The position numbers were made by a program, and so were the translations under genes. From an uncultured Clostridia bacterium (GTDB lineage: Bacteria > Bacillota > Clostridia > Oscillospirales > CAG-382), in contig CANRIX010000002.1 in assembly GCA_947630765.1 (NCBI GenBank), positions 39,387-103,386 of the forward strand: 64,000 bases of DNA, given 5' to 3'. This document shows positions 1 through 64,000 of the stretch, one piece after another. The notes beneath the pieces were generated by a model that saw only the letters and a list, made by a program, of their open reading frames with translations, did no database searches and was not told where the DNA came from. Every line of letters begins with the position of its first letter. Positions within the stretch are counted from its first letter, which is position 1.

Positions 1-2
1 TC

Positions 3-122
3 CGCATGGAGGATTTCTCGGCGATGCCACGGGAGCGCCAACTCTTTTATATCGCCTCGGAAGTTTACGAGAATGAACACCCGTGCAGACTTGATACGAT
101 AAAAATCCGCAGAAAAGCGTGA
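3..122 (+). CDS. Tail assembly chaperone, C-terminal fragment (XkdN-like)
   Basis: Only the last 39 codons are in the window, in frame 3, ending at TGA 120-122. The visible peptide contains MPRERQLFYIASEVYENEHP, a soluble helical tail end. In PBSX-like phages the gene before the tape measure is the tail assembly chaperone (XkdN type), and position is the main argument here. A SAP-domain gene separates it from the tape measure, which is unusual. A 7-bp inverted repeat AAAAGCG-TGA-CGCTTTT centred on the stop codon followed by T residues may act as a weak terminator. The family assignment is an inference from synteny. Confidence 0.5.
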   Translation, partial: RMEDFSAMPRERQLFYIASEVYENEHPCRLDTIKIRRKA

Positions 123-141
123 CGCTTTTTGGGGCATGGCA

Positions 142-170
142 TTGACATTTTGGCGGGGGGGGGGTACAAT
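142..170 (+). promoter_or_regulatory. Sigma-A-type promoter with a ten-G spacer tract
   Basis: TTGACA (142-147) and TACAAT (165-170) are separated by exactly 17 bp. Bases 155-164 of the spacer are ten consecutive G. The spacing is optimal as written, and gain or loss of one or two G by slippage would move it to 16, 18 or 19 bp. The promoter reads into the SAP-domain gene. Confidence 0.8.
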
Positions 171-207
171 ATTTGCTGAGTATATTTATTCAAATTGCTG
201 TTCCGAG

Positions 208-237
208 CTGGGGATTTATTCCCCAGTATGGGGCAAG
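208..237 (+). promoter_or_regulatory. Leader hairpin(s) upstream of the SAP gene
   Basis: CTGGGGA-TTTAT-TCCCCAG forms a 7-bp stem, and the overlapping CCCCAGTATGGGG offers an alternative pairing. A GCCCC-(4 nt)-GGGG motif also occurs in the leaders at about 19.0 and 21.1 kb. Operator and RNA-structure roles are both possible; no U-tract follows, so it is not an obvious terminator. Confidence 0.35.
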
Positions 238-262
238 CATTCACGAAAGGATAACGGCAGAT

Positions 263-295
263 ATGAAGCGTATCAAGGGTGCTGGTGAAATTTAA
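263..295 (+). CDS. Ten-residue leader peptide, coupled to the SAP gene
   Basis: ATG at 263 follows a good Shine-Dalgarno-like CGAAAGGA (244-251) and encodes MKRIKGAGEI before TAA 293-295. The stop overlaps the ATG of the next gene by one base (TAATG). The SAP gene itself lacks a strong Shine-Dalgarno, so its translation probably depends on ribosomes terminating here. Too short for family assignment; whether the peptide has any function of its own is unknown. Confidence 0.4.
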   Translation: MKRIKGAGEI

Positions 296-1041
296 TGATT
301 GAGTTGAAGCCAGAAGAAATACGACTATTGTCGAAAGTTGGAAATCATAGCGTAAATGAGTACGAGGGCAATTCAACGGTTGAACTGCTCGTGAATTACG
401 GACTGCTCACATATAGTGATAGCAGCTATGAAATAGGAAAACTTACGCTGCCAGAGATTAAAAAAATTGCGCTTGATTATGGGATAAGTAACAAGGGCAA
501 AAAAGCGGAAATCATTAGCCGAATAACATCTTGTGTGCCATCAGAGCAAATTAAGAAGTTAAAGCTAAACAAATACTATGTGGTGACTGAAAAGGGGCAG
601 AGCGTGATTGATAGCAACGCGCCGTTGCTGATGTGGTATAATGGGCTTCATCATGAATTTATAAAAGCCGAGGATATTGTTTGCGCACAAAAAACATGCC
701 TAAACAACACGGCGTATGGAGTTTTGCTTTATGCTTATAATTCGCGCCTTAGTAAGAATATAGAGAAGTTAGAACGGTTTTCTTTGCTTTTAGATGTTAA
801 GCGAATATATCAATGGATGCACGATTTTCAGAGCGTGAACAAAATTGCTTTGGAAATTGATGAGGTAGAAAAAGCGCTTGAAGATGAGCATAGAAGTCGT
901 GCAGCAAAGGCGCGTGCCGCACTCGGGCTTACAGAGGATGAAATACAAAAGATTAGAGAACAGGTAATGAAAGAGATGGACGAGGACTGGGAAAACGAAC
1001 TCGATGCCAAATATAGAAAGGCGTCGGAAAATAAAAAATAA
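295..1041 (+). CDS. SAP-domain protein, prophage cargo (moron)
   Basis: 248 aa. Residues about 49-78 (LTLPEIKKIALDYGISNKGK and following) fit a SAP helix-extension-helix motif, which in other proteins binds DNA. The rest is not recognised; the C-terminal 60 residues are highly charged and probably helical (EDEIQKIREQVMKEMDEDWE). It interrupts the tail operon between the chaperone and the tape measure and has its own promoter with a G10 spacer, a coupled leader peptide and its own terminator, the classic layout of a moron expressed from the lysogen. It is more AT-rich than the flanking tail genes. Superinfection exclusion, DNA binding or host modification are possible but not shown. The domain call is fairly sure; the function is unknown. 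Confidence 0.7.
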   Translation: MIELKPEEIRLLSKVGNHSVNEYEGNSTVELLVNYGLLTYSDSSYEIGKLTLPEIKKIALDYGISNKGKKAEIISRITSCVPSEQIKKLKLNKYYVVTEKGQSVIDSNAPLLMWYNGLHHEFIKAEDIVCAQKTCLNNTAYGVLLYAYNSRLSKNIEKLERFSLLLDVKRIYQWMHDFQSVNKIALEIDEVEKALEDEHRSRAAKARAALGLTEDEIQKIREQVMKEMDEDWENELDAKYRKASENKK

Positions 1042-1053
1042 ATATCGAAAGCG

Positions 1054-1085
1054 AGAGCTTCACATTTCGGTGTGAGGCTCTTTTT
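1054..1085 (+). terminator. Rho-independent terminator after the SAP gene
   Basis: AGAGCTTCACAT-TTCG-GTGTGAGGCTCT forms a roughly 12-bp stem with wobble/mismatch positions, a TTCG loop and a TTTTT tail. It isolates the cargo gene from the tape-measure gene. Confidence 0.75.
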
Positions 1086-1117
1086 ATATCCAAAAATCTT
1101 TGCAGGGAGGTGATACA

Positions 1118-4100
1118 GTGGCGAACCTAACAGCCGTATTTGAGCTTATCGACAGGATGAGCGATAAAATGGACGCTATTTCGAGCCGAGGCGAAGCGGC
1201 GGTCGGGAATTGGGAGCATATCGGAGAGAGTGCAGACCAAGCCTTTGACAAGGCAGCATCGGCGGCAGACGGCGTTGCATCCGCGATGGATAGTTATAAT
1301 AAGTCCGCTCAGGATGCGGCGGCACAGACGGATTTCTGGACAGATGCGGTAGGAAATTACGACAAATCGGCTCTTGAAGCTATTTATAGCACACAGGAGC
1401 TTGTCGATATGGGTATGAAGTCCGCAGACGCGCTCGAACACGAGGCTGATATTATGGCAGAGTGTGACCGAGCGGCGCAGGAATTGTCCAACGCGCTGGA
1501 TGCCTCCACTTCCGCGCAGGAAGAATTATCGTCGGCGATGGATGATGCGAACCGCGTTGCCGAGAAAATTGCTAATAACGACAAGGTTGCTGCTGAAACA
1601 AAGGAGGCGTTGCAGAAAGCGACGGAAGATGCCGCGCAAGCCTTTGAGGAATTGGAGCAGGCGCAAGCCGAAGCGCAGTCCGCTATGGACAACTACAATT
1701 CTGTTATGGAGAGCGGAACGGCGAGCCTTGATGAGATGGAGGATGCGGCGAGACAGGCGGCAGAAGCCTCCGAGAAGTTGGAAAAGGCGCAGGAGAACGC
1801 CACCGATGCGGCAGATGATTTGGCAGACGCCACCGAGGATGCCTCTAACGAAGCTAAAAAGGCTGGCAAAAAGGGAGAAGAAGCAGCAAAGACGTTGCAA
1901 AATGCACTGGCGGCGGCTGGCATTGTAAAAGCCCTTGAAGAAATTACAGGTGCATTTATGGATGCCGCAGACGCAGCAGCACAGGCTGAAACGGCGTTTG
2001 CAAAATTGCAGACCATCGCGGGAGCCGATTCTATGGGGATGCTGACGGACCAGATACGAGAGCTGTCGGCAGAAACGGGAATTGCCCAGGATGCCCTCGC
2101 AGATGTCGCGTATAACGCGATTTCCGCAGGCGCGGCGGTTGAAGATGCGGTCGGAACAGCGGGAGCGGCATCGAAGCTCGCGGCGGCTGGTTTTACTGAC
2201 ACGTCCTCCGCGCTGTCCGTCCTTTCCACGGCTATGAACAGTTATGGAGAAGCGGCAGGATCAGCGGAGGATATTTCAAACTCCCTGATTATGGTGCAGA
2301 ACCTTGGCGTTACGACCGTGGCTGAATTGTCCGCGAGTATGGGCAAGTCCATCAGTACGGCGGCAGCTTATAACGTGTCGCTCGGCAATTTGGAGAGCGC
2401 ATACGTATCGGTCACAAAGGCTGGTATTAACACGGCAGAGGCGACGACGTACATCTCTGGTATGCTTTCCGAACTTGGTAAAGAGGGGTCTACCGTAGCC
2501 ACTATTTTGCAGGAAGAAACGGGGCAGTCGTTCGGTCAGTTGATGAGTTCGGGCTATTCCCTCGCGGATGTATTGCAAATCATCTATGATGCGGCTGGGA
2601 ATGATGCCGAGGCGATGATGAACCTTTGGGGAAGTCAGACGGCTGGCGTTGCATCGGCGGCGATTGTCAATCAGGGATTGGAGCAGTTCAACACGAACCT
2701 TGTGGCGATTGAGCAGAGCGCGGGAGCTACCGAAAGCGCGTACTCCGTTATGGCGAATACCACTCAACACGCGCAGGAGAAGATGCAGAACAGTGCCGAG
2801 AACCTTAAAATCGCCGTGGGTGATATTCTCAATCCGACCCTTAAATCCCTGTATAATACTGGAACAGAGGCATTTCGGTGGGCTACTGATTTTGCTGAGA
2901 AACATCCGAAAGTAGTAAAAGCGGTTACGGCTATTACGGTGGTAATTGGCGTATTTGCAGCTGGAGTGGCGATAGCAGCGGCGGCAACCGCAGCGTGGAA
3001 CGCTATTTTGGCGGTAAATCCCGTCGTTTTGATTGTGACAGGAGTAGCGGCATTAACGGCTGGAATTGTTGCTTTAACAGCTGTGATGATGCAGAACGAA
3101 GATGAGTACAGTTCTTGGACGAGAACGACCCAGCAGCAGTATGATGCCCTGCAAGACCTGAACGCAGAATATGACGAGGCTGTGAATAAGTACGGCGAAA
3201 CGTCCGAAGAAGCGTTGAGACTGCAAAATCAGATTGACGACCTGAATGCGGAGTTTGAAGCATCGAAGCAGACTGTGGAAGAATTCGTCGCCGAGACAGA
3301 TGCGATGATACAGAGCCATAACGAGCTTGTTTCCTCCTACGAGGATGGAATGAGTTCTATCCACGACGAAGAACTTGGAACGCTCGCCCTCATCCAGCGG
3401 TTGGGAGATTTGGCAACAAGCACAGACCAGACCGAAACAGCCCAGATGAAGATGCAGACCATCATCGACCAGCTTAATGAGAAATTCCCAGAGCTTGGGC
3501 TGAATATCGACAACGTGACCGAAAGCACCGACCAGATGATTGCCGTGTTGAAGCGGTCGGCAGAGGAACAGGCGAAGCAGGAAGAGTACGAGGAAAGCTA
3601 CCAAACGTGGGTAGACCTTATCAAAGAACAAGCTGTCTTGGAGGACCAGCTCGCTGATGCAGAGGCAAATCTTAATGCTGAGCGTGAAAAACGCGGAATG
3701 TATCTCGATGAGCTGACAGGCGAGTGGATGAATAACGTCTACACAGAGGACAGCCTGTGGGCATCGTGGTTTACAGACCTTGACGATTACGGCGATGCAG
3801 TGGATGAGGTTTCGGCAGCACTTGAAGAAAATAAGAGGCTGCAAGCCGAATGCGAAAAGACGATGCAGGAATATGCCGACAGTGTAAATGGAGTTACTGG
3901 CGATACCGTCAGTTACGAAGAAGCGGTAAGTTTGGCAGTCAGGTCCGTCCAAACAGATATGGACGACCTTAAAAAAGCCTATGACGAGGCGTTCGAGGCA
4001 GCGAGGAATTCCATTTCAAGTACAGTCGGACTGTTCAACGATATGAGTATGTCGGGGCTGGAAAACAACGTCAGAGGCAGTTTCGGTGTATTTGATGAGC

Positions 4101-5434
4101 TGGAAGTTAAAGCTGAACATTCCGCAGGAAAGCTCGTCGATATATTGGAGGGGCAGACGAAGCAGCTCACGGAGTACGCGGACAACCTGAAATCGGCTGG
4201 AACCTACGGACTGGATGAGGGGCTGCTCGATATGTTGAGCGACGGCAGCACCGACAGCATGGCGAATATCTCCACCATAATTGCGGAAATTGAGAGACTG
4301 GGCGGCACGACTGACGCGGCTCGTCAGTATGTGGATGAATTGAACGGGGCGTTTGCAGATAGTCAGGCGGCGCAGGATTATTTCACACAGGCGCAGACGA
4401 CAGCCGACGACCTTATGGCATCGTTGCAGTCGCAGAATGATTTCATCACGCAGTATGTGGATAATATCCAGCGGGCAAATGAAATCGGGCTGAATGAGAA
4501 TTTGCTTGCATCCCTTAGTGACGGCAGCGAGGAAAGCGCGGCACAGCTTCAAGCGATTATCGACAAAGTGGACGAGCTGGGCGGCACGTCGCAGGCGGCA
4601 AAGGATTACGTTGCTGAGATGAACGCGGCGTTCGAGGATGTGGAGAGCGCAAAAGACACGTTCGCAAATACCGTCGCAGAGATGGAAACGGATTTCGATG
4701 AAAGGATGACCGACATCGAAAAACGTATGGAAGATGCAATCGAAAATATGACGATGGAGGATGATGCGAAAGCAGCAGCACAGGCGACGGTAGCGGCGTA
4801 TGCAGCGGGAATAAGGAGCGGTATCAGGGATGCCGAGAGTGCAGCACAGGCTGTCGCAAATGCGGCGGCAAATGCACTCTCGACTGCGCATAGCGTAGGC
4901 TCTACCACTCGTTCCGCACTTCCTGTCGAGGCAGACGCAAGTGGCACGACGGACGCAGCCGATGTATTCATTGCTGGCGAGAATGGTCCTGAACTTATTA
5001 TCGGAGCTGGCGGCAGCACTGTGTTCCCGCATGAAGAAACGGAACGGATTATTGATGCCGTTTCTGGCGATGCCATGTATAAAGACGCAGGAGCCATGAC
5101 GGTTATGTTCTCCCCGCTTCTTGGTATGTGGGGGAATGATGGCAGCGTTACGACGAGCGAGGCTGTCACGAGTGACGGCAGCGAGGACAACAGCGGCATA
5201 TTCTTCCCCGTTCCGCAGCCTGATGGTGGAGGCGGCGACAGAGATGGAGGCGACGGCGATAATACGAGAAAGGTCCTGCTCGAAATTGCAGGAAAGGGCA
5301 ATATCGAATTGAGGGGCGGTAAAGTGGACGATGAGACGATGCTGCAATTCCTGTATGAGTATTTGAAGCCCGTTCTTTCCGAGATACTGACACAAGAAAT
5401 CTACGAGGAGGGCGACGGCAGCTATGAATACTAA
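1118..5434 (+). CDS. Phage tail tape measure protein
   Basis: 1438 aa from GTG 1118, which follows AGGGAGGTGAT; the ORF-track TTG at 1100 lies in front of that ribosome site. It sets tail length and is expelled through the tube during injection. Residues 1-285 are Ala/Glu/Asp-rich coiled coil. Residues about 290-480 match the TP901-type tape-measure core ([20 protein letters not shown]). Residues about 600-655 are hydrophobic ([20 protein letters not shown] and a second segment), probable membrane-spanning parts. The C-terminal half has further coiled coil and two 80-residue repeats (around 1010-1090 and 1105-1180) sharing a DGLLxxLSDGS-like core. The 3' end overlaps the next gene by 11 bases. 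The largest gene in the prophage, as expected for this function. Confidence 0.95.
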
Positions 5435-6077
5435 ATATCAGATGTGGATTACGTACAACGCGGAGGCTGAAAAGCTCCGCATCCCCGTGCTGCCCGAAAA
5501 GATTACGGTCAGTATTGGGAGCAACAACAGCAGCGTTGATTTGGTAGGCTTGGGCGAGGTTGTTATTAAGCAGGCTCGCCCCGCCTTTCAATTCTCGTTT
5601 GACAGCTTTTTCCCCAGCACGACGTTCCCAGGCGTGACAGTTGGATTGTCCGACCCGAAGCAGTGCGTGAATATGCTGAAAAAATGGCAGGAGGGCGACA
5701 AGCCCGTTCACTTGATTTGCACGGATGTCGGGATTGATGTCTATTGCACGATTGAGAGCTTCACGTATTACGAGCAGGGCGGCGACGTGGGGACGATGTA
5801 TTACAGTTTGAGCCTGAAAGAATATCGGGAAGTGACAGTAAAAAAGGTCAAAATCGAGGAAAAGAAAGCGACCGTCCCGCAGACCGAAACGAGGGTAGAC
5901 AATACGGTTACGCCGAAAACCTATACCGTCCAAAAAGGCGATTGCCTGTGGAATATCGCAAGGAAGTTTTACGGGAACGGGTCCAAGTATACGCTCATCT
6001 ATAATGCGAACAGGGATAAAATCAAGAACGCCAACCTGATATATGCGGGGCAAGTATTGACAATTCCTGATGCGTAG
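5424..6077 (+). CDS. LysM-containing tail protein (XkdP-like)
   Basis: 217 aa. The N-terminal 150 residues are the conserved part of XkdP-type proteins of PBSX-like phages ([20 protein letters not shown], then FDSFFP). Residues about 168-215 are one LysM domain ([20 protein letters not shown], ending [10 protein letters not shown]). These proteins sit at the base of the tail and are thought to bridge tube and baseplate while contacting peptidoglycan. It overlaps the tape-measure stop by 11 bases and precedes the hub gene by 11 bases, so it is translated within the tail operon. Confidence 0.88.
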
Positions 6078-6088
6078 GAGGTGAGAAC

Positions 6089-7324
6089 ATGGGCAAAGGA
6101 ATAAGCCTGCTCGTGATGAAGTCGGGAGCATCCAGCGGCACGGATATTTCAGGGCTGGTGGAGACGATAACGTGGAGCGGGCGGCGAGGTAGTCCGACGA
6201 GGACACTTCAAGTCTCACTGATTGATGATGACGGATATAAACACGCGCGGAGCGGCGTGGATATTGAAAGCGGTTATCAGTGCATATTCTCGTATGATGG
6301 CGCGGAATTGTTTCGGGGGATATTCCTACGGCAGAGCCAAAGCCACACAAAGACGATGGAGTTCAAGGCATACGACCTCGGAATATATCTGTCGAATAAT
6401 AAGGACACTTTCGTATATGAGAATAAGACGGCGACGGATGTATTCAAAGACGTGTGCAGCCGTTTTGGTATTCCGGTAGGAGGCGCGGCGAGTACAAGCT
6501 ATACGATACCTGACCTGACGAAGAAAAAAACGACTGGATGGGATGCCATAGCGGATGCCCTTAGTTTGGATTATGAGAACACGGGAACAAAGCATTATGT
6601 GTTCTCGGATAAAGGGCAACTCTATTTGAAAAAGAGGCTCGAAAACGTCCTACAATGGGTGTTGGATGTTGATACGAACATCACGAGCTATAAGTATTCC
6701 AAGAGCATAGAGAACCTGAAAACGCGGATAAAATTGCTGTCGAAAGAGGGTACTGTGCTGGCGCAGGAGCAGGACACAGCCCTCGAAAAACTATACGGCA
6801 TTTTTCAGGATGTGGACACGCCCGACGAGAGCCTTTCCAACGCGCAGATAAAATCCCTTGCAAAGAGCTTGCTCTCGGAAAAGAAAACGCCAGAGCGGAA
6901 CCTTATCCTGAATAATGTGCTGGGCGTGACGGATGTGATTTCTGGGGTAGGGGTATTCATAAAAATCCCGCACCTCGGATTGAACAAGACGTTTTATGTG
7001 GACAGTGACAGCCACACGTTCAAAGGGAATTTGCACACGATGTCGTTGGAGCTTAACTTGATTTCGGAGGCAAGCCCGCCCGAAGAACCGAAGCAGGAAG
7101 ATGAGGCGAAAAAGGATTACAAGGTCGGCGACGTGGTGCAATTCCACGGAGGAAAGCATTACGTTGCGAGTACGGCGAGCAGCCCAGCAAGCACAAATCT
7201 CGGCGCAGGACCAGCGAAGATTACCCTGACAAACAAGGGGTCCGCTCATCCGTGGCATCTCGTCACGGAGGACTGGGGGAAAACACACGTCTGGGGCTGG
7301 GTCGATGATGGGTCATTCAGTTAG
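6089..7324 (+). CDS. Baseplate hub protein (XkdQ-like) with C-terminal SH3-like domain
   Basis: 411 aa, ATG 6089 after TAGGAGGTGAG. The first 330 residues resemble XkdQ/gpD-type hub proteins: an early TWSGRRGSPTRTLQVSLID segment and a late beta-rich part ending near HTFKGNLHTMSLELNLISE. The hub caps the tail tube and carries cell-wall-active domains. After a charged linker, residues about 345-410 form an SH3-like module (DYKVGDVVQFHGGKHYVAST, then HPWHLV and WGWVDDG) that is also found in the endolysin of this prophage, suggesting recognition of the same wall component. It lies in the tail operon between the XkdP- and DUF2577-type genes. Confidence 0.85.
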   Translation: MGKGISLLVMKSGASSGTDISGLVETITWSGRRGSPTRTLQVSLIDDDGYKHARSGVDIESGYQCIFSYDGAELFRGIFLRQSQSHTKTMEFKAYDLGIYLSNNKDTFVYENKTATDVFKDVCSRFGIPVGGAASTSYTIPDLTKKKTTGWDAIADALSLDYENTGTKHYVFSDKGQLYLKKRLENVLQWVLDVDTNITSYKYSKSIENLKTRIKLLSKEGTVLAQEQDTALEKLYGIFQDVDTPDESLSNAQIKSLAKSLLSEKKTPERNLILNNVLGVTDVISGVGVFIKIPHLGLNKTFYVDSDSHTFKGNLHTMSLELNLISEASPPEEPKQEDEAKKDYKVGDVVQFHGGKHYVASTASSPASTNLGAGPAKITLTNKGSAHPWHLVTEDWGKTHVWGWVDDGSFS

Positions 7325-7335
7325 GAGGTGGAGCG

Positions 7336-7752
7336 ATGGCAACAGAACAAAGCAAAAGCCTGAAAAACATCTTTCAGGGAATGGTGCGGGGATATGCGGA
7401 ATTGATGCAAGGAACGGTCATTTCCGTAAGCCCGCTCAAAATTCAGATGGCGAACGATGAAAAGCTGATTATCAACGAGAGGATAACAGTCGTTCCGCGC
7501 CATTTGAGTGATTACAAGACAAAGGCGACCTATACGGTAGGTGAGGGCGTACTGGATAGCGAAACATTTGAGGATGGAGAGCACGGCGGGCATATCAGCG
7601 GGAACGGGGCGCACGTAAACAAGCTGCGGACGTTCACACTGACGAAAGGCACGATAACAGTTTTCAACGCCTTAAAGGTTGGAGAAATCGTCTATGTGCT
7701 GTCGCTGAATGACGGCAAACTATATTATGTCCTCGATAGGGTGGTGGAATAA
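7336..7752 (+). CDS. DUF2577 phage baseplate protein (XkdR-like)
   Basis: 138 aa, ATG 7336 after TTAGGAGGTGGAG. The central part (GTVISVSPLKIQMANDEKLI) and the end (VGEIVYVLSLNDGKLYYVLD) are typical of DUF2577/XkdR proteins, a beta-rich component of the central baseplate spike region. Position between XkdQ- and XkdS-like genes agrees. Its stop overlaps the next ATG at base 7752 (TAATG), so translation is coupled. Confidence 0.85.
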   Translation: MATEQSKSLKNIFQGMVRGYAELMQGTVISVSPLKIQMANDEKLIINERITVVPRHLSDYKTKATYTVGEGVLDSETFEDGEHGGHISGNGAHVNKLRTFTLTKGTITVFNALKVGEIVYVLSLNDGKLYYVLDRVVE

Positions 7753-8162
7753 TGCCAGAGAGTGTATACATCCCCATCGGGATAAATGAGATTTCAGAAG
7801 CGGAAGAACAGCCGAGCAGGACATATAAGCTCGACCTTGATGCTGGGCGTATTCTTGGTTTTGTAGACGGGCAGGAGGCGGTACGGCAAGCGATAAGGAA
7901 AGCCTTAATCACCCCGCGCTGGAAATGCCTGATATACGATAATCAGTACGGCAGCGAGATTGAGGATGCTGTTACTGTGAACGATGCGACACGGGAATAT
8001 GTGCGGTCGGTAGTCCCTGGCTTTGTGAGGGATTGTTTGAAGCCTGACAGCCGCATACTTTCCGTGTCAAATTTTACGTTCGAGTTTCGTGACGACGGGG
8101 CATATATAGGCTTCGATGCGGACACGATTTTCGGAAAAATAAGTATCGGGGAGGTGATATAA
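7752..8162 (+). CDS. DUF2634 phage baseplate wedge protein (XkdS-like, gp25 fold)
   Basis: 136 aa. YKLDLDAGRILGFVDGQEAV followed by ALITPRWKCLIYDNQYGSEI is the signature of DUF2634, the XkdS family related to T4 gp25, a wedge protein that starts sheath assembly. Length is normal for the family. Coupled by one-base overlap to the preceding gene; the next gene starts one base after its stop. Confidence 0.9.
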   Translation: MPESVYIPIGINEISEAEEQPSRTYKLDLDAGRILGFVDGQEAVRQAIRKALITPRWKCLIYDNQYGSEIEDAVTVNDATREYVRSVVPGFVRDCLKPDSRILSVSNFTFEFRDDGAYIGFDADTIFGKISIGEVI

Positions 8163-8163
8163 C

Positions 8164-9282
8164 GTGTTTGAGGCTTATACGTTTGAGGCATTACTGGACG
8201 ATGTGCTGCGGAACGCCCCAGAGGGGATAGACACACGGCAGGGCAGCATTTTCTATGATGCTGTGTCGGGAATTATCCTACAAATCGCAAGGATGTATAC
8301 GGACCTTGAAAGAGTGTTCCAGCTTGTTTTCGTAACATCGGCAGAGGGCGAATATCTGGATATGAAAGCAAGCGAATACGGGATGAAGCGGCTGAATGCG
8401 ACATCGGCAAAATACAGGCTCGTGTATGAGGGAGCAACGCCGTCAATCGGAGCAAGGTTTTTCCACAATGACACGGGACTGTATTTCAGGGTAGGAAGTG
8501 ACGACGGCGTATTATTCCTTGAATCGGAGCAGGTTGGCACGGTGGGCAACAATATTCCTGTTGGAGCGTTGGCTGTGCCAGTGAATACCATTCAGGGGCT
8601 TTTATCGTCCACGTTTGGCGAAGTGTATGAGTACGGGTCTGACGAGGAATCGGATGCAGACCTCCGAACGAGAGTGCAGGAAAAGATTGCAGGACCAGCC
8701 GAGAACGGCAACAAGCAGCATTACAAGACGTGGTGTGAAAGCGTTGACGGTGTAGGTCTTGCGAGAATAACACCGCTCTGGAACGGCCCGAACACGGTGA
8801 AAGCGGTGCTGATAAGTCCGCTCGGATTGCCGTGCAGCGAGAACATCGTCGAGAACGTCCAAAACTATGTTGACCCGTCCACGAAAGGGATTACGGTCGA
8901 TATTAAGGGCAAGACATACCCTGTCGGCGACGGGCTGGGAGAGGGCGTTGCAAATCTTGGCGCCCATTTCACAGCCACGGCAGCGGACAGCGTAAATGTT
9001 GCCGTGAGGTTTAAGGCCGTGATAGCAGAGGGACGGTCGGAAGATGATGTACGACAGGAAGTCACGGAGGCGTTGACGGAGTATTTCAAACAGCTTGTTA
9101 TGGAAACGGCAAGCGCATCGGATATTGTCGTGCGTATCACGGCAGTCGGCGCGATGATTTCAGGAGCGGAGAGCGTCGTCGATTATAGCAACCTTACGCT
9201 GAATGGAGGAACGTCGAATATATACCCAGGCGAGGACGGCGTTCCCGTTGTGTCGGAGGTGACCGTCGATGTCGATATTTAA
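8164..9282 (+). CDS. Baseplate J family protein (XkdT-like)
   Basis: 372 aa from GTG 8164, preceded by GGGGAGGTGATATAAC. The N-terminal RQGSIFYDAVSGIILQIARM and middle GSDEESDADLRTRVQEKIAG segments are typical of the baseplate J/gp47 family, which forms baseplate wedges together with the gp25-like protein. Length is normal. It overlaps the DUF2313 gene by 14 bases. Confidence 0.93.
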   Translation: MFEAYTFEALLDDVLRNAPEGIDTRQGSIFYDAVSGIILQIARMYTDLERVFQLVFVTSAEGEYLDMKASEYGMKRLNATSAKYRLVYEGATPSIGARFFHNDTGLYFRVGSDDGVLFLESEQVGTVGNNIPVGALAVPVNTIQGLLSSTFGEVYEYGSDEESDADLRTRVQEKIAGPAENGNKQHYKTWCESVDGVGLARITPLWNGPNTVKAVLISPLGLPCSENIVENVQNYVDPSTKGITVDIKGKTYPVGDGLGEGVANLGAHFTATAADSVNVAVRFKAVIAEGRSEDDVRQEVTEALTEYFKQLVMETASASDIVVRITAVGAMISGAESVVDYSNLTLNGGTSNIYPGEDGVPVVSEVTVDVDI

Positions 9283-10387
9283 TCCCTACTGGAAGTGTAA
9301 CTACGACGAGCTGATAACGTATTATCCCCGCTATTACAGGGATGTGCTGGAAATGGATGCAATTCTTCACGCGGAGGGTCGCCTTGCGGATGGATTACAG
9401 AACGGCATTGACCTAATCCTGATGAATAACTTCATTGACGGAGCGGACGAGGACACAATCGGAAAGTTTGAGCAGTTTCTTGGGCTGTCGTTGCTTAAAA
9501 GGCGTTCTGTGGAGGAACGACGGCGGCTTGTAAAGAGCTTTTTCGCTGGTATGGGAAAAGTATCAGCCACAAGAATTGCCGAGACTATACGGGCGTACAC
9601 GGGCGCAGAAACGACGTGTGATTTCTACCCGTTTGACGAGGCAAGAAACAACCGCCTCGATATAATGTTCCAGCGTGGGAATGAAGAAACGATATACGTC
9701 AGCGATATATATACCTTGCTGGAAAGGATGCTGCCCGCGCACATCGAGTGGCGGGCGATGATTGTGTATCGTTTCGGCATCGGGGTAGGATGTCGCAGAG
9801 AGCATTACAAATATCTGTATGAGTTCTGCGGAACGAAGCCGTATTCTGTCCTTATCGCGGACGTGAATGGAGTTACGACGGTCGTTGAAACACACATCAC
9901 TGGCGTAAAAGCTGATTATAAGCACAGCGCACAGGATGGAGTTATGCAGCGTTCGGGGCAGCATCCGAATACTGCGCTCCTTGCGGGAGTGAGAACAGCC
10001 GATACAGTGGTGGAGGTTGGCATCACGAACGACGTGGAGACGTACAAATTCAGCGGCTACGGCGAGGCTGGAAAGCACCCGAACACGACAACCTTTGCCG
10101 AGGTGATAGGCGCTGACGTGGGCATCGGTGCAGAGAACGAAAATGCGCTCATAATGTATAAGCGCACGGGTGTTGAGCCTGACACCGCCACAATCGCCCA
10201 CGAAAGCGAAATCGCGGTCGGGGTAGGAGAAAATTCTGAACACACAGTTATGGACTACAAGAGCAGCGGCGTAATCCCTGACACCGCCACCCTTGCCCAT
10301 AATGATGAGATTAACGCCGCAGTCGAGGTGAAGTCCTCCGATTACGGCGTTAATTATATTCCGTGTGGTACAACTTTCACAAGATAG
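9269..10387 (+). CDS. DUF2313 tail protein (XkdU-like) with C-terminal repeats
   Basis: 372 aa, ATG 9269 after GGAGGTGACC inside the end of the J gene. Residues 1-190 are the DUF2313/YmfQ-XkdU domain (YYRDVLEMDAILHAEGRLAD; LLERMLPAHIEWRAMIVYRF), an adaptor between baseplate and receptor-binding proteins. XkdU relatives are usually about 190-200 aa, so about 180 residues are extra. The extension consists of four or five imperfect 30-45-residue units with a YKxSGxxPDTATxAH-like core, compatible with a beta-rich fibre or attachment module. The repeats are fused to a baseplate adaptor directly upstream of the fibre region and DGR, so this part may anchor the fibre. Confidence 0.85.
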   Translation: MSIFNPYWKCNYDELITYYPRYYRDVLEMDAILHAEGRLADGLQNGIDLILMNNFIDGADEDTIGKFEQFLGLSLLKRRSVEERRRLVKSFFAGMGKVSATRIAETIRAYTGAETTCDFYPFDEARNNRLDIMFQRGNEETIYVSDIYTLLERMLPAHIEWRAMIVYRFGIGVGCRREHYKYLYEFCGTKPYSVLIADVNGVTTVVETHITGVKADYKHSAQDGVMQRSGQHPNTALLAGVRTADTVVEVGITNDVETYKFSGYGEAGKHPNTTTFAEVIGADVGIGAENENALIMYKRTGVEPDTATIAHESEIAVGVGENSEHTVMDYKSSGVIPDTATLAHNDEINAAVEVKSSDYGVNYIPCGTTFTR

Positions 10388-10399
10388 GAGGTAACGGCG

Positions 10400-10705
10400 A
10401 TGGCATTTTGGACGGAAACTTTTCTGAATAAGATGCGGGAGGACTGGCTGCGGCGTATCGTAAAAATCCAGTATTATGCTGGCGGCACGTGGTATGATGC
10501 TCAAATCACGAGCAAGACCATCGAGGGCGACACGTTAAAGATTTTGAGCCAGACCACCGACAGCAGGGCGTTGACCGTCACGAGCGTAAGGCTTATTGAC
10601 ATGGGCGGCGACGTGGCGGGGCAGATTTCAGAAAACATCACGAAACTGGCAACGCAGGGCGTAATTACCCTTTGGGAATTTCCGCTCTATGAGATTGCAA
10701 CTTAA
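10400..10705 (+). CDS. Unknown tail-region protein
   Basis: 101 aa, ATG 10400 after ATAGGAGGTAACGG. N-terminus is amphipathic (LNKMREDWLRRIVKIQYYAG), the rest beta-rich. No domain recognised. It sits 12 bases after the DUF2313 gene and before a probable fibre protein, so a structural or fibre-assembly role is an inference from position only. Confidence 0.7.
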   Translation: MAFWTETFLNKMREDWLRRIVKIQYYAGGTWYDAQITSKTIEGDTLKILSQTTDSRALTVTSVRLIDMGGDVAGQISENITKLATQGVITLWEFPLYEIAT

Positions 10706-10730
10706 AAACGAAAAGAGGTGAGAAACAGCT

Positions 10731-11255
10731 ATGTACAAAAATTTGCTTTGGCTTGACCATGCCGTAACTCCTGACCGCACCTTTAAGATGACGAACAACT
10801 CTGACGGTACGGTGACGCTGACACCCGCAGGGAGGGTCATTCAGCAGGGTACGAATATGAGTGCCGCAAATTTCAACAACATCGAGATGGGCGTCTCGGA
10901 TGTTGACCTTGCGGGGCATCTGCTCGTGCTTATTGTCCGCGACCTGTGCAGGAGAACGGGCGTGACCGAGGACGACTTTGTGAGCGTTCTGAATGAGGTG
11001 ACGGCAGAAGAAAAGAGCATCACGCTGAAAAATACGGCGAAATACCCGTTTAACAACAGCGTACAGAGTGTGAGCCTGACGAAGAACAGAGCCACGAAGA
11101 ATTACACGGTCGAAGCGGAAGTCGTTTCCAAGAACGGAAACGTCGGGGAAATCGTCATCACTGACAAGGCCCTGAACGGTTTCAAGGTGGAACACACTGG
11201 CAGCGCGACCGAGGTAAAAATCAACCTGAAAATTAGAGGAGGTATAATCGCATGA
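10731..11255 (+). CDS. Unknown protein, probable tail-fibre component
   Basis: 174 aa, ATG 10731 after AAAAGAGGTGAGAAAC. The N-terminus (VTPDRTFKMTNNSDGTVTLT) resembles the short N-terminal baseplate-attachment segment seen in many clostridial phage fibre proteins, and the C-terminal 70 residues are beta-rich (NYTVEAEVVSKNGNVGEIVI). No enzymatic motif. It overlaps the next ORF by 4 bases. The fibre role is inferred from the neighbours: baseplate genes upstream, DGR variable protein downstream. Confidence 0.65.
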   Translation: MYKNLLWLDHAVTPDRTFKMTNNSDGTVTLTPAGRVIQQGTNMSAANFNNIEMGVSDVDLAGHLLVLIVRDLCRRTGVTEDDFVSVLNEVTAEEKSITLKNTAKYPFNNSVQSVSLTKNRATKNYTVEAEVVSKNGNVGEIVITDKALNGFKVEHTGSATEVKINLKIRGGIIA

Positions 11256-11602
11256 TTATCATCGAAAAGAACGAGGGGACGAAAATCCCCTACGAAGTGG
11301 ACGGCACAAAGGTCTGCTTCAATGACGACCTGACAATCAACCTTGCCAAGCGGCAGGAGGATTGGCCCGTGCATATCGACGTGTGCAGCGACAAGGACGG
11401 TGCGCTCGTTATCGGCGCGGCAAGTGGAAATTACTACGTCGCCCAGATTGACGTACCCGCGAGGGAGTACGTCGAAGTCGAGGAAGATGTCGAGCCTGTC
11501 GAGGAAGATGGGCAGACAAAGAGCGTTAAGCTCGAACCGAAGCCGCTCGATATGGATGAGGTGACGCTCACCCTTTGGGCGCTCGAAAATTATTCTGAAT
11601 GA
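11252..11602 (+). CDS. Unknown acidic protein upstream of the DGR variable protein
   Basis: 116 aa, ATG 11252 after GAGGAGGTATAATC, overlapping the previous stop by four bases (ATGA). Acidic, with a Glu/Val-rich stretch near residue 72 (EYVEVEEDVEPVEEDG). No known domain. Its tight spacing (15 bases) to the variable-protein gene suggests a scaffold, assembly factor or fibre subunit for the diversified protein; this is inference. Confidence 0.65.
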   Translation: MIIIEKNEGTKIPYEVDGTKVCFNDDLTINLAKRQEDWPVHIDVCSDKDGALVIGAASGNYYVAQIDVPAREYVEVEEDVEPVEEDGQTKSVKLEPKPLDMDEVTLTLWALENYSE

Positions 11603-11617
11603 TAGGAGGCAGAAAAA

Positions 11618-12694
11618 ATGAGTAACTTTGACCTTGCGAGCCTTGCGCTCAAATCAGCGTTTCCGAAGAACACAATCCTGACCGACGATAAGGGACTGCC
11701 GTCCGTGATGGTGTACGTACCGAAGTTCAAGATGTCGGAAGTTATCGAGGGAGGCACGGACAGCACCCATCCCGCGTTCATCGTTGACGGTGTGGAGCGC
11801 AGCGGCATCTATATTTCCAAGTATCAGAACAAGGCATATAACAGCCGCGCGTATTCCCTGCCCGGGGAAGACCCGACCGCGAGTATCAACGCTGACACCG
11901 CAAGACAGTATTGCGAGAGTAAGGGCGCGGGCTGGCACCTGATGACGGCGATGGAATGGGGCGCCATCGCATTGTGGTGCAAGAAGAACGGCTGGCTGCC
12001 CTACGGCAACAACAATTACGGAAAGGACACCCGCGAAAAAACCTACGAGGCTGTTCCTACGTATGAGTACGACGACAGCGGTCACCATATCGGTAGAGTT
12101 GCCACTGGTACTGGACCTGTCACATGGTCGCATAACAAGCAGCTCGATGGTATCTATGACCTGAACGGCAACGTCTGGGAATGGACGGACGGGATGAGGC
12201 TCGTATACGGCGAGTTGCAGATTTTGGAGAATAACAATGCTGCAAACGCCTCGAACCTCAAAACCGCCGCGTCTGCCGCGTGGAAAGCCATCGACGGTAA
12301 GACTGGCGCCCTTATTACCCCGAACGGGAGCGGCACTACCACGAACAGCTTGAAGCTGGACTATGTTTCGAGCAATTGGAAGTGGATTACGGGCGAAATC
12401 ACCAGCAAGGATGACAGCAGCCGCTCGTGCCTGTTCTTCAATGTGTCTGCCGACGAGGACGTTGTTGATAAGGCAAAGGAAATCCTTCACGCGCTGGCTA
12501 TGCTGCCTGATGAGACGGAGGACAAGTACGAGGGCGACTATTTCTGGGCGAATAACGCGCAGGCAGAGCGTTTCCCGTGTCGTGGCGGCGGCTGGCACCG
12601 CGGCACGGGCGCGGGCGTGTTCGCTGCGGGCTTGAACGATGCGCGGTCGAATGTGTCCCCGGGCGTCGGTTTCCGCTCCGCTTTTTACGAATAA
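11618..12694 (+). CDS. DGR variable protein, C-type-lectin/FGE-sulfatase fold
   Basis: 358 aa, ATG 11618 after TAGGAGGCAGAAAAA. The display protein of the retroelement, most likely the receptor-binding tip of the tail fibre. The signature YDLNGNVWEWTDGM (around residue 186) is typical of the formylglycine-generating-enzyme-like branch of the C-type-lectin fold used by many DGR variable proteins; upstream SGIYISKYQNKAYNSRAYS also fits. The last 42 residues hold the variable region (317-355): compared with the template, Tyr321, Asn325, 327, 328, 331, 336, 338, 341, 347 and 349, Thr337 and 348 and Ile350 are replaced, while the scaffold residues between them are kept. The catalytic cysteines of true FGE enzymes are not expected here. 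It ends four residues after the VR, as usual for such proteins. Confidence 0.93.
   Translation: MSNFDLASLALKSAFPKNTILTDDKGLPSVMVYVPKFKMSEVIEGGTDSTHPAFIVDGVERSGIYISKYQNKAYNSRAYSLPGEDPTASINADTARQYCESKGAGWHLMTAMEWGAIALWCKKNGWLPYGNNNYGKDTREKTYEAVPTYEYDDSGHHIGRVATGTGPVTWSHNKQLDGIYDLNGNVWEWTDGMRLVYGELQILENNNAANASNLKTAASAAWKAIDGKTGALITPNGSGTTTNSLKLDYVSSNWKWITGEITSKDDSSRSCLFFNVSADEDVVDKAKEILHALAMLPDETEDKYEGDYFWANNAQAERFPCRGGGWHRGTGAGVFAAGLNDARSNVSPGVGFRSAFYE
12567..12682 (+). repeat. DGR variable repeat (VR)
   Basis: 116 bp aligned without gaps to the template repeat at 13299-13414 (offset 732). There are 21 differences, all at positions where the template has A: 15 A-to-G, 5 A-to-C and 1 A-to-T. 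Eight template adenines are unchanged and none of the 87 non-A positions differ. Thirteen codons carry changes; 12 alter the amino acid or would require the template residue to change, one set is silent at Ala332. The identical 3' tract GTTTCCGCTCCGCT (12669-12682) is the likely IMH (initiation of mutagenic homing) core, diverging from the template immediately afterwards. Confidence 0.97.
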
Positions 12695-12722
12695 CTGATA
12701 ACTGAACACTGGCACACTGATA

Positions 12723-12744
12723 AGGGGCTGCGATAGCAGCCCCT
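12723..12744 (+). promoter_or_regulatory. Hairpin/cruciform downstream of VR (DGR target-site element)
   Basis: AGGGGCTGC-GATA-GCAGCCCCT is a perfect 9-bp inverted repeat with a 4-base loop, 40 bp after the end of the VR. No T-tract follows, so it is not a standard terminator. In the Bordetella phage DGR a GC-rich hairpin with a 4-base loop just downstream of the VR promotes target recognition; geometry here is closely similar, though the distance to the IMH is longer. Confidence 0.65.
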
Positions 12745-12773
12745 ATCTCTGCCAGTAGAAAGGAGCGCACAAG

Positions 12774-13262
12774 ATGGAGGATGCGCACAAAGAAGTAGCG
12801 GAACAGCCATCGTTTGACGATGGAGTTCCCGCGTTACAGTACAAGCAGTTTTTCCTCAAAACGAAAATCGAGGACATGATGAAGTACGGCAAGAAAGCCG
12901 TTGCGACGTTTCCTCGGCGCGAGAGGCAGACGGCTGATGAAATCCGAAGGACGATGCTCGATATGTACCGCCTGTCAATCCAAATTGAACGGAAGTATTT
13001 CAAGAAATCGACGTTGCAGGATTTGGACGTAAATCTTGATGTGCTGCGGCATTTGGTGAGGCTCGCAAACGATAAGGATTACTACGACGAGATGGTGCCG
13101 AAAAGGGATGCGAGCGGCAGAGTGATAAAGGACGGGAACGGAAAGACTGTCAAAGTCAGGATGATGCCGCCCCTGCCCGATAAGCGGTACAAGGTTTGGA
13201 GCGGGATGCTGGACGAAATCGGAAAAATGATTGGCGGTTATATCAAGTCCGTAAAGGGCTGA
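12774..13262 (+). CDS. avd: DGR accessory protein, Avd-like four-helix bundle
   Basis: 162 aa, ATG 12774 after AGAAAGGAGCGCAC. The region from about residue 20 (YKQFFLKTKIEDMMKYGKKA, then RRTMLDMYRLSIQIERKYFK and LRHLVRLANDKDYY) is helical and basic, with the size and residue pattern of bacterial DGR accessory proteins and the related four-helix-bundle (S23-type) family. Avd forms a pentamer that binds the reverse transcriptase and the template RNA and is required for cDNA synthesis. Location between variable protein and template repeat supports this. It differs from short Avd proteins in having an insert rich in charged residues before the last helix (KRDASGRVIKDGNGKTVKVR). Confidence 0.88.
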   Translation: MEDAHKEVAEQPSFDDGVPALQYKQFFLKTKIEDMMKYGKKAVATFPRRERQTADEIRRTMLDMYRLSIQIERKYFKKSTLQDLDVNLDVLRHLVRLANDKDYYDEMVPKRDASGRVIKDGNGKTVKVRMMPPLPDKRYKVWSGMLDEIGKMIGGYIKSVKG

Positions 13263-13298
13263 TAAAGCCGCCTTTTGTTTTGTGGGAATAAGCCAAAC

Positions 13299-13414
13299 AG
13301 CGTTTCCCGTATCGTGGCGGCAACTGGAACAACGGCACGAACGCAGGCGTGTTCAATACGAACTTGAACAATGCGCGGTCGAATGTGAACACGAACATCG
13401 GTTTCCGCTCCGCT
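13299..13414 (+). repeat. DGR template repeat (TR)
   Basis: Non-coding template, between the Avd gene and the reverse-transcriptase gene. It matches the VR over 116 bp with all 21 differences at its adenines. Read in the VP frame it encodes Asn-rich sequence with many AAC/AAT codons, which can mutate to 15 or so residues without creating stop codons, a hallmark of DGR templates. The upstream boundary is approximate: alignment fails a few bases before 13299. The ORFs predicted across it (13282-13485 and 13349-13678) are template artefacts. Confidence 0.97.
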
Positions 13415-13608
13415 CTGCTGTTATGTCGGAAAGAAATGGGCGAAGCCACCCGCCGAAAGGTGGAGGCTTTACGCACGGAACATAACACCAAAGGGGCTTA
13501 TTTCCATTCCTGTGTTGAACATCACGGGAAAAAGATTGTATTGCTGCGAAAACGCCACGTGGAGGGCGAGGCGGAAACGTCACGCGCAGCGGGCAGGAGG
13601 TGTAGTCA
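13415..13608 (+). ncRNA. 3' part of the DGR template RNA (spacer between TR and RT)
   Basis: The 194 bases between TR and the RT start contain no credible gene. In the characterised Bordetella system the equivalent spacer is part of the RNA that primes and templates cDNA synthesis. GC-rich potential stems such as CCGAAAGGTGGAGG/CCTCC-like segments are visible but I cannot fold the RNA reliably. Function is inferred from position. Confidence 0.55.
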
Positions 13609-14772
13609 ATGGAGAATGGGCGCGAGTATAGCGTCATCACGGATGTATTTGACCAGATATGCGATTTTGATGAGCTGATGAAAGCGCATCGGAATGCACG
13701 GAAAGGCAAGCGTTATCGGGGAGATGTCCTCCGTTTCACGAATGATTTGGAGGGCAACATCATCAATTTGAGCAATCATCTTAGATGGGAGAGCTACGAG
13801 GTAGGACCGTATCACCCGTTTTATGTTCACGAGCCTAAGACGAGACTTGTGATGTCCTTGCAATATCCCGACCGCGTTGTACAGTGGAGCATATACGATA
13901 AACTGTACCCGTTCTATGACAAAATGATGATTGAAGACAGTTTCGCTTGCCGAAGAAATAAGGGCAGTCATAAGGCTGCCGACAGGCTGCAATATTGGCT
14001 TAGACAGGTGGACCGAAAGCCGCAGAAATGGTACTACTTGAAGTTGGATATTTCAAAATACTTTTACCGAGTAGACCACGCCGTTTTGGAGGAAATTCTT
14101 TCAAGACGGATAAAGGACGAGCGGCTGATGAGATTGCTCCACAAGATTATCAACTGCGAGGACACGCGGTTCGGACTTCCCGCAGGAATGTCGCCCGATG
14201 ATTGCCCCGAAGATTTATGGCTGTGGGACGTTGGGATGCCCATCGGGAATTTAACTTCGCAATTATTTGCGAACATCTACCTTAACGAGCTGGACCAATT
14301 TTGCAAGCACAAACTCCACACCCATTTTTACGTCCGATATATGGACGATATTATAATATTATCCCCCGATAAGGGTCAGCTTGCCGAGTGGAAACAGGAA
14401 ATTGCAGTCTTTTTGGAGGACAACTTACGGTTGAGCCTGAATAAAAAGACGGCGATACGTCCGATTTCCCTCGGCATTGATTTTGTCGGCTATAAGATAT
14501 GGGCGACACATCGGAAGTTGAAAAAGCAGACGGCGCGGAGGATGATACGCCACGTTGCTACGATGTGTGACCTTATGGCGGCTGGTGAGATGAGCGAAGA
14601 AGAGTTCAGACGCGTTGCCGCGTCCTATGGAGGCGTTATGCAGCACTGTAACAGCTACGGGATGCGGACGAAGATGAACAGCTTTTACATCGAGTACAGA
14701 CGCAAAATTTCCGAGGCAAAAGGCTGGGAGAATGAAGAACAAACGGACAACAAAAGAGGTGATGCAGTTTGA
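13609..14772 (+). CDS. DGR reverse transcriptase
   Basis: 387 aa, ATG 13609 after GGCAGGAGGTGTAGTC. It makes adenine-mutagenised cDNA from the template RNA for retrohoming into the VR. RT motifs are in order: YPDRVVQWSIYDKLYPFYDK (motif 1 region), KWYYLKLDISKYFYRVDH (motif 3/A with Asp), GMPIGNLTSQLFANIYLNEL (motif 4/B) and RYMDDIIILS (motif 5/C, catalytic Asp-Asp of YMDD), then FVGYKIW. The IGNLTSQ sequence, in place of QGxxxSP of other RTs, is diagnostic for DGR enzymes and is linked to low adenine fidelity. There is no maturase or endonuclease domain. Its 3' end overlaps the next gene by 4 bases. All catalytic residues are intact, so the element looks active. Confidence 0.97.
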   Translation: MENGREYSVITDVFDQICDFDELMKAHRNARKGKRYRGDVLRFTNDLEGNIINLSNHLRWESYEVGPYHPFYVHEPKTRLVMSLQYPDRVVQWSIYDKLYPFYDKMMIEDSFACRRNKGSHKAADRLQYWLRQVDRKPQKWYYLKLDISKYFYRVDHAVLEEILSRRIKDERLMRLLHKIINCEDTRFGLPAGMSPDDCPEDLWLWDVGMPIGNLTSQLFANIYLNELDQFCKHKLHTHFYVRYMDDIIILSPDKGQLAEWKQEIAVFLEDNLRLSLNKKTAIRPISLGIDFVGYKIWATHRKLKKQTARRMIRHVATMCDLMAAGEMSEEEFRRVAASYGGVMQHCNSYGMRTKMNSFYIEYRRKISEAKGWENEEQTDNKRGDAV

Positions 14773-15191
14773 ATTTATGGGAAATTTTCGCTGGTGGCGG
14801 CGGGATTGTCGTGCTTGTCATGACATTTATTCAGGTATCAAAAATCCAAATCAACCCGTGGAGCTGGCTTGCCAAGAAAATCGGCAAAGCCATCAATGGC
14901 GAAATCATTGAAAAAGTAGACAAACTCTCTGACGACCTCAGTCAGCTCAGGTTGGAGAGCGAAGAAAGAGATGCGACGGCTTGCCGAACACGGATTATGC
15001 GCTTCAACGACGAAATCCTGCAAGGGCGAGAGCACACGAAGGAACACTTCGACCAGACGTTGATTGATATAACGAATTATGAACGATATTGCGAGGAACA
15101 CCCGAAGTTTAAGAACAGCGTCGCGGTGGCTACGATTGCGAATATCAGACGTGTCTACGAGAAGTGTATGAAAGAAAAATCGTTTTTGTGA
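14769..15191 (+). CDS. Phage membrane protein, holin-like
   Basis: 140 aa from TTG 14769, which follows AAGAGGTGATGCAG and overlaps the RT stop. One N-terminal hydrophobic segment (IFAGGGGIVVLVMTFIQV) is followed by a helical cytoplasmic part (VDKLSDDLSQLRLESEERDA) and a conserved-looking LQGREHTKEHFDQTLIDITN stretch. Proteins like this lie next to lysis genes in many clostridial phages. It could help membrane permeabilisation or belong to tail/lysis control; the exact family is not recognised. Confidence 0.7.
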   Translation: MNLWEIFAGGGGIVVLVMTFIQVSKIQINPWSWLAKKIGKAINGEIIEKVDKLSDDLSQLRLESEERDATACRTRIMRFNDEILQGREHTKEHFDQTLIDITNYERYCEEHPKFKNSVAVATIANIRRVYEKCMKEKSFL

Positions 15192-15204
15192 CGGAGGTGG
15201 AAAC

Positions 15205-15561
15205 GTGAAGAAGCAGAGCAAGAAAAAGCCCGCCCACGCCGAGAAAAAGGGCATCGGCGTGATGGACATCATCTTGATTATCGTCGGCGTTTCGCTGCTG
15301 TCGTTCACGGTGTATATGATACACCTTTTTCAAATTTACGGCGCTGTTCCTGATACGCTCGTAACGTGCGTGTTCGCCTGTCTCGGAGGCGAATGCGGCA
15401 TTATGGGATGGATTAAGACGAACAAAGACCGTAACCGCGACAGGGAATGGCAGCTTGATGATGAGAAGCGAGCGAAGCGTGAAGCGCGGCGATATATGGA
15501 GGAAAGCCAAAACACAGGACAGACAGGAGGTTTAGAAGATGCTGAACGGGACAACGAATGA
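15205..15561 (+). CDS. Small phage membrane protein in lysis region
   Basis: 118 aa from GTG 15205 after CGGAGGTGGAAAC. Lys-rich N-terminus, then two predicted membrane helices ([20 protein letters not shown] and [19 protein letters not shown]), then a highly charged tail ([20 protein letters not shown]). Holin-like topology. The 3' end overlaps the endolysin gene by 23 bases, consistent with a lysis cassette. No named family recognised. Confidence 0.7.
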
Positions 15562-17206
15562 ACAGAAAATCTGGAACTACCTGAAAGCGGCTGGGCTGAA
15601 TGATTTCGGCACGGCTGGATTGATGGGAAATCTGTACAAGGAAAGCGGATTAAAGCCGAATAATCTGCAAAACAGCTACGAGCAGAAACTTGGGTACACA
15701 GACGAGAGCTACACGGCGGCGGTAGATAATTCATCGTACACAAATTTCGCCTCGGATGCGGCGGGCTACGGGCTGGCACAGTGGACTTTCCACACGCGCA
15801 AGGCTGGGCTGTTGAGCTACGCAAAAAGCAAGGGAAAGAGCATCGGCGACCTTGAAATGCAGCTCGAATACCTGATGAAAGAGCTGAAAGAGAGCTACGC
15901 AGGGGTCCTTTCGGTGCTGAAAACCGCAACGAGTGTTCAGGAGGCTTCGGATGCGGTATTGATGCAGTTTGAACGTCCTGCGAACGCTGCCGCCAAAAAG
16001 AGTGAGCGAGCCGACTGCGGTCAGGCTTACTTAAATAAATTTGCAGAAATGGAGGAACGGAAAATGAGCTTTACGAACAGCCCGCTGGTATCTTATACCA
16101 AGATTTCGCCCAACAGGACGAAGAACAGAAATCACGCCATCGACACGATTACCATTCACTGCGTTGTCGGTCAATGCTCGGTGCAGACGCTCGGCGAAGT
16201 GTTCGCGCCGACAACGAGGGAGGCATCGTCGAATTACGGTGTCGGGTATGATGGCAAAATCGGGATGTACTGCGAGGAAAAGGACAGGTCGTGGTGCAGC
16301 TCGAATGCGGCTAACGACCATAGAGCCGTGACGATTGAGGTGGCAAGCGATACGACCGAACCGTATGCGGTGAATGATAAGGCATACGCCGCGATGCTCG
16401 ACCTCGTGACAGACATCTGTAAGAGGAACGGCATCAAGAAGCTCGTCTGGTCGAACAATAAGGATGACCGCGTAAATCATAGGAACGGCTGCAACATGAC
16501 CGTCCACCGTGATTATGCGAATAAGTCCTGCCCTGGTACTTACCTGTATGAGAGGCACGGAGCGATTGCTGCCGAAGTCAATCGCAGACTTGGTGCGAGC
16601 GGAGATGCACCCGCAGAGCCGAAGCCTACACAGCCCGCGACGGAGCTTAAGTTCGGCGCAGGTGACATCGTGGCGTTCGCTGGTGGAACACATTACACGA
16701 GCGCGGATGCCGCCACAGGCTCGACTGCAAAGGCTGGTACGGCTAAAATCACAGCGGTAAAAGTTGGCGGCAAGCACCCGTACCACTGCCGCGCGGTGAA
16801 TGATGCTGGGGCGTTTGTCAGCGGTGTATACGGCTGGGTGGATGCCGCAACTGTTTCGGCTGTCAAGGCCGAGGCAAGTGGCGATACTGTGTACGTTGTG
16901 AAGAAAGGCGACACCCTATCTGGGATTGCTGCCAAGTATGGAACGACGTATCAGGCGCTTGCGGAGTATAACGGCATCACCAATCCGAACATCATCAGCG
17001 TCGGGCAAAAAATCAAAATCCCGAAGAAAGGCGCGACCGCAGCACCCACGGTGAGAAAGCACACGGTTGTCCGTGGCGATACGCTCTGGGCGTTGGCTGT
17101 GAAATATCTCGGTAACGGCAGCCGTTATCCAGAGATTATGAAAGCCAGCGGCATCACGTCCACGACGCTGACGGCAGGACAAGTCCTCACTATTCCCGAA
17201 AAGTAG
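15539..17206 (+). CDS. Endolysin: lysozyme + amidase + SH3-like + two LysM domains
   Basis: 555 aa, ATG 15539 after ACAGGAGGTTTAGA. Residues 1-165 match the phage tail-lysozyme family ([20 protein letters not shown] and [14 protein letters not shown]). Residues about 190-350 are an N-acetylmuramoyl-L-alanine amidase ([37 protein letters not shown], giving the zinc-binding His residues). Residues about 375-440 are an SH3-like module shared with the hub protein. Two LysM domains finish the protein ([20 protein letters not shown] and [20 protein letters not shown]). It degrades peptidoglycan at lysis or injection. An internal in-frame ATG at 16064 with its own GGAGGAACGG ribosome site could yield a 380-aa amidase-only form. 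No signal peptide, so release needs a holin. Confidence 0.93.
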
Positions 17207-17220
17207 TGGAGGGCTTTACA

Positions 17221-17391
17221 ATGCCTATTCTGAACCTATTCCTTGCGACATTTGTCATCGTCCTCGGCATCGTGTGGATTATTTCACTCGTGAACTGGGA
17301 CGGCAAATGCCACTGTGACAAAACTGAATGTGAAAACTGCCCGTATAGAGGCAGTTGCGAACACGAAACGGAGGAACAAAGCGATGAATGA
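17221..17391 (+). CDS. Small cysteine-rich membrane protein
   Basis: 56 aa from ATG 17221, 8 bases after GGAGG; the ORF-track GTG at 17206 would put the ribosome site inside the gene. One membrane helix (LFLATFVIVLGIVWIISLVN) followed by a short Cys/His tail with CHC-x4-CENC-x4-GSCEH, which may bind metal. It lies between endolysin and LLH-type holin and overlaps the latter by 8 bases. Such small proteins are common in clostridial lysis cassettes; function unknown. Confidence 0.7.
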   Translation: MPILNLFLATFVIVLGIVWIISLVNWDGKCHCDKTECENCPYRGSCEHETEEQSDE

Positions 17392-17914
17392 AATTCTCAC
17401 AAACCTTTTAATCGCAGTCATAACGGCGGTTATCCCTGTTCTTGCGACCGCGCTGATAAAGTATATCGGCAAGGCGAAAGACAGTGCTGCGGCACAGGTG
17501 GATGATGCCAAGCAGAGATGGTACATTCAAGAGATTGCCGATGCGATTGCGGACGCTGTTTCGGCGACCAGCCAAACGTATGTGGATGCACTGAAAAGGG
17601 CTGGGGAGTTTACGGCAGAAGCGCAGAAAGAAGCCGCGAAAAAGGCTCTTGACGCTTGCCTTGCCTCAATCAGTCCAGCGGCGAAACAGTTTATCGAGGA
17701 AATGTACGGCGACCTCACGGCTTACCTGACGACCAAGATAGAAGCACAGGTCAGAGCGCAGAAATCCTCGCCTGTCGCGTTGGAGGCTGTCACCGTAGAG
17801 AGCACCACGGACACGACCACGATTGCCGCGAGTACGGCAGCAGCGACGGCGGCGACGATTGCACAGACCGCCATCGCCCAGATGAGCGCGGACGTTGCCG
17901 TAAAGCCCGAATAA
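17384..17914 (+). CDS. Phage holin, LLH family (superfamily 6)
   Basis: 176 aa from ATG 17384 with GGAGGAACAAAG upstream; the longer ORF start at 17315 lies inside the previous gene. One N-terminal membrane helix (LTNLLIAVITAVIPVLATAL) and then a long helical region with QRWYIQEIADAIADAVSATS and SISPAAKQFIEEMYG, as in LLH holins. The Thr/Ala-rich C-terminus is low complexity. It forms membrane lesions that let the endolysin out. It is the last gene before a strong terminator and thus ends the late operon. Confidence 0.85.
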   Translation: MNEILTNLLIAVITAVIPVLATALIKYIGKAKDSAAAQVDDAKQRWYIQEIADAIADAVSATSQTYVDALKRAGEFTAEAQKEAAKKALDACLASISPAAKQFIEEMYGDLTAYLTTKIEAQVRAQKSSPVALEAVTVESTTDTTTIAASTAAATAATIAQTAIAQMSADVAVKPE

Positions 17915-17920
17915 CATCTT

Positions 17921-17952
17921 GCCCCTCCCTGAAATATGGGAGGGGCTTTTTT
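17921..17952 (+). terminator. Late-operon terminator
   Basis: GCCCCTCCC-TGAAATAT-GGGAGGGGC, a 9-bp GC stem followed by TTTTTT, 6 bases after the holin stop. Confidence 0.92.
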
Positions 17953-17989
17953 CGTACATAAAAATTTTTGAGAAATTTCGGCTAACGTA

Positions 17990-18018
17990 TTGACAAGTGT
18001 GTATTTGTTGTGTATAAT
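17990..18018 (+). promoter_or_regulatory. hicAB promoter
   Basis: TTGACA (17990-17995) and TATAAT (18013-18018) with a 17-bp spacer: consensus sigma-A promoter. The AT-rich sequence in front (TTTTTGAGAAATTTCGG) resembles the segment before the promoters at 18.92 and 21.06 kb. Confidence 0.9.
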
Positions 18019-18041
18019 ATAACTGTCAGGAGGTCAAGGAG

Positions 18042-18215
18042 ATGAAGACAAAGGATTTAATCAAACTGCTGGAACGAAACGGATGGAAATTTGTACGACA
18101 CGGAGCAAATCATGATGTATATGCAAAGGGAAATCAAATCGAATCAGTGGTAAGGCACAGAGAGACAGACGAAAAGCTGGCACAGGCAATCATCAAGCGC
18201 AGGGGGCTGAAATAA
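18042..18215 (+). CDS. hicA: HicA-type mRNA interferase toxin
   Basis: 57 aa, too short for the ORF track; ATG 18042 after CAGGAGGTCAAGGAG. It contains the HicA signature KDLIKLLERNGWKFVRHGAN followed by HDVYAKG and VVRHRE, a dsRNA-binding-like fold with the conserved active-site His in GANHD. HicA cleaves mRNA and is neutralised by HicB. Length is normal. It stands 45 bases before hicB, under a consensus promoter, between two terminators, so it is an independent unit expressed in the lysogen. Confidence 0.93.
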   Translation: MKTKDLIKLLERNGWKFVRHGANHDVYAKGNQIESVVRHRETDEKLAQAIIKRRGLK

Positions 18216-18259
18216 GCCCCGCCGCGCCTGCAAATACTAAACCATAGGAGGTTTTATCT

Positions 18260-18658
18260 ATGAAACAGTCATACCCGATTGTTATGAGCAAAGGAACATC
18301 ACATATCGTCGTGTACGTCCCTGATTTCGATATAAATACTCAGGGCGAGGATTATACGGACGCCATTGAAATGGCGAGGGATGCAATCGGCGTGGTGGGC
18401 ATCGAGCTGGAAGATAGAAAAGAACAGCTCCCTTGCCCAACTGCCATGAGTGAGGTGCGGAAAGAAAACGACGACGATATTATTTCACTCGTCGATGTGG
18501 ACTTCACCGAGTACCGCCGCCAAAACGATATTAGAGCGGTGCGGAGAAACGTCACCCTCCCGTCGTGGCTGGATGCCGCAGCAGCGAAAAGCGGGGTAAA
18601 TGTATCAGCCATCCTGCAAAGGGCTTTGAAGCAGGAGCTTCATCTTACTGACCGATAA
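18260..18658 (+). CDS. hicB: HicB-type antitoxin
   Basis: 132 aa, ATG 18260 after ATAGGAGGTTTTATCT. N-terminal HicB partial RNase-H-like fold (GTSHIVVYVPDFDINTQGED, then AIEMARDAIGVVGIELED) and C-terminal ribbon-helix-helix (LPSWLDAAAAKSGVNVSAIL) for binding the operator. It inactivates HicA and represses the operon. The RHH form of HicB is common in Firmicutes. Forms with hicA a prophage maintenance or anti-phage module. Confidence 0.93.
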   Translation: MKQSYPIVMSKGTSHIVVYVPDFDINTQGEDYTDAIEMARDAIGVVGIELEDRKEQLPCPTAMSEVRKENDDDIISLVDVDFTEYRRQNDIRAVRRNVTLPSWLDAAAAKSGVNVSAILQRALKQELHLTDR

Positions 18659-18672
18659 CTGACAAAAATGCC

Positions 18673-18716
18673 GAGGGGCAGGTCGAGAGTTCAACGCTCT
18701 CCCCTGCCCCTTTTTT
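18673..18716 (+). terminator. Terminator after hicAB
   Basis: GAGGGGCAGG...GAGAG-TTCAAC-GCTCTC...CCTGCCCC, a long two-part stem, followed by TTTTTT. Confidence 0.92.
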
Positions 18717-18889
18717 CGTATGACCGCGCAGGAGACGCGCAGACGCGCCCAGAAGCGTTTTTATGTGCTGGGGGTAGTTTATATTGCTTTGACCCGAATC
18801 GCGTCAAATCGGAGGCAAAATGAGCCTCCTGCGGGCAACCTGAAAAAACGCTTCAATTTCCCAATGCGGGGCAATACGTCTAAAAATTT

Positions 18890-19035
18890 TTTCATTTTTT
18901 TTGAAAAATTTCGGAAAAAGGTATTGACAACTACTTGCTACGTGGTAAAATCATAATCAGAAAAGGAAATTTGCTCCAAAACGGGGCAAAAAATTTTCAA
19001 GACATTTGCCCCAATAAGGGGAACGAAAGGACGAT
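18890..19035 (+). promoter_or_regulatory. Early promoter module A with structured leader
   Basis: TTGACA (18924-18929), 16-bp spacer, TAAAAT (18946-18951). Preceded by the T-rich segment TTTTTTGAAAAATTTCGG and followed by TCATAATCA and by CAAAAAATTTTCAAGACATTTGCCCCAATAAGGGG near the gene start. Nearly the same order of elements occurs in module B at 21.03-21.17 kb, including ACGTGGTA(A/T)AATCATAATCA across the -10 box. The stretch from 18717 to 19040 has no credible gene. Confidence 0.8.
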
Positions 19036-19040
19036 GCGTT

Positions 19041-19376
19041 ATGATGTACAGCGAGTTTTATGAGAGGACCAAGACGGAGATTTCCTTAGACGAATACCAC
19101 TACGTAGAGGAAAGCTACTACGAGTTCGAGGGCAACAAAGATGAGTTCTGCAAGGCGTGGCTGAAAGATGTGAAGTCTGGCAAGTGGGCTATGGAATATA
19201 AGCTCCGCAAGGCTCTGGATGACCAGAAAGCAGAGTACGAAAGGCAGCTTGCAGAAAAGGACGAAACGATTGATTTCTACCGCCCGTTCTACACAGAGGT
19301 TGGAGAGCTTCGCAAAAAGCTGAACACCGCGCAGGTCCACCTTGAAGCGATTGTCAGAGATTTCAGGACCATCTAA
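19041..19376 (+). CDS. Unknown prophage protein
   Basis: 111 aa, ATG 19041 after GAACGAAAGGACG (a second ATG follows directly at 19044). Acidic N-terminus rich in Tyr/Glu (EYHYVEESYYEFEGNKDEFC) and a probable coiled coil (ALDDQKAEYERQLAEKDETI). First gene after promoter module A. No family recognised. Confidence 0.65.
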   Translation: MMYSEFYERTKTEISLDEYHYVEESYYEFEGNKDEFCKAWLKDVKSGKWAMEYKLRKALDDQKAEYERQLAEKDETIDFYRPFYTEVGELRKKLNTAQVHLEAIVRDFRTI

Positions 19377-19424
19377 ATATGAGGATGCTGGGCTAACGGC
19401 AAGACGGGCAGAGAGGAAAACATC

Positions 19425-19631
19425 ATGACAGATATTGAAAGAAAGCATCTCAAAAGAGCTGATGCGTACTGGAATTACCAAAGAGCACGCGTGCTGTGGA
19501 TTGCAGCGCAGAACGACATCGAGGTTGACCTGCCGCAACATGATGGCGAGTTCCTTTTTGACCTGTTCGACGGTGGGGATGCGGATATTACAGACGAAGA
19601 AATTTTAGAAGCGTTGAAAGAGCTTAACTGA
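19425..19631 (+). CDS. Unknown small prophage protein
   Basis: 68 aa, ATG 19425 after GCAGAGAGGAAAACATC. Basic helical N-terminus (DIERKHLKRADAYWNYQRAR) and acidic C-terminus (DLFDGGDADITDEEILEALK). No motif recognised. Second gene of the module A operon. Confidence 0.6.
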   Translation: MTDIERKHLKRADAYWNYQRARVLWIAAQNDIEVDLPQHDGEFLFDLFDGGDADITDEEILEALKELN

Positions 19632-19646
19632 TAGGAGGAACGGACG

Positions 19647-19892
19647 ATGACCGAAACAAGGACGTGGGAACAGATGAAGCGCGACAACGATGGGGCTGTG
19701 TGGATTATGGAGAACGGCTCATTCTGTGAGTATTACGAGGAAGATGGCAGAAAGGTGTACGGCATCAGCGCGGAGATGGAGGCAGAGCAAAGGCTTCTGG
19801 AACCGTGGCAGAGAATTGGCTTCAATGGATGTTGGAGCTGCGCGAACGCCCCATACTGCGAAAAGTATATCAAGACGCTTGAAAGAAACTGA
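19647..19892 (+). CDS. Unknown small cysteine-containing protein
   Basis: 81 aa, ATG 19647 after TGATAGGAGGAACGG. C-terminal CWSCANAPYCEKYIKTLERN has a CxxC-x5-C pattern that might bind metal. No family recognised. The run of Shine-Dalgarno-preceded small genes from 19.0 to 21.1 kb with short gaps indicates one operon. Confidence 0.6.
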   Translation: MTETRTWEQMKRDNDGAVWIMENGSFCEYYEEDGRKVYGISAEMEAEQRLLEPWQRIGFNGCWSCANAPYCEKYIKTLERN

Positions 19893-19916
19893 GGACGAAA
19901 CAGGAGGTTACGGACG

Positions 19917-20183
19917 ATGACAAACCTTGCAATTATTGAGGGAGCAAAGAGACTGAACGGCATTATCGAGGAAGTGGACACCTTTGCTGGATGGAAACGT
20001 AGGGGAAAGAAAATCAAGGCGGGCAGCAAAGCCCTGTTCAAGACGAGTATCTGGAAGCCTGTCGGCGGCAGAAAGAAAGGCGATGAGGCAGATTACGAGG
20101 AAGAAATCAACCCCGATTTGATACTCGTTCCAGCGTCGTTCTTCGGCATCAGTCAGGTTGAGGATATGCCTGTAAAGGAATAA
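19917..20183 (+). CDS. Small protein resembling the ArdC N-terminal (ssDNA-binding) domain
   Basis: 88 aa, ATG 19917 after AGGAGGTTACGG. The pattern TFAGWKRRGKKIKAGSKALF, then FKTSIWKP and ending FFGISQVED, recalls the N-terminal domain of ArdC-like antirestriction proteins (Wxxx-G-x-V-x-K-G-x-x-A and F-D/G-x-S-Q). If correct it would be a stand-alone ssDNA-binding module of a mobile element. The similarity is judged by eye only, so confidence in function is modest. Confidence 0.6.
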   Translation: MTNLAIIEGAKRLNGIIEEVDTFAGWKRRGKKIKAGSKALFKTSIWKPVGGRKKGDEADYEEEINPDLILVPASFFGISQVEDMPVKE

Positions 20184-20232
20184 TAAAAAAGCTGACCTAA
20201 CGGCTCTACGGGGAGAAAGAGAGGTCTTAATT

Positions 20233-20466
20233 ATGTGGACAGATAAACTTGAAAGCGGCGTATATGAGCGCCTGTGTAATTGCAGGAGCAGAAAAAGCGA
20301 CATCGAACCGCTGACGAATGCAAAATGGGCAGCTATGAGAGAGGCTGGAAAAGACAAACAGGGATTTACCAAAGAGGATGCTCTCGTTGCTGTTTTAGAA
20401 ATGCTGGACTGCAATGGCCAGTGCTTCGACCTTACTGCGGACGAGTATAGCGAGCTTATCAGATAG
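20233..20466 (+). CDS. Unknown small prophage protein
   Basis: 77 aa, ATG 20233 after GAAAGAGAGGTCTTAA. Contains RSRKSDIEPLTNAKWAAMRE and a Cys near the C-terminus (MLDCNGQCFDLTADEYSELI). No domain recognised. Preceded by a CTAACGGC...ACGGGGAGAAAG sequence that is repeated before other genes of this region. Confidence 0.55.
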   Translation: MWTDKLESGVYERLCNCRSRKSDIEPLTNAKWAAMREAGKDKQGFTKEDALVAVLEMLDCNGQCFDLTADEYSELIR

Positions 20467-20481
20467 AATGGAGGACAGACG

Positions 20482-20766
20482 ATGAAAGAATATCTTGCGA
20501 TGTGGTATGATGTGGCAGCGGGAAAGTTGCACACGCGCGAGTTTACGGCGAATGATTTGCCGTCCGCAAAGCACAAGGCGTTCCAGATGCTCTGCGACAG
20601 CAGCGGGGACAGGCTGGCAGGGAATGTCGTAATCTATGAACGGCGGTATATGTTCGAGTGTGCAGGAGAGAGCAACCCGCGCCCGAATGGAGATGCGAAA
20701 GAGTTCGCTACGAGGGATTACTACACTGGAATGAAGATACGGAGAGGCGGCAAGGACAATGGCTAA
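20482..20766 (+). CDS. Unknown small prophage protein
   Basis: 94 aa, ATG 20482 after AATGGAGGACAGACG. Mixed alpha/beta composition with HTREFTANDLPSAKHKAFQM, a pattern seen in small proteins of clostridial mobile elements, but no named family recognised. Overlaps the next gene by 8 bases. Confidence 0.55.
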   Translation: MKEYLAMWYDVAAGKLHTREFTANDLPSAKHKAFQMLCDSSGDRLAGNVVIYERRYMFECAGESNPRPNGDAKEFATRDYYTGMKIRRGGKDNG

Positions 20767-21067
20767 GAAGATGACGAACGCGGACCGTATACGAGCGATG
20801 ACAGATGATGAGCTTTTCGATTTCATCGACAAAGTGCGCCTTGACGATATAGATTATGCTTGTACGTTCTGCGATATGTGCGAGAATGATGGAGGCAACG
20901 CGCTGGGCATAGACTGCGACGGCTGTTTGAGGCGCTGGCTTACTCTGGATGCCTCCGAGCATCCACAAGGACTGGACTATTTTGCCCCCAAAAGCGTCAA
21001 AAGAGGCTTTTCTGGTAGCTTGCAAAAAATCTCAAATTTTTTGAAAAAATTCGTAAAAAAGTGTTGA
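20759..21067 (+). CDS. Small Cys-rich, possibly zinc-binding protein
   Basis: 102 aa, ATG 20759 after GAGAGGCGGCAAGG. A cluster CTFCDMCENDGGNALGIDCD followed by GCLRRWL gives a CxxCxxC...CxxC metal-binding pattern. The hydrophobic/basic C-terminus (LQKISNFLKKFVKKC) is encoded by the AT-rich start of promoter module B, so the natural C-terminus overlaps that regulatory DNA. Function unknown. Confidence 0.6.
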   Translation: MAKKMTNADRIRAMTDDELFDFIDKVRLDDIDYACTFCDMCENDGGNALGIDCDGCLRRWLTLDASEHPQGLDYFAPKSVKRGFSGSLQKISNFLKKFVKKC

Positions 21068-21175
21068 CACCTACTACTCACGTGGTATAATCATAATCAA
21101 GATAGGGGAAAGCACATAGCAAGTACCCAAAAAATTTTACGACACTTTGCCCCATATAGGGGAAAACGGAGGAAA
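21030..21175 (+). promoter_or_regulatory. Early promoter module B with structured leader
   Basis: TTGACA (21064-21069), 16-bp spacer containing CACGTGG, TATAAT (21086-21091). The surrounding elements match module A: upstream TTTTTTGAAAAAATTCG, across the -10 CACGTGGTATAATCATAATCA, and downstream CCAAAAAATTTTACGACACTTTGCCCCATATAGGGG before the ribosome site. The -35 lies inside the end of the preceding gene. Confidence 0.85.
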
Positions 21176-21180
21176 TAATC

Positions 21181-21786
21181 ATGAAGTTTGAGAGCATCAA
21201 CAGAAAGTACACCGAGATGGTAAACGAGTACATCGGCAGAGGGTATTATATCAATGCTGGAACGATGTCAGGCAGTCAGGGAGAAATCGCCCACATCGAC
21301 CTGACGGACGGGAAAGATATTATCCGTATTCTGATGGAGGGCTTCAACGACTACGAGAGAGGCATCGAGGGCATCCGTATCACGGCTGGAAAATGCACGG
21401 AAGATACCAAGCCGAACGGCTCCCGCGATATTGGCTGCGGTATTTGGAACCATCGCCTTGAAGTTATAGAAACAGCCGAGTTCTTCCTTGTTGGAGAAGT
21501 GAGAGGCAATAAGGAATATTACGGAACGTATGATGAGGCTGTCGCGGCAAGAGACAAGCGTTACCAGAGGTACGAAAACCGCCCGTGCGACACAAAGAAA
21601 GTGGAACTTCCCGAAGCTGCAAAGGAAATCGCTCTGAGATGGGTCAAGAAAAACCTGACTTTCAAGAGAATAGGGCTTGCGAGCATTGATGCTGTGTATT
21701 CGGTGACTACGCTCAATCGTTTTGATGGAAAGCAAAGACGCAGCTACGTTGTGAGCGTAAAAGGCAAGCAGTACCAGTTGAAGTAA
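21181..21786 (+). CDS. Unknown protein of mobile-element type
   Basis: 201 aa, ATG 21181 after ACGGAGGAAATAATC, first gene after promoter module B. N-terminal KYTEMVNEYIGRGYYINAGT and DGKDIIRILMEGFNDYERGI suggest an alpha/beta domain; the middle EYYGTYDEAVAARDKRYQRY is charged. No catalytic motif or known domain recognised. The largest of the small-gene cluster, probably with a core function of that operon. Confidence 0.65.
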   Translation: MKFESINRKYTEMVNEYIGRGYYINAGTMSGSQGEIAHIDLTDGKDIIRILMEGFNDYERGIEGIRITAGKCTEDTKPNGSRDIGCGIWNHRLEVIETAEFFLVGEVRGNKEYYGTYDEAVAARDKRYQRYENRPCDTKKVELPEAAKEIALRWVKKNLTFKRIGLASIDAVYSVTTLNRFDGKQRRSYVVSVKGKQYQLK

Positions 21787-21824
21787 ATTATTTTGCCAGA
21801 AAACGCCCCACAACGGGACAAAGT

Positions 21825-21840
21825 TGTTTCACATGAAACA
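21825..21840. promoter_or_regulatory. parS-like palindrome
   Basis: TGTTTCACATGAAACA differs at one central base from the ParB-binding parS consensus TGTTTCACGTGAAACA. It lies in the intergenic gap before the next gene. It could bind host ParB, a phage regulator or another palindrome-binding protein; no parAB gene is in the window. Confidence 0.5.
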
Positions 21841-21899
21841 TAAAAAGCCCCATAAAGGGAAACTGTCCTATCGGTTAAACGGGGAGAAAGGAACAGAAC

Positions 21900-22346
21900 A
21901 TGAAGTATTTCAGCACACAGCGCCCTTTGATGCCAGGAGGATTTCCGAAGCCAGAGGGCAACAAGGTCCTTGACATCCGCAACTTTGACAACCGCGAGTA
22001 CGTGAAAGAAGTTGACCGAATGGCGTGGGGATGGATTGAGTACGAGCGAAGACTTTCACATTCGGACATGGTGAATTATGAGCTTGTGCCACTTCCTGAA
22101 AGGGAGCTGCACCTTACCTATCTCGGCGAAGATAGCTGGGGCAGATACGTATACAAGGACGAAAACGGTAAGCTCTGGAAACTGCTCGACTGCTGCTCGC
22201 CGAGAGAAGTATGCGAGGAACGCCGAGACACACCGTATTCATCAAGCGGGAATGAGTTCGACGGAGAGCCAGACTGTCCGATGGCAAATGACATAAAACC
22301 TATATTTGAAATGGAGGTGAACGAAGATGAATTTTCCGAGGCGTGA
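21900..22346 (+). CDS. Unknown prophage protein
   Basis: 148 aa, ATG 21900 after GGGGAGAAAGGAACAG. Conserved-looking opening YFSTQRPLMPGGFPKPEGNK and FDNREYVKEVDRMAWGWIEY, then a beta-rich LHLTYLGEDSWGRYVYKDEN and an acidic tail. I have the impression of a family common in clostridial integrative elements but cannot name it. Its end overlaps the DUF4314 gene by 20 bases. Confidence 0.65.
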   Translation: MKYFSTQRPLMPGGFPKPEGNKVLDIRNFDNREYVKEVDRMAWGWIEYERRLSHSDMVNYELVPLPERELHLTYLGEDSWGRYVYKDENGKLWKLLDCCSPREVCEERRDTPYSSSGNEFDGEPDCPMANDIKPIFEMEVNEDEFSEA

Positions 22347-22560
22347 AGTGGTGGAGGCTATCAGGGCGCAGTTTCCTATCGGATGCCGTGTGCAGCTCGA
22401 CCAGATGGATGATGCGCAAGCACCGCCCAAAGGCACGAGGGGAACGGTGCTGGGAGTAGACGACATCGGCAGCATTATTGTGAGATGGGACAACGGATGC
22501 GGGCTATCGGTAGCCTACGGCGTTGACAGATGCCACAGAATTGGAGGCGAGGACGAATGA
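22327..22560 (+). CDS. DUF4314 domain protein
   Basis: 77 aa, ATG 22327 after GGAGGTGAACGAAG. VVEAIRAQFPIGCRVQLDQM, then DDAQAPPKGTRGTVLGVDDI and WDNGCGLSVAYGVDRC match the small SH3-like DUF4314 family found in clostridial mobile elements. Biochemical role not known. Overlaps the next gene (ATGA). Confidence 0.85.
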   Translation: MNFPRREVVEAIRAQFPIGCRVQLDQMDDAQAPPKGTRGTVLGVDDIGSIIVRWDNGCGLSVAYGVDRCHRIGGEDE

Positions 22561-22730
22561 AGTATAGGAGGCTGACAGAGGCAGAAAAGGACAGGCATCC
22601 GTCAATCCACTATACTGGGAGCGTCCGAGGAATGAAAAAGCTCGGCTTCTGGAAAAAGGGCGACGAGTGTGTGAGATGCGGACAGTATATCTACAACCTG
22701 TCTATTCGGATTGGAGGATGGATGCGGTAA
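22557..22730 (+). CDS. Unknown small protein
   Basis: 57 aa from ATG 22557 inside the previous stop (ATGA); the ORF-track start 22530 lacks a ribosome site. Basic, with ECVRCGQYIYNL giving a single CxxC. Its stop overlaps the next ATG by one base, indicating tight coupling. Function unknown. Confidence 0.6.
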   Translation: MKYRRLTEAEKDRHPSIHYTGSVRGMKKLGFWKKGDECVRCGQYIYNLSIRIGGWMR

Positions 22731-22927
22731 TGATGAACAAGGACGAATTCAGACAGTGGATTTACGATAACTACAACGTGCCTGGCGATAATTGCACGTT
22801 GGGACCGACGATGCTGGATGCCATTCTGGATTATGCCGAGGGGATGGAAGAAAACGAGCAGTACAGATTTCTTTGCAGGATGCTCGTCGAAATTCCTCGA
22901 AGAATAATCAAAAAGGTGAGGTACTGA
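22730..22927 (+). CDS. Unknown small acidic protein
   Basis: 65 aa; start chosen at ATG 22730, twelve bases after GGAGG (22713-22717), in place of the upstream ORF start at 22667. Helical, acidic (MLDAILDYAEGMEENEQYRF) with a basic tail (PRRIIKKVRY). No family recognised. Confidence 0.6.
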   Translation: MMNKDEFRQWIYDNYNVPGDNCTLGPTMLDAILDYAEGMEENEQYRFLCRMLVEIPRRIIKKVRY

Positions 22928-22942
22928 AAGGGGGCGACGCGA

Positions 22943-23152
22943 ATGAAATTTGACCGCGAGGAACTTATATGCCCGTATTGTGGAGAAGCACAGTACGCCC
23001 ATGAGCCAGACGAGATTTCGGCAGATATGTGCTTCACGGAATGCGAACACTGCGGGAAAAATTTCTGGTACTCGGTTACTGTTACGCGAACATACTGGTC
23101 TGAAAAAGACAACGAAGCAGACGAAGATGAAACGGAGGACGATGAAAGATGA
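22943..23152 (+). CDS. Small zinc-ribbon protein
   Basis: 69 aa, ATG 22943 after AAAGGGGGCGACGCG. Two CxxC pairs (LICPYCGEAQYAHEP and CEHCGKNFWYSVTV) make a zinc ribbon; the tail is strongly acidic (DNEADEDETEDDER). Likely nucleic-acid or protein-binding. Overlaps the next ATG by four bases. Confidence 0.75.
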   Translation: MKFDREELICPYCGEAQYAHEPDEISADMCFTECEHCGKNFWYSVTVTRTYWSEKDNEADEDETEDDER

Positions 23153-23703
23153 ACGATACGATAAAATATGCGCTTGAAAACATCAGCGCGGCGAGGCTGC
23201 ACCTCGAAAATCTTGGCGTAGGAGAAATCACCGAGGATGAGGTTAAAGCCCTGTATGTGGTAGTTGATGCTCGCTTTGAAAACGGCTGGGAAACGACATA
23301 TACAAGCCCGTACAACGACATCCTGCTCATAGAGAAGTTGACACCCACGGATGAGTGCAAACTGTACGCCCACGCGATTGTAGGACGGCTTATCGAGATG
23401 AGGATTGTCGCCCACGAGCCTGTAAAAAGCACAACTGCCCCGCCGGTGATGACGGAGCAGAAGCAAGAGCGGCAGGACGGGGATTATCCGTTCAAGAAGA
23501 TTTCCCGCGCTGGGCGGACACCGCATCCAGTGGCACAGTATGAGCTTACCACAGGGGCGAAGCTGGGAGAGTTCCCGTCAATCTCGGCTGCACAGAAAGC
23601 GACTGGAATTGATGATGCGTCCATAGCGAGATGCTGCCGAGGCGATTACGTACACGCTGGCGGGTATATGTGGAAATATGCCGCCCCAGTCATAGGAGGT
23701 TAA
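23149..23703 (+). CDS. NUMOD1-like domain protein
   Basis: 184 aa. The last 55 residues (VAQYELTTGAKLGEFPSISA, then AQKATGIDDASIARCCRGDY and GGYMWKY) match the NUMOD1 helix-turn-helix module that guides homing endonucleases to DNA. The N-terminal 100 residues (ARLHLENLGVGEITEDEVKA) are unknown and show no GIY-YIG or HNH nuclease motif, so this is a DNA-binding module without a recognisable nuclease. Overlaps the zinc-ribbon gene by 4 bases. Confidence 0.75.
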   Translation: MNDTIKYALENISAARLHLENLGVGEITEDEVKALYVVVDARFENGWETTYTSPYNDILLIEKLTPTDECKLYAHAIVGRLIEMRIVAHEPVKSTTAPPVMTEQKQERQDGDYPFKKISRAGRTPHPVAQYELTTGAKLGEFPSISAAQKATGIDDASIARCCRGDYVHAGGYMWKYAAPVIGG

Positions 23704-23707
23704 AACG

Positions 23708-24046
23708 ATGAAGTACAACGGCAAAGAGGTTTACACACAGGAAACATTCAGCTTTGAAAAGGTCAAAATCGGCGACTATGTTGACCAAGAGCTTGTCGAT
23801 GATTTTATGGATTTGCTGCCGCCCGCGAGTATGAGCGCAAGCTGCTCGCAGATTGGAGAGCCACACAGCCATAGGCAAGACCCTGACACTGGAAAGTGGA
23901 GAGCTACATACGCCACGTTCAAGAAAGTCGCGGGAAAGTACCCGAAAGGCATCTGGCAGTATTGTGGGAATTGTTTCAGAGGCGAGACGGTGGAGAGAGG
24001 CAAAGACCCCGTTTACGTCCTGCGGTCAGAGGGGGTGAGCGAATGA
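23708..24046 (+). CDS. Unknown prophage protein
   Basis: 112 aa, ATG 23708 after ATAGGAGGTTAAAACG. FSFEKVKIGDYVDQELVDDF and a Cys pair with YCGNCFRGETV. Its LPPASMSASCSQIGEPHSH segment suggests metal or ligand binding but no family is recognised. Overlaps the next gene (ATGA). Confidence 0.6.
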   Translation: MKYNGKEVYTQETFSFEKVKIGDYVDQELVDDFMDLLPPASMSASCSQIGEPHSHRQDPDTGKWRATYATFKKVAGKYPKGIWQYCGNCFRGETVERGKDPVYVLRSEGVSE

Positions 24047-24273
24047 ACTATACAATCGTTTCAGTACGTGAGTATGGCGCCGACTTCACGATGAGCTTAG
24101 ACAAGTCTGGGAATAAGTACGTAGTTTCCGTCCACGGCAGCACGAGCTTTGAATATAAGTCGAGGACTTTCGACAAGATGGAGGATGCGCAGGAGAAATT
24201 CATCACCATAGCTGGATGGTGCTGCGGCGGGCTATATAGTTTCAGTGACAGGGCGGCATACCTGATGAAATAA
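24043..24273 (+). CDS. Unknown small protein
   Basis: 76 aa from ATG 24043, within the previous stop and preceded by GGGGGTGAGCG; the ORF-track start at 23896 reads through the upstream gene. Beta-rich (VVSVHGSTSFEYKSRTFDKM). No family recognised. Confidence 0.6.
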   Translation: MNYTIVSVREYGADFTMSLDKSGNKYVVSVHGSTSFEYKSRTFDKMEDAQEKFITIAGWCCGGLYSFSDRAAYLMK

Positions 24274-24364
24274 CCGAAAATAATCGGCGATTTTCGGGGA
24301 GAAAAAAACCGAATACTTTCGGAAATCCGCAGATATTTACGATTATAACCGAAATCGACCCGAA
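24274..24364. repeat. CCGAAA/TTTCGG repeat cluster, left part
   Basis: Six short motifs on both strands: CCGAAAA 24274, TTTTCGG 24291, CCGAA 24309, TTTCGG 24317, CCGAAA 24349 and CCGAAT 24359. It includes one copy of the 20-bp direct repeat GGGGAGAAAAAAACCGAATA (24296-24315). Iteron- or operator-like. Confidence 0.6.
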
Positions 24365-24386
24365 TTGCAGAAAGGTGGTGACGAAA

Positions 24387-24569
24387 ATGAAAATCGGAGA
24401 GGTTGTCGAGGCGCTTATCAGGCTGCGAGACGTGTTTGACTTGTCGAGATATGAGGACGAAGCCGTGTGCGCGGCGTGTAATGTGCTGGACAGACTGCCC
24501 ATTATGATGGATGAAGAACAGGCGAAAAGTGCCTTAAATAAGGCGTTTTCGGGAACTTTCGACGATTGA
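24387..24569 (+). CDS. Unknown small protein within repeat cluster
   Basis: 60 aa from ATG 24387 after AAAGGTGGTGACGAAA; ORF-track GTG 24375 is part of the ribosome site. Helical (EVVEALIRLRDVFDLSRYED), with AVCAACNVLDRLPIMMDEEQ in the middle. It is the last gene of the prophage side and is flanked by the CCGAAA repeats and by the two 20-bp direct repeats. Confidence 0.6.
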   Translation: MKIGEVVEALIRLRDVFDLSRYEDEAVCAACNVLDRLPIMMDEEQAKSALNKAFSGTFDD

Positions 24570-24663
24570 AAGATAGTTTTCGGAGATATTCTCCCCGAAA
24601 ATATTCGGATATACTTATTTTCGCGGATAATTGGGGAGAAAAAAACCGAATATCACCCGAAAA
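24546..24663. repeat. CCGAAA/TTTCGG repeat cluster, right part
   Basis: Further copies at 24546, 24578, 24594, 24604, 24619 (TTTTCGCGG), 24646 and 24657, and the second copy of GGGGAGAAAAAAACCGAATA at 24633-24652, identical over 20 bp to the one at 24296. Confidence 0.6.
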
Positions 24664-25021
24664 TCGTTAGAAAAGAAAAGAAAAGATAAAGTAAAGAAAA
24701 GAGAACTTTATACTACGTATAAAGAGATGCGCGCGTAGTTTGCTTGGGGCATAAACGTCCTTTGCAAATTCACGGATGTATGAGGGCTTGCGTAGATGAC
24801 GTTATATACATCCTGCGGAACTTGATAAATTGTAAAGAGGTTTTTTTGTTTTTTTCACAATTTTTTTGCGTGAAATGCCCTCTTTTTTTGTTTGCTTGCA
24901 AAAAAGGGGAGGGTAGTGCGGAAAACGGGCGGGAAACGGGTCCGTTTCCTTTGGAAAATTCGACAAACCCGTTCCGTCAACCGGCGAAGCGAAACCGTCC
25001 GTCGGGCTGTGCAGACTGCAT
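24570..25021. other. Gene-free prophage/chromosome junction
   Basis: No credible gene. The left part holds the CCGAAA repeats, a purine tract (AGAAAAGAAAAGAAAAGATA) and the palindrome CTTTATAC-TAC-GTATAAAG (24706-24724). From about 24840 it is T-rich and then shifts to GC-rich chromosomal composition near 24910. The att site is expected here but cannot be identified without the left end. ORF 24744-25226 is antisense to the ABC gene and not convincing. Confidence 0.5.
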
Positions 25022-25063
25022 AAAAAAATTTCGGGGGCAAACGCGATTGCGTTCGTCCCCGAA
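25022..25063 (-). terminator. Terminator of the ABC exporter operon
   Basis: On the minus strand TTCGGGGA-CGAACGC-AATC-GCGTTTG-CCCCCGAA followed by ATTTTTTT, directly after the stop codon at 25069. Confidence 0.9.
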
Positions 25064-25068
25064 TATCT

Positions 25069-26949
25069 TTATTCCGTGTAGTACTGCGCCTGGGCGTGCC
25101 AGAGTTCGTGGTACTTCCCGCCGACGTCGGCTTCGAGGGCGGCGTGGGTGCCCTGCTGGACGACGCGTCCCTCGTCGAAAACGAGTATCTCGTCGCAGAA
25201 CTTACAGGAGGACAGGCGGTGACTGATGTAAATGGCGGTCTTGTCGCCGGCGATGTCGTTGAATTTCGCGTAGATTTCCGCTTCGGCGAGCGGGTCGAGC
25301 GCGGCGGTCGGTTCGTCGAGGATAATGAACGGCGAATCCTTGCAGAGCGCACGGGCGATGGCGATTTTTTGCGCCTCCCCGCCGGAGATGTCCACGCCCT
25401 TCTCGCTGAGCTTTTTATATAGGAAGGTTTCCAGCCCGTCCGGCAGTTCCGCGAGCCGTTCGCCGAAGCCGGCTTTCTCCAGGCAGTCCTTCACCCGCTC
25501 GTCGTCGTAGGCGGTCTTCACGGCGACGTTTTCGCCCAATTTCATCGCGAAGAGCTTGAAATCCTGGAACACGATGGAGAAGATCTGCATATATTCCGCG
25601 TAGTTGTACTTGCGGATGTCGATGCCGTTGAGCAGGATCACCCCTTCGGTCGGGTCGTAGAGCCGGCAGAGCAGCTTGATGAACGTGGTCTTTCCGCTGC
25701 CGTTCTGCCCGACGACGGCGAGCCGCTTGCCGATCTCGAATTTGATACTGACGTGCCGCAGGGCGTACGTTTTGCTGCCGGGGTAGCGGAAGGACACGTC
25801 GCGGAATTCCACCTCGTACTTGCGGTCCTGCCGCTTTTCGACGGTCAGGCTGCCCTGGTACATCTTGTTCGGGATGTCGAGGAAGGCGAAGTTCAGCTCC
25901 AGAAACGGGGCGTTGTTCCGCAAATCGCCGAGCGCGCCGACCAGCTTGCCGACCGATTGCGCCATGCGCGACACGGACGCGACGTATTGCGTGACCGCGC
26001 CCAGCCCGAACGCCCCCGCCCACGCTTTCAGGCAGACGAACAGGTACACCGCCCCGGTGAACGCCACCGAAACGGCGGCGGACGCGGCGGAGTACGCGCC
26101 CATCGGTCCCCGCGCCAGTTTCGCGAAAACGCCTTTGGAGTAAAAGATGCCGTCCTTCGCCGTGCTGTATTTTTTGCAGAAATTCCACTGCCGGTAGATT
26201 CGGATGTCCTCCGCGTTTTCCTTCTTAAAGCCGAATTGACAGAAAAAGCCGAACAAACGGTTGCCGAATTTGTGGTCGTTCGCGTGTTCCGCCCAGTAGC
26301 GCCCCGACCGGTTGCCCAGCATGGGGGACAGGCAGGTGAGCGCGAGCAGGGCGGCGATGACGAACAGCGCCGTCAGCGGGTGGTCGAGCGCCTTATAAGC
26401 GCCCGCGCCGTCCGGGACGCGGCTGGCGAACAGGGAGACCGTCAGGGAGACCCCGCCGAAGAACAGCAGGACCGCCGAGAGCATGGATTCCATGGCGTCG
26501 AGCGCACGAGAGAGTCCCCAGCTGCTGCCGTTTATATGGTTCCAAATGTTTGTATACAGGGAGGCAGTCTCGGTGCTTTCCGTGTCCACATAGTCCATTT
26601 CCAGAAATTTGTCGTTGAGCATATTTCGCATTTCAAACCACAGTCCGCCGTTCTGTATGCCCCGCCACCGCCCGAGCAGCGCCGAGCCGAGCGAGACCGC
26701 CGCGGCGGCGAACAGCGTGAGCAGCACCAGCGTTTTCAGCCGGTCCGGGTCCCGTGCGCCCGCCAATTCGTCCACGACGAGGGCGGAAAGATAGATGCCG
26801 ACGTACGGGGTCAGCGACCACCAGACGGTCGTGGCGACGCGGGACAGGACCATGCCCGGATACCGCTTGTACCAGAGCCGCAAAACGCGGAAGGAAAGCC
26901 GCAGCGCCTTGCCCAGCGGGACGGTCTTTTTATCGCGTTTCCGCTTCAT
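25069..26949 (-). CDS. ABC exporter, ATP-binding/permease half-transporter
   Basis: 626 aa. N-terminal membrane domain with several helices (residues about 30-330) followed by an ATPase domain: Walker A GQNGSGKTT, signature ISGGEAQ, Walker B FIILDEPTAALD and the H-loop YISHRLSS. Half-transporters of this type work as dimers. The start overlaps the upstream half-transporter gene by 20 bases, so the two products most likely form a heterodimer. Substrate cannot be inferred; many clostridial pairs of this kind export peptides or drugs. It is followed by a strong terminator, and the prophage begins beyond it. Confidence 0.93.
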   Translation of the reverse strand: MKRKRDKKTVPLGKALRLSFRVLRLWYKRYPGMVLSRVATTVWWSLTPYVGIYLSALVVDELAGARDPDRLKTLVLLTLFAAAAVSLGSALLGRWRGIQNGGLWFEMRNMLNDKFLEMDYVDTESTETASLYTNIWNHINGSSWGLSRALDAMESMLSAVLLFFGGVSLTVSLFASRVPDGAGAYKALDHPLTALFVIAALLALTCLSPMLGNRSGRYWAEHANDHKFGNRLFGFFCQFGFKKENAEDIRIYRQWNFCKKYSTAKDGIFYSKGVFAKLARGPMGAYSAASAAVSVAFTGAVYLFVCLKAWAGAFGLGAVTQYVASVSRMAQSVGKLVGALGDLRNNAPFLELNFAFLDIPNKMYQGSLTVEKRQDRKYEVEFRDVSFRYPGSKTYALRHVSIKFEIGKRLAVVGQNGSGKTTFIKLLCRLYDPTEGVILLNGIDIRKYNYAEYMQIFSIVFQDFKLFAMKLGENVAVKTAYDDERVKDCLEKAGFGERLAELPDGLETFLYKKLSEKGVDISGGEAQKIAIARALCKDSPFIILDEPTAALDPLAEAEIYAKFNDIAGDKTAIYISHRLSSCKFCDEILVFDEGRVVQQGTHAALEADVGGKYHELWHAQAQYYTE

Positions 26950-28765
26950 CTTCGGTTCCCCCTTCCTTGTAGTATTTGCTCTGCACTTCGAACAGAGCGG
27001 CGTATTTTCCGTTCCGGCGAAGCAGTTCCTCGTGCGTCCCTTCCTCGCAGATGTGCGCGTCCGCCAGCAGCAGGATACGGTCGCAGAAACGGGTGGATGC
27101 GAGCCGGTGGGAGATGTAGACGGAGGATTTCCCGCGCGACATCTCGTCGTACCGTTGGTACAGGTCGGCTTCCGCGATGGGGTCGAGCGCCGCCGTCGGT
27201 TCGTCGAGGAAGAGGAACGGCGCGTCCTTGTAGAGCGCCCGCGCGAGCATCAGCCGCTGCGTTTCGCCGCCGGAAAGCAGGACCGCGTCCTCGTAGACTT
27301 CCCGGATCAGGCGCGTTTTGCGCCCGTTCGGCAGGCTTTCCACCTTTTCGGTCAGCCCCGCCTTATCTAAGCAGTCCTGCACCCGTTCCTCGTCGATGCC
27401 GTCCTCCGTCTGGGCGACGTTGGCTTCAATGGTCGCGGCGAGCAGGGAGAAATTCTGGAACACGGCGGAAAACAGCGTGTAGTATTCCGCACGGTTGAAA
27501 TCCCGCACGTCCTTCCCGTCCAGCAGCACCCGCCCCTCGGTCGGGTCGAGAAAGCCGCACAGCAGGCGGATCAGCGTGGTTTTCCCCGCGCCGTTCAGCC
27601 CGACGACGGCGATCTTTTCGCCGGGGCGGAGGGTCAGATCGATGTGGGACAGCGCGTCCTTTTCCGCGCCGGGATAGCGGAAGGAGACGTTCTCCAGCCG
27701 CAGCTCATGGGAAGGACCGTCCGGCAGCGGGTCGCCGCCGGAAAAGCGGAACGGTTCGTCGTAATCCAAAAATTCCCGGACGGTGGAGAGTTCCAGCGAT
27801 TGGTTGTGCAGGGTGTTCAGTCCGCCTAAAATGCCGGATACCCAGCCGGAGAACCCGCCCACGGCGGAAAAGTACAGCAGGAACGCCGAAACGTCCAACC
27901 CCTCCCGCAGGACCAGCGAGATCAGGTACGCGTAGGCGACGCCGTTTCGCAGGAACGCGGTCAGCAGGTCGGCGGCGTTCGCCCAGAGGTAGACGGTCTG
28001 GCATTTCCGCCGGAACGCGGTCAGCGCACGCATCGACTTATCCCGCAGTTCGGTCAGCCACGGGCGAAGTCCGAAGATGCGGATCTCCTTGCCGTACCCC
28101 GTATCCGCGGCAAGGTAGGAATAGTAGTTGATCCGTTTGTAGATCTCGGATTCCTCCTCGCGGTGGCGGTAGCTGTACGCGTACACATACCTTCCGACGA
28201 AGTAGTTCACGGCGCTGGTCGCGACGATGACGGCGAGCAGGACCGGCTGAACCGTCGAAAGCAGTCCGACGTAGAACGCAAATCCGAGCAGGTTGGTCAA
28301 CAGGTTGCCGAGCGTTCCCCAGACCGCCTCGGTCGCTTGGCTGTTGCTGCTCGTGCTTACGTCGCTTTTGTTTTGTAGGTTCCGGAAACGCTCTTCGCCT
28401 AAATTGGGGTAGGAGGTGTTTGACGACTTTTGGTTGATTCGGTTGAGGAGGAGCGACCGCACCGTTATCCTGCCGTACAAAACGTTCGACCCGACGTAGG
28501 ACGACAGCGACGACATCGCCATGGACGCGAGCACGAACCCCGCGATGGTCAACAGCAGTTCCCCGAACGGGACGTGCTTTTCCACCGCCGAGAGGATCAC
28601 GGGGGACAGGTACAGCCCGACCAGGTTCGACGCGACCGCCAAGAGAGCGACCGCGACGGTCAGCAGCGGGACCTTCTTTTCGCCGTTCGTCCACGCGAGC
28701 CGGAGCATGAAGGCGACGTTCGAGCAGACGCCGTACTTCGGTTTTTCGGTTTTGGGTTTCGCCAT
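26930..28765 (-). CDS. ABC exporter, ATP-binding/permease half-transporter
   Basis: 611 aa. Membrane domain residues about 30-330 (VPLLTVAVALLAVASNLVGL; LLLTIAGFVLASMAMSSLSS), then ATPase with Walker A GLNGAGKTT, signature LSGGETQ, Walker B FLFLDEPTAALD and YISHRLAST. First gene of the pair. The LytTR/GHKL two-component genes lie immediately upstream on the same strand, separated by a terminator, so a regulatory link is plausible but not demonstrated. Confidence 0.93.
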   Translation of the reverse strand: MAKPKTEKPKYGVCSNVAFMLRLAWTNGEKKVPLLTVAVALLAVASNLVGLYLSPVILSAVEKHVPFGELLLTIAGFVLASMAMSSLSSYVGSNVLYGRITVRSLLLNRINQKSSNTSYPNLGEERFRNLQNKSDVSTSSNSQATEAVWGTLGNLLTNLLGFAFYVGLLSTVQPVLLAVIVATSAVNYFVGRYVYAYSYRHREEESEIYKRINYYSYLAADTGYGKEIRIFGLRPWLTELRDKSMRALTAFRRKCQTVYLWANAADLLTAFLRNGVAYAYLISLVLREGLDVSAFLLYFSAVGGFSGWVSGILGGLNTLHNQSLELSTVREFLDYDEPFRFSGGDPLPDGPSHELRLENVSFRYPGAEKDALSHIDLTLRPGEKIAVVGLNGAGKTTLIRLLCGFLDPTEGRVLLDGKDVRDFNRAEYYTLFSAVFQNFSLLAATIEANVAQTEDGIDEERVQDCLDKAGLTEKVESLPNGRKTRLIREVYEDAVLLSGGETQRLMLARALYKDAPFLFLDEPTAALDPIAEADLYQRYDEMSRGKSSVYISHRLASTRFCDRILLLADAHICEEGTHEELLRRNGKYAALFEVQSKYYKEGGTEDEAETR

Positions 28766-28805
28766 GCGAAATCACCGTCCTTTCTGCCGTCCATTCTACC
28801 ACGGA

Positions 28806-28832
28806 AAAACGTCCCCGGACGATTTCGGGGAC
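28806..28832 (-). terminator. Terminator after the GHKL kinase gene
   Basis: Minus strand GTCCCCG-AAATCGTC-CGGGGAC followed by GTTTTT, between kinase stop and ABC start. Confidence 0.7.
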
Positions 28833-28875
28833 GAATCGTCGTTTTTTGGGGACGAATTGCATTTTTACGCCCGTT

Positions 28876-29538
28876 TCACGTTTGCGGGAGCAGGATTTCC
28901 GTCGTGTACGCCCCGTCCTCGCTGTTGCGGCTGAGGTACCCGCCCAGCCGCTCGACGATTGCGTCGATACGCACCAGCCCGAACCCGTGTCCCTCGCCTT
29001 TGGTGCTTCGGAACCGCCCGTTCACCTTCTGCAGTTTCTTTCCCGCCGTGAGGTTGGTGAAGGAGATATAGAGTTGACTGCCGCGCAGGTCGATATAGAC
29101 CCGAATGACCCGCTGTTCTTCGGGCAGGTGCACGCTCGCCTCAATCGCGTTGTCGAACAGGTTGCCGAGGATACAGCACAGGTCGATTTCCGAGAATTTG
29201 AGCCGATACGGGACCTGCACGTCCGCGACGACGCGAATGTCCTTCGCTTTCGCGAGGGAGATTTTCGAGTTGAGAATCGCGTCCGCGACGGGGTTGCCGG
29301 TTTTCAGGACCGTGTCGACGGTGGTCAGGTCCTTGTCGAGCAGGTCGAGGTAGCGCCGGATCGCGTCCAGATCCCCGACGGCGGCGTAGGCTTTCATGGT
29401 CTGGATATGGTTGCGGTAGTCGTGCCGCCAGCCTCGCACCTGCCGGTACATATTGTCCACTTCCCGGTAGTGCGTTTCGATGAGTTCCCGCTGATAGGCG
29501 GCGATGCGCTTGTCGACGGCTTTGGAAAACAGTCCCAT
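28876..29538 (-). CDS. GHKL-family (AgrC-like) histidine kinase without sensor domain
   Basis: 220 aa from ATG 29538; the 553-aa ORF on the track continues in frame through the upstream regulator gene and is not real. DHp helix with phosphoacceptor His in WRHDYRNHIQTMKAYA, then the GHKL ATPase (ILGNLFDNAIEASVHLPEEQ with the N-box Asn; GEGHGFGLVRID). AgrC-like kinases normally have an N-terminal membrane sensor; none is present, so this protein should be cytoplasmic and would need another partner for input. Located 20 bases after the LytTR regulator, forming a two-gene operon. Confidence 0.88.
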   Translation of the reverse strand: MGLFSKAVDKRIAAYQRELIETHYREVDNMYRQVRGWRHDYRNHIQTMKAYAAVGDLDAIRRYLDLLDKDLTTVDTVLKTGNPVADAILNSKISLAKAKDIRVVADVQVPYRLKFSEIDLCCILGNLFDNAIEASVHLPEEQRVIRVYIDLRGSQLYISFTNLTAGKKLQKVNGRFRSTKGEGHGFGLVRIDAIVERLGGYLSRNSEDGAYTTEILLPQT

Positions 29539-29558
29539 GGGTTTCTCTCCTTCGCGTT

Positions 29559-30263
29559 TCAGGTCCGCTCGATGATGGCGCGGTTGACGCTCTCGTACGC
29601 GCCCCGCGGCAGGGGCAGGACGGTCCCGTCGAGCAGGCGCAGTTCCGTCCGGGACACCCGTCCGATCTGCGTCAGGTTGACGAGCAGGGAGCGACCCGCC
29701 CGGAAGAACCGGTCGTCGAGTTGCTTTTCCAGTTCGCCGAGGGTCATTTTGACGGTCATCGTTTCCTCGGCGTGCAGGGTGACGTAGTTGCCGGACACTT
29801 CCGCGTAGCGAATGCGGTACACCGGCAGGCGCACTGTTTCGCCGCCGAGCGTGAAATGCAGCAGTTTTTCGTCCTTCGTCCGCTTTTCCGCCGCCCGGTC
29901 GAGGACGGAGAAGAATTTGTCCGCCTTGACCGGCTTCATCAGGTAGTGGAGCGCTTCGACTTCGTAGCCCTCGGCGATGTAGTCCGCGTAGCCGGTGATA
30001 AAGACGATCTGTACGTTGTCGTTCCCTTTTCGGAGGGTCTTTGCGAGCGTCACGCCGTCCATGCCGGTCATTTCGATGTCCAAAAGCAGCAGGTCGAACC
30101 CGCATTCGCCCGCTTCCGCGCGGCGGAACAGGAAGTTCTCGGCGGAGGGGAACGTGGAGATTTCGACGGTATGGCGTCTTAATTTCGCCCAGCGGGCGGT
30201 CAGTTCGGCGAGGGTGCGGCGGTCCTCGTCCCCGTCGTCGCAGACGGCGATGCGGTAGTGCAT
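29559..30263 (-). CDS. LytTR-family response regulator
   Basis: 234 aa. Receiver domain residues 1-120 with phosphoacceptor Asp in DLLLLDIEMTGMDG and the conserved Lys in LMKPVKADKF; LytTR DNA-binding domain from about residue 140 (YAEVSGNYVTLHAEETMTVK; FFRAGRSLLVNLTQIGRVSR). Likely activator controlled by the downstream kinase. Promoter on the minus strand: TTGACA-17-TATAAT at 30350-30322. Neighbouring ABC exporter genes are possible targets. Confidence 0.93.
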   Translation of the reverse strand: MHYRIAVCDDGDEDRRTLAELTARWAKLRRHTVEISTFPSAENFLFRRAEAGECGFDLLLLDIEMTGMDGVTLAKTLRKGNDNVQIVFITGYADYIAEGYEVEALHYLMKPVKADKFFSVLDRAAEKRTKDEKLLHFTLGGETVRLPVYRIRYAEVSGNYVTLHAEETMTVKMTLGELEKQLDDRFFRAGRSLLVNLTQIGRVSRTELRLLDGTVLPLPRGAYESVNRAIIERT

Positions 30264-30321
30264 GGCGATGCCTCCTTCGGTGCGGAAAGGGATCTTTCGG
30301 TTTGCGGGGGGGTGTGTTCAA

Positions 30322-30350
30322 ATTATACGACTTGTCCGGCAAAATGTCAA
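30322..30350 (-). promoter_or_regulatory. Promoter of the LytTR/GHKL operon
   Basis: Minus strand TTGACA (30350-30345), 17-bp spacer, TATAAT (30327-30322): full consensus. It is divergent from the SGNH hydrolase promoter 50 bp away. Confidence 0.88.
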
Positions 30351-30400
30351 TCCCTCCCGCTTCTTTTTGCGTCCCGCCCTGCCGGGGGGCGAAAAAAGCA

Positions 30401-30429
30401 TTGACATCCCTGCGAAGATGTGCTACTCT
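30401..30429 (+). promoter_or_regulatory. Promoter of the SGNH hydrolase gene
   Basis: TTGACA (30401-30406), 17-bp spacer, TACTCT (30424-30429), 35 bases before the start codon. Confidence 0.75.
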
Positions 30430-30463
30430 TAAGGCGAATGGAGCCGAAAGGGGATATTTTTTG

Positions 30464-31531
30464 ATGAAACGCATCCGCGAACGAACGACGCCCAAAACGC
30501 TGACCGTCGGCGGCAGACCGCTGTCCGCCTTTTCCATCGTGTACGCCGAACGCGGCGACCCCGCGTTGCCGCCGTATGCGCTTGCGCACGGGCAGGAGCG
30601 GGAATTTCATAAAATCACCGCCGAGCGGCTGCAGCGGGAGCTGGAGCGTCGCACCGGCGTCAAACTTCCGGTCCGCTCCGACGCGTCCCCCGCGCAGGCG
30701 TGCGAAATTTTGGTCGGCGGCGCGAAGCGGGAGGCGGTCGGCGCCCTCGCCGTCGGTGGGCGGGATCGCTACACGGTCGCGATGGCGGGGGATTCGCTGT
30801 GCTTCCTCGGCGGCGCCTGCGGGACGACCTATCACGGCGTGGACCGCTTTCTGGAGGTGCTGGACAGGCAGGACGGCGATTGGGAGGTGCCCGCCGACTT
30901 TTCGCTGGAAGGGGAGCATCACCTGACGGTGGTCGGCTGTATCGGGGACAGCATCACCGCAGGCGTCGGGGCGGCGGACCGCTCGAGCGCCTATCCCGAT
31001 GCGCTCAATCGGATCCTTTGGCGGGACTGCGTGGTGGTCAATTACGGGTGCAGCGGCATGACCATGCGCGGCGACACCTGGGCGTCCTATCTGCAGTGCG
31101 TGAAATACCCCGAAGCGCTGCGGGACTGCCCCGGTGTGGACCTGTTCACCGTCATGCTCGGGACAAACGATTCCAGGCCGGACATCGTCGAGTCCTACGG
31201 CGTGGACCGGGAGCAGTTCGAGAAGGGCTTTTCCGATCTGCTGTCCGCCCTGCACGAACGGAACGCGGACGCCCGCTTCATCCTGATGAACTGCCCGGTC
31301 TACTACGGGGACACCACCTATGCGGCGGACTACATTCTGGAATGGCAGGCGCAGCTGTACGAGAAGTACCGGCAAACCTACGCACTGTCCTTCTACGATA
31401 TGCGCTCCTTTTCCGAATCGCATATGCCGGAAAGCTGCTTCGGCGACCTGCTTCACCCCAACGACGCCGGCTACGCGGTCATGGCGCAGGGCGTCGCGGA
31501 CCTGCTTCGGGGATACTTGGGGCTTTCCTGA
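30464..31531 (+). CDS. SGNH/GDSL-family hydrolase
   Basis: 355 aa from ATG 30464, after GAAAGGGGATA and just downstream of the promoter; the longer ORF starts upstream of it. Residues about 160-355 hold the SGNH blocks: GDSITAGVGA with nucleophile Ser (block I), YGCSGMTMRGD (block II Gly), LGTNDS (block III Asn) and HPNDAGY (block V His). The N-terminal 150 residues (a domain with REFHKITAERLQRELERRTG) look like the alpha/beta domain found in front of some carbohydrate-active enzymes. No signal peptide, so a cytoplasmic esterase/deacetylase acting on acetylated sugars is likely. Followed by a terminator. Confidence 0.85.
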   Translation: MKRIRERTTPKTLTVGGRPLSAFSIVYAERGDPALPPYALAHGQEREFHKITAERLQRELERRTGVKLPVRSDASPAQACEILVGGAKREAVGALAVGGRDRYTVAMAGDSLCFLGGACGTTYHGVDRFLEVLDRQDGDWEVPADFSLEGEHHLTVVGCIGDSITAGVGAADRSSAYPDALNRILWRDCVVVNYGCSGMTMRGDTWASYLQCVKYPEALRDCPGVDLFTVMLGTNDSRPDIVESYGVDREQFEKGFSDLLSALHERNADARFILMNCPVYYGDTTYAADYILEWQAQLYEKYRQTYALSFYDMRSFSESHMPESCFGDLLHPNDAGYAVMAQGVADLLRGYLGLS

Positions 31532-31534
31532 GGG

Positions 31535-31572
31535 GTTTCGGCGGGAGCCGAAACGGGAAATTGCCCGTTTTT
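31535..31572 (+). terminator. Terminator after the SGNH hydrolase gene
   Basis: Two consecutive hairpins GTTTCGGC-GGGA-GCCGAAAC and CGGG-AAATTG-CCCG, then TTTTT. Confidence 0.8.
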
Positions 31573-31602
31573 GTGCCGCATAGGAAAAGGCTTGCAAAGA
31601 CC

Positions 31603-31631
31603 TTGACTTTGCGGTCGCGTTGTGGTACACT
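31603..31631 (+). promoter_or_regulatory. Promoter of the YD-repeat lipoprotein gene
   Basis: TTGACT (31603-31608), 17-bp spacer, TACACT (31626-31631). Confidence 0.75.
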
Positions 31632-31678
31632 GTTTTTGCATGTTTTTTCAAGAAAACAGAAAAAGGAGTGGGCTTTCC

Positions 31679-32350
31679 ATGTGCTGCAGGAAACCATTCG
31701 GTTTGCTCTTGGCGCTGACTTTCCTTCTCACGGCGGTGCTGCTTTCCGCGTGCGGCGAGACGGAAAGGATCATATACGGCGACGACGGGGAGATGCTTTA
31801 TCGCGAAACGTACGACAAAAGCGGAAAGTTGACGGAAAGGCTTTCATACAACCCCGACGGGGCGTTGCAGGAACGCGATATCTGGATCTACGACGCGGAC
31901 GGAAACCCAACGGAGGAGATCCAATGCGATCCCGATGGGATTGTCATGTATCGCTATACCTACGCTTACGACAAAAGCGGAAACAGAACGGAAGAAATTC
32001 GTTACGACGCCAACGGGTCGATATGGCGTGACACCTACGCTTACGATGAACACGGGAACGTGACAGAATGGACGAAATATAACGCCGACGGGTCGGTCGG
32101 ACAACGCGACACGCGCGCTTACGACGAAAACGGAAAGAAAACGGAATGGATCATATACAGCGGCAACGGGTCGGTCACATTTCACCAAACGTACGCCTAT
32201 GACGAACACGGAAACCAGACGGAATGGATCGTGTACAACGGCGACGGGTCGGTCGCATATCGCTATGCCTACGCTTACGATGAAAACGGAAACCGAACGG
32301 AAGAAACCCGTTACGACGGCGACGGGTCGGTCGTTGCGACCGACGACTGA
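31679..32350 (+). CDS. Lipoprotein with YD-type repeats
   Basis: 223 aa from ATG 31679 after AAAAAGGAGTGGGC; the upstream in-frame start at 31622 overlaps the -10 region. Signal peptide with lipobox (LLLALTFLLTAVLLSACG), so the mature protein starts at Cys and is anchored to the outer face of the membrane. The rest is seven or eight tandem units of 24-25 residues with core YDENGNRTEExxYxGDGSV, similar to YD repeats of Rhs/wall-associated proteins, probably an elongated beta structure. Function unknown; a ligand-binding or surface-interaction role is an inference. At DNA level units of 72-75 bp are imperfectly repeated, allowing recombination. Confidence 0.82.
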   Translation: MCCRKPFGLLLALTFLLTAVLLSACGETERIIYGDDGEMLYRETYDKSGKLTERLSYNPDGALQERDIWIYDADGNPTEEIQCDPDGIVMYRYTYAYDKSGNRTEEIRYDANGSIWRDTYAYDEHGNVTEWTKYNADGSVGQRDTRAYDENGKKTEWIIYSGNGSVTFHQTYAYDEHGNQTEWIVYNGDGSVAYRYAYAYDENGNRTEETRYDGDGSVVATDD

Positions 32351-32360
32351 CGCAAAATGA

Positions 32361-32407
32361 AAAAGCGGTTCGATAGAACGCCGACGGGCGGTATCGAACC
32401 GTTTTTT
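32361..32407 (+). terminator. Bidirectional terminator between the lipoprotein gene and trmK
   Basis: CGGTTCGATA (32366-32375) pairs with TATCGAACCG (32392-32401), followed by TTTTTT; an A-run precedes it on the other side. Confidence 0.9.
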
Positions 32408-33089
32408 AGGGAAGGTGCAGTTGTGCGATCTCGGCGAGCAGGCTTTGCTCGTCCGTCGGGTCCAGCCCGCGTGCGAGCCGCCCGGACAGCCGCTTTTCCG
32501 CCTGCGTGCGGACCTTTTCGGCGTAGGCGGCGTAGGCGGCGGTTCGCAGACGTTCCTTGCCGAGGAACAGGTCGGCGTAGCGGTACGGCTGCGGGGCTTC
32601 CCCGGTGCAGCGGACGGCGAGGACGGCGTAGGGGCGGTTCCGTTCGCAGGTGAACGCTTCGCGGTCGATGCGGTAGCCGTTTTCCCATAGGAAGCGCCGC
32701 AGGTCGTCTTGCGCGGTCATCGGCTGGAGAAGGAAGCGGCAGGTCGGGTGCGGGCCGTACCGTTTCAGCAGTTCGGCGATCAGCTCGCCCCCCATGCCGC
32801 AGACGCAGGCGCAGTCGAACGCAAATTCGCCCAGTCCGTCGAACCCGTCCGACAGGCAGAAGCGGATGCGGTCCTCCCCGAACCCGTGCGACGCGGCGTT
32901 GGCCCGTCCGCGTGCAAGCGGACCCGGACGCAGGTCGGACGCGACGGCGAACGCGGCGTCCCCGCGACCGAGCGCACGCAGGGCGAGCATCGCGTGGTCC
33001 GAACCAACGTCCGCCACGCAGCGGAACGGTCCGTATGTATGCAGCAGTTCCGCGACCAGCTCCAGCCGGTTGCCGATGGATCTTGTCAA
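32406..33089 (-). CDS. trmK: tRNA (adenine22-N1)-methyltransferase
   Basis: 227 aa from TTG 33089, which follows AGGAGGAACCGTT on the minus strand. SAM-binding Rossmann motif CVADVGSDHAMLALRAL, acidic loop ASDLRPGPLARGRANAA, and family signature ACVCGMGGELIAELLKRYG, followed by FLLQPMTAQDDLRRFLWENG. TrmK methylates A22 in the D-loop of bacterial tRNAs using SAM. Length is normal. It often neighbours rpoD and a DUF34 gene; that context is not present here. Confidence 0.9.
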   Translation of the reverse strand: MTRSIGNRLELVAELLHTYGPFRCVADVGSDHAMLALRALGRGDAAFAVASDLRPGPLARGRANAASHGFGEDRIRFCLSDGFDGLGEFAFDCACVCGMGGELIAELLKRYGPHPTCRFLLQPMTAQDDLRRFLWENGYRIDREAFTCERNRPYAVLAVRCTGEAPQPYRYADLFLGKERLRTAAYAAYAEKVRTQAEKRLSGRLARGLDPTDEQSLLAEIAQLHLP

Positions 33090-33217
33090 AACGGTTCCTC
33101 CTAAGTAAAATACAATTCAAATATCGTTTCGGAGACGGACATGCGCCGGATCCGAAACTCCTCCAGAGAAAAACGGCGAAGGCGGCGTCAGCATTGACGC
33201 AAGCCGAGCCGGTTTTT

Positions 33218-33350
33218 GACGTGCCGACTTTGTCGGCACGTCTTAAAAGGGGGACTTTTGGGGGGAAAAGCCGGAACAAGGCGAGCACGACGCAGTCGTA
33301 GCACGCAGCCGCCGTGATCGGGTTTTCCCCCCCAAAAAAAGGGTTTCCCG
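33218..33350. repeat. Intergenic palindromic element
   Basis: A perfect 11-bp inverted repeat GACGTGCCGAC-TTT-GTCGGCACGTC (33218-33242) is followed by an imperfect inverted arrangement CTTTTGGGGGGAAAA ... GGTTTTCCCCCCCAAAA. The G6-A4/T4-C7 part resembles an element at 50.1-50.2 kb. Neither half has a convincing U-tract next to a gene end. It fills the 260-bp gap between trmK and a small membrane protein; no gene is seen there. Confidence 0.5.
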
Positions 33351-33355
33351 CCCGG

Positions 33356-33532
33356 TCAGCAGTCCATCTTGTCCTCGAGGGCTTTGAACGCTTTCTTCGC
33401 TTTCTTCTTCAGGCTGCAGGCGCAGGAGCAGCTGTTGACCGCGAGGTTTGCCGCCAGTACGCCCAGCCCGACGCCGACGGCGACGCCGATCATGTTGCAG
33501 ACCATGCGGTGACCGGCGATGAGTTTCTTCAT
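33356..33532 (-). CDS. Small cysteine-rich membrane protein
   Basis: 58 aa from the second ATG (33532), 8 bases after AAAGGA; the first ATG at 33541 overlaps the ribosome site. One membrane helix (MIGVAVGVGLGVLAANLAVN), then CSCACSLKKKAKKAFKALED and a final Cys. No family recognised. Small membrane proteins with such Cys/Lys tails occur in clostridia next to housekeeping genes. Confidence 0.6.
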   Translation of the reverse strand: MKKLIAGHRMVCNMIGVAVGVGLGVLAANLAVNSCSCACSLKKKAKKAFKALEDKMDC

Positions 33533-33713
33533 GCAGAACATCCTTTGAAAACCAATCCTTTCCTGGTTGTTTTGTCTTTGGCAAGGTTAGTTTTGGTTTT
33601 CGGGGACGGAACTATACTACCACAAATTCTTTCCGAACGCAACCTTTTTCTGGAAAAAGCGTGCGGACGGGGAAAAAGAAACGCAAAAAATGCGGAAAGG
33701 TGCAAAAAAGGTC

Positions 33714-33742
33714 TTGACAAATCCGTTTGGATTCGATATAAT
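33714..33742 (+). promoter_or_regulatory. Promoter of yceD-rpmF
   Basis: TTGACA (33714-33719), 17-bp spacer, TATAAT (33737-33742): perfect consensus, followed by a 60-base leader. Confidence 0.92.
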
Positions 33743-33808
33743 AGAACGTAATTGCACGGCGACCGTCGCGGTCCGCCGGAAAGCGAAGGCGGAAAGGGGA
33801 CGGAGCCG

Positions 33809-34318
33809 ATGGTGCTGGATCTGCGGGAGCTTATCGGCGAATCGGTGAAGGTCCTGCCGTTCGCGGAGGAACGCTCGCTTGCGGGCGAGGACGCGAAGGA
33901 ATTTTCCGACGACCTGCTTTCGGGTGTGCTTTCGGCGTCCGGGCGGGTGGAAAACCACGCCGGGTGCCTGACGCTCGAAGGGGAGCTTGCGCTGGACGGC
34001 GAATTCCGCTGTGCGCGGTGCTGCCGGTCGTTCCGCCGGGTCTTTCGGTTCCCGATGTCCTATCGGCTGGCGGAAACGCTCGCCGGGGAGGATACGGAGG
34101 AGTTCCTGCTTCTCGAGGACGGGTGTTTGGACCTTTCGGAGGTCGTGCGGTGCCAGCTTTTGCTGGAGCTGCCCAGCCGGTTCCTCTGCAGGGAGGATTG
34201 CCTCGGGCTGTGTCCGGTCTGCGGCTGCGACCGCAACGTCACGCAGTGTTCCTGCGACCTGCGCGAACGGGATCCCCGCTGGAACGTCCTGCAAAATTTT
34301 TTTGACGAAGAAGATTGA
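33809..34318 (+). CDS. yceD: YceD/DUF177 family protein
   Basis: 169 aa from ATG 33809 after GGAAAGGGGACGGAG; the upstream start at 33752 is not supported by a ribosome site. Family features: CRCC-like Cys pairs (EFRCARCCRSF and EDCLGLCPVCGCDRN) and VVRCQLLLELPSRFLCREDC. YceD proteins are co-transcribed with rpmF across bacteria and are implicated in large-subunit rRNA accumulation. rpmF starts 24 bases after the stop, confirming the pair. Confidence 0.9.
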   Translation: MVLDLRELIGESVKVLPFAEERSLAGEDAKEFSDDLLSGVLSASGRVENHAGCLTLEGELALDGEFRCARCCRSFRRVFRFPMSYRLAETLAGEDTEEFLLLEDGCLDLSEVVRCQLLLELPSRFLCREDCLGLCPVCGCDRNVTQCSCDLRERDPRWNVLQNFFDEED

Positions 34319-34342
34319 GCATACAAAGGAGGTATATGAGAG

Positions 34343-34534
34343 ATGGCAGTTCCCAAGAGAAAAGTCTCCAAAGCGAGGCGCGATAAGCGCCGCTCCGCCG
34401 TCTGGAAGTTGGAGCTTCCCGGCATGATGAAGTGTCCGAAGTGCGGTGCGTACAACCTTTCTCACCGCGTCTGCAAGTCCTGCGGGTATTATCGCCGCAG
34501 AGAAGTCTTGAAGATCGAGGAAGAAAAGGCGTAA
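34343..34534 (+). CDS. rpmF: 50S ribosomal protein L32
   Basis: 63 aa, ATG 34343 after [36 protein letters not shown] is the universal L32 start; the two CxxC pairs (MKCPKCGAY and CKSCGYY) form the zinc-binding C+ form of L32. Forms an operon with yceD. Confidence 0.98.
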
Positions 34535-34540
34535 AGAAAA

Positions 34541-34583
34541 GCGTGTTGCTCAGCTACTACGGCACCGAGCGGCACGCCTTTTT
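34541..34583 (+). terminator. Terminator after rpmF
   Basis: GCGTGTTGCTC ... GAGCGGCACGC with a 15-base loop, followed by CTTTTT. Confidence 0.75.
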
Positions 34584-34616
34584 CGTATCACGGCGTTTTC
34601 AGGAGGAAAGGGACGA

Positions 34617-35936
34617 ATGGTAGAGATTCGGGGCATACAGCCCGGCAGTCCCGCGGCGAAGGCCGGCGTCTGTCCGGGCGACCTGCTGCTGACGGTCAAC
34701 GGCGAAGCGATCCGGGACGTGCTGGATTACCGTTTCTTCGCGACCGACCCGCACTGCGTTCTGACCGTTTCCCGGGGCGGGGAGGAGCTGACGTTCCGCC
34801 TGCGCAACCGCGTCTACGAGGAGCTGGGGCTGGAATTCGGCAGTTACCTGATGGACGAGAAGAAGCGCTGTGCGAACAATTGCATCTTCTGCTTTATCGA
34901 CCAGAACCCCCCGGGGATGCGTGAGACCATCTACTTCAAGGACGACGACGAACGCCTGTCCTTCCTGATGGGGAATTATGTCACCCTGACGAACCTGAAG
35001 GACAGCGACGTCGACCGCATCGTTCGGATGCGAATTTCCCCGGTCAACGTTTCGGTTCACACGATGAACCCCGAGCTTCGCGTAAAAATGATGCGAAATC
35101 GGTTCGCCGGGGAGAAATTGCGCTACCTGAAACAGCTCGACGACGGCGGGATCCGCATCAACGCCCAGTTGGTGCTCTGCCGGGGGATCAACGACGGCGA
35201 CGAGTTGGATTTTTCGATGAACGAATTATGTAAACTTGAAAACCTCGAAAGCGTCGCGTGCGTTCCGTGCGGAATGACCGCCCACCGCGAAGGGCTGACC
35301 GAGATCCCGCCCTACGACCGGGAGTCCGCGCAGGACGTGGTCGAACGCGTCGAGCGGAAGGCGGCGGAATGCCTGCGGACGCGTGGGTCGCGGACGGTGT
35401 ACGCGTCGGACGAATTCTACCTGACCGCCGTCCTGCCGATCCCGCCTGCGGAAGCCTACGAGGATTATCCACAGCTGGAAAACGGCGTCGGGATGCTCCG
35501 GCTGCACGCCGAGGAGTTCCGCGAAGCGCTGGAAACTTGCGCGGACGCGCCGACCCACCGTCACGTCAGCATCGCGACCGGCGTCGCCGCCGAAGCGCAT
35601 ATGCGGGAGCTCGCGTCGCTCGTTTGCGCCCGGTTCCCGTCGCTTCGCGTGGACGTCCACGCGATCCGCAACCGTTTCTTCGGCGAAAGCATCACGGTCA
35701 GCGGGCTGGTGACCGGCGGGGACCTGATCGAGCAGCTTACCGGGCTTCCGCTCGGGGAAGTCCTGCTCCTGCCGGAGAATATGCTCCGCCACGAGGGGGA
35801 CCTGTTCCTCGACGGCGTCAGCCTTGACGACGTGCGGGAAAAATTGGGCGTGCGGGTCGAAGTGACGGACCGGGACGGGGGAGACCTGCTCGCAAAACTG
35901 CTTGGAACCGATAAAGGAGAGAAAACGGATGGCTAA
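34617..35936 (+). CDS. DUF512 protein: PDZ-like + Fe-S radical-SAM-like
   Basis: 439 aa, ATG 34617 after AGGAGGAAAGGGACGA. Residues 1-65 form a PDZ-like domain (IRGIQPGSPAAKAGVCPGDL). KKRCANNCIFCFIDQNPPGM (around residue 82) carries the CxxxCxxC cluster motif of the radical-SAM-related N-terminal domain, followed by YFKDDDERLSFLMGNYVTLT. The rest is DUF512 (VYASDEFYLTAVLPIPPAEA; TGVAAEAHM). The family is conserved in clostridia directly upstream of der, as here, and is of unproven function, probably linked to translation or membrane biogenesis. Overlaps der by 8 bases. Confidence 0.93.
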   Translation: MVEIRGIQPGSPAAKAGVCPGDLLLTVNGEAIRDVLDYRFFATDPHCVLTVSRGGEELTFRLRNRVYEELGLEFGSYLMDEKKRCANNCIFCFIDQNPPGMRETIYFKDDDERLSFLMGNYVTLTNLKDSDVDRIVRMRISPVNVSVHTMNPELRVKMMRNRFAGEKLRYLKQLDDGGIRINAQLVLCRGINDGDELDFSMNELCKLENLESVACVPCGMTAHREGLTEIPPYDRESAQDVVERVERKAAECLRTRGSRTVYASDEFYLTAVLPIPPAEAYEDYPQLENGVGMLRLHAEEFREALETCADAPTHRHVSIATGVAAEAHMRELASLVCARFPSLRVDVHAIRNRFFGESITVSGLVTGGDLIEQLTGLPLGEVLLLPENMLRHEGDLFLDGVSLDDVREKLGVRVEVTDRDGGDLLAKLLGTDKGEKTDG

Positions 35937-37251
35937 AGGAGTCGTTGCGGTCATCGGGCGACCGAACGTGGGCAAAAGCACGCTGTTCAACCGTCTGACC
36001 GGTGCGCGGACCGCGATCGTGGAGGACACCCCCGGCGTGACCCGGGACCGCCTCTACCGGGACGTGGAATGGAACGGGCGGACCTTCCGCCTGATCGACA
36101 CGGGCGGCATCGAGCCGCAGACGGACAGCCCGCTGCTCGTGCAGATGCGCGACCAGGCGGAGATCGCCGTGCGGCACGCGGACGTGCTGGTGTTCCTGTG
36201 CGACCTGAAAAGCGGTCTGACGGACGCCGACCGCGACATCGCGACCATGCTGCGCAAGGCGCACAAGCCGGTGCTCGTCGCGGTCAATAAGGTCGACAGC
36301 GTCGGCGAAACGCCGGCGGAGTTTTATGAGTTTTACGCCCTCGGCTTCGAGGAGGTCTTTCCGCTTTCCTCGCTGAGCGGCACCGGCACGGGCGACCTGC
36401 TCGACCGCGTCGTGGAGCTGCTTCCGCCGGAGGACGGTCCGTCCGCCGACGAGGGGCGCATTCGCGTCGCCGTCATCGGCAAGCCGAACGCGGGGAAAAG
36501 CTCGCTGATCAACCGCATCTGCGGGGAGGACCGCGTCATCGTTTCCGATATGGCGGGCACGACGCGGGACGCGGTGGACACCTACGTCGACAATCCGTTC
36601 GGGCGGTACGTCCTCGTCGACACGGCGGGCATTCGGCGAAGCGCGCGGATCGAGGACCGCGTCGAGAAGTACAGCGTCCTGCGTGCGAACATGGCGGTCG
36701 AAAACAGCGACGTCTGCCTGATCCTCATCGACGCGAACGAGGGCATCACGTCCCAGGACGAACACATCGCGGGGCTCGCGCACAACGCGGGCAAGGCGAG
36801 CGTGATCGTCGTCAACAAGTGGGATCTGATCGAAAAGGACAACAAGACGCACGACGCGTTCGTCAGAAGCGTCCGCACGGCGCTCGCCTATATGCCCTAC
36901 GCCCCGATCCTGTTCGTTTCGGCGAAAACCGGGCAACGGCTCGACAAGCTCTTTCCGCTCGTCAACGACGTCTACCGCGAATCCTGCAAACGCATCACGA
37001 CCGGCGTACTCAACGATTTCCTGACGGACATCACCGACCGCGTCCAGCCGCCGACGGACAAGGGACGCCGCCTGAAGCTCTACTACATGACCCAGACCGG
37101 GACCAATCCGCCGACCTTCGCCTGCTTCTGCAACAGTGCCGACCTGTTCCACTATTCCTACCAGCGGTATATCGAAAACTGCCTGCGGGACACGTTCGGG
37201 TTCGACGGGACGCCCATCCGACTCATCATCAAGCAAAAAGGAGACGAATGA
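35929..37251 (+). CDS. der: Ribosome biogenesis GTPase Der (EngA)
   Basis: 440 aa from ATG 35929 after AAAGGAGAGAAAACGG, so the ORF-track start 35902 is not used. Two consecutive G domains: first P-loop GRPNVGKSTLF with DTGGIE and NKVD; second GKPNAGKSSLI with DTAGIRR and NKWD; then the KH-like C-terminal domain (YYMTQTGTNPPTFACFCN). It is essential for 50S assembly. One base separates it from plsY, whose ribosome site lies in the der 3' end. Confidence 0.97.
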   Translation: MAKGVVAVIGRPNVGKSTLFNRLTGARTAIVEDTPGVTRDRLYRDVEWNGRTFRLIDTGGIEPQTDSPLLVQMRDQAEIAVRHADVLVFLCDLKSGLTDADRDIATMLRKAHKPVLVAVNKVDSVGETPAEFYEFYALGFEEVFPLSSLSGTGTGDLLDRVVELLPPEDGPSADEGRIRVAVIGKPNAGKSSLINRICGEDRVIVSDMAGTTRDAVDTYVDNPFGRYVLVDTAGIRRSARIEDRVEKYSVLRANMAVENSDVCLILIDANEGITSQDEHIAGLAHNAGKASVIVVNKWDLIEKDNKTHDAFVRSVRTALAYMPYAPILFVSAKTGQRLDKLFPLVNDVYRESCKRITTGVLNDFLTDITDRVQPPTDKGRRLKLYYMTQTGTNPPTFACFCNSADLFHYSYQRYIENCLRDTFGFDGTPIRLIIKQKGDE

Positions 37252-37252
37252 G

Positions 37253-38017
37253 ATGCTGCAATTCTTTCAGTGGCTCTGGACCGCGCTCGGCGTGACCGAA
37301 CGCCTGCACTTCGGGGAAAATGAGACCTTTCAGGGGTTCCTCAACTGGCTGCACGGCGACCTGCTCGAAAGCGGAAAATCAATGGAGGCAGCGCTTGTCT
37401 TCTGCGCGGCGGTGCTCGTCTGCAGCGTCCTGCCGTACCTGCTCGGCAGCCTGAATGCCGCCATCATCGTTTCGCGTGTGCGTTATCACGACGACGTCCG
37501 CAAGCACGGCTCCGGCAACGCCGGACTGACCAATATGGCACGCGTCTACGGCAAGCAGGCCGCCCTGTTCACCCTGCTCGGCGACGTCGCCAAGCAGTTC
37601 CTGTCCGTCGTCATCGGCATCGTCGCCTGCGGCGAGTGGGGGGCATACTTCGCCGGGGTGTTCTGCATGTTTGGGCATATCTTCCCGCTGTACTACCATT
37701 TCAAGGGCGGAAAGGGCGTTCTGACCGCCGCGACCATGGTTTTGATGATCGACTGGCAGGTGTTTCTCATCGCGTTCCTGCTCTTTGTCGTCACCGTGCT
37801 GATCACGCAGTACGTTTCGCTCGGCTCCATCATCGCCGGGTTCGCCCTGCCGGGCATCGTCTACTGCAGCGCGACCCTGCGCGGGACCCTTCCGTCCCTA
37901 CCGGCGATCCTCTTTTCGGTTTTCATCGGTCTGATGCTGATCTTCATGCACCGTTCCAATATCCGCCGCCTGTTCAACGGGACGGAGAATAAGTTCCATT
38001 TCAAGAAGAATAAGTAG
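37253..38017 (+). CDS. plsY: Acyl-phosphate glycerol-3-phosphate acyltransferase PlsY
   Basis: 254 aa from ATG 37253 after AAAAGGAGACGAATG. Multi-pass membrane enzyme that acylates glycerol-3-phosphate in phospholipid synthesis. Signatures: YLLGSLNAAIIVSRV, the glycine-rich HGSGNAGLTNMARVYGKQAA, and FKGGKGVLTA (acyl-phosphate site). Typical PlsY is about 200 aa; here there is a 45-residue N-terminal extension (FFQWLWTALGVTERLHFGEN) that may be an extra amphipathic segment. The order DUF512-der-plsY is a known clostridial arrangement. Confidence 0.95.
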   Translation: MLQFFQWLWTALGVTERLHFGENETFQGFLNWLHGDLLESGKSMEAALVFCAAVLVCSVLPYLLGSLNAAIIVSRVRYHDDVRKHGSGNAGLTNMARVYGKQAALFTLLGDVAKQFLSVVIGIVACGEWGAYFAGVFCMFGHIFPLYYHFKGGKGVLTAATMVLMIDWQVFLIAFLLFVVTVLITQYVSLGSIIAGFALPGIVYCSATLRGTLPSLPAILFSVFIGLMLIFMHRSNIRRLFNGTENKFHFKKNK

Positions 38018-38042
38018 GGCAAACAGCGCCCCTCGGCAAAGG

Positions 38043-38074
38043 AAAAACGGACCCGACGAACGGGTCCGTTTTTT
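38043..38074. terminator. Bidirectional terminator between plsY and iscU
   Basis: AAAAACGGACCCG-ACGAA-CGGGTCCGTTTTTT; U-tracts on both strands serve the convergent operons. Confidence 0.93.
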
Positions 38075-38087
38075 GTGTGTTGAGAAA

Positions 38088-38492
38088 CTATCCTTCCACG
38101 ACGGTCGTTTCGGTCGTTTTGCCGGAACGCTTGTTGTAATCGTCGATGGCGGCGCGGATCGCCTCCTCCGCCAAAACGGAGCAGTGCAGCTTGTGGGCGG
38201 GAAGCCCGTCGAGCGCCTCGGCGATCGCCTGATTGGTCAGTTCGAGCGCCTGATCGACCGGCTTGCCCTTGATCATCTCGGTCGCCATCGAGCTCGAGGC
38301 GATCGCGGAGCCGCAGCCGAAGGTTTCAAACTTCACGTCGACGATGATGTCGTTTTCGATCTTGAGGTAAATTTTCATGATGTCGCCGCAGCGGGCGTTG
38401 CCCACTTCGCCGATGCCGTTGGCGTCCGGTAGACTGCCGACGTTGCGCGGGTGGGTGAAATGATCCATCACTTTTTCACTGTAGAGTGCCAT
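38088..38492 (-). CDS. iscU: Fe-S cluster assembly scaffold, IscU/NifU N-terminal type
   Basis: 134 aa. Conserved cluster-ligand cysteines in NARCGDIMKI, FGCGSAIASSSMAT and KLHCSVLAEEAI; the Asp after the first Cys (CGD) is typical. It receives sulfur from the cysteine desulfurase encoded 27 bases upstream and builds Fe-S clusters. The opening MALYSEKVMDHFTHPRNVGS is characteristic of the clostridial form. Normal length. Confidence 0.95.
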   Translation of the reverse strand: MALYSEKVMDHFTHPRNVGSLPDANGIGEVGNARCGDIMKIYLKIENDIIVDVKFETFGCGSAIASSSMATEMIKGKPVDQALELTNQAIAEALDGLPAHKLHCSVLAEEAIRAAIDDYNKRSGKTTETTVVEG

Positions 38493-38519
38493 AAAAAATC
38501 GTCCGTCCTTTCGACAATA

Positions 38520-39722
38520 TCACAGCAGGAACTGTTTTTCGCCCGCCTCGAGCTCTTTCCAGACCGGGGACATTCCGCGCAGTTTTTCGACCGCCCACGG
38601 GACCCAGCGCAGGACTTCGTCCACCTCTTCGTCGGTGTTTTCCGCGTCCAGCGTCAGACGCAGCGACCCGTGCGCGACTTCGTGCGGACGCCCGATCGCG
38701 AGCAGGACGTGGCTCGGGTCCAGCGACCCGGACGTGCAGGCGGACCCGGACGACGCGCAGATGCCCTTCTGGTCCAGCAGCAGCAGCAGCGATTCGCCCT
38801 CGATCCCCTCAAAGCAGAAGCTGACGTTCCCCGGCAGACGCGACGTGCGGTCGCCGTTGAGGGCGCTGTGCGGGATCTTGCCCAGCCCGTCGATCAGCCG
38901 GTCCCGCATTCTGCCGACGGATACGGTGTTCCGTTCCATGCCGTCGACCGCTTCGCGCAGCGCCGCCGCCATCGCGACGACCCCGGCGACGTTTTCCGTC
39001 CCCGCGCGCTTCCCACGTTCTTGCGCGCCGCCTTCGACTAGCGTCGCGAGCGGGATCCCCTTGCGGCAGTACAGCAGCCCGACCCCTTTTGGACCGTGGA
39101 ACTTGTGCGCCGAAATGCACAGCAGGTCGATGTTTTGCGCCTGCACGTCGATCGGCAGATGCCCGGCGGCCTGCACGGCGTCGGTATGGAACAGCACGCC
39201 CGCCTCCCGGCAGACCTTCCCGATCTCCGCGATCGGCTGGATCGTCCCGATCTCGTTGTTCGCGTACATCACGCTGACCAGGCAGGTATCCGGTCGAATC
39301 GCCGCACGGACCTCCTCCGCCGTCACCAGCCCGTTCTCGTGCACGTCCAGCAGGGTGACCTCAAAGCCTTCCCGACCGAGCTGCTCAAGCGTATGCAGGA
39401 CGGCGTGATGCTCGAACGCCGTCGAGATGATATGCGTCTTTCCCTTCCGCTTGCCCCACGCCGCCGCGGTCCGAAGGGCTTGGTTGTCCGCTTCGCTCCC
39501 GCCGGACGTGAAGGTCAGTTCCTTCGCCGTCGCGCCCAGCAGGCTCGCGAGCTCCTCGCGGGCGCCTTCCAGCGCTTCCTTGGCTTTCTGCCCGACCGTG
39601 TGCAGGCTCGACGGGTTGCCGTATTCCTCCGTCAGGAACGGCAACATCGCCTCGACCGCACGCTTGCTCATTCCCGTCGTGGCGGCATGGTCCAGATAGA
39701 TCCGCTTTCCGTTCTCTTCCAT
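38520..39722 (-). CDS. iscS: Cysteine desulfurase (IscS/NifS)
   Basis: 400 aa from ATG 39722 (MEENGKRIYLDHAATT); the ORF-track start at 39773 lies between the promoter elements and is excluded by the transcription start. PLP enzyme that moves cysteine sulfur to IscU. PLP Lys in CISAHKFHGPKGVG; catalytic Cys loop CASSGSACTSGSLDPS; YLDHAATTGMSKRAVEAML at the N-terminus. Group I type with the longer active-site loop. Operon iscS-iscU, promoter at 39792-39764 on the minus strand; no iscR in the window. Confidence 0.95.
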   Translation of the reverse strand: MEENGKRIYLDHAATTGMSKRAVEAMLPFLTEEYGNPSSLHTVGQKAKEALEGAREELASLLGATAKELTFTSGGSEADNQALRTAAAWGKRKGKTHIISTAFEHHAVLHTLEQLGREGFEVTLLDVHENGLVTAEEVRAAIRPDTCLVSVMYANNEIGTIQPIAEIGKVCREAGVLFHTDAVQAAGHLPIDVQAQNIDLLCISAHKFHGPKGVGLLYCRKGIPLATLVEGGAQERGKRAGTENVAGVVAMAAALREAVDGMERNTVSVGRMRDRLIDGLGKIPHSALNGDRTSRLPGNVSFCFEGIEGESLLLLLDQKGICASSGSACTSGSLDPSHVLLAIGRPHEVAHGSLRLTLDAENTDEEVDEVLRWVPWAVEKLRGMSPVWKELEAGEKQFLL

Positions 39723-39763
39723 GCGTTTCCGCTTTTCACTCCTTTGCATTTCCTTCCGCATGC

Positions 39764-39792
39764 AGTATACCACATAAAACCCACCTTGTCAA
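39764..39792 (-). promoter_or_regulatory. iscS-iscU promoter
   Basis: Minus strand TTGACA (39792-39787), 17-bp spacer, TATACT (39769-39764). Confidence 0.88.
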
Positions 39793-39851
39793 TAGGATTT
39801 AGCGGAACCAGCGAAAATATTTTGCATTTTTCGGCGGAAATTTTCGGAAAA

Positions 39852-40463
39852 TCACACGTCGATGGGGCGGCCGGGGCGGTAGAACAGGCGGTCGCGCTCG
39901 GAGATCTCACGCAGGACGCGGCAGGGGTTGCCGACGGCGACGACGTTCGCGGGCAGGTCCTTCGTCACGACGCTGCCGGCGCCGACGACGGTGTTGTCCC
40001 CGATCGTCACGCCAGGCAGCAGCACCGCCCCCGCACCGATCCAGACGTTCCGCCCGATGTGCACCGGCAGGTTGTACTGGTACGCCTGTGCGCGAAGCGA
40101 CGGCTCGACCGGGTGACCGCCGGTCGCAACCGTGACGTTCGGACCGAACATACAGCAGTCCCCGACCGTGATCTCCCCGTCGTCGACCAGCGTCAGGTTG
40201 AAGTTCGCGTACACGTTTTTCCCGAACGTGACGTACTTGCCCGCCCAGTTCGCGTGGAACGGCGGCTCGATATAGCACCCGTCCCCGATTGCGCGGAACA
40301 TCTGCCGCAGAAGCGCCGTCCGCTTCTCCGCTTCGTGCGGGCGCGTCGCGTTGTAGTCGTACAGCAGTTCCAGCCGGTCGAGCTGCTCCTTCTGCAGTTC
40401 TTCGTCCGTCGGCAGGTACAGCCGCCCGTCCGCCATTCGTTCGTGCAGTTCTTTTAAGTCCAT
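39852..40463 (-). CDS. Sugar O-acetyltransferase (maltose/galactoside acetyltransferase family)
   Basis: 203 aa, ATG 40463 after AAGGAGGCAACCCC on the minus strand. N-terminal maltose-acetyltransferase domain (MADGRLYLPTDEELQKEQLD, then LLYDYNATRP) and a left-handed beta-helix made of hexapeptide repeats (VTFGKNVYANFNLTLVDDGE; IGAGAVLLPGVTIGDNTVVG). Catalytic His lies in TVATGGHPVEP. Transfers acetyl from acetyl-CoA to sugar hydroxyls, often thought to be detoxification. Single-gene unit. Confidence 0.9.
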   Translation of the reverse strand: MDLKELHERMADGRLYLPTDEELQKEQLDRLELLYDYNATRPHEAEKRTALLRQMFRAIGDGCYIEPPFHANWAGKYVTFGKNVYANFNLTLVDDGEITVGDCCMFGPNVTVATGGHPVEPSLRAQAYQYNLPVHIGRNVWIGAGAVLLPGVTIGDNTVVGAGSVVTKDLPANVVAVGNPCRVLREISERDRLFYRPGRPIDV

Positions 40464-40509
40464 GGGGTTGCCTCCTTCGCCATTGGCGTTTTTTTGAAAG
40501 ATTTCGCTC

Positions 40510-43083
<2,574 letters not shown>

Positions 43084-43199
43084 AATAGCACTCCTTTCGG
43101 GAAACTGCTTTTTCATATCCGATCTTTTATCAGATACAAGGGTAGTATACCCGAATATTATGAACATTTCGATATATTACTGTGTATATTCTATGAATT

Positions 43200-43226
43200 T
43201 TAGCACTCTTTCGATTAGAGTGCTGA
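43200..43226 (-). promoter_or_regulatory. CIRCE operator (HrcA binding site) of clpB
   Basis: TTAGCACTC-N9-GAGTGCTGA, one base off the consensus TTAGCACTC-N9-GAGTGCTAA. It sits in the gap between clpB and the divergent spoIIA operon; clpB is the likely target. Confidence 0.93.
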
Positions 43227-43332
43227 TTTTGCAAAAATCCTTTGGAAATTTCGGCGACCCGACGGGTTCCGACAAAATCGGTGCGCAGGGTCTGCTATAC
43301 TGAACGGGAAAAACGAAAGGAGCGGCGAAGGG

Positions 43333-43665
43333 ATGAACTTTTCCACAGAAAAAAGCGGGGACAAGCTGCGGCTGTACCTGCGCGGGGAGATCGACCACCA
43401 CAATGCGGCGGAAGTCCGCACACGCATCGATCGGATCCTCGAAACCGAGCTGCCGGGGGTGTTCTACTTCAACCTGTCCGGCGTGACCTTCTGCGATTCG
43501 TCTGGGCTGGGGCTGGTGATGGGTCGCATGCGCAAGTGTGCGATGCAGGACACGTCGCTGATCGTGGAAGCGCCGTCGGAGGCGGTCATGAAAATTCTCA
43601 ATATCGCGGGGATGGACAAGCTACTCCGCATCGAAAGGAGCAACGGCAATGGCAAGGCGAGCTGA
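43333..43665 (+). CDS. spoIIAA: Anti-anti-sigma factor SpoIIAA
   Basis: 110 aa, ATG 43333 after GAAAGGAGCGGCGAAGGG. STAS domain: LYLRGEIDHHNAAEVRTRID and the phosphorylation site FCDSSGLGLVMGR (Ser phosphorylated by SpoIIAB). Dephosphorylated SpoIIAA frees sigma-F in the forespore. Overlaps spoIIAB by 17 bases; together with sigF it forms the classic operon. Confidence 0.96.
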   Translation: MNFSTEKSGDKLRLYLRGEIDHHNAAEVRTRIDRILETELPGVFYFNLSGVTFCDSSGLGLVMGRMRKCAMQDTSLIVEAPSEAVMKILNIAGMDKLLRIERSNGNGKAS

Positions 43666-44104
43666 CTCGATCAGCAACAGCATGAAATGCGTTTTTCCGG
43701 CGAGGAGCATCAACGAGGGGTTCGCGCGAATGGCGGTCGCCGCGTTCGTCGCACAGTTGGATCCGCCGGTCAGCGTGCTGTCCGACCTGAAAACGGCGGT
43801 CAGCGAGGCGGTCACGAACTGCATCGTACACGCCTATCGCGACGTGGACAGCAAGGCGGACTGCCCGATCTACATCACAGCGATCTGCACGGCGGGAGGA
43901 CTGCTCCGCATCACGGTCAAGGACAAGGGCAAGGGCATCCCGGACGTCGCGCTCGCCCGCACACCGCTCTACACGACCGACGCGGAAGGGGAGCGGAGCG
44001 GGATGGGCTTCACCGTCATGGAGAGCTTCACGGACAGACTGCGGGTGCGTTCCGCCGTGGGGAAGGGGACGACCGTCGTGCTGGAAAAGCAAGTCGGGCG
44101 ATGA
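43649..44104 (+). CDS. spoIIAB: Anti-sigma-F factor / serine kinase SpoIIAB
   Basis: 151 aa, ATG 43649 after GAAAGGAGCAACGGC. GHKL kinase fold: N-box LKTAVSEAVTNCIVHAY, G1 VKDKGKGIPD, and GMGFTVMESFTDRL. It binds and inhibits sigma-F and phosphorylates SpoIIAA. Overlaps sigF by four bases (ATGA). Confidence 0.96.
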   Translation: MARRADSISNSMKCVFPARSINEGFARMAVAAFVAQLDPPVSVLSDLKTAVSEAVTNCIVHAYRDVDSKADCPIYITAICTAGGLLRITVKDKGKGIPDVALARTPLYTTDAEGERSGMGFTVMESFTDRLRVRSAVGKGTTVVLEKQVGR

Positions 44105-44796
44105 AGAACGCGCCGGAACTGCTCGACCGTGCGCGTTCGGGCGACCCGACCGCCGAGGACGCGCTGGTGCGGGAGAACATGGGGCTGGTCAAATCGGTTG
44201 CGGCCCGGTTCCTCGGGCGTGGCGTAGAATTCGACGACCTGTGTCAGCTCGGTGCGATCGGGATGTTAAAGGCGATCCGAAACTTCGATACCTCCCTCGG
44301 CACGGCGTTTTCGACCTATGCCGTCCCGCTGATCATCGGGGAGATCAAGCGCTTCCTGCGGGACGACGGCATGATCAAGGTCAGCCGCGACCTGCGGCAG
44401 AAGGGCGCGTTCCTGCTCCGCAAGCGGGAAGCGTTCACGGCGGAAAACGGCCGCGAGCCGACGGTGACGGAGCTTGCGGCGTACTGCGGATGTACGGTCG
44501 AGGAAGCGGTCGAGGGGCTGGACGCGGGCAACGCCGTGCTGTCCTTTTCCGAGCCGGTCGGGGAGCGTGCGCTCGAGGACCTTATCGGGACGGACAACAT
44601 TTCCGAACTCTGCGAACGGGAGTCCCTGCGGCAGGCGATCCAGGCGCTTCCGACGCAGGAGAAGCAGTTGGTGCTCTTGCGGTTCTACCGGGGGCTTTCC
44701 CAGCAGAAAGTCGGCGAACTGCTCGGTATGACGCAGGTCAAGGTCAGCCGGACGGAGAAAAAAGTGCTTGAAAAGCTTCGACTGGCGCTTGGGTAG
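44101..44796 (+). CDS. sigF: Forespore sigma factor SigF
   Basis: 231 aa, ATG 44101. Region 2 (LVKSVAARFLGRGVEFDDLC, QLGAIGMLKAIRNFDTSLGT), region 3 (IKVSRDLRQKGAFLLRKREA) and region 4 (RQAIQALPTQEKQLVLLRFY, KVGELLGMTQVKVSRTEKKV) are complete. The gene order after spoIIAA and spoIIAB identifies it as sigma-F and not sigma-G. It drives early forespore transcription, so the host is an endospore former or derived from one. Converges on the next gene with a 3-base gap. Confidence 0.96.
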   Translation: MKNAPELLDRARSGDPTAEDALVRENMGLVKSVAARFLGRGVEFDDLCQLGAIGMLKAIRNFDTSLGTAFSTYAVPLIIGEIKRFLRDDGMIKVSRDLRQKGAFLLRKREAFTAENGREPTVTELAAYCGCTVEEAVEGLDAGNAVLSFSEPVGERALEDLIGTDNISELCERESLRQAIQALPTQEKQLVLLRFYRGLSQQKVGELLGMTQVKVSRTEKKVLEKLRLALG

Positions 44797-44799
44797 CTT

Positions 44800-46125
44800 T
44801 CATTCCGCCGGGACATACGGGACGGATGCGAGCGTATATCCGCCGTCCGGCGTGAGCGTGATCAGCGTCCCACCGCGTTGGGCGTTCTGTCCGGCGATCC
44901 CGGGGTAGGCGATGTAGTCGATGGAGCGGGAGTAGACCAGATCCACGCCCTTGTAGTGGACCGCAAGGTTGTTGTAGTGGTCATGCCCGACAAAGACCGC
45001 GTCCGTACTGCCCTTTTCGAGGATCAGGTCGAAGAAGCCGAAATCCACGTCGGGACAGCTGACCGTTTCGCCGTTTTCCCCGCATATGTAGACGGCGGAC
45101 GGGTCGCCCGCTGCAAGCGCCGCTTCCGCGTCCGCGAACGCCCGGAACGGGATATGCTGAAAGACGAAGGACGGTACGGTACGCCCTTCCGCGGCGGAGA
45201 GGGCGTCGATGGTTTCCGCGTACCAGTCCATCTGGTCGGGGTGGATCGAGTCGTAGGCGTCGACCGCCCGCCTGCCCTTCAGGTAGTCGTTGGAATCCAG
45301 CAGGAACAGGATGCGGTTCAGGCTTCCGTCCGGGTTTTCGATGCGCAGGTACTGGTTGTACCGCCCGTAGATCGACGGCTGTCGGTCGGCGTAGAGCATG
45401 ACGCCCGCACCCTCGTCGCGGAAGTAGCGGAAAAGCCCGGATAGGTGCTGCGCGTCGTACAGGGCGACGGATTCCGTGTCGTGGTTGCCGTAGACCATCG
45501 CCCACGGGATACCGAGGCGGTCCATGAGCATGCCGAACTGACCGAACGGGACGAGGTTGTCCCGCGTGAAGCTGTAAAAGGGGAGCGGATAGGCGAGGTC
45601 GCCGGTCACGATGACCAGGTCCGGCTCGGTTTCCCGTATGAGCGCGTCGCACGCGTCGAGCGCTTTGCGGTCGCATGGCACGGAGGTCAGGCTGCTGCTG
45701 AGGTGGATGTCGGTCAGTTGCAGGATGCGAAAATCCTCTCCCGTCGCCCGTAGGGTGTACACGCCGGTGTCCGCGTCGTAGGAAACTGCGGAACGGCTTT
45801 GGTAGCCGGCGGCGGGCATGGACGCGATGTAGGCGTTGTTGACGTCCGTCCCTTCCTCGACCAGCACGCCGAACAGCAGGACCGCGACGGCAATCGCACA
45901 GAGGTTCACGCCGTGCAGCGCGAAAAACCGCACCCGCGGACGGGGGATCTTCCGCAGCAGCGGGCGGGGAAGCACCCGCACCGCCATCTGCACCCCTGCG
46001 AGCAGCGGGAACGGCAGGTAGAGCAGGAAATTCCCGAACGCAAAGCTCAGCGCGAAATAGCCCCCGAGCACGGCGAGCCAGTACAGCCCCCACCGAAACA
46101 GGGGGCTTCGGACGAACCTCCGCAT
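44800..46125 (-). CDS. Membrane-anchored metallophosphoesterase
   Basis: 441 aa from ATG 46125, seven bases after GGAAAGGAGGT; ORF-track start 46146 precedes that site. Three N-terminal hydrophobic segments (LYWLAVLGGYFALSFAFGNF; VNLCAIAVAVLLFGVLV) put the catalytic domain outside. Calcineurin-like motifs: LQLTDIHLS (DxH), VTGDLAYP (GD), YGNHDTES (GNHD), FQHIPF and GHDHYNN. Related to YkuE/YaeI-type phosphoesterases. Substrate unknown; a lipid or cell-wall precursor is possible given the location. Confidence 0.88.
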   Translation of the reverse strand: MRRFVRSPLFRWGLYWLAVLGGYFALSFAFGNFLLYLPFPLLAGVQMAVRVLPRPLLRKIPRPRVRFFALHGVNLCAIAVAVLLFGVLVEEGTDVNNAYIASMPAAGYQSRSAVSYDADTGVYTLRATGEDFRILQLTDIHLSSSLTSVPCDRKALDACDALIRETEPDLVIVTGDLAYPLPFYSFTRDNLVPFGQFGMLMDRLGIPWAMVYGNHDTESVALYDAQHLSGLFRYFRDEGAGVMLYADRQPSIYGRYNQYLRIENPDGSLNRILFLLDSNDYLKGRRAVDAYDSIHPDQMDWYAETIDALSAAEGRTVPSFVFQHIPFRAFADAEAALAAGDPSAVYICGENGETVSCPDVDFGFFDLILEKGSTDAVFVGHDHYNNLAVHYKGVDLVYSRSIDYIAYPGIAGQNAQRGGTLITLTPDGGYTLASVPYVPAE

Positions 46126-46148
46126 ATCGCCGACCTCCTTTCCCATGC

Positions 46149-46196
46149 AAAAACCGACGCTCTCCGGCGAACAGGCGACGGAGAACGCCGGTTTTT
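46149..46196 (-). terminator. Terminator of pfp
   Basis: Minus strand AAAAACCGGCGTTCTCCG ... CGGAGAGCGTCGGTTTTT, a long stem directly downstream of the pfp stop. Confidence 0.88.
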
Positions 46197-46218
46197 CAGC
46201 ATTTCATGCGGTGTGTGA

Positions 46219-47466
46219 TTACTTCGCGAGGACCTTTTTCAGGTGGACGAACTTCGGCAGACCGTCCTCCTTCGGCAGGTCGGTTTCGCCTTGGATCAGC
46301 GGGAGCGCGTAGGCGACGAACTTCTCGTTCATGCCGTCCTTGGTCGCGTTGAACCAGTCGGCCGGGATCTTCTTTTCGGTGTTGGCGACGACGTTCAGGT
46401 CGAACAGCTCGTACTTGCAGACGTACTTGCCGTCGACCGTGTCGCGCACGAAACCGACCATCTTGTCCGTCACGCCCTCGACCGCCTTTTCGACCGCGGT
46501 CTTTCCGGCGTTGAAGGACTCTTCGATGTCCGTCCCGGAGGCGCAATGCGCCGCGCAGCGCTGCAGGAGCGACAGCTCGATGCCGCGGACCTTCGCGCCG
46601 GTGGCTTTCTTCAGCTCGTTGGCGAGATAGGACGCCAATCCGCCGAGCTGGGCGTGACCGAACCCGTCGCGAGCGTTGGACAGGTCGTTGCCGTATTCGG
46701 AGATGTACTTGCCGTCCTTGTCGTGAATGCCCTCGGAGACGGCGACGATGCACTTGCCGTTTTGGTCGTAGATCGACTGCACCTTCGCGATGAAGGACGG
46801 CAGGTCAAAATCGTTCTCCGGACAGTAGATCAGATCCGGGCCCTGTCCCTTCGCGCAGGCGAGCGCGGCGGACGCGGTCAGCCAGCCGGCGTTGCGGCCC
46901 ATGATCTCGACGACCGTGATCATGCCGGTGTCGTACACACGTGCGTCGTGGTAGATCTCCATCAGGGACGTGGCGATGTACTTCGCGGCGGACGCGTAAC
47001 CGGGGCAGTGGTCGGTCCCGGCGAGGTCGTTGTCGATGGTCTTCGGAATGCCCATCACGCGGCACTCGTAGCCGTGCGCGAGCATATACTTGGAAACCTT
47101 GTTGCAGGTGTCCATCGAATCGTTCCCGCCGTTGTAGAAGAAGTAGCGGATGTCGTGCTTCTTGAAGATTTCCAGAATGCGCTGGTAATCGGTTTCGTCG
47201 ACCGACGCGTCCTTGAGCTTGTAGCGGCAGGAGCCGAGCGCGGAGGACGGGGTGGTCTTCATCAGCGCCAGCTCGGCCGGGTCCTCCTCGTCCATGACGA
47301 AGAGCTTGTCGTCGAGCAGGCCCTTGATGCCGTTGCACATCCCGTAGACCTTCGTGATGTTTTCGTTTTCCAGCGCTGTCTTGATACAGCCGTAAGCGGA
47401 TGCGTTGATGACCGAGGTCGGTCCGCCGGACTGACCGATCACCGCCGCGCCTTTGAGTGCGCTCAT
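46219..47466 (-). CDS. pfp: PPi-dependent 6-phosphofructokinase
   Basis: 415 aa from ATG 47466; the longer ORF reads into the promoter. Phosphofructokinase fold: GQSGGPTSVINASAYG, FFYNGGNDSMDTC, MGIPKTIDNDLAGTDHCPGY and EIMGRNAGWL. PPi-type enzymes carry Asp in place of Gly in the GGDD(S) site and a Lys in PKTIDND; here the sequence is GGNDS, so the second Asp is kept but the first position is Asn. Most likely diphosphate-fructose-6-phosphate phosphotransferase as in many anaerobic clostridia. Promoter TTGATT-17-TAAGAT upstream on the minus strand. Confidence 0.9.
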   Translation of the reverse strand: MSALKGAAVIGQSGGPTSVINASAYGCIKTALENENITKVYGMCNGIKGLLDDKLFVMDEEDPAELALMKTTPSSALGSCRYKLKDASVDETDYQRILEIFKKHDIRYFFYNGGNDSMDTCNKVSKYMLAHGYECRVMGIPKTIDNDLAGTDHCPGYASAAKYIATSLMEIYHDARVYDTGMITVVEIMGRNAGWLTASAALACAKGQGPDLIYCPENDFDLPSFIAKVQSIYDQNGKCIVAVSEGIHDKDGKYISEYGNDLSNARDGFGHAQLGGLASYLANELKKATGAKVRGIELSLLQRCAAHCASGTDIEESFNAGKTAVEKAVEGVTDKMVGFVRDTVDGKYVCKYELFDLNVVANTEKKIPADWFNATKDGMNEKFVAYALPLIQGETDLPKEDGLPKFVHLKKVLAK

Positions 47467-47518
47467 TGTGTTCACCGTTTCCTTTTCCGTTTTTTGGATG
47501 TTCTTTTCTATCCGCTCT

Positions 47519-47547
47519 ATCTTACCACACCGTTTCAAAAAAATCAA
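47519..47547 (-). promoter_or_regulatory. pfp promoter
   Basis: Minus strand TTGATT (47547-47542), 17-bp spacer, TAAGAT (47524-47519). Confidence 0.6.
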
Positions 47548-47630
47548 CCGCTTTTTTCGGAATTTTCCGAAAAAGCCGAAATATTTTTCCTTCGGAAACG
47601 ATATTTTCAGGAAATGTTTACACGCTGCGC

Positions 47631-47658
47631 TTGACAGAACGCGGAAAATCAGTATAAT
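47631..47658 (+). promoter_or_regulatory. Promoter of the sigma factor-SH3 fusion gene
   Basis: TTGACA (47631-47636), 16-bp spacer, TATAAT (47653-47658). Confidence 0.85.
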
Positions 47659-47705
47659 AGTATATTAGAAAAATAACAGAAGGATTCTCGGAAAGGAACC
47701 ATACC

Positions 47706-49055
47706 ATGACGGAATCGGAACGGATCGCCGGGCTGACAGCCCGCCTGCGCGCCGGCGGAGAAGGCGCGGAGGAAGCGTTTGAAGCGCTCTATTCGACCTA
47801 CGGAAAACGGGTCTACTATTTTTGTTACAGCCTGCTGCGGGAGGAGGACGCCGCCGTCGACGCGACGCGTTCGGTCTTCCTCTACGCGTGGAGGAGCCAA
47901 CGCTCCATCCCCGAGGAGCAGTCGTTCTACCATTGGATCTGCGGGAACGCGTTCTACTTCGCGAAGATCGCGCTGGCGGGAATTCGCGGCAACAGCGTGA
48001 CGGTCGAGGAGTTTGACGGCGACCCGTCCCTGTTCGACAGCATGAACCGCCCGAATCCGCAGACCACGGCGGAAATCAGTGTCCGCCGCTCCCACCTCGA
48101 TGCGGTCACGGAAGGGCTGCGGTCCCTACCGGACGCCGACCGCATCTGCATTCTGCTGTATGATTACGCCCGTTTCCCGGTCGAGGAGGTCGCCGGCATG
48201 GTCGGCTGCTCGGTGCAGACGGTCAAGTGCCGGGTGTACAGCGGGCACGAATCGCTCTGCGCTGCGCTGGAGCAGGCAAATCCGGGCGACGGCGAGCTGT
48301 TCGCCCCGTATCTCGACAAGCTGCTTCGCACCTGCGGGAAGAATTCCGAACTGCCCGAACGGGTCACGGAACGGATCCGCGAAGGGATCGCGGACGGGGA
48401 GTCCGTCGAGTTCCCGGTCCCGACCGTCGGGGACGCTAAAGCGTCGAAGAGCGGCGGGATGTCCCCGGTCGTCATCAACCGCATCTGCATTCTGCTCGGC
48501 GTGCTGTTCGCGGGGGCGCTGACCTATATCCTGCATTGGTTCCTGTCCTCGCCCAAGACGCCTTCGACCGACCTGTCCTCTACGCCGTCGGAAGGCTATG
48601 TATCGCAGGTCTTTTCGACGGACACGTCCTCCGGCGACCTGTCCGACCCCGGTACGGCGTCCACCGGCGAATCGTCCGGCGTTATCAGCACCCCGGACGT
48701 CAGTATGCCGGACGTCAGCGACCCGACGGTCTCGTCCGACGTGAGCGGAACGGTCAGTGGTGCGGTCAGTACGCCGTCGGTCAGTACGCCGGAAACCTCG
48801 ACGCCAGCGGTTTCCCAGCCGACCGAACCCGGCGAAGTGCCGCGCACGACGACGCGCCTGCGCCTGCGCGAACAGCCGAGCACGTCGGGCAACGTCGTGA
48901 CGACCATTCCCGAGGGGGCGCACATCGACCTGCTCGACCCGGAGCCCGTCACGTCCGAGGACGGCACGCTCTGGTATCACGCCCGCTATACCGCGTCGGC
49001 GGGGCTATGGTTCGACGGTTACTGTGCGGCGGAGTACGTGCAGACGACGGAATGA
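47706..49055 (+). CDS. Membrane-anchored ECF-type sigma factor with extracellular SH3 domain
   Basis: 449 aa, ATG 47706 after GAAAGGAACCATACC. Residues 25-95 resemble sigma region 2 (AFEALYSTYGKRVYYFCYSL; ATRSVFLYAWRSQRSIPEEQ) and 130-195 region 4 (LRSLPDADRICILLYDYARF; VEEVAGMVGCSVQTVKCRVY). A membrane helix follows at about 256-282 (RICILLGVLFAGALTYILHW), then a 100-residue Ser/Thr/Pro/Val-rich linker of DVS-type repeats, then an SH3b-like domain (RLRLREQPSTSGNVVTTIPE; WFDGYCAAEYVQ). Thus DNA-binding parts are inside and a wall-binding domain outside, in one chain. No separate anti-sigma gene adjoins. Domain calls are by eye; region 2 is divergent, so sigma activity is not certain. Confidence 0.8.
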   Translation: MTESERIAGLTARLRAGGEGAEEAFEALYSTYGKRVYYFCYSLLREEDAAVDATRSVFLYAWRSQRSIPEEQSFYHWICGNAFYFAKIALAGIRGNSVTVEEFDGDPSLFDSMNRPNPQTTAEISVRRSHLDAVTEGLRSLPDADRICILLYDYARFPVEEVAGMVGCSVQTVKCRVYSGHESLCAALEQANPGDGELFAPYLDKLLRTCGKNSELPERVTERIREGIADGESVEFPVPTVGDAKASKSGGMSPVVINRICILLGVLFAGALTYILHWFLSSPKTPSTDLSSTPSEGYVSQVFSTDTSSGDLSDPGTASTGESSGVISTPDVSMPDVSDPTVSSDVSGTVSGAVSTPSVSTPETSTPAVSQPTEPGEVPRTTTRLRLREQPSTSGNVVTTIPEGAHIDLLDPEPVTSEDGTLWYHARYTASAGLWFDGYCAAEYVQTTE

Positions 49056-49097
49056 GCCCCGTTCGCCCGAAAAACCGCAAATTCTTGCCGAAACCTC

Positions 49098-49126
49098 TTG
49101 ACTTTTCCGGCGCTTTGCGGTAAACT
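49098..49126 (+). promoter_or_regulatory. Promoter of the aldolase gene
   Basis: TTGACT (49098-49103), 17-bp spacer, TAAACT (49121-49126). Confidence 0.75.
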
Positions 49127-49172
49127 GATGAAGGAAAAAGATTCCAATCATAATGCAAAAGGAGTAATTCAA

Positions 49173-50111
49173 ATGCCACTCGTCACATCTACCGAAATGT
49201 TCAAGAAGGCGTACAGCGGCGGCTATGCCGTCGGCGCTTTCAACGTCAACAACATGGAGATCGTCCAAGGGATCACCGAAGCCTGCGCCGAGGAGAAAGC
49301 CCCGGTCATCCTGCAGGTCTCCAAGGGCGCTCGCGCCTACGCGAACCACACCTACCTCGTCAAGCTCGTCGAAGCGGCGGTCATCGAATGCCCGGAGATC
49401 CCGATCGTCCTGCATCTGGACCACGGCCCGGACTTTGAAACCTGCAAAGCCTGCATCGACGGCGGCTTCACCTCCGTCATGATCGACGCGTCCTCCAAGC
49501 CCTTCGCGGAGAACATCGAGATCACCCGCAAGGTCGTCGAGTATGCCCACGCCCACGGCGTCGTCGTCGAAGCCGAGCTCGGCACCCTCGCCGGGATCGA
49601 GGACGAAGTCAAGGTCGAAGCCGGCAACGCTTCCTACACCCGCCCGGAGGAGGTCGAGGAGTTCGTTTCCAAGACCGGATGCGATTCCCTCGCCATCGCC
49701 ATCGGCACGTCCCACGGTGCGTATAAGTTCAAGCCCGGTACGAAGCCCCAGCTTCGGTTCGACGTCCTGCACGAGTGCGAGAAGCGTCTGCCCGGGTTCC
49801 CGATCGTCCTGCACGGCTCGTCCTCGGTCCCGCAGGAATATGTCGAGATGATCAACGAAAACGGCGGCGCGATGCCCGGTGCGATCGGCGTCCCGGAGGA
49901 ACAGCTCCGCGAGGCGGCGCGTTCTGCGGTCTGCAAGATCAACATCGACTCCGACCTGCGTCTGGCAATGACCGGCACGATTCGGAAGTTCTTCAACGAG
50001 CACCCGGATAAGTTCGACCCGAGAGAGTACCTCAAGCCGGCGAGAGCGAACATCAAGGAACTGGTTCGCCACAAGCTGCGCGACGTTCTCGGCTGCAGCG
50101 GGAAAGCGTAA
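49173..50111 (+). CDS. fba: Class II fructose-1,6-bisphosphate aldolase
   Basis: 312 aa from ATG 49173 after AAAGGAGTAATTCAA; the longer ORF starts inside the promoter. Zinc-dependent TIM barrel: GAFNVNNMEIVQGITEA, HLDHGPDFETCKACIDGGFT (Asp/His ligands), EAELGTLAGIED, AIGTSHGAYKF, and LHGSSSVPQEYVEM. Splits FBP into DHAP and glyceraldehyde-3-phosphate. Two genes from pfp, so both central glycolytic steps are encoded nearby on opposite strands. Confidence 0.97.
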   Translation: MPLVTSTEMFKKAYSGGYAVGAFNVNNMEIVQGITEACAEEKAPVILQVSKGARAYANHTYLVKLVEAAVIECPEIPIVLHLDHGPDFETCKACIDGGFTSVMIDASSKPFAENIEITRKVVEYAHAHGVVVEAELGTLAGIEDEVKVEAGNASYTRPEEVEEFVSKTGCDSLAIAIGTSHGAYKFKPGTKPQLRFDVLHECEKRLPGFPIVLHGSSSVPQEYVEMINENGGAMPGAIGVPEEQLREAARSAVCKINIDSDLRLAMTGTIRKFFNEHPDKFDPREYLKPARANIKELVRHKLRDVLGCSGKA

Positions 50112-50401
50112 AAAACTTTCGAGGGGCAAACATAATCGCATTGCCATCGCTTCGCGCTGTCTCGCTCTATGTTTTCCCCCCCAATTACCCCCCTTTGATC
50201 GAAAAATGGCTCGGCTTGCGCCAATTCTGACGCCGCCGTCGCCATTTTTCTTTAGATGTGTCAAATCTGCGGCGCATGTCCGCAGATTTGACGTCATTTC
50301 TGTGCGGGGAAGGTTCCCGCAGCGTTTGGGTGCGCATCAGAAAACGGCGCATGTCCGCTTATGGGACGATATATTCGTCTCTGTCGAATTCTTTAACAGA
50401 C

Positions 50402-50436
50402 AAAAATCGCCGTCCGGGTTCCGGGCGGCGATTTTT
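50402..50436. terminator. Bidirectional terminator
   Basis: AAAAATCGCCGTCCGG-GTT-CCGGGCGGCGATTTTT, near-perfect 15-bp stem with A- and T-runs at both sides, between the aldolase gene and the convergent membrane protein gene. Confidence 0.88.
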
Positions 50437-50457
50437 GAAAGGAAAAGTTTTGAGGAT

Positions 50458-50525
50458 TTTTAAGGGACCTTTTTCAAAAAGTCCCTTAAATGGGGGGTAG
50501 GGGGCAAAGCCCCCAATGAATACGG
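50458..50525 (-). repeat. Inverted repeats downstream of the membrane protein gene
   Basis: TTTTAAGGGACCTTTTTCAAAAAGTCCCTTAAAT (50461 onward) and GGGGGCAAAGCCCCC (50506-50520) are two hairpins in tandem. The pair looks like a dispersed clostridial intergenic element and may help end transcription of the minus-strand gene. Confidence 0.55.
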
Positions 50526-50534
50526 AATACGCCG

Positions 50535-51623
50535 TCACGGGGCGATCGGCTCTTGCGGTTCCACCGGCGAAGCGTCTGCGTCCTGCGGCGTGGGATCCGA
50601 TTCCCCGCCGGGGTAGTAGTTAAAATTCTTTCGGCGGATCACGGTCAGCACGATGTAAGCGGCGAGCAGCGGCAGCGCGAACAGGAACGCGAACAGCATA
50701 CTCCGCGTCAGCGCGTTTTCCGCGCTCTGCGCAAGCGTTTCCGCGAACGGGATGTCGCCCGCCGCCAAGCGCATGACCGGGCGGACGAGCAGCCGCAGCG
50801 TCAGCAGGAACGCACCCGCGATCGCGTAGGGGATCGCACAATGCAGGAACGGCTTTCGGTAACTTCTCTTGAGCAGCAGGAACAGCCCGTACAGCACCGC
50901 GACCGTCAGCAGATTGTAAAGCAAAAAGTACGGCGTCCGCAACCGGGCGAGAACCTTCTGCGCCGTCGCAAGGATCGCCAATTCTTCGCGATCCCGGTTC
51001 GGCGTCGCCGTCGGGGGCGTTTCGGAGGACGCGGATTCCTCCCGCATCTCCTCGTAGGCGTTCTCCAGCACTGCGGACGCGAGGGCCAGCTTGTCGCTTT
51101 TGTCCGCCGGGAGCCGGATATCCTGCTCTTCCGCGATCGCTTCGACCGCTTTGCGGTAGGTTTCGTCGTCGATCTCGAGCGTTTCGGTGAGCCGATCCAG
51201 CGCTTCGCCGTAGAGCGCCGCGTTCGCCGGGTCGTCCAGCGTTTCCAGCATATTGCCGACGAGCTCCACGCTGTCCGTCGGTTCGGACTGAATGGTGTCG
51301 TACAGGAACTGTCCGGCGGCTTCGAGGATCGTGTCGTCGCTCAGCAGGGTGTCGATCTGCCGGTCGGAGATCACTTCTTCCGGGAGGGCGTCCCGCAGGG
51401 TGCCGGCGATCTGTTCCCGCGTGTCGTCCTCCTGCAGGAAGACCTTCACGGATTTCCGCAGTCCGCCTTGCTCGAATGCCGACGACACGGCGTAGAGCGG
51501 GAAGGCGGCGAGCAGGGCGAGCGTCAGCAAAATGACGAGCAGGACGGCGACGGATCCGGCTCCGGCGTTGCTTTCTTCATTGAAAAAACGACCGGCACGG
51601 GAATTGCCGTTGGTTCCGGGCAT
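50535..51623 (-). CDS. Unknown membrane protein
   Basis: 362 aa. Hydrophobic segment near the N-terminus (VAVLLVILLTLALLAAFPLY), a large acidic helical outer domain (residues 50-220; EQIAGTLRDALPEEVISDRQ), three more membrane helices (FLLYNLLTVAVLYGLFLLLK; AIPYAIAGAFLLTLRLLV; MLFAFLFALPLLAAYIVLTV) and a Pro/Asp-rich tail. No catalytic motif or known family recognised. Topology suggests an envelope or stress protein. It converges on the aldolase gene and is divergent from the XRE regulator. Confidence 0.72.
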   Translation of the reverse strand: MPGTNGNSRAGRFFNEESNAGAGSVAVLLVILLTLALLAAFPLYAVSSAFEQGGLRKSVKVFLQEDDTREQIAGTLRDALPEEVISDRQIDTLLSDDTILEAAGQFLYDTIQSEPTDSVELVGNMLETLDDPANAALYGEALDRLTETLEIDDETYRKAVEAIAEEQDIRLPADKSDKLALASAVLENAYEEMREESASSETPPTATPNRDREELAILATAQKVLARLRTPYFLLYNLLTVAVLYGLFLLLKRSYRKPFLHCAIPYAIAGAFLLTLRLLVRPVMRLAAGDIPFAETLAQSAENALTRSMLFAFLFALPLLAAYIVLTVIRRKNFNYYPGGESDPTPQDADASPVEPQEPIAP

Positions 51624-51816
51624 GAAAAATCACTCCGTTCCATTCTTTTCCTCAGTATAAATGAACGAAATGTGCAGTTTCGGCATATTTTGTGAATATT
51701 TTGCAAATTTTTGGAAAAGGGACGTATAGGATCTCGCGAATTCGCAAAAGGATGATTCTGCCAGCATCGCGATATTTTTTGAACGCACGGTTAAATGGCA
51801 GTTTCCCACTGTTCCC

Positions 51817-51844
51817 TTGCATTCTCGGCGAATTCTGCTATCAT
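51817..51844 (+). promoter_or_regulatory. Promoter of the XRE regulator gene
   Basis: TTGCAT (51817-51822), 16-bp spacer, TATCAT (51839-51844), 50 bases before the start codon. Confidence 0.6.
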
Positions 51845-51896
51845 AGAAGCAGATACGGACGTCGGTATCCACAAAACAAAAACGGAGGTAGTTTCC

Positions 51897-53021
51897 ATGA
51901 AACTGAACATCGGAAAAAACATCAAACGCCTGCGCGGCGAAAAAGGCGTGACGCAGGAACAGCTCGCGGAGGTGATGAACGTCACCTGCGCGGCGGTGTC
52001 GAAGTGGGAACGTGGAGAGACGTTTCCCGATATAACGCTCCTTCAGCCGCTCGCGTACTATTTTGGCATAACCATCGACGAACTGATGGGTTATGACAGC
52101 GAGCGCGTGAAAGCGCAGATCGACGATACGCTCGGCGAATATTGGAAGCAGTATCGGAAGGCCACGAAAGAGGGGTACGAGGCGGCGCGGGACATCATTA
52201 CCAGCGCCTACCGCGCCTATCCGGGCGACTATCGCGTCATGGCCTGCTATATGTGGTTTATCGCCGGGGGCTCGGCGGACAACGATCCTAAGGTATTGCT
52301 TGCACACAGGGACGAATTCCTGTCGATCTGCGCGAAAATCCTCGACGGGTGCAACGACGACAGGCTCCGCCTCGACGCGTGGAATATGCGTGCGAAAATT
52401 TTGCAGGCGGAGGGACGCACGGACGAAGCGCTTGCGATCTACCGCAGGGAATTCACGGATTGGTACCAGACGTGCGGCCAGAAAAGCGAACAGCTCTTTG
52501 CGAAAGGCACGGACGAATATGCTTTTTGGGTTCGGAAGAATCTGTATGAGTTGTTCAATTTTGCCGCCGATAAGCTCGGGCGCACCGTTTTCTTTGACAA
52601 GGGGCTGACGAGTGCGGAAAAGGTTGAAAAGGCGCTGCTGTACGGCGAATTGCTGACCGAAGCGTATGAAAAGACGGGCGAAGATGCTTTTCTTGTCGTC
52701 GCGAACGGGTTTCTGGGACGCGTCGAAAACGACCTCTGCTACCGGGGCGGCACGGACGGCGAAGTCGCTGAGGTCATGGACAAACATCTGCAAACCCTTG
52801 CGCTTCTTGACGCGTGTATCCCCAAAAACAGCGTGATAAAGGACGCCGTTTTCTCGGGGAATCCGTTTTGGGCAGGTGCAAACGGAACCCTTGCGGGCTA
52901 TTTGGCGGCGTCTCTGAAAGGCACAAAAGAGGGCAGACGCGCCGAACTTCTGGAAAACCCGGAGTACGCGGGCGTCCTTGCAAAATATGCCGACGCGAAC
53001 TGCAAGCGCAGACCGCAGTGA
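51897..53021 (+). CDS. XRE-family regulator with TPR-like C-terminal domain
   Basis: 374 aa from ATG 51897 after ACGGAGGTAGTTTCC; ORF-track start 51795 lies before the promoter. HTH residues 1-65 (IGKNIKRLRGEKGVTQEQLA; VTCAAVSKWERGETFPDITL; LAYYFGITIDELMG). The rest is helical with TPR-like units (YEAARDIITSAYRAYPGDYR; LDAWNMRAKILQAEGRTDEA). This architecture is common in clostridia for regulators responding to a small ligand or peptide, but the ligand and targets are unknown. Confidence 0.88.
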   Translation: MKLNIGKNIKRLRGEKGVTQEQLAEVMNVTCAAVSKWERGETFPDITLLQPLAYYFGITIDELMGYDSERVKAQIDDTLGEYWKQYRKATKEGYEAARDIITSAYRAYPGDYRVMACYMWFIAGGSADNDPKVLLAHRDEFLSICAKILDGCNDDRLRLDAWNMRAKILQAEGRTDEALAIYRREFTDWYQTCGQKSEQLFAKGTDEYAFWVRKNLYELFNFAADKLGRTVFFDKGLTSAEKVEKALLYGELLTEAYEKTGEDAFLVVANGFLGRVENDLCYRGGTDGEVAEVMDKHLQTLALLDACIPKNSVIKDAVFSGNPFWAGANGTLAGYLAASLKGTKEGRRAELLENPEYAGVLAKYADANCKRRPQ

Positions 53022-53047
53022 TCCCGTTTTGCACGGCAGGAATAAAG

Positions 53048-53083
53048 CCGGGGACGCGATTTTCGCGTCCCCGTGCTTTTTTG
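53048..53083. terminator. Bidirectional terminator between the XRE gene and glnN
   Basis: GCCGGGGACGCGA-TT-TTCGCGTCCCCG followed by TGCTTTTTT; convergent genes on both sides. Confidence 0.9.
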
Positions 53084-53093
53084 CGTAAAATTA

Positions 53094-55202
53094 TTACCGT
53101 ACCCCGAACAGCAGATCCCCGTAGGTCGGGAACGGCCAAACGTCGGCGGCGGTGAGCGTTTCCGCTTCGTCCGCGGCGGCGCGGAGGACGTCCATGGCGG
53201 GGAGCAGTTCGTCGCGGATCGCGAACGCTTCGGCGTCGACGTCGGCGGACGAGGAAAGCGATTGTTCGACCTGCGAAAGCGCCTCGGCGCGTTCGGCGAT
53301 CTGCGCGGTCAGCGCGGACAGTTTGTGCAGAAGCGATTTTTCGCCTGTGCAGTCCAGCGTTTCGTCGAACGCCTTTTTCGCCGACGCGGCGGACGCGACG
53401 GAGGCGGCGTAGCGCCCGACGGCGGGCAGGATCTCGCGCTTGGCCATGTCGACCATCGTGCGTGCCTCGATGCGGACGGTCTTGCAGTAGTTCTCCATCA
53501 TGATCTCGCACCGGCTCTTCATCTCGTCCTCGGTGTACACCTTGTGCGCGGTCAGCATCGCGACGTTTTTGGCGTCCAGCAGGTGCGGAATGCTGTCCGG
53601 CGTGGTGCGGAGGTTGAGCAGACCGCGAACCTCGGTGGCTTCCTTGATCCACGCGTCGTCGTACCCGTTGCCGTTGAAGATGATGCGCTTGTGGTCGCGG
53701 ACGGTCTCCTGAATGAGCGTGTGCAGGGACGCGTTGAAGTCCGCGCTGCCTTCCAGCCGGTCGGCGAACTGCTTGAGCGATTCGGCGACGGCACTGTTGA
53801 GCATGATGTTCGCGCAGGCGATGCTGTTGGACGAACCGACCATGCGGAACTCGAACTTGTTGCCGGTGAACGCGAAGGGGGACGTGCGGTTGCGGTCGGT
53901 CGTGTCCCGCGTGAAGCGCGGCAGGACGTGGACGCCTAACTTCATCTGGGTCTTTTCCGCACCGCTGTAGGGCCTGTCGTTCTCGATCGCGTCCAGCACG
54001 GCGGTCAGTTCGTCGCCGAGAAAGACCGAAATGACCGCAGGAGGCGCCTCGTTCGCGCCGAGCCGGTGGTCGTTGCCCGCCGTCGCGACCGAAAGCCGCA
54101 GCAGGTCCTGGTAGTCGTCCACCGCCTTGAGGACCGCGCAGAGGAACAGCAGGAACTGCGCGTTCTCGTAGGGCGTTTCGCCGGGCGTCAGCAGGTTGAC
54201 CCCGGTGTCCGTCGCGATCGACCAGTTGTTGTGCTTGCCGGAGCCGTTGACGCCGGCGAACGGCTTTTCATGCAGCAGGCAGACCAGCCCGTGCCGGGAA
54301 GCGACCTTCTGCATGATCTCCATGGTCAGCTGGTTGTGGTCGGTGGCGATGTTGGTGGTCGTGTAGATGGGCGCGAGCTCGTGCTGCGCGGGCGCGACCT
54401 CGTTGTGCTCGGTCTTGGCGAGGATGCCCAATTGCCAGAGTTCCCGGTTCAGGTCCTCCATATAGGCGGCGACGCGGGGCTTGATCGTGCCGAAGTAGTG
54501 GTCGTCGAGCTCCTGTCCCTTGGGCGGTTTGGCGCCGAACAGCGTCCGCCCGGTGTAGATGAGGTCCTTCCTTTTATTGTACATCTCCCGGTCCACGAGG
54601 AAGTATTCCTGCTCCGGGCCGACCGACGTCCGCACGCACTTGACGCTGTCGTTGCCGAACAGCTTCAAAATCCGCATCGCCTGCCGGTTGAGCGCTTCCA
54701 TCGAACGCAGCAGCGGGGTCTTCTTGTCCAGCGCGTGTCCGCCGTAGGAGCAGAACGCGGTCGGAATGCAGAGCGTCCTGTCCTTGATGAACGCGAAGGA
54801 GGTCGGGTCCCACGCGGTGTAGCCCCGCGCTTCAAACGTCGCGCGCAGACCGCCCGACGGGAAAGACGAAGCGTCCGGCTCGCCTTTGATGAGCTCCTTG
54901 CCGGAAAACTCCATGATGACCCGCCCGTCCGGCGCAGGGGAGATGAAGCTGTCGTGTTTTTCGGCGGTCACGCCGGTCATCGGCTGGAACCAGTGGGTGT
55001 AGTGGGTCGCGCCCTGCTCCACCGCCCAGTCCTTCATCGCTTCGGCGACCGCGTTTGCGACCGAAAGGTCCAGCGTCGCGCCCTCGTCGATGGTCTTTTT
55101 CAGCGAGCGGTAGGTCTGCGCCGACAGCCGTGCCTTCATGATGCGTTCGTCAAAGACTTTGCTGCCGAACAGCTCCGTGACCGCTTCCCGTTCTTTTTCC
55201 AT
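53094..55202 (-). CDS. glnN: Glutamine synthetase type III
   Basis: 702 aa from ATG 55202, nine bases after AAAGGA on the minus strand; upstream in-frame codons are leader RNA. Type III (GSIII-1) GS, a dodecamer making glutamine from glutamate, ammonia and ATP. Signatures: GPEQEYFLVD, KTEHNEVAPAQHELAPIYTT, HEKPFAGVNGSGKHNNWS and NRTSPFAFTGNKFEFRMVGS. Length 700 aa fits GSIII and excludes the 440-aa type I form. The leader has a consensus promoter, an A1/G4-hexaloop hairpin and an intrinsic terminator, which suggests antiterminator control (see findings). Confidence 0.97.
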   Translation of the reverse strand: MEKEREAVTELFGSKVFDERIMKARLSAQTYRSLKKTIDEGATLDLSVANAVAEAMKDWAVEQGATHYTHWFQPMTGVTAEKHDSFISPAPDGRVIMEFSGKELIKGEPDASSFPSGGLRATFEARGYTAWDPTSFAFIKDRTLCIPTAFCSYGGHALDKKTPLLRSMEALNRQAMRILKLFGNDSVKCVRTSVGPEQEYFLVDREMYNKRKDLIYTGRTLFGAKPPKGQELDDHYFGTIKPRVAAYMEDLNRELWQLGILAKTEHNEVAPAQHELAPIYTTTNIATDHNQLTMEIMQKVASRHGLVCLLHEKPFAGVNGSGKHNNWSIATDTGVNLLTPGETPYENAQFLLFLCAVLKAVDDYQDLLRLSVATAGNDHRLGANEAPPAVISVFLGDELTAVLDAIENDRPYSGAEKTQMKLGVHVLPRFTRDTTDRNRTSPFAFTGNKFEFRMVGSSNSIACANIMLNSAVAESLKQFADRLEGSADFNASLHTLIQETVRDHKRIIFNGNGYDDAWIKEATEVRGLLNLRTTPDSIPHLLDAKNVAMLTAHKVYTEDEMKSRCEIMMENYCKTVRIEARTMVDMAKREILPAVGRYAASVASAASAKKAFDETLDCTGEKSLLHKLSALTAQIAERAEALSQVEQSLSSSADVDAEAFAIRDELLPAMDVLRAAADEAETLTAADVWPFPTYGDLLFGVR

Positions 55203-55236
55203 AGTGTCCATTCCTTTCTTCTGTTGCCCGAAATCG

Positions 55237-55300
55237 AAAAAAGCAGGGACGCCCCGAAAGCGCCGCAAGCGATGCGGTACGTTTCGCGAGACGTCCTTGC
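55237..55300 (-). terminator. Leader terminator (attenuator) of glnN
   Basis: Minus-strand RNA GCAAGGACG ... CGTCCCTGC followed by TTTTTT (55242-55237): 8 of 9 pairs form, around an inner CCGCA-TCGCT-TGCGG hairpin. It lies between the promoter and the start codon, so read-through must be controlled. Confidence 0.75.
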
Positions 55301-55303
55301 CTC
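55288..55303 (-). promoter_or_regulatory. ANTAR-type antiterminator hairpin of glnN
   Basis: RNA GAGGC-AAGGAC-GTCTC: 5-bp stem (one G-U) and a six-base loop with A at position 1 and G at position 4, as recognised by ANTAR proteins. The loop and 3' arm are also the 5' arm of the terminator GCAAGGACG, so the two folds exclude each other. It starts a few bases after the expected transcription start. Confidence 0.6.
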
Positions 55304-55312
55304 TCTGCTGGC

Positions 55313-55341
55313 AGTATACACCCTTTTTGACGGTTTGTCAA
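55313..55341 (-). promoter_or_regulatory. glnN promoter
   Basis: Minus strand TTGACA (55341-55336), 17-bp spacer, TATACT (55318-55313). Confidence 0.9.
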
Positions 55342-55455
55342 TAGCAAATTTCATTTTTCTCGGAAAAATTTTTCTTTTTTCTGTTTTTTGGCAAATTTAT
55401 GAAAGGACGTGCGTCGAAAAATTTCATTTTTGGGGAACTTTTTTTGCAAAACCGC

Positions 55456-55485
55456 TTGACAAAGCGTCTGTGCGCGTGCTATACT
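55456..55485 (+). promoter_or_regulatory. Promoter of the glutamate synthase operon
   Basis: TTGACA (55456-55461), 18-bp spacer, TATACT (55480-55485); expected start of transcription near 55492. Confidence 0.85.
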
Positions 55486-55491
55486 GTGGAA

Positions 55492-55511
55492 CGTGAGCAA
55501 CGGCGTTCACG
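55492..55511 (+). promoter_or_regulatory. ANTAR-type antiterminator hairpin of the glutamate synthase operon
   Basis: CGTGAGC-AACGGC-GTTCACG: 7-bp stem with one G-U pair and a six-base loop with A1 and G4. The 3' half (55503-55510) is also the outer 5' arm of the downstream terminator. A regulator with an ANTAR domain is encoded at the end of the same operon. Confidence 0.68.
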
Positions 55512-55565
55512 GCGCAGGGCGGGGAAGTGCATCGGCAGTCCCGTCCCGCCCGTGGACGCTTTTTT
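55503..55565 (+). terminator. Leader terminator (attenuator) of the glutamate synthase operon
   Basis: GCGTTCAC (55503-55510) pairs with GTGGACGC (55552-55559) and GGGCGGG (55517-55523) with CCCGCCC (55545-55551); TTTTTT follows at once. It precedes the first start codon by 28 bases. Confidence 0.8.
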
Positions 55566-55592
55566 CCGAAGAGGACAGAAAGGAAACCACTT

Positions 55593-56687
55593 ATGAAACC
55601 ATTGGAAGGACAGGTCCGTATCCCGTCCGGCTGCGCCATTTCCGCGGTGATCGCCAAGGACGGGGCACGGATGTCGGGAAGGACCGTCATCGAAAGCATG
55701 AAGCCCATGCACGAGCGCTCCAACGGGTTGGGCGGCGGATTCGCGGGATACGGCATCTACCCGGAGTACCGCGACCTGTACGCGTTGCATCTTTTCTATC
55801 AGGACCGCGAGAGCCGCAGGCAGGGGGAAGAACTGCTGCGGGAATCGTTCGAGGTCGTGCAGGCGGAGGACATTCCGATCCGCAAGATCCCCGCGATCAC
55901 GGATATCCCGATCATCAAGCGGTATTTCGTCGCCCCGCTGCAGTCGCTTTTGTCACGCCTGCAGCTGGACGAGGAGGAGTTCGTCGTCCGCACGGTCATG
56001 CGCATCAATACGACGCTCGACGGCGCGTACGTCTTTTCCAGCGGGAAGAACATGGGGACCTTCAAGGCGGTCGGCTTCCCGGAGGACGTCGGGGTGTTCT
56101 ACCGATTGGAAGAATACGAAGGGTACTCCTGGACGGCGCACGGGCGCTACCCGACCAACACCCCCGGCTGGTGGGGCGGGGCGCACCCGTTCACCCTGCT
56201 CGACCGCTCGGTCGTGCATAACGGCGAGATCTCGTCCTACGACGCGAACCGGCGGTTCATCGAGATGTTCGGCTACCAATGCACCCTGCAGACGGACACC
56301 GAGGTCATCACCTACATCGCGGACTATCTGATGCGCCGGAAGGGGTTGTCCGCTTCGGAAACGGCGTCGGTCGTCGCCGCGCCGTTCTGGTCCACGATCG
56401 AGCGGAAGGAGCCGGAGGAGCGGGAGAAGCTGACCTGGCTTCGGACGGTCTTTTCCAGCCTGCTGATCACCGGACCGTTCTCCATCGTGCTCGGCTATAC
56501 CGGCGGACTTATGGCGCTCAACGACCGGCTCAAACTGCGCAGCATGGTCGTCGGCGAAAAGGGCGAAAAGGTGTACATCGCCAGCGAGGAAGCCGCCATA
56601 CGCGCCATGGAGCCGGAAGCGGAGAACATCTGGGCGCCGGCTGGCGGGGAGCCGGTCATCGTGCAAGTGAAAGAAGGTGCGTTCTGA
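55593..56687 (+). CDS. Glutamate synthase, glutamine amidotransferase subunit (class II)
   Basis: 364 aa from ATG 55593 after GACAGAAAGGAAACCAC; the ORF-track start is inside the terminator. Class II glutaminase fold: IPSGCAISAVIAKDGARMSG with the presumed nucleophile Cys14, HGRYPTNTPGWWGGAHPFTL, LLDRSVVHNGEISSYDANRR and TDTEVITYIADYLMRR. It supplies ammonia from glutamine to the synthase subunit. In archaeal-type systems this domain is a separate protein, as here. Stop overlaps the next ATG (TGATG). Confidence 0.92.
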   Translation: MKPLEGQVRIPSGCAISAVIAKDGARMSGRTVIESMKPMHERSNGLGGGFAGYGIYPEYRDLYALHLFYQDRESRRQGEELLRESFEVVQAEDIPIRKIPAITDIPIIKRYFVAPLQSLLSRLQLDEEEFVVRTVMRINTTLDGAYVFSSGKNMGTFKAVGFPEDVGVFYRLEEYEGYSWTAHGRYPTNTPGWWGGAHPFTLLDRSVVHNGEISSYDANRRFIEMFGYQCTLQTDTEVITYIADYLMRRKGLSASETASVVAAPFWSTIERKEPEEREKLTWLRTVFSSLLITGPFSIVLGYTGGLMALNDRLKLRSMVVGEKGEKVYIASEEAAIRAMEPEAENIWAPAGGEPVIVQVKEGAF

Positions 56688-58192
56688 TGGGAATCGAATA
56701 CCTGACCCCGGAATTTGAGGTCCTTCGCAACCCGGACCGCTGTATCGCCTGTCGCGTCTGCGAACGGCAGTGCGCCAACGAGGTGCATTTCTACGACCCC
56801 GACGACGGGAAGATGCACTGCGACGAAAGCAAGTGCGTGGACTGCCAGCGGTGCGTTTCGCTCTGCCCGACGCACGCGTTGAAGATCGTCCGAAACGAGC
56901 AGGTCTTTCGCGAAAACGCCAACTGGCAGGCGGACACGATTCGCGAGATCTATAAGCAGGCGTCCAGCGGGGGCGTCCTGCTGTCCTCGATGGGTAACCC
57001 GAAGCCGTTCCCGATCTATTGGGATAAGCTGCTGCTGAACGCTTCGCAGGTGACGAACCCGCCGATCGACCCGCTGCGCGAGCCGATGGAAACGCGGGTG
57101 TTTCTCGGCAAGAAGCCGACCGACTGCGTCCGCGACGAAAACGGGAAGCTGAAAACCGATCTCCCGCCCCAGCTGACGCTTTCCATGCCGGTCCTGTTTT
57201 CGGCGATGAGCTACGGCTCGATCAGCTACAACGCCCACGAGAGCCTCGCCCGGGCGGCGACGGAGCTCGGCATCTGCTACAACACCGGCGAGGGCGGTCT
57301 GCACGAGGATTTCTACCGCTACGGTCCGAACACGATCGTGCAGGTCGCGTCCGGGCGGTTCGGCGTGCACGAGGCGTACCTGAATGCGGGCGCTGCGATC
57401 GAGATCAAGATGGGGCAGGGCGCGAAGCCCGGCATCGGCGGACACCTGCCCGGCGCGAAGATCGTCGGCGACGTCTCCCGCACCCGCATGATCCCGGAGG
57501 GGTCCGACGCGATCTCGCCCGCCCCGCACCACGACATTTACTCCATCGAGGATCTGCGGCAATTGGTCTATTCGCTCAAGGAAGCGACCTGCTACCGCAA
57601 GCCGGTCATCGTCAAGGTCGCCGCCGTGCATAATATCGCCGCCATCGCCAGCGGCATCGCCCGCAGCGGCGCGGACATCATCGCCATCGACGGCTTCCGC
57701 GGCGGCACCGGCGCGGCGCCGACCCGCATCCGCGACAACGTCGGCATTCCGATCGAACTTGCGCTCGCCAGCGTGGACCAACGTCTGCGCGACGAGGGCA
57801 TTCGCGACCAGGTGTCCTTGGTCGTCGGCGGAAGTATCCGCAGTGCGGCGGACGTCGTCAAAGCGGTGGCGCTCGGCGCGGACGCCTGCTATATCGCGAC
57901 GGCGGCGCTGCTCGCGCTCGGCTGTCACCTCTGCCGCACCTGCCAGACCGGCAAGTGCAACTGGGGGATCGCGACCCAGCGCCCGGAACTGGTCAAACGG
58001 CTCAATCCCGCCGTCGGCAGCGAGCGACTGGTCAACCTGATGACCGCTTGGCGGCACGAGATCATGGAGATCATGGGCGGAATGGGCATCAATTCCATCG
58101 AAGCCCTGCGGGGCAACCGCCTGATGCTGCGGGGCGTCGGACTCAACGGAAAGGAGCTGGAGATCCTCGGGGTCTCCCACGCGGGACAATGA
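56687..58192 (+). CDS. Glutamate synthase, FMN/Fe-S synthase subunit (archaeal type)
   Basis: 501 aa from ATG 56687; the ORF-track 637-aa version extends into the previous gene. N-terminal ferredoxin domain with two 4Fe-4S motifs (CIACRVCERQCANE; CVDCQRCVSLCPTHALK), then the FMN-binding TIM barrel (MSYGSISYNAHESLARAATE; EIKMGQGAKPGIGGHLPGAK; DGFRGGTGAAPTR; GADACYIATAALLALGCHLC) and a C-terminal cluster CHLCRTCQTGKCNWG. It condenses 2-oxoglutarate and ammonia to glutamate using reduced electron carrier. Confidence 0.95.
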   Translation: MGIEYLTPEFEVLRNPDRCIACRVCERQCANEVHFYDPDDGKMHCDESKCVDCQRCVSLCPTHALKIVRNEQVFRENANWQADTIREIYKQASSGGVLLSSMGNPKPFPIYWDKLLLNASQVTNPPIDPLREPMETRVFLGKKPTDCVRDENGKLKTDLPPQLTLSMPVLFSAMSYGSISYNAHESLARAATELGICYNTGEGGLHEDFYRYGPNTIVQVASGRFGVHEAYLNAGAAIEIKMGQGAKPGIGGHLPGAKIVGDVSRTRMIPEGSDAISPAPHHDIYSIEDLRQLVYSLKEATCYRKPVIVKVAAVHNIAAIASGIARSGADIIAIDGFRGGTGAAPTRIRDNVGIPIELALASVDQRLRDEGIRDQVSLVVGGSIRSAADVVKAVALGADACYIATAALLALGCHLCRTCQTGKCNWGIATQRPELVKRLNPAVGSERLVNLMTAWRHEIMEIMGGMGINSIEALRGNRLMLRGVGLNGKELEILGVSHAGQ

Positions 58193-58629
58193 AACGAGTG
58201 TATGTCAACGAGGACTGGTGTCTCGGCTGTCACCTGTGCGAATACAACTGCGCATTCGCCAATTCCGGCGTTTCGGACATGGCGAAGGCGCTGAAAAACA
58301 AGCCGATCTTCCCCCGCATCCGCGTCGAGGAGGACGGGAAGATCTCCTACGCGGTGTCCTGCCGCCATTGCGAGGACCCGATCTGCGTGCGAAGCTGCAT
58401 CTCCGGCGCCCTTTCGGTGAAGGACGGTGCGGTGTGCATCGACCGCGAGCGGTGCGTCGGGTGTCTGACCTGCGTGCTGGTCTGCCCGTACGGCGCGGTG
58501 TCGCAGAACGGGGACGGCGTGGTCCAGAAGTGCGAACTGTGCCTGCAAAACAGCTTCGGTGCGCCCGCCTGCGTGCAGGGCTGCCCGAACCGGGCGATCG
58601 TCTATGAGGAACGGGGGGAAGCCGAATGA
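58189..58629 (+). CDS. Polyferredoxin-type electron-transfer subunit
   Basis: 146 aa from ATG 58189 (ATGA overlap with the previous stop). Four Cys clusters in the pattern of DMSO-reductase-B/HycB-like proteins: WCLGCHLCEYNCAFA, CRHCEDPICVRSC, CVGCLTCVLVCPYGAV and CELCLQNSFGAPACVQGCP. Carries electrons to the synthase, probably from the adjacent FAD oxidoreductase. Overlaps it by four bases. Confidence 0.92.
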   Translation: MKRVYVNEDWCLGCHLCEYNCAFANSGVSDMAKALKNKPIFPRIRVEEDGKISYAVSCRHCEDPICVRSCISGALSVKDGAVCIDRERCVGCLTCVLVCPYGAVSQNGDGVVQKCELCLQNSFGAPACVQGCPNRAIVYEERGEAE

Positions 58630-59882
58630 GCAAGCAGAAGCGTTACGTCATCGTCGGCAACGGCGTCGCCGCGGCCGGCTGCATCGAGGGGATCCGCTCG
58701 GTCGACCCGGACGGACCCATCACGGTGGTTTCGGCGGAGCCGTACCCGGTCTACTGCCGTCCGCTGATTTCCTATTGCCTCGAAGGCAAGGCGTCCCCCG
58801 AGCGGATGAACTACCGCCCGGCGGATTTCTACGAAACCAACGGCTGCGCCGTGCGATACGGCGAAAAGGCGCTCTCCCTCGACCCGGCGGGGCATACCGT
58901 TTCGCTGGACGGCGGGGAAGTCCTGCCCTACGACGCGCTGTGCGTCTGCACGGGGTCAAGCCCGTTCGTCCCGCCGATGGAAGGGCTGGACGGCGTCGAA
59001 AAGAAGTGCACCTTCCTGACGCTCGACGACATGAAAACGCTCGAAACCTTCCTGACGCCGGACGCGAAGGTGCTGATCATCGGCGCGGGGCTGATCGGGC
59101 TGAAGTGCGCCGAGGGGTTACGGGACCGCGTCGCGGACATCGCCGTGTGCGACCTTGCGGACCGGGTGCTTTCGAGCATCCTCGACGCGGACTGCGCGAA
59201 GATCATGCAGGAGCACCTCGAAAGGAACGGACTGCGCTTCCTGCTCGGGGACAGCGTGGAACGGTTCGACGGGAACGTCGCGCACTTCCGTTCCGGGAAA
59301 ACCGAGGCGTTCGACGTGCTGGTGCTGGCGGTCGGCGTTCGCGCGAACCTCGCGCTCGTCAAGGACGCCGGCGGGGAGACCGGGCGCGGCGTCGCCGTGG
59401 ATACGCGGATGCGCACGACCCTGCCGGACGTGTATGCCGCCGGGGACTGCGCCGAGGGGCTTGACAGCTCCTGCGGGACGCGGCGGGTGCTCGCCATTCT
59501 GCCGAACGCTTACGCGCAGGGACGCACGGCGGGGAAGAACATGGCGGGCGGATCGGACGAGCTGACCGACGCGATCCCGATGAACGCCATCGGCTTCTTC
59601 GGACTGCACGCCCTGACCGCCGGCAGTTACTACACGCCGGAGCAGGGCGGGGAGGTCTACGAGGAACGCGGGGACGGCAAGATCCGCCGCCTGTTCACGA
59701 AGGACGGTCTGCTGACCGGGTTTATCCTGATCGGCGACGTGGAACGGGCGGGCATTTACACGTCCCTGATCCGCAAAAAGCAGCCGCTCGCGGAGCTGGA
59801 TTTTGAACTTTTGAAAAAAAGTCCGACGTTTCTCGCTTTTGGCAAAGAAAAACGTGGACATTTCTTCGGAGGTGTGGTATAA
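58626..59882 (+). CDS. FAD-dependent NAD(P)H oxidoreductase of the glutamate synthase operon
   Basis: 418 aa. Two Rossmann folds: YVIVGNGVAAAGCIEGIRSV (FAD) and KVLIIGAGLIGLKCAEGLRD (NAD(P)H), and DVYAAGDCAEGLDSSCGTRR (FAD contact). PYPVYCRPLISYCLEGKASP is typical of NADH:rubredoxin/nitrite reductase-like flavoproteins. It probably passes electrons from NAD(P)H through the polyferredoxin to the synthase, replacing the GltD subunit. Stop is directly followed by the TTG start of the next gene. Confidence 0.9.
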   Translation: MSKQKRYVIVGNGVAAAGCIEGIRSVDPDGPITVVSAEPYPVYCRPLISYCLEGKASPERMNYRPADFYETNGCAVRYGEKALSLDPAGHTVSLDGGEVLPYDALCVCTGSSPFVPPMEGLDGVEKKCTFLTLDDMKTLETFLTPDAKVLIIGAGLIGLKCAEGLRDRVADIAVCDLADRVLSSILDADCAKIMQEHLERNGLRFLLGDSVERFDGNVAHFRSGKTEAFDVLVLAVGVRANLALVKDAGGETGRGVAVDTRMRTTLPDVYAAGDCAEGLDSSCGTRRVLAILPNAYAQGRTAGKNMAGGSDELTDAIPMNAIGFFGLHALTAGSYYTPEQGGEVYEERGDGKIRRLFTKDGLLTGFILIGDVERAGIYTSLIRKKQPLAELDFELLKKSPTFLAFGKEKRGHFFGGVV

Positions 59883-60608
59883 TTGAAGATCATAGAGGCA
59901 AACGGGCTGGACTGCCGGGAGATCAACGAGGCGGTCCGGCAGTCGGACGGGGTCTGTGAGATCCGGGGCTGTCTCGGACAGCGGTTCATCGCCGCAGGCG
60001 CCGGAGAGAACTTCCGCCTGACGGTTCGCGGGGTGCCGGGCAACGCGCTCGGCGCGTACCTCAACGGTGCGGAGATTTACACGGAGGGCAACGCGCAGGA
60101 CGCGGTCGGCGACACGATGAACGCCGGACGCATCGTCGTCAACGGCAGCATCGGCGACGCCGCCGGATACGCCATGCGCGGCGGCATGATCCTGGTTCGT
60201 GGGAGCGCCGGCTACCGCGCGGGAATCCACATGAAGGCGTACCGGGAAAAACTGCCGGTCATGGTCATCGGCGGGCGCACGGGCAGCTTCTTAGGCGAAT
60301 ACCAGGCGGGCGGCGTCATCGTCGTGCTGGGTCTGCACGACGACGGAAAGGACATCGTCGGCAACTTCCCCTGCACGGGTATGCACGGCGGCAGGCTCTT
60401 CCTGCGGTCCCGCTGCGAGAGGATCCGCTTCCCGAAGCAGGTCCATACCCATCTCGCGTCGGACGCGGAAAAGCAGGAGCTGCAAACCTATCTGACCCCC
60501 TTCTGCGAGGCGTTCGGGTACTCGCTCGAAACCCTGCTCGACGCGGACTACACGGTCGTCACCCCGGACAGCAAAAACCCCTATCGCCAGATGTACGTGG
60601 CGAACTGA
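59883..60608 (+). CDS. Glutamate synthase GXGXG-domain subunit
   Basis: 241 aa from TTG 59883, nine bases after CGGAGGTG. The glycine-rich right-handed beta-helix typical of the C-terminal third of GltB: GNALGAYLNGAEIYTEGNAQ, VNGSIGDAAGYAMRGGMILV and GGRTGSFLGEYQAGGVIVVL, then FPCTGMHGGRLFLR. In archaeal-type systems it is a separate subunit that organises the ammonia channel. Translation appears coupled to the upstream stop. Confidence 0.93.
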   Translation: MKIIEANGLDCREINEAVRQSDGVCEIRGCLGQRFIAAGAGENFRLTVRGVPGNALGAYLNGAEIYTEGNAQDAVGDTMNAGRIVVNGSIGDAAGYAMRGGMILVRGSAGYRAGIHMKAYREKLPVMVIGGRTGSFLGEYQAGGVIVVLGLHDDGKDIVGNFPCTGMHGGRLFLRSRCERIRFPKQVHTHLASDAEKQELQTYLTPFCEAFGYSLETLLDADYTVVTPDSKNPYRQMYVAN

Positions 60609-60626
60609 AACGAAAGGAAGAACCAT

Positions 60627-61829
60627 ATGGACACTTCGGCGGAGGAGATCATGCAGTACGTCCGGGAGGAGGACGTGAAATTCATTCGGCTCGCGTTCTG
60701 CGACGTGTTCGGACGGATGAAGAACCTGTCCGTGCAGCCGGGCGAGCTGTCCCGCGCGTTCGCGGGCGGCATCCCGTTCAACCCCGCCCCGGTGCGGGGG
60801 TTCGGCGGGGAAGCGTGCGAGGAGCTGTTCCTCTGCCCGGACCCGTCCACCATTTCGGTCCTGCCGTGGCGCCCGGAGCACGGGCGGGTGGTGCGCATGT
60901 TCTGTGCGCTTCGCCGTGCAGACGGGACGGTCTCGGACGCGGACACGCGTTCGCTGCTGCGGGAAGCGGCAGCCGACGCGGAGAAGTTTGGCGTGACCTT
61001 CACGTTCGGCTCCCGCATGGAATTCTACCTGTTTGAGACCGACGAAAACGGCGAACCGACGGTCCGCCCGTTCGACCGTGCCGGGTACATGGACATCGCC
61101 CCGGAGGACAAGGGCGAAAACGTCCGCCGGGAGATCTGCCTGACGCTCGAACGCATGGGGATCCCGCCGGAAAGCTCCCACCACGAGGAGGGTCCCGGGC
61201 AGAACGAGATCGACTTCCGCCACGCCGACCCGCTCGCCGCGGCGGACTACGCGATGACCTTCCGCGCCGTCGTGCGGACCGTCGCGTCCCGCAGCGGGCT
61301 GTACGCCAGTTTTTCCCCCAAACCCCTCGCGGGACAGCCGGGGAACGGGTTCCACGTCCGCTTTTCCGCCCGCCGCGCCGACGGGGAGGACCCGCTTCCC
61401 GCCGCGTCCGCCGGGGTCCTGCGCCGTGCCTGCGAGATGACCGCTTTCCTGAACCCGGAGGAGGCTTCCTACGCCCGCCTCGGCGACCACCGCGCCCCGC
61501 GCTACGTCACTTGGTCGCCCCGGAACCGCAGCCAGCTTCTGCGCGTCCCGTCGTTCGGCGAACGCTGGGCGGAACTGCGCTCGCCGGACCCGACGGCGAA
61601 TCCCTACCTGGTTTTCGCCCTGCTGATCCGGGCGGGACTGGAAGGGGTCGCCGCGTCGCTTTCCCTGCCGGACGCGGTCGAACGCGACCTGCGCACCGCC
61701 CCCGCCAACCTGCTGGATGCCCTCGGTCGCCTGCCGGACAGCCTTTCGGACGCCCGTGCGCTCGCACGGGAGTCGGCGTTTATCCGTGCGCATCTGCCGG
61801 AGGCGGTCGTCCGCGCGTACTGCGGTTGA
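60627..61829 (+). CDS. Type I-like glutamine synthetase, short form
   Basis: 400 aa, ATG 60627 after AACGAAAGGAAGAACC. GS fold: RLAFCDVFGRMKNLSVQPGE, GSRMEFYLFETDENG (Glu metal ligand), HHEEGPGQNEIDFRHADPLA, GQPGNGFHVRFS, WSPRNRSQLLRVPSFGERWA and ELRSPDPTANPYL. It is about 40 residues shorter than GlnA and lacks the usual GSGMHxHxS wording at the nucleotide loop (here GNGFHVRFS), so it may have altered specificity or a regulatory role. It is the second GS at this locus beside glnN. Confidence 0.88.
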   Translation: MDTSAEEIMQYVREEDVKFIRLAFCDVFGRMKNLSVQPGELSRAFAGGIPFNPAPVRGFGGEACEELFLCPDPSTISVLPWRPEHGRVVRMFCALRRADGTVSDADTRSLLREAAADAEKFGVTFTFGSRMEFYLFETDENGEPTVRPFDRAGYMDIAPEDKGENVRREICLTLERMGIPPESSHHEEGPGQNEIDFRHADPLAAADYAMTFRAVVRTVASRSGLYASFSPKPLAGQPGNGFHVRFSARRADGEDPLPAASAGVLRRACEMTAFLNPEEASYARLGDHRAPRYVTWSPRNRSQLLRVPSFGERWAELRSPDPTANPYLVFALLIRAGLEGVAASLSLPDAVERDLRTAPANLLDALGRLPDSLSDARALARESAFIRAHLPEAVVRAYCG

Positions 61830-61861
61830 CGGAAAACCGACCGAAAGGGGAGGCGAGAGGA

Positions 61862-62455
61862 ATGGCGATCCCGCGAATGCCGCAGGAGTGCGTCTACAGC
61901 GTTCTCCTGGTTTCGGCGTCGGAAAAATTCAATCGTTCCCTGCGTGCGCTGCTGCCGGAAGAGACGTTCGTCACGGTCGTGACGGCGACGGACGTCGGTA
62001 CGGCGCGCCGTCTGCTGCTCGGGCGCCGCTTCGACCTGCTGCTCGTCAATGCCCCTCTGCCGGACGAATTCGGCGACCGCTTCGCGCAATCGGTTTCCTT
62101 GGACGGCGAAACGGGGGTGCTGCTGTTCGTCAAGGCGGAGCAGTACGACGAAATTTCGCTGTCGCTTCTGCGGTTCGGCGTCCTCACCCTCGCGAAGCCC
62201 GCGTCCCCGCACGCGGTCTCCCAGGCGCTTCGCCTGCTTTGCGCGACCCGGGAACGGCTGCGCGTAGCACAGGAACGCAACGAAGCGCTGGAGAAGAAGA
62301 TGGAGGAGGTGCGGCTGGTCAGCCGCGCGAAGGCGGCGCTTTCCGCACGGTACGGTATGACCGAAGCGGACGCGCACCGCTACATCGAAAAGCAGGCCAT
62401 GGACCGCTGTCTGACCAGGCGCGAAGTGGCGCAGGAGATCCTCGGGCCGGACTGA
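61862..62455 (+). CDS. ANTAR-domain antiterminator with pseudo-receiver domain
   Basis: 197 aa from ATG 61862 after GGGGAGGCGAGAGGA. Residues 10-125 have a receiver-like fold, but the phosphoacceptor is replaced (FDLLLVNAPLPDEFG has Asn where Asp is expected) and the N-terminal acidic pair is missing, so input is probably not phosphorylation. The coiled coil ERNEALEKKMEEVRLVSRAK leads to the ANTAR domain (AALSARYGMTEADAHRYIEK; RREVAQEIL), which binds paired hexaloop hairpins in RNA to prevent termination. Being last in a GS/GOGAT operon, it most likely controls that operon and glnN. Confidence 0.92.
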   Translation: MAIPRMPQECVYSVLLVSASEKFNRSLRALLPEETFVTVVTATDVGTARRLLLGRRFDLLLVNAPLPDEFGDRFAQSVSLDGETGVLLFVKAEQYDEISLSLLRFGVLTLAKPASPHAVSQALRLLCATRERLRVAQERNEALEKKMEEVRLVSRAKAALSARYGMTEADAHRYIEKQAMDRCLTRREVAQEILGPD

Positions 62456-62477
62456 ACGGGAATTTTCGGGAGGAAGT

Positions 62478-63026
62478 ATGCTCTACATCATGCGGCACGG
62501 TCGGACGGACTGGAACGACAAGGGAAAACTGCAGGGGCGGACCGACGTCCCGCTCAACGCGGACGGACGCGCCATGGCGGAACAGGCGGCGAAAGCCTGC
62601 GCGGAAACGCATTTCGACGTCTGCTTTTGCTCACCGCTTCGCCGTGCGAAGGAAACGGCGGAGATCCTTTTGCGGGGCAGGGACGTCCCGCTCCTGACGG
62701 ACGACAGGCTGACCGAAATGGGGTTCGGTGTCTACGAAGGCATGGAAAACGGCACCATGCCCCCCGACTGCCCGGTCCGCACGTTGTTCCGCGACCCGGA
62801 AAACTACCGGCCGGACGGCGGGGCGGAAAGCCTTTCGGCGCTGTACGAGCGGACCGGGGAATTCCTGCGGCAGGCGGTTTTCCCGCTGCTGGAGCAGGGG
62901 AAGGACGTCCTGCTCGTCGGGCACGGGGCGATGAACGCGAGCATCGTCTGCCAAGTCAGGGGCGTCCCGGTCGGTCAGTTCTGGAGCGCCGGGCTGGAGC
63001 AGTGCAAGCTGTTGCGGCTTCTTTGA
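62478..63026 (+). CDS. Histidine phosphatase family protein (phosphoglycerate mutase-like)
   Basis: 182 aa, ATG 62478 after TCGGGAGGAAGT. Catalytic RHG motif (LYIMRHGRTDWNDKGKLQGR), second Arg in CSPLRRAKETAEILL, and distal His in VLLVGHGAMN. Family members include phosphoglycerate mutase, cobalamin/ribazole phosphatase and others; residues do not fix the substrate. Starts 22 bases after the ANTAR gene. Confidence 0.9.
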   Translation: MLYIMRHGRTDWNDKGKLQGRTDVPLNADGRAMAEQAAKACAETHFDVCFCSPLRRAKETAEILLRGRDVPLLTDDRLTEMGFGVYEGMENGTMPPDCPVRTLFRDPENYRPDGGAESLSALYERTGEFLRQAVFPLLEQGKDVLLVGHGAMNASIVCQVRGVPVGQFWSAGLEQCKLLRLL

Positions 63027-63056
63027 AAAAAGCCCGTTTCACCTTGCAAAACGGGC
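63026..63056. terminator. Terminator between convergent genes
   Basis: AAAAAAGCCCGTTT-CACCTTGCA-AAACGGGC. On the minus strand the stem is followed by TTTTTT, serving the acetyltransferase gene. Confidence 0.82.
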
Positions 63057-63069
63057 AGTTTCATGCGAT

Positions 63070-63588
63070 TCATTCCAGCGTTTTTCCGTAGTATTCCACC
63101 TCGATCTCGGTTCCGTCGGGATACCGTTCTTTGCCGGATTTCAGGAATTCGGTAAAGCCGTAATGGGCGTAGATTTCCTTGTTCCTCTTTTCGCTCGGCT
63201 CCACGCCGAGCGTCGCTTTTGTATATCCTTTTTGCCGCAGATCGTCCAGCAGGAAGCGGAACAGTTTGGAAAAATACCCTTTCCCTTGAAATTCTTCGAC
63301 CGTTCGGAACGCGGACAAATACACCGTATGTTCGTCTACCAAACCGTCGCTGTTCTGCACGATTTCTGATCGGAGCATCGCCGTCGCCTCGCAAATTGTG
63401 GTCCCGTTCAGGATCCCGTAGTATGGCAGAAGATACCCCCGCCGGTAGTTTGCAAAGTGCTGTTCCCGCCAAACCAGCCAGTTTGCCCGGTCCTTTCCGC
63501 TGTGCGCGATTTCGTACGCCCATTTTTCGTTCATTTCCTCGAAGGACGCGATCTTGCAGGAAAACCGTTCGGTCGATCGTTTCATCAT
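63070..63588 (-). CDS. GNAT family N-acetyltransferase
   Basis: 172 aa. Acetyl-CoA-binding motif RTVEEFQGKGYFSKLFRFLL (Q/RxxGxG/A) and the following helix, then TLGVEPSEKRNKEIYAHYGF, all characteristic of GNAT. Substrate unknown. Less GC-rich than its neighbours. Single gene on the minus strand with its own terminator. Confidence 0.88.
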   Translation of the reverse strand: MMKRSTERFSCKIASFEEMNEKWAYEIAHSGKDRANWLVWREQHFANYRRGYLLPYYGILNGTTICEATAMLRSEIVQNSDGLVDEHTVYLSAFRTVEEFQGKGYFSKLFRFLLDDLRQKGYTKATLGVEPSEKRNKEIYAHYGFTEFLKSGKERYPDGTEIEVEYYGKTLE

Positions 63589-63622
63589 GCAACCTCCTGT
63601 TCAAGTTCGGGTTTTGGGACAG

Positions 63623-63652
63623 AAAAAACGCGGTTCCGCGCCGGAATCGCGT
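63623..63652 (-). terminator. Terminator of the S4-domain gene
   Basis: Minus strand ACGCGATTCCG-GCG-CGGAACCGCGT followed by TTTTT. Confidence 0.88.
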
Positions 63653-63669
63653 TTCCTTTTGCGTCTTTT

Positions 63670-64000
63670 TTACACGAACACTTCCACGCGAACGTTCAGC
63701 TTGCCTTTTTTGCTGGTCGAAAGCACGCCGAGGTATCGGAATCGCCCGTATCCCCGCACGGAAAGCACAGCGCCTTCCTTCGCGCTTCCGCTGTTGTTTT
63801 CGGTCAGTTTCCCGTCCGCGTAGACCCGTTTTTCGCGGAAAAGCGCCAAACTTTCCTCCCGCGAGAGCCGAAACACCGCCGCGACCAGCACGTCCAGCCG
63901 TTCCGACGCGACCTGCAGAAACCGCTCCTCCGTCCGACTGCAAAGCCCCTCCGGCGGGCGTTCCTCGACCGTGCAGCGCAGACGCGTGTGCTTCGCCTGC
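63670..64000 (-). CDS. ylmH: YlmH-like S4-domain RNA-binding protein (C-terminal part)
   Basis: Last 110 codons; the gene runs off the right end of the window (reading frame continues beyond the ATG-initiated ORF at 63891). Visible sequence QVASERLDVLVAAVFRLSRE, then FREKRVYADGKLTENNSGSA and SVRGYGRFRYLGVLSTSKKG is the S4 domain and C-terminus of YlmH, a cell-division-cluster protein also implicated in rescue of stalled ribosomes. The 5' part is not in the window. Confidence 0.9.
   Translation of the reverse strand, partial: QAKHTRLRCTVEERPPEGLCSRTEERFLQVASERLDVLVAAVFRLSREESLALFREKRVYADGKLTENNSGSAKEGAVLSVRGYGRFRYLGVLSTSKKGKLNVRVEVFV

Follow-up and report, generated by a model that had tools for sequence, protein, structure and literature searches.

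A single 5'-terminal hexaloop in the glnN and glt leaders of an uncultured Clostridia bacterium as a probable target of the ANTAR protein NitR

The glnN leader and the divergent glt operon

All coordinates are positions within the stretch of DNA analysed, 64,000 nt in length and referred to here as the window. The glnN gene (53094-55202, minus strand) encodes a type III glutamine synthetase (Pfam GSIII_N, 1.6e-81), and its leader is read on the minus strand. The promoter (55313-55341) consists of a -35 box, TTGACA, at 55341-55336, a 17-nt spacer and a -10 box, TATACT, at 55318-55313, and transcription is predicted to start near 55306. A hairpin with a 6-nt loop, or hexaloop, lies at the 5' end of the predicted transcript (55288-55303), made up of GAGGC (55303-55299), the loop AAGGAC (55298-55293) and GTCTC (55292-55288). 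The stem has 5 bp, including one G.U pair, and the loop has an A at position 1 and a G at position 4 (A1/G4). This hairpin is the putative antiterminator and candidate binding site of the ANTAR protein NitR. An intrinsic terminator follows (55237-55300), with its 5' arm, GCAAGGACG, at 55300-55292, its 3' arm, CGTCCCTGC, at 55251-55243 and a run of six T residues at 55242-55237. The hexaloop hairpin shares this 5' arm, and its loop and 3' arm form part of the terminator. The initial annotation had given the positions and letters of these elements correctly, leaving unmentioned a single A.C mismatch between the terminator arms.

The divergent operon, on the plus strand, has the same layout. A promoter (TTGACA-18-TATACT, 55456-55485) is followed by a hexaloop hairpin (CGTGAGC-AACGGC-GTTCACG, 55492-55511) and by an overlapping terminator (55502-55565) with arms GGCGTTCACGG and CCGTGGACGCT and a T-run. 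The operon begins with a multi-gene glutamate synthase (55593-60608), the parts of which are glutaminase-like, Fe-S/FMN synthase, ferredoxin-like, pyridine nucleotide-disulphide oxidoreductase and GXGXG. Next is a gene for a short GSI-like protein related to glutamine synthetase (60627-61829), a candidate sensor partner, directly 5' of nitR (61862-62455), which encodes a pseudo-receiver and an ANTAR domain, closes the operon and lies 7 kb from the glnN leader. When both strands of the window were scanned for a promoter, hexaloop and terminator in combination, exactly two units were recovered, namely the glnN and glt leaders, which agrees with the earlier proposal of a shared layout. The two stems had been called unrelated. 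Their mutually exclusive design holds, but the stems are not wholly unrelated, as both have a closing C-G, a G.U as the next pair and the loop AANGRC.

Predicted folding of the leaders

For the 80-nt glnN leader the predicted fold is the terminator (-37.1 kcal/mol, z -3.8); the leader's first 24 nt, taken by themselves, give the hexaloop hairpin (-6.2 kcal/mol). Counted from the predicted +1, the terminator reaches -36.6 kcal/mol versus -22.6 kcal/mol when the hexaloop hairpin is enforced, a gap of 14 kcal/mol. As the transcript grows, the hexaloop is the best predicted fold at lengths of 20 to 56 nt, after which it is displaced. Folding thus bears out the proposal that the A1/G4 hexaloop overlaps the terminator arm and that the two folds exclude one another. 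A 5-bp A1/G4 hexaloop was found in 75 of 2000 dinucleotide shuffles; a stem of at least 5 bp together with an overlapping terminator was found in 1 of 2000 for the glnN leader and in none of 2000 for the glt leader.

An antiterminator/terminator architecture is common among riboswitch, T-box and leader-peptide attenuators, and any of these sensors could in principle act on the same antiterminator hairpin. However, a search of the window against Rfam gave no match at the gathering score and hence no known riboswitch family, the 5' part is only about 20 nt and too small for known aptamers, the loop fits the consensus for ANTAR targets, and genomes with the motif tend to have an ANTAR gene (see below). 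Another sensor is therefore considered very unlikely.

Conservation, covariation and regulon content

Leaders of the glt operon, of the divergent glnN and, in two genomes, of asnA were collected from a family survey of 63 genomes. This yielded 23 units from 13 genomes and eight genera, each with a consensus promoter and one hexaloop hairpin and mostly with a detected overlapping terminator. The hairpin is thus present in the orthologous glnN leaders of other genera, where its absence had been named in advance as the observation that would refute the initial proposal. The alignment gives AANGRN for the loop and an invariant closing C-G, with -35 and -10 boxes that are invariant or almost so; the search that selected the units had used part of this consensus (the first look required only A1, G4 and a stem). 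The 5-bp stem is paired in 93.9 % of cells and shows 30 double changes; its covariation is 0.685, compared with 0.316 for shuffled alignments and at most 0.28 when the stem is slid. Within the genus, a glnN that is beside glt has the attenuator and a glnN that is not beside glt has a plain promoter without one. A second glnN paralogue of the window genome (L024, G000:C24:12521-13099) likewise has a plain promoter and no attenuator; one of the type III copies in this genome may be constitutive and the other nitrogen-controlled.

A second survey took in 80 named NitR loci, almost all of them clostridial, and examined all 94 matches of at least 30 bits to a covariance model of the promoter plus hexaloop. 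The matches are spread over 59 loci, 26 of which carry units on both strands. The hexaloop forms in all but one (93/94), and an overlapping terminator was detected for 80. Among the 93 units, the closing pair is C-G in 92, the second pair is G.U in 75 and the third pair is G-C in 53 and A-U in 40. As the stem covaries and the G.U wobble is kept, the element acts as RNA; judged from the aligned sequences, the pairing pattern is an RNA's and not a DNA palindrome's. The near-fixed distance of the element from the -10 box (11-18 nt) and its dyad symmetry are also what would be seen if a nitrogen-responsive transcription factor used an inverted repeat at +1 as its DNA operator, with the terminator overlap incidental. 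Yet the conserved G.U breaks DNA symmetry, conservation is highest in the 6-nt loop, the overlap with a terminator recurs in 80/93 units, and second, downstream units in glnN and amtB leaders are far from the promoter. An operator is accordingly considered very unlikely.

Two hexaloop units in series were seen in the glnN leaders L006/L063, L057, L058 and L062 and in the amtB leaders L100, L103 and L115. Most of these serial units have a terminator of their own, and series of this kind before one gene would make control steeper.

Outside its training set, the covariance model matched before amtB, gdhA, a GS-nitR pair, glnN, asnA and a purF-like gene, and Pfam searches covered six of the gene products. 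The purF-like gene (L099, G044:C2:19353-19412), for an amidotransferase that consumes glutamine, has a hexaloop attenuator. Of the 21 genomes that encode an ANTAR protein, each by a single gene, 13 have matches above 40 bits, compared with 2 of the 42 that encode none (p 1.5e-6), a comparison that takes in the genomes whose leaders trained the model. The two exceptions, with strong leaders and no ANTAR gene detected, are G023 (82 % complete) and G046 (estimated to be 100 % complete). The strong leaders in G046 are those of glt and glnN (L065/L116); an assembly gap, contamination or a different regulator could each account for this genome. Several genomes with an ANTAR protein have no strong match, in some cases probably because of contig ends. 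Low-scoring matches in the window genome itself (before recA, C6:44977) and in G039, G044 (C1), G057 and G021 were rejected as promoter matches that lack the hexaloop or a well-placed overlapping terminator.

Taken together, the conservation in orthologues, the covariation, the co-occurrence with ANTAR genes and the untrained matches before nitrogen genes give good support to the view that both divergent leaders carry the same ANTAR target, as the initial annotation had proposed after noting their likeness, with NitR as the putative binding protein.

One hexaloop per leader

ANTAR targets have been described as A1/G4 hexaloops that overlap terminators, often before nitrogen genes (PMC3369931). 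Those that have been characterised consist of two hexaloop hairpins separated by a short linker (PMC3369931, PMC8934654). Antitermination in the eut system requires both of the hairpins (PMC8934654, PMC3369931), and a single hexaloop is the minimal ANTAR binding unit (PMC8934654). Two hairpins with a short linker, as in eut, were found neither in the glnN leader nor as a feature of the 93 homologous leaders. A second hexaloop within 25 nt is present in 6 of the 93, compared with 5.05 expected from shuffles, and so is not in excess. The distance from the -10 box to the loop is 11-18 nt in 85 of 88 leaders; the hairpin therefore starts within a few nt of +1, leaving no room for a P1 between the -10 box and the hairpin. 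In the distant NitR loci L220, L221 and L223, the GS leader again has one hexaloop.

These leaders could nevertheless be classical dual-hexaloop targets with a degenerate second hexaloop, for instance in the inner loop GCATCGCT. GCATCG, the inner-loop similarity remarked on in the initial annotation, is found in both window leaders, and ATCGCT/ATCGGC has A1 and G4. The similarity did not extend further, as GCATCG is confined to the same species cluster and is in none of the other genera, and the glt leader of a close relative (L055) has GCAGCG. The GCATCG inner loop was therefore rejected as a second hexaloop. Moreover, a similar scan did recover a typical dual motif, in which the second loop lies 45 nt from the -10 box, at L235, which belongs to another, non-NitR ANTAR class, and dual hexaloops are thus within reach of the scan. 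With no excess of second hexaloops and no upstream space for one, there is little likelihood that a degenerate dual target underlies these leaders.

NitR and its glutamine-synthetase-like neighbour

The nitR product is the sole ANTAR protein above the cut-off in a Pfam search of the whole genome. A second, weak match (C12, 21.7 bits) was set aside because it is below the Pfam cut-off and occurs also in genomes without the leaders. The closest solved relatives of the window NitR are Rv1626 (1s8n), AmiR (1qo0) and EutV (6wsh). In alignments to these structures, NitR keeps the Met with which EutV plugs the hexaloop, and the Tyr that stacks on G4 is replaced by His, as in AmiR. The acceptor Asp of an EutV-type phosphorylated receiver is absent from the window NitR, which has Asn, and from all of the 80 loci, in which the position is N (71), H (4), Q (3), S (1) or C (1). 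NitR is therefore regarded as having a pseudo-receiver and, as the usual Asp is unavailable for phosphorylation, is probably switched by a partner protein.

A glutamine synthetase gene directly precedes nitR in 78 of the 80 loci, and the protein encoded directly upstream is most likely the partner, in the role of a sensor. The flap glutamate, which has a catalytic role in glutamine synthetase, is that of the EAP motif in enzymes such as 7tdp. This position is Lys in 76 of the 78 neighbours and Arg in the window, and the remaining substrate and metal residues that were compared are largely retained across the 78 loci. Two more positions in the active site of the window protein are occupied by Arg and Asn. 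Besides this protein, the window genome encodes two synthetases, both of type III. In the more distant loci inspected the neighbouring GS, where found, has the normal flap Glu, and at one of these (L229) an Asp aligns at the NitR acceptor position. These residues suggest that the GS-like protein is probably a non-catalytic sensor. The simplest reading is that an ancestral GS both made glutamine and controlled NitR, and that in this clade only the control would have been kept. The analysis thereby points to an ANTAR regulator whose sensor is a GS-like protein. We put forward tentatively, as a possibility, that there is a widespread clostridial ANTAR class with one 5'-terminal hexaloop per terminator and a non-phosphorylatable NitR set by a GS-like enzyme turned nitrogen sensor, in which the ligand site is mostly kept and the catalytic flap glutamate lost.

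Proposed mechanism

An A1/G4 hexaloop, its overlap with a terminator and an ANTAR gene in the same genome, three features of an ANTAR-controlled attenuator, are all found for the glnN leader. The leader is very probably a transcription attenuator under the control of NitR as putative antiterminator. Transcription would begin near 55306, and the initial 20 nt or so of the RNA would fold into the A1/G4 hexaloop hairpin. Under nitrogen excess, NitR would be inactive, and the loop and 3' arm of the hairpin would pair with downstream sequence to form the terminator, stopping transcription before glnN. Under nitrogen scarcity, NitR would be active and bind the hexaloop, hold the hairpin and block the terminator, allowing glnN to be read. 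As the glt-GS-nitR operon has the same attenuator, NitR would co-induce glutamate synthase, the glutamine synthetase and itself. NitR binding to the glnN and glt hexaloops is thus predicted, and the presumed direction of the nitrogen response is taken by analogy from what is reported of NitR in Clostridium saccharobutylicum; the anatomy of the glnN leader fits antitermination under nitrogen limitation.

This interpretation draws on the anatomy, the exclusivity of the folds in silico, the conservation, the covariation, the regulon content and the gene linkage described above. Weighed against it were the presence of one hexaloop rather than the two needed in eut, the genomes G046 and G023, the ANTAR genomes without matches and the A.C mismatch in the terminator. 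It offers a way to explain how nitrogen genes are controlled in uncultured Clostridia of the gut and rumen, many of which have this one-hairpin layout before such genes.

Comparison with known systems

The EutV/EutW eut system of Enterococcus faecalis shares with the window leaders the A1/G4 hexaloop, the conserved closing C-G and the overlap with the terminator 5' arm. However, it has two hexaloops, a linker of 5-12 nt and a phosphorylated receiver, in place of one 5'-end hexaloop and a receiver without the acceptor Asp (PMC3369931, PMC8934654). The NasS-NasT and AmiC-AmiR systems are alike in having a partner-controlled ANTAR protein, with a pseudo-receiver in AmiR (PMC3369931, PMC8934654), and differ in that the neighbour in the window is a glutamine-synthetase-like protein with a presumptive partner role. 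The putative ANTAR regulons of Desulfotomaculum (Ramesh et al. 2012, PMC3369931) involve the same gene classes, namely glutamate synthase and other nitrogen genes, and the same attenuation logic, but were derived from a dual-hairpin model that single-hexaloop leaders do not fit.

The closest likeness is to C. saccharobutylicum, in which, according to PMC6316151 (citing Stutz et al. 2007), the ANTAR regulator NitR is linked to the GS/GOGAT genes and antiterminates and induces them on nitrogen limitation. The window nitR, too, is linked to genes for glutamine synthetase and glutamate synthase, and at the distant NitR loci surveyed one hexaloop likewise precedes the GS gene. The window clade differs in having a leader on the type III synthetase gene glnN, divergent from glt, and a GS beside nitR without the flap glutamate. 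The anatomy of the C. saccharobutylicum leader RNA was not found in the openly readable literature searched, nor was a description there of a variant with one 5'-terminal hexaloop. The glnN and glt attenuators most likely represent NitR-type ANTAR antitermination of nitrogen-assimilation genes as in C. saccharobutylicum. Attenuation of nitrogen genes by ANTAR proteins is known, and the system described here is a variant of it with one 5'-terminal hexaloop. Structural work on EutV left open how widely single hexaloops serve as ANTAR targets (PMC8934654), and the approximately 100 natural one-hexaloop attenuators found here make that question directly testable.

Follow-up and report, generated by a model that had tools for sequence, protein, structure and literature searches.

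Single-hexaloop ANTAR-type attenuators as probable switches of the glutamate synthase and glutamine synthetase III genes in gut Clostridia

The leaders of the glutamate synthase (glt) operon and of the divergent glnN gene of an uncultured Clostridia bacterium are very likely transcription attenuators under the control of the ANTAR protein that the glt operon encodes, in a variant that uses a single hexaloop. Both lie in a 64-kb window, that is, the whole 64,000-nt stretch of DNA analysed, from a metagenome-assembled genome of 2.11 Mb that is 97% complete. On the anatomical features testable here, the element belongs to the broad kind of ANTAR attenuators; new relative to known members are the one hexaloop at +1, the pairing with glnN, the pseudo-receiver and the glutamine synthetase (GS)-like neighbour. 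The original prediction of an ANTAR-type attenuator with autoregulation in the glt leader is supported by the fit of the loop, the mutually exclusive and covarying helices, the clustering of the ANTAR gene with glt and the co-occurrence of leader and ANTAR genes; from these, we infer binding by the ANTAR protein.

The glt leader contains two competing structures (Table 1). The stem of the first hairpin, P1 (55492-55498 paired with 55505-55511), encloses the hexaloop AACGGC (55499-55504), with A at loop position 1 and G at position 4 (A1/G4). P1 begins seven nucleotides after the -10 box, at about the predicted +1. The 5′ arm of the terminator runs from about 55502, in the second half of the P1 loop, its 3′ arm ends at about 55559, and the first glt ATG is at 55593. 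Because this 3′ arm repeats the P1 5′ arm, P1 and the terminator compete for one middle strand, and folding and covariation both indicate that the two are mutually exclusive. The minimum fold of the whole leader is the terminator (-41.6 kcal/mol, z -3.9; 0 of 200 shuffles as low), and the first 24 nt of the transcript fold alone as P1 (-9.9 kcal/mol). The A1/G4 hairpin at the transcript start, as predicted originally, was confirmed by direct reading and by the folding of these 24 nt; its sharing of the 3′ half with an intrinsic terminator arm followed by U6 was verified by sequence, folding and covariation. The placing of the ANTAR gene last in the operon was almost correct: a histidine-phosphatase gene begins 22 nt further on (62478), and relatives differ in the gene that follows ANTAR. 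The phosphatase gene is perhaps co-transcribed with ANTAR in this species only.

Table 1. Features of the glt-glnN region, in window positions
Feature	Position	Strand	Basis
glt promoter TTGACA-18-TATACT, TG before -10	55456..55485	+	11/12 consensus
P1, single ANTAR-type hexaloop hairpin CGTGAGC-AACGGC-GTTCACG (antiterminator hairpin)	55492..55511	+	sequence, folding, scan, covariation in 74 relatives
glt intrinsic terminator, 5′ arm = P1 loop and 3′ strand, U6 55560-55565	55502..55565	+	sequence, folding, scan, covariation in 74 relatives
Glutamate synthase, glutamine amidotransferase subunit	55593..56687	+	Pfam GATase_2
Glutamate synthase FMN/ferredoxin subunit	56687..58192	+	Pfam Glu_synthase 2.6e-139
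4Fe-4S ferredoxin subunit	58189..58629	+	Pfam Fer4_11
NAD(P)/FAD oxidoreductase subunit	58626..59882	+	Pfam Pyr_redox_2
Glutamate synthase GXGXG subunit	59883..60608	+	Pfam GXGXG
GlnA-like protein without catalytic E-flap Glu, candidate sensor partner	60627..61829	+	Pfam, residue alignment, below NCBIfam GlnA cut-off, adjoins ANTAR in relatives
Pseudo-receiver ANTAR antiterminator (predicted)	61862..62455	+	Pfam ANTAR 3.2e-15, residue conservation, predicted structure
Histidine-phosphatase gene	62478..63026	+	22 nt after ANTAR stop
glnN promoter TTGACA-17-TATACT	55313..55341	-	promoter reading
Second single ANTAR-type hexaloop hairpin GAGGC-AAGGAC-GTCTC, glnN leader	55288..55303	-	scan; homologous leaders before relatives' glnN
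glnN leader terminator, 5′ arm overlapping hexaloop, U6 55242-55237	55237..55300	-	folding, scan
glnN, type III glutamine synthetase (GSIII), second target	53094..55202	-	Pfam GSIII_N 1.8e-81

An unbiased scan covered both strands of the window and looked for A1/G4 hexaloop hairpins, with a stem of 5 bp or more, in which the loop or the 3′ strand can pair with a 3′ arm followed by a T-run. It returned exactly two matches, the glt leader and the glnN leader at 55298(-), both of which precede nitrogen-assimilation genes; ten shuffled windows gave 1,0,0,0,0,0,0,0,0,0 matches. The original prediction had overlooked the similarly built leader of divergent glnN. The scan is relied on here because the R2 covariance model, which recovers the glnN leader, had that sequence in its training set; the R1 model, built from glt leaders, did not recover the glnN leader of its own genome. 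Covariance searches of this genome found the element before glt and glnN only, and no hexaloop hairpin of at least 5 bp was seen upstream of its second GSIII gene. An R2 match at G000:C27:18397 proved to be an ordinary terminator with no P1; the remaining weak matches in the genome lay inside genes or lacked the design.

Regions upstream of the first glt gene were collected from about 100 relatives, drawn from the genus up to the order and from named genome records. Almost every one of them has a promoter and a hairpin near AAATGAGC-AAAGGC-GTTCATTT, together with an inner hairpin and an arm near AAATGAGCGCCTTTTTT. The glt leader recurs in about 85 relatives, with a conserved promoter of the form TTGACA-17-TATAAT, and the attenuator pattern is conserved across gut Clostridia. 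P1 begins 6-9 nt past the -10 box in 73 of the 77 glt leaders that have a good promoter. In 74 aligned glt leaders, P1 is 89.5% paired, with two-sided changes in 6 of 8 pairs, and the terminator is 94.7% paired, with such changes in 10 of 15 pairs (92 cells versus 22.7 in shuffled alignments); the covariation of both helices is well above shuffled and slid controls. Both helices also covary in 60 leaders of other genes. Most loops read AANG(G/A)(C/T), and 190 of 191 leaders have a closing C-G pair; A1/G4 was a requirement of the scan, and the remaining loop positions and the closing pair are conserved beyond it. A1 and G4 are also invariant in the alignment collected by gene homology and then by hairpin (alignment A1). 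Two sets of matches were rejected: a 12-base consensus pattern was too loose (169 matches versus 219 in the reversed control), and weak R1 matches in relatives (L137, L139, L141, L142) lacked a promoter, some of them lying inside genes.

The first gene of this glt operon occurs in only 4 of the 24 genomes of the genus, own included, and matches its counterpart in the genus mate G020 at 78% and those of other families at 77-78%. This patchy distribution and similarity pattern suggest horizontal transfer or repeated loss.

The leaders define a regulon centred on nitrogen assimilation. Scanning 1.48 Mb of sequence from relatives gave 195 matches: 84 before glt, 82 before glnN, 1 before glnA and 28 before other genes, 4 of the 28 being discarded as unconvincing. 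These other genes include asnA, pyrG, purC, carA and amtB (by Pfam) and glmS, gdhA, asnB, dapF and large gltB (by NCBIfam), as well as a PEP-synthase-like gene; covariance matches in relatives also occur before purB and a COG2308-type ATP-grasp gene. A phylum-wide search added matches before glnB, amtB, glnA, glnQ, asnB and glnN, the genes being named by sequence. Most of the target enzymes produce or use glutamine, ammonia or aspartate. The same leader (L159, L140; L157, L035) also stands before genes for circularly permuted ATP-grasp (COG2308-type) and large PEP-synthase-like proteins, neither an obvious nitrogen gene.

Tandem attenuators, each with its own hexaloop and terminator, are found in 19 of the 63 loci with a glnN attenuator (including L009, L011, L051, L055, L056, L057, L071, L073, L082 and L154). 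Two phylum-level relatives (L174, L175) likewise carry tandem single-hexaloop attenuators, and the pair in L175 precedes a P-II (glnB) gene. Separate terminators for each copy bear on a reading at the DNA level, in which a repressor or activator would bind the conserved block as an operator at the transcript start. The block does lie directly 3′ of the -10 box and is an imperfect palindrome; yet a G-U pair beside the closing pair (GC/GT) is conserved in 167 of 191 leaders, and G-C/A-U/G-U exchanges fit RNA pairing and not DNA symmetry; covariation also ties the loop and 3′ strand to a T-tailed arm some distance away. An operator is thus highly improbable, and an RNA attenuator is the preferred reading.

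The number of hexaloops sets this attenuator apart. The canonical ANTAR target, as defined in the searches of 2012 and 2021, consists of two hexaloop hairpins, the second overlapping the terminator (PMC3369931, PMC8164766), and in the eut system both are needed for antitermination (PMC3369931, PMC8934654). The authors of the EutV work reduced the minimal binding motif to one hexaloop and did not settle where such single sites act (PMC8934654). The glt leader lacks the arrangement of the Ramesh 2012 definition, two A1/G4 hairpins with a short linker. With P1 beginning at about +1, no space is left for a hairpin before it, and an upstream A1/G4 hexaloop at a plausible linker distance was found in 5 of 191 leaders versus 8 of 18 matches in control loci, which were ten loci picked solely for a EutV-like ANTAR gene and scanned at slightly looser settings. 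The dual-hexaloop leaders of the control have the same loop type (AAGGGC, AATGGC, AACGGC).

A second hexaloop could also lie downstream, and the published definition of ANTAR targets as dual hairpins gives reason to expect one. Formally, 32 of 188 leaders do have a second A1/G4 hexaloop with a stem of 3 bp or more, above the 19.6 in shuffled sequences, but this surplus comes from the region being rich in hairpins: of the 215 hexaloop hairpins with 4 bp or more that lie 3′ of P1, 19 combine A1 with G4, against 18.7 expected from the separate frequencies of the two. The motif GCATCGGC, noted originally within the terminator loop, is present there; as a second hexaloop it fails, because it folds as a tetraloop (UGC-AUCG-GCA). 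A canonical dual-hexaloop target, with its second hexaloop at GCATCGGC or upstream, is therefore unlikely. The original prediction had found no clear second hexaloop in this leader, which is borne out by the absence of one from nearly the whole leader family, and because of that absence the leader is not classed as a canonical dual-hexaloop target. On anatomy, the single-hexaloop element would work like the antitermination hairpin P2 alone.

Genome content links the leader to ANTAR proteins. In its own genome, the glt operon encodes the single ANTAR gene above the family cut-off, and in 53 loci having ANTAR, the gene lies in the same cluster as glt, directly after the glnA-like gene (with one gap of 478 nt). 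Among 80 relatives, ANTAR above the cut-off is present in 21 of the 22 genomes that match the leader strongly versus 16 of the other 58 (p 2e-8), and in a second draw of 299 phylum genomes, which has a few genomes in common with the first, in 17 of 20 versus 128 of 279 (p 6e-4); both p-values ignore shared ancestry. Leader-like matches without ANTAR were found in G053 and G065 of the first sample and in G224, G295 and G316 of the phylum sample (3 of 20). These exceptions may be assembly gaps in draft genomes or point to other regulators. In G053, the leader-like element (G053:C40:10495-10567) lies before purB.

A few leader-bearing genomes without an ANTAR match, together with a coherent glutamine/ammonia set of targets, would also suit a protein-free metabolite riboswitch or a leader-peptide attenuator responding to glutamine or ammonium. 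What is conserved, however, is a 20-nt hairpin, which is too small to be a typical aptamer; Rfam searches yielded no credible match at either gathering or relaxed thresholds; and the conserved loop agrees with the ANTAR signature, with strong co-occurrence of ANTAR genes. Control of this kind is accordingly improbable, and ANTAR-dependent attenuation remains the favoured reading.

The predicted structure of the ANTAR protein (pLDDT 94) has its top full-length TM-score, 0.74, with RNA-bound EutV (6ww6); Rv1626 and AmiR are also among its best structural matches. Compared with EutV, Asn replaces the phosphoacceptor Asp54 in 46 of 49 ANTAR proteins and in the window. The acidic pocket of the receiver is lost, its residues being S or A. 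In the RNA-binding part, the K143 and K147 positions are Arg, Met172 is invariant, and the Tyr164 position is His, as in AmiR; the position of R142, a residue that matters for RNA affinity, is Ile or Val. Judged by alignment, the protein keeps most RNA-contact positions. Its receiver would not be phosphorylatable in the usual way, so the signal would arrive by protein-protein contact or a ligand.

The GlnA-like protein encoded next to ANTAR is degenerate at its active site. The catalytic E-flap Glu is replaced in 55 of 55 sequences (Lys in 54, Arg in the window), Asn264 is replaced (N264P in the window), and one flap residue is deleted; D50N and E129R are confined to the window lineage. The protein scores 277 versus the NCBIfam GlnA cut-off of 429. 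It evolves faster than its neighbours, since its identity to relatives is about 55-62%, lower than the mostly 73-80% of glt and glnN. An attractive reading is that it may be a sensor that controls ANTAR through contact; the ‘dead enzyme’ could instead have a different amine substrate. The wider proposal, that a single 5′-terminal hexaloop suffices for a glutamine/ammonium regulon across Clostridia and that ANTAR is gated by a dead GS reading glutamine/glutamate, is tentative and on balance doubtful.

The following model would account for these features. The first 20 nt of the transcript would form one A1/G4 hexaloop hairpin. About 45 nt on, the polymerase would copy the 5′ strand of this hairpin again, and the copy would capture the loop and 3′ strand to form the stronger terminator; because the terminator is stronger than the hairpin, termination would be the default. 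When nitrogen is limiting, ANTAR, probably as a dimer, would hold the hairpin and keep its 3′ strand out of the terminator, allowing read-through into glt, the glnA-like gene and ANTAR itself (autoregulation), and into glnN. The single hairpin would thus play the P2 role of the EutV system without an upstream recruitment hairpin, and the adjacent, catalytically degenerate GlnA would be the leading candidate for the signal partner. Some ANTAR targets overlap ribosome sites (PMC3369931, PMC8164766), so ANTAR might act mainly via translation or mRNA stability, with the terminator as constitutive leakage control. Here, the ribosome site of the glt leader lies about 70 nt 3′ of P1, outside the terminator, and the conserved feature is the overlap of antiterminator and terminator, which makes such a mode very unlikely.

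Comparison with known systems places this predicted antitermination mechanism among its relatives. As in the EutV/eutP-type system of Enterococcus faecalis, an A1/G4 hexaloop is exclusive with an intrinsic terminator before nitrogen genes, and the protein is a response-regulator-type ANTAR protein with the same fold in the predicted model (PMC3369931, PMC8934654). Unlike that system, there is one hexaloop and not two, the hairpin is at +1 with no upstream recruitment hairpin, and the receiver, without phosphoacceptor Asp and acidic pocket, implies no kinase partner. AmiR-AmiC of Pseudomonas aeruginosa offers a second parallel: AmiR is a pseudo-receiver ANTAR protein with His at the EutV Y164 position and is regulated through protein contact, as proposed here. 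However, the partner in that system, AmiC, is a differently folded amide receptor, whereas a degenerate glutamine synthetase is the candidate here, and a dual hairpin is described for the AmiR leader (PMC3369931).

Clostridial precedents also exist. Glutamate/glutamine synthase ANTAR regulons were predicted in Desulfotomaculum (PMC3369931); a nitR antiterminator of C. acetobutylicum is cited in PMC4676874; and the C. thermocellum glt cluster Clo1313_2030-2036 ends in an ANTAR gene and is co-expressed with a glutamine synthetase (PMC4676874). These share with the present system the linkage of an ANTAR gene to glt/gln and predicted RNA targets before nitrogen genes, but the published predictions were built on the dual-hairpin model. 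In the ANTAR literature cited here, no description was found of the +1 single-hexaloop class, the pseudo-receiver or the GlnA without an E-flap Glu. In the GlnR/TnrA-FBI-GS circuit of Bacillus (PMC9249791), a glutamine synthetase likewise stands beside, and possibly controls, a nitrogen regulator; there the regulators bind DNA and the GS is active, whereas here a predicted RNA-binding regulator is accompanied by a GS-like protein that has lost the E-flap Glu.

Why two hexaloops are needed, and whether a single site can serve in antitermination, are questions that the structural study of EutV did not settle (PMC8934654). Nearly 190 natural leaders that appear to manage with one hexaloop, at +1, bear on them, with natural comparisons available between glt and glnN and between single and tandem arrangements. 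The leaders also delimit a nitrogen regulon for little-studied Clostridia of the gut and rumen, and they suggest a candidate sensor open to testing, the GS-like protein that lacks the E-flap glutamate. If true, a GS-gated ANTAR protein would be the RNA-level counterpart of the GS-GlnR circuit of Bacillus.
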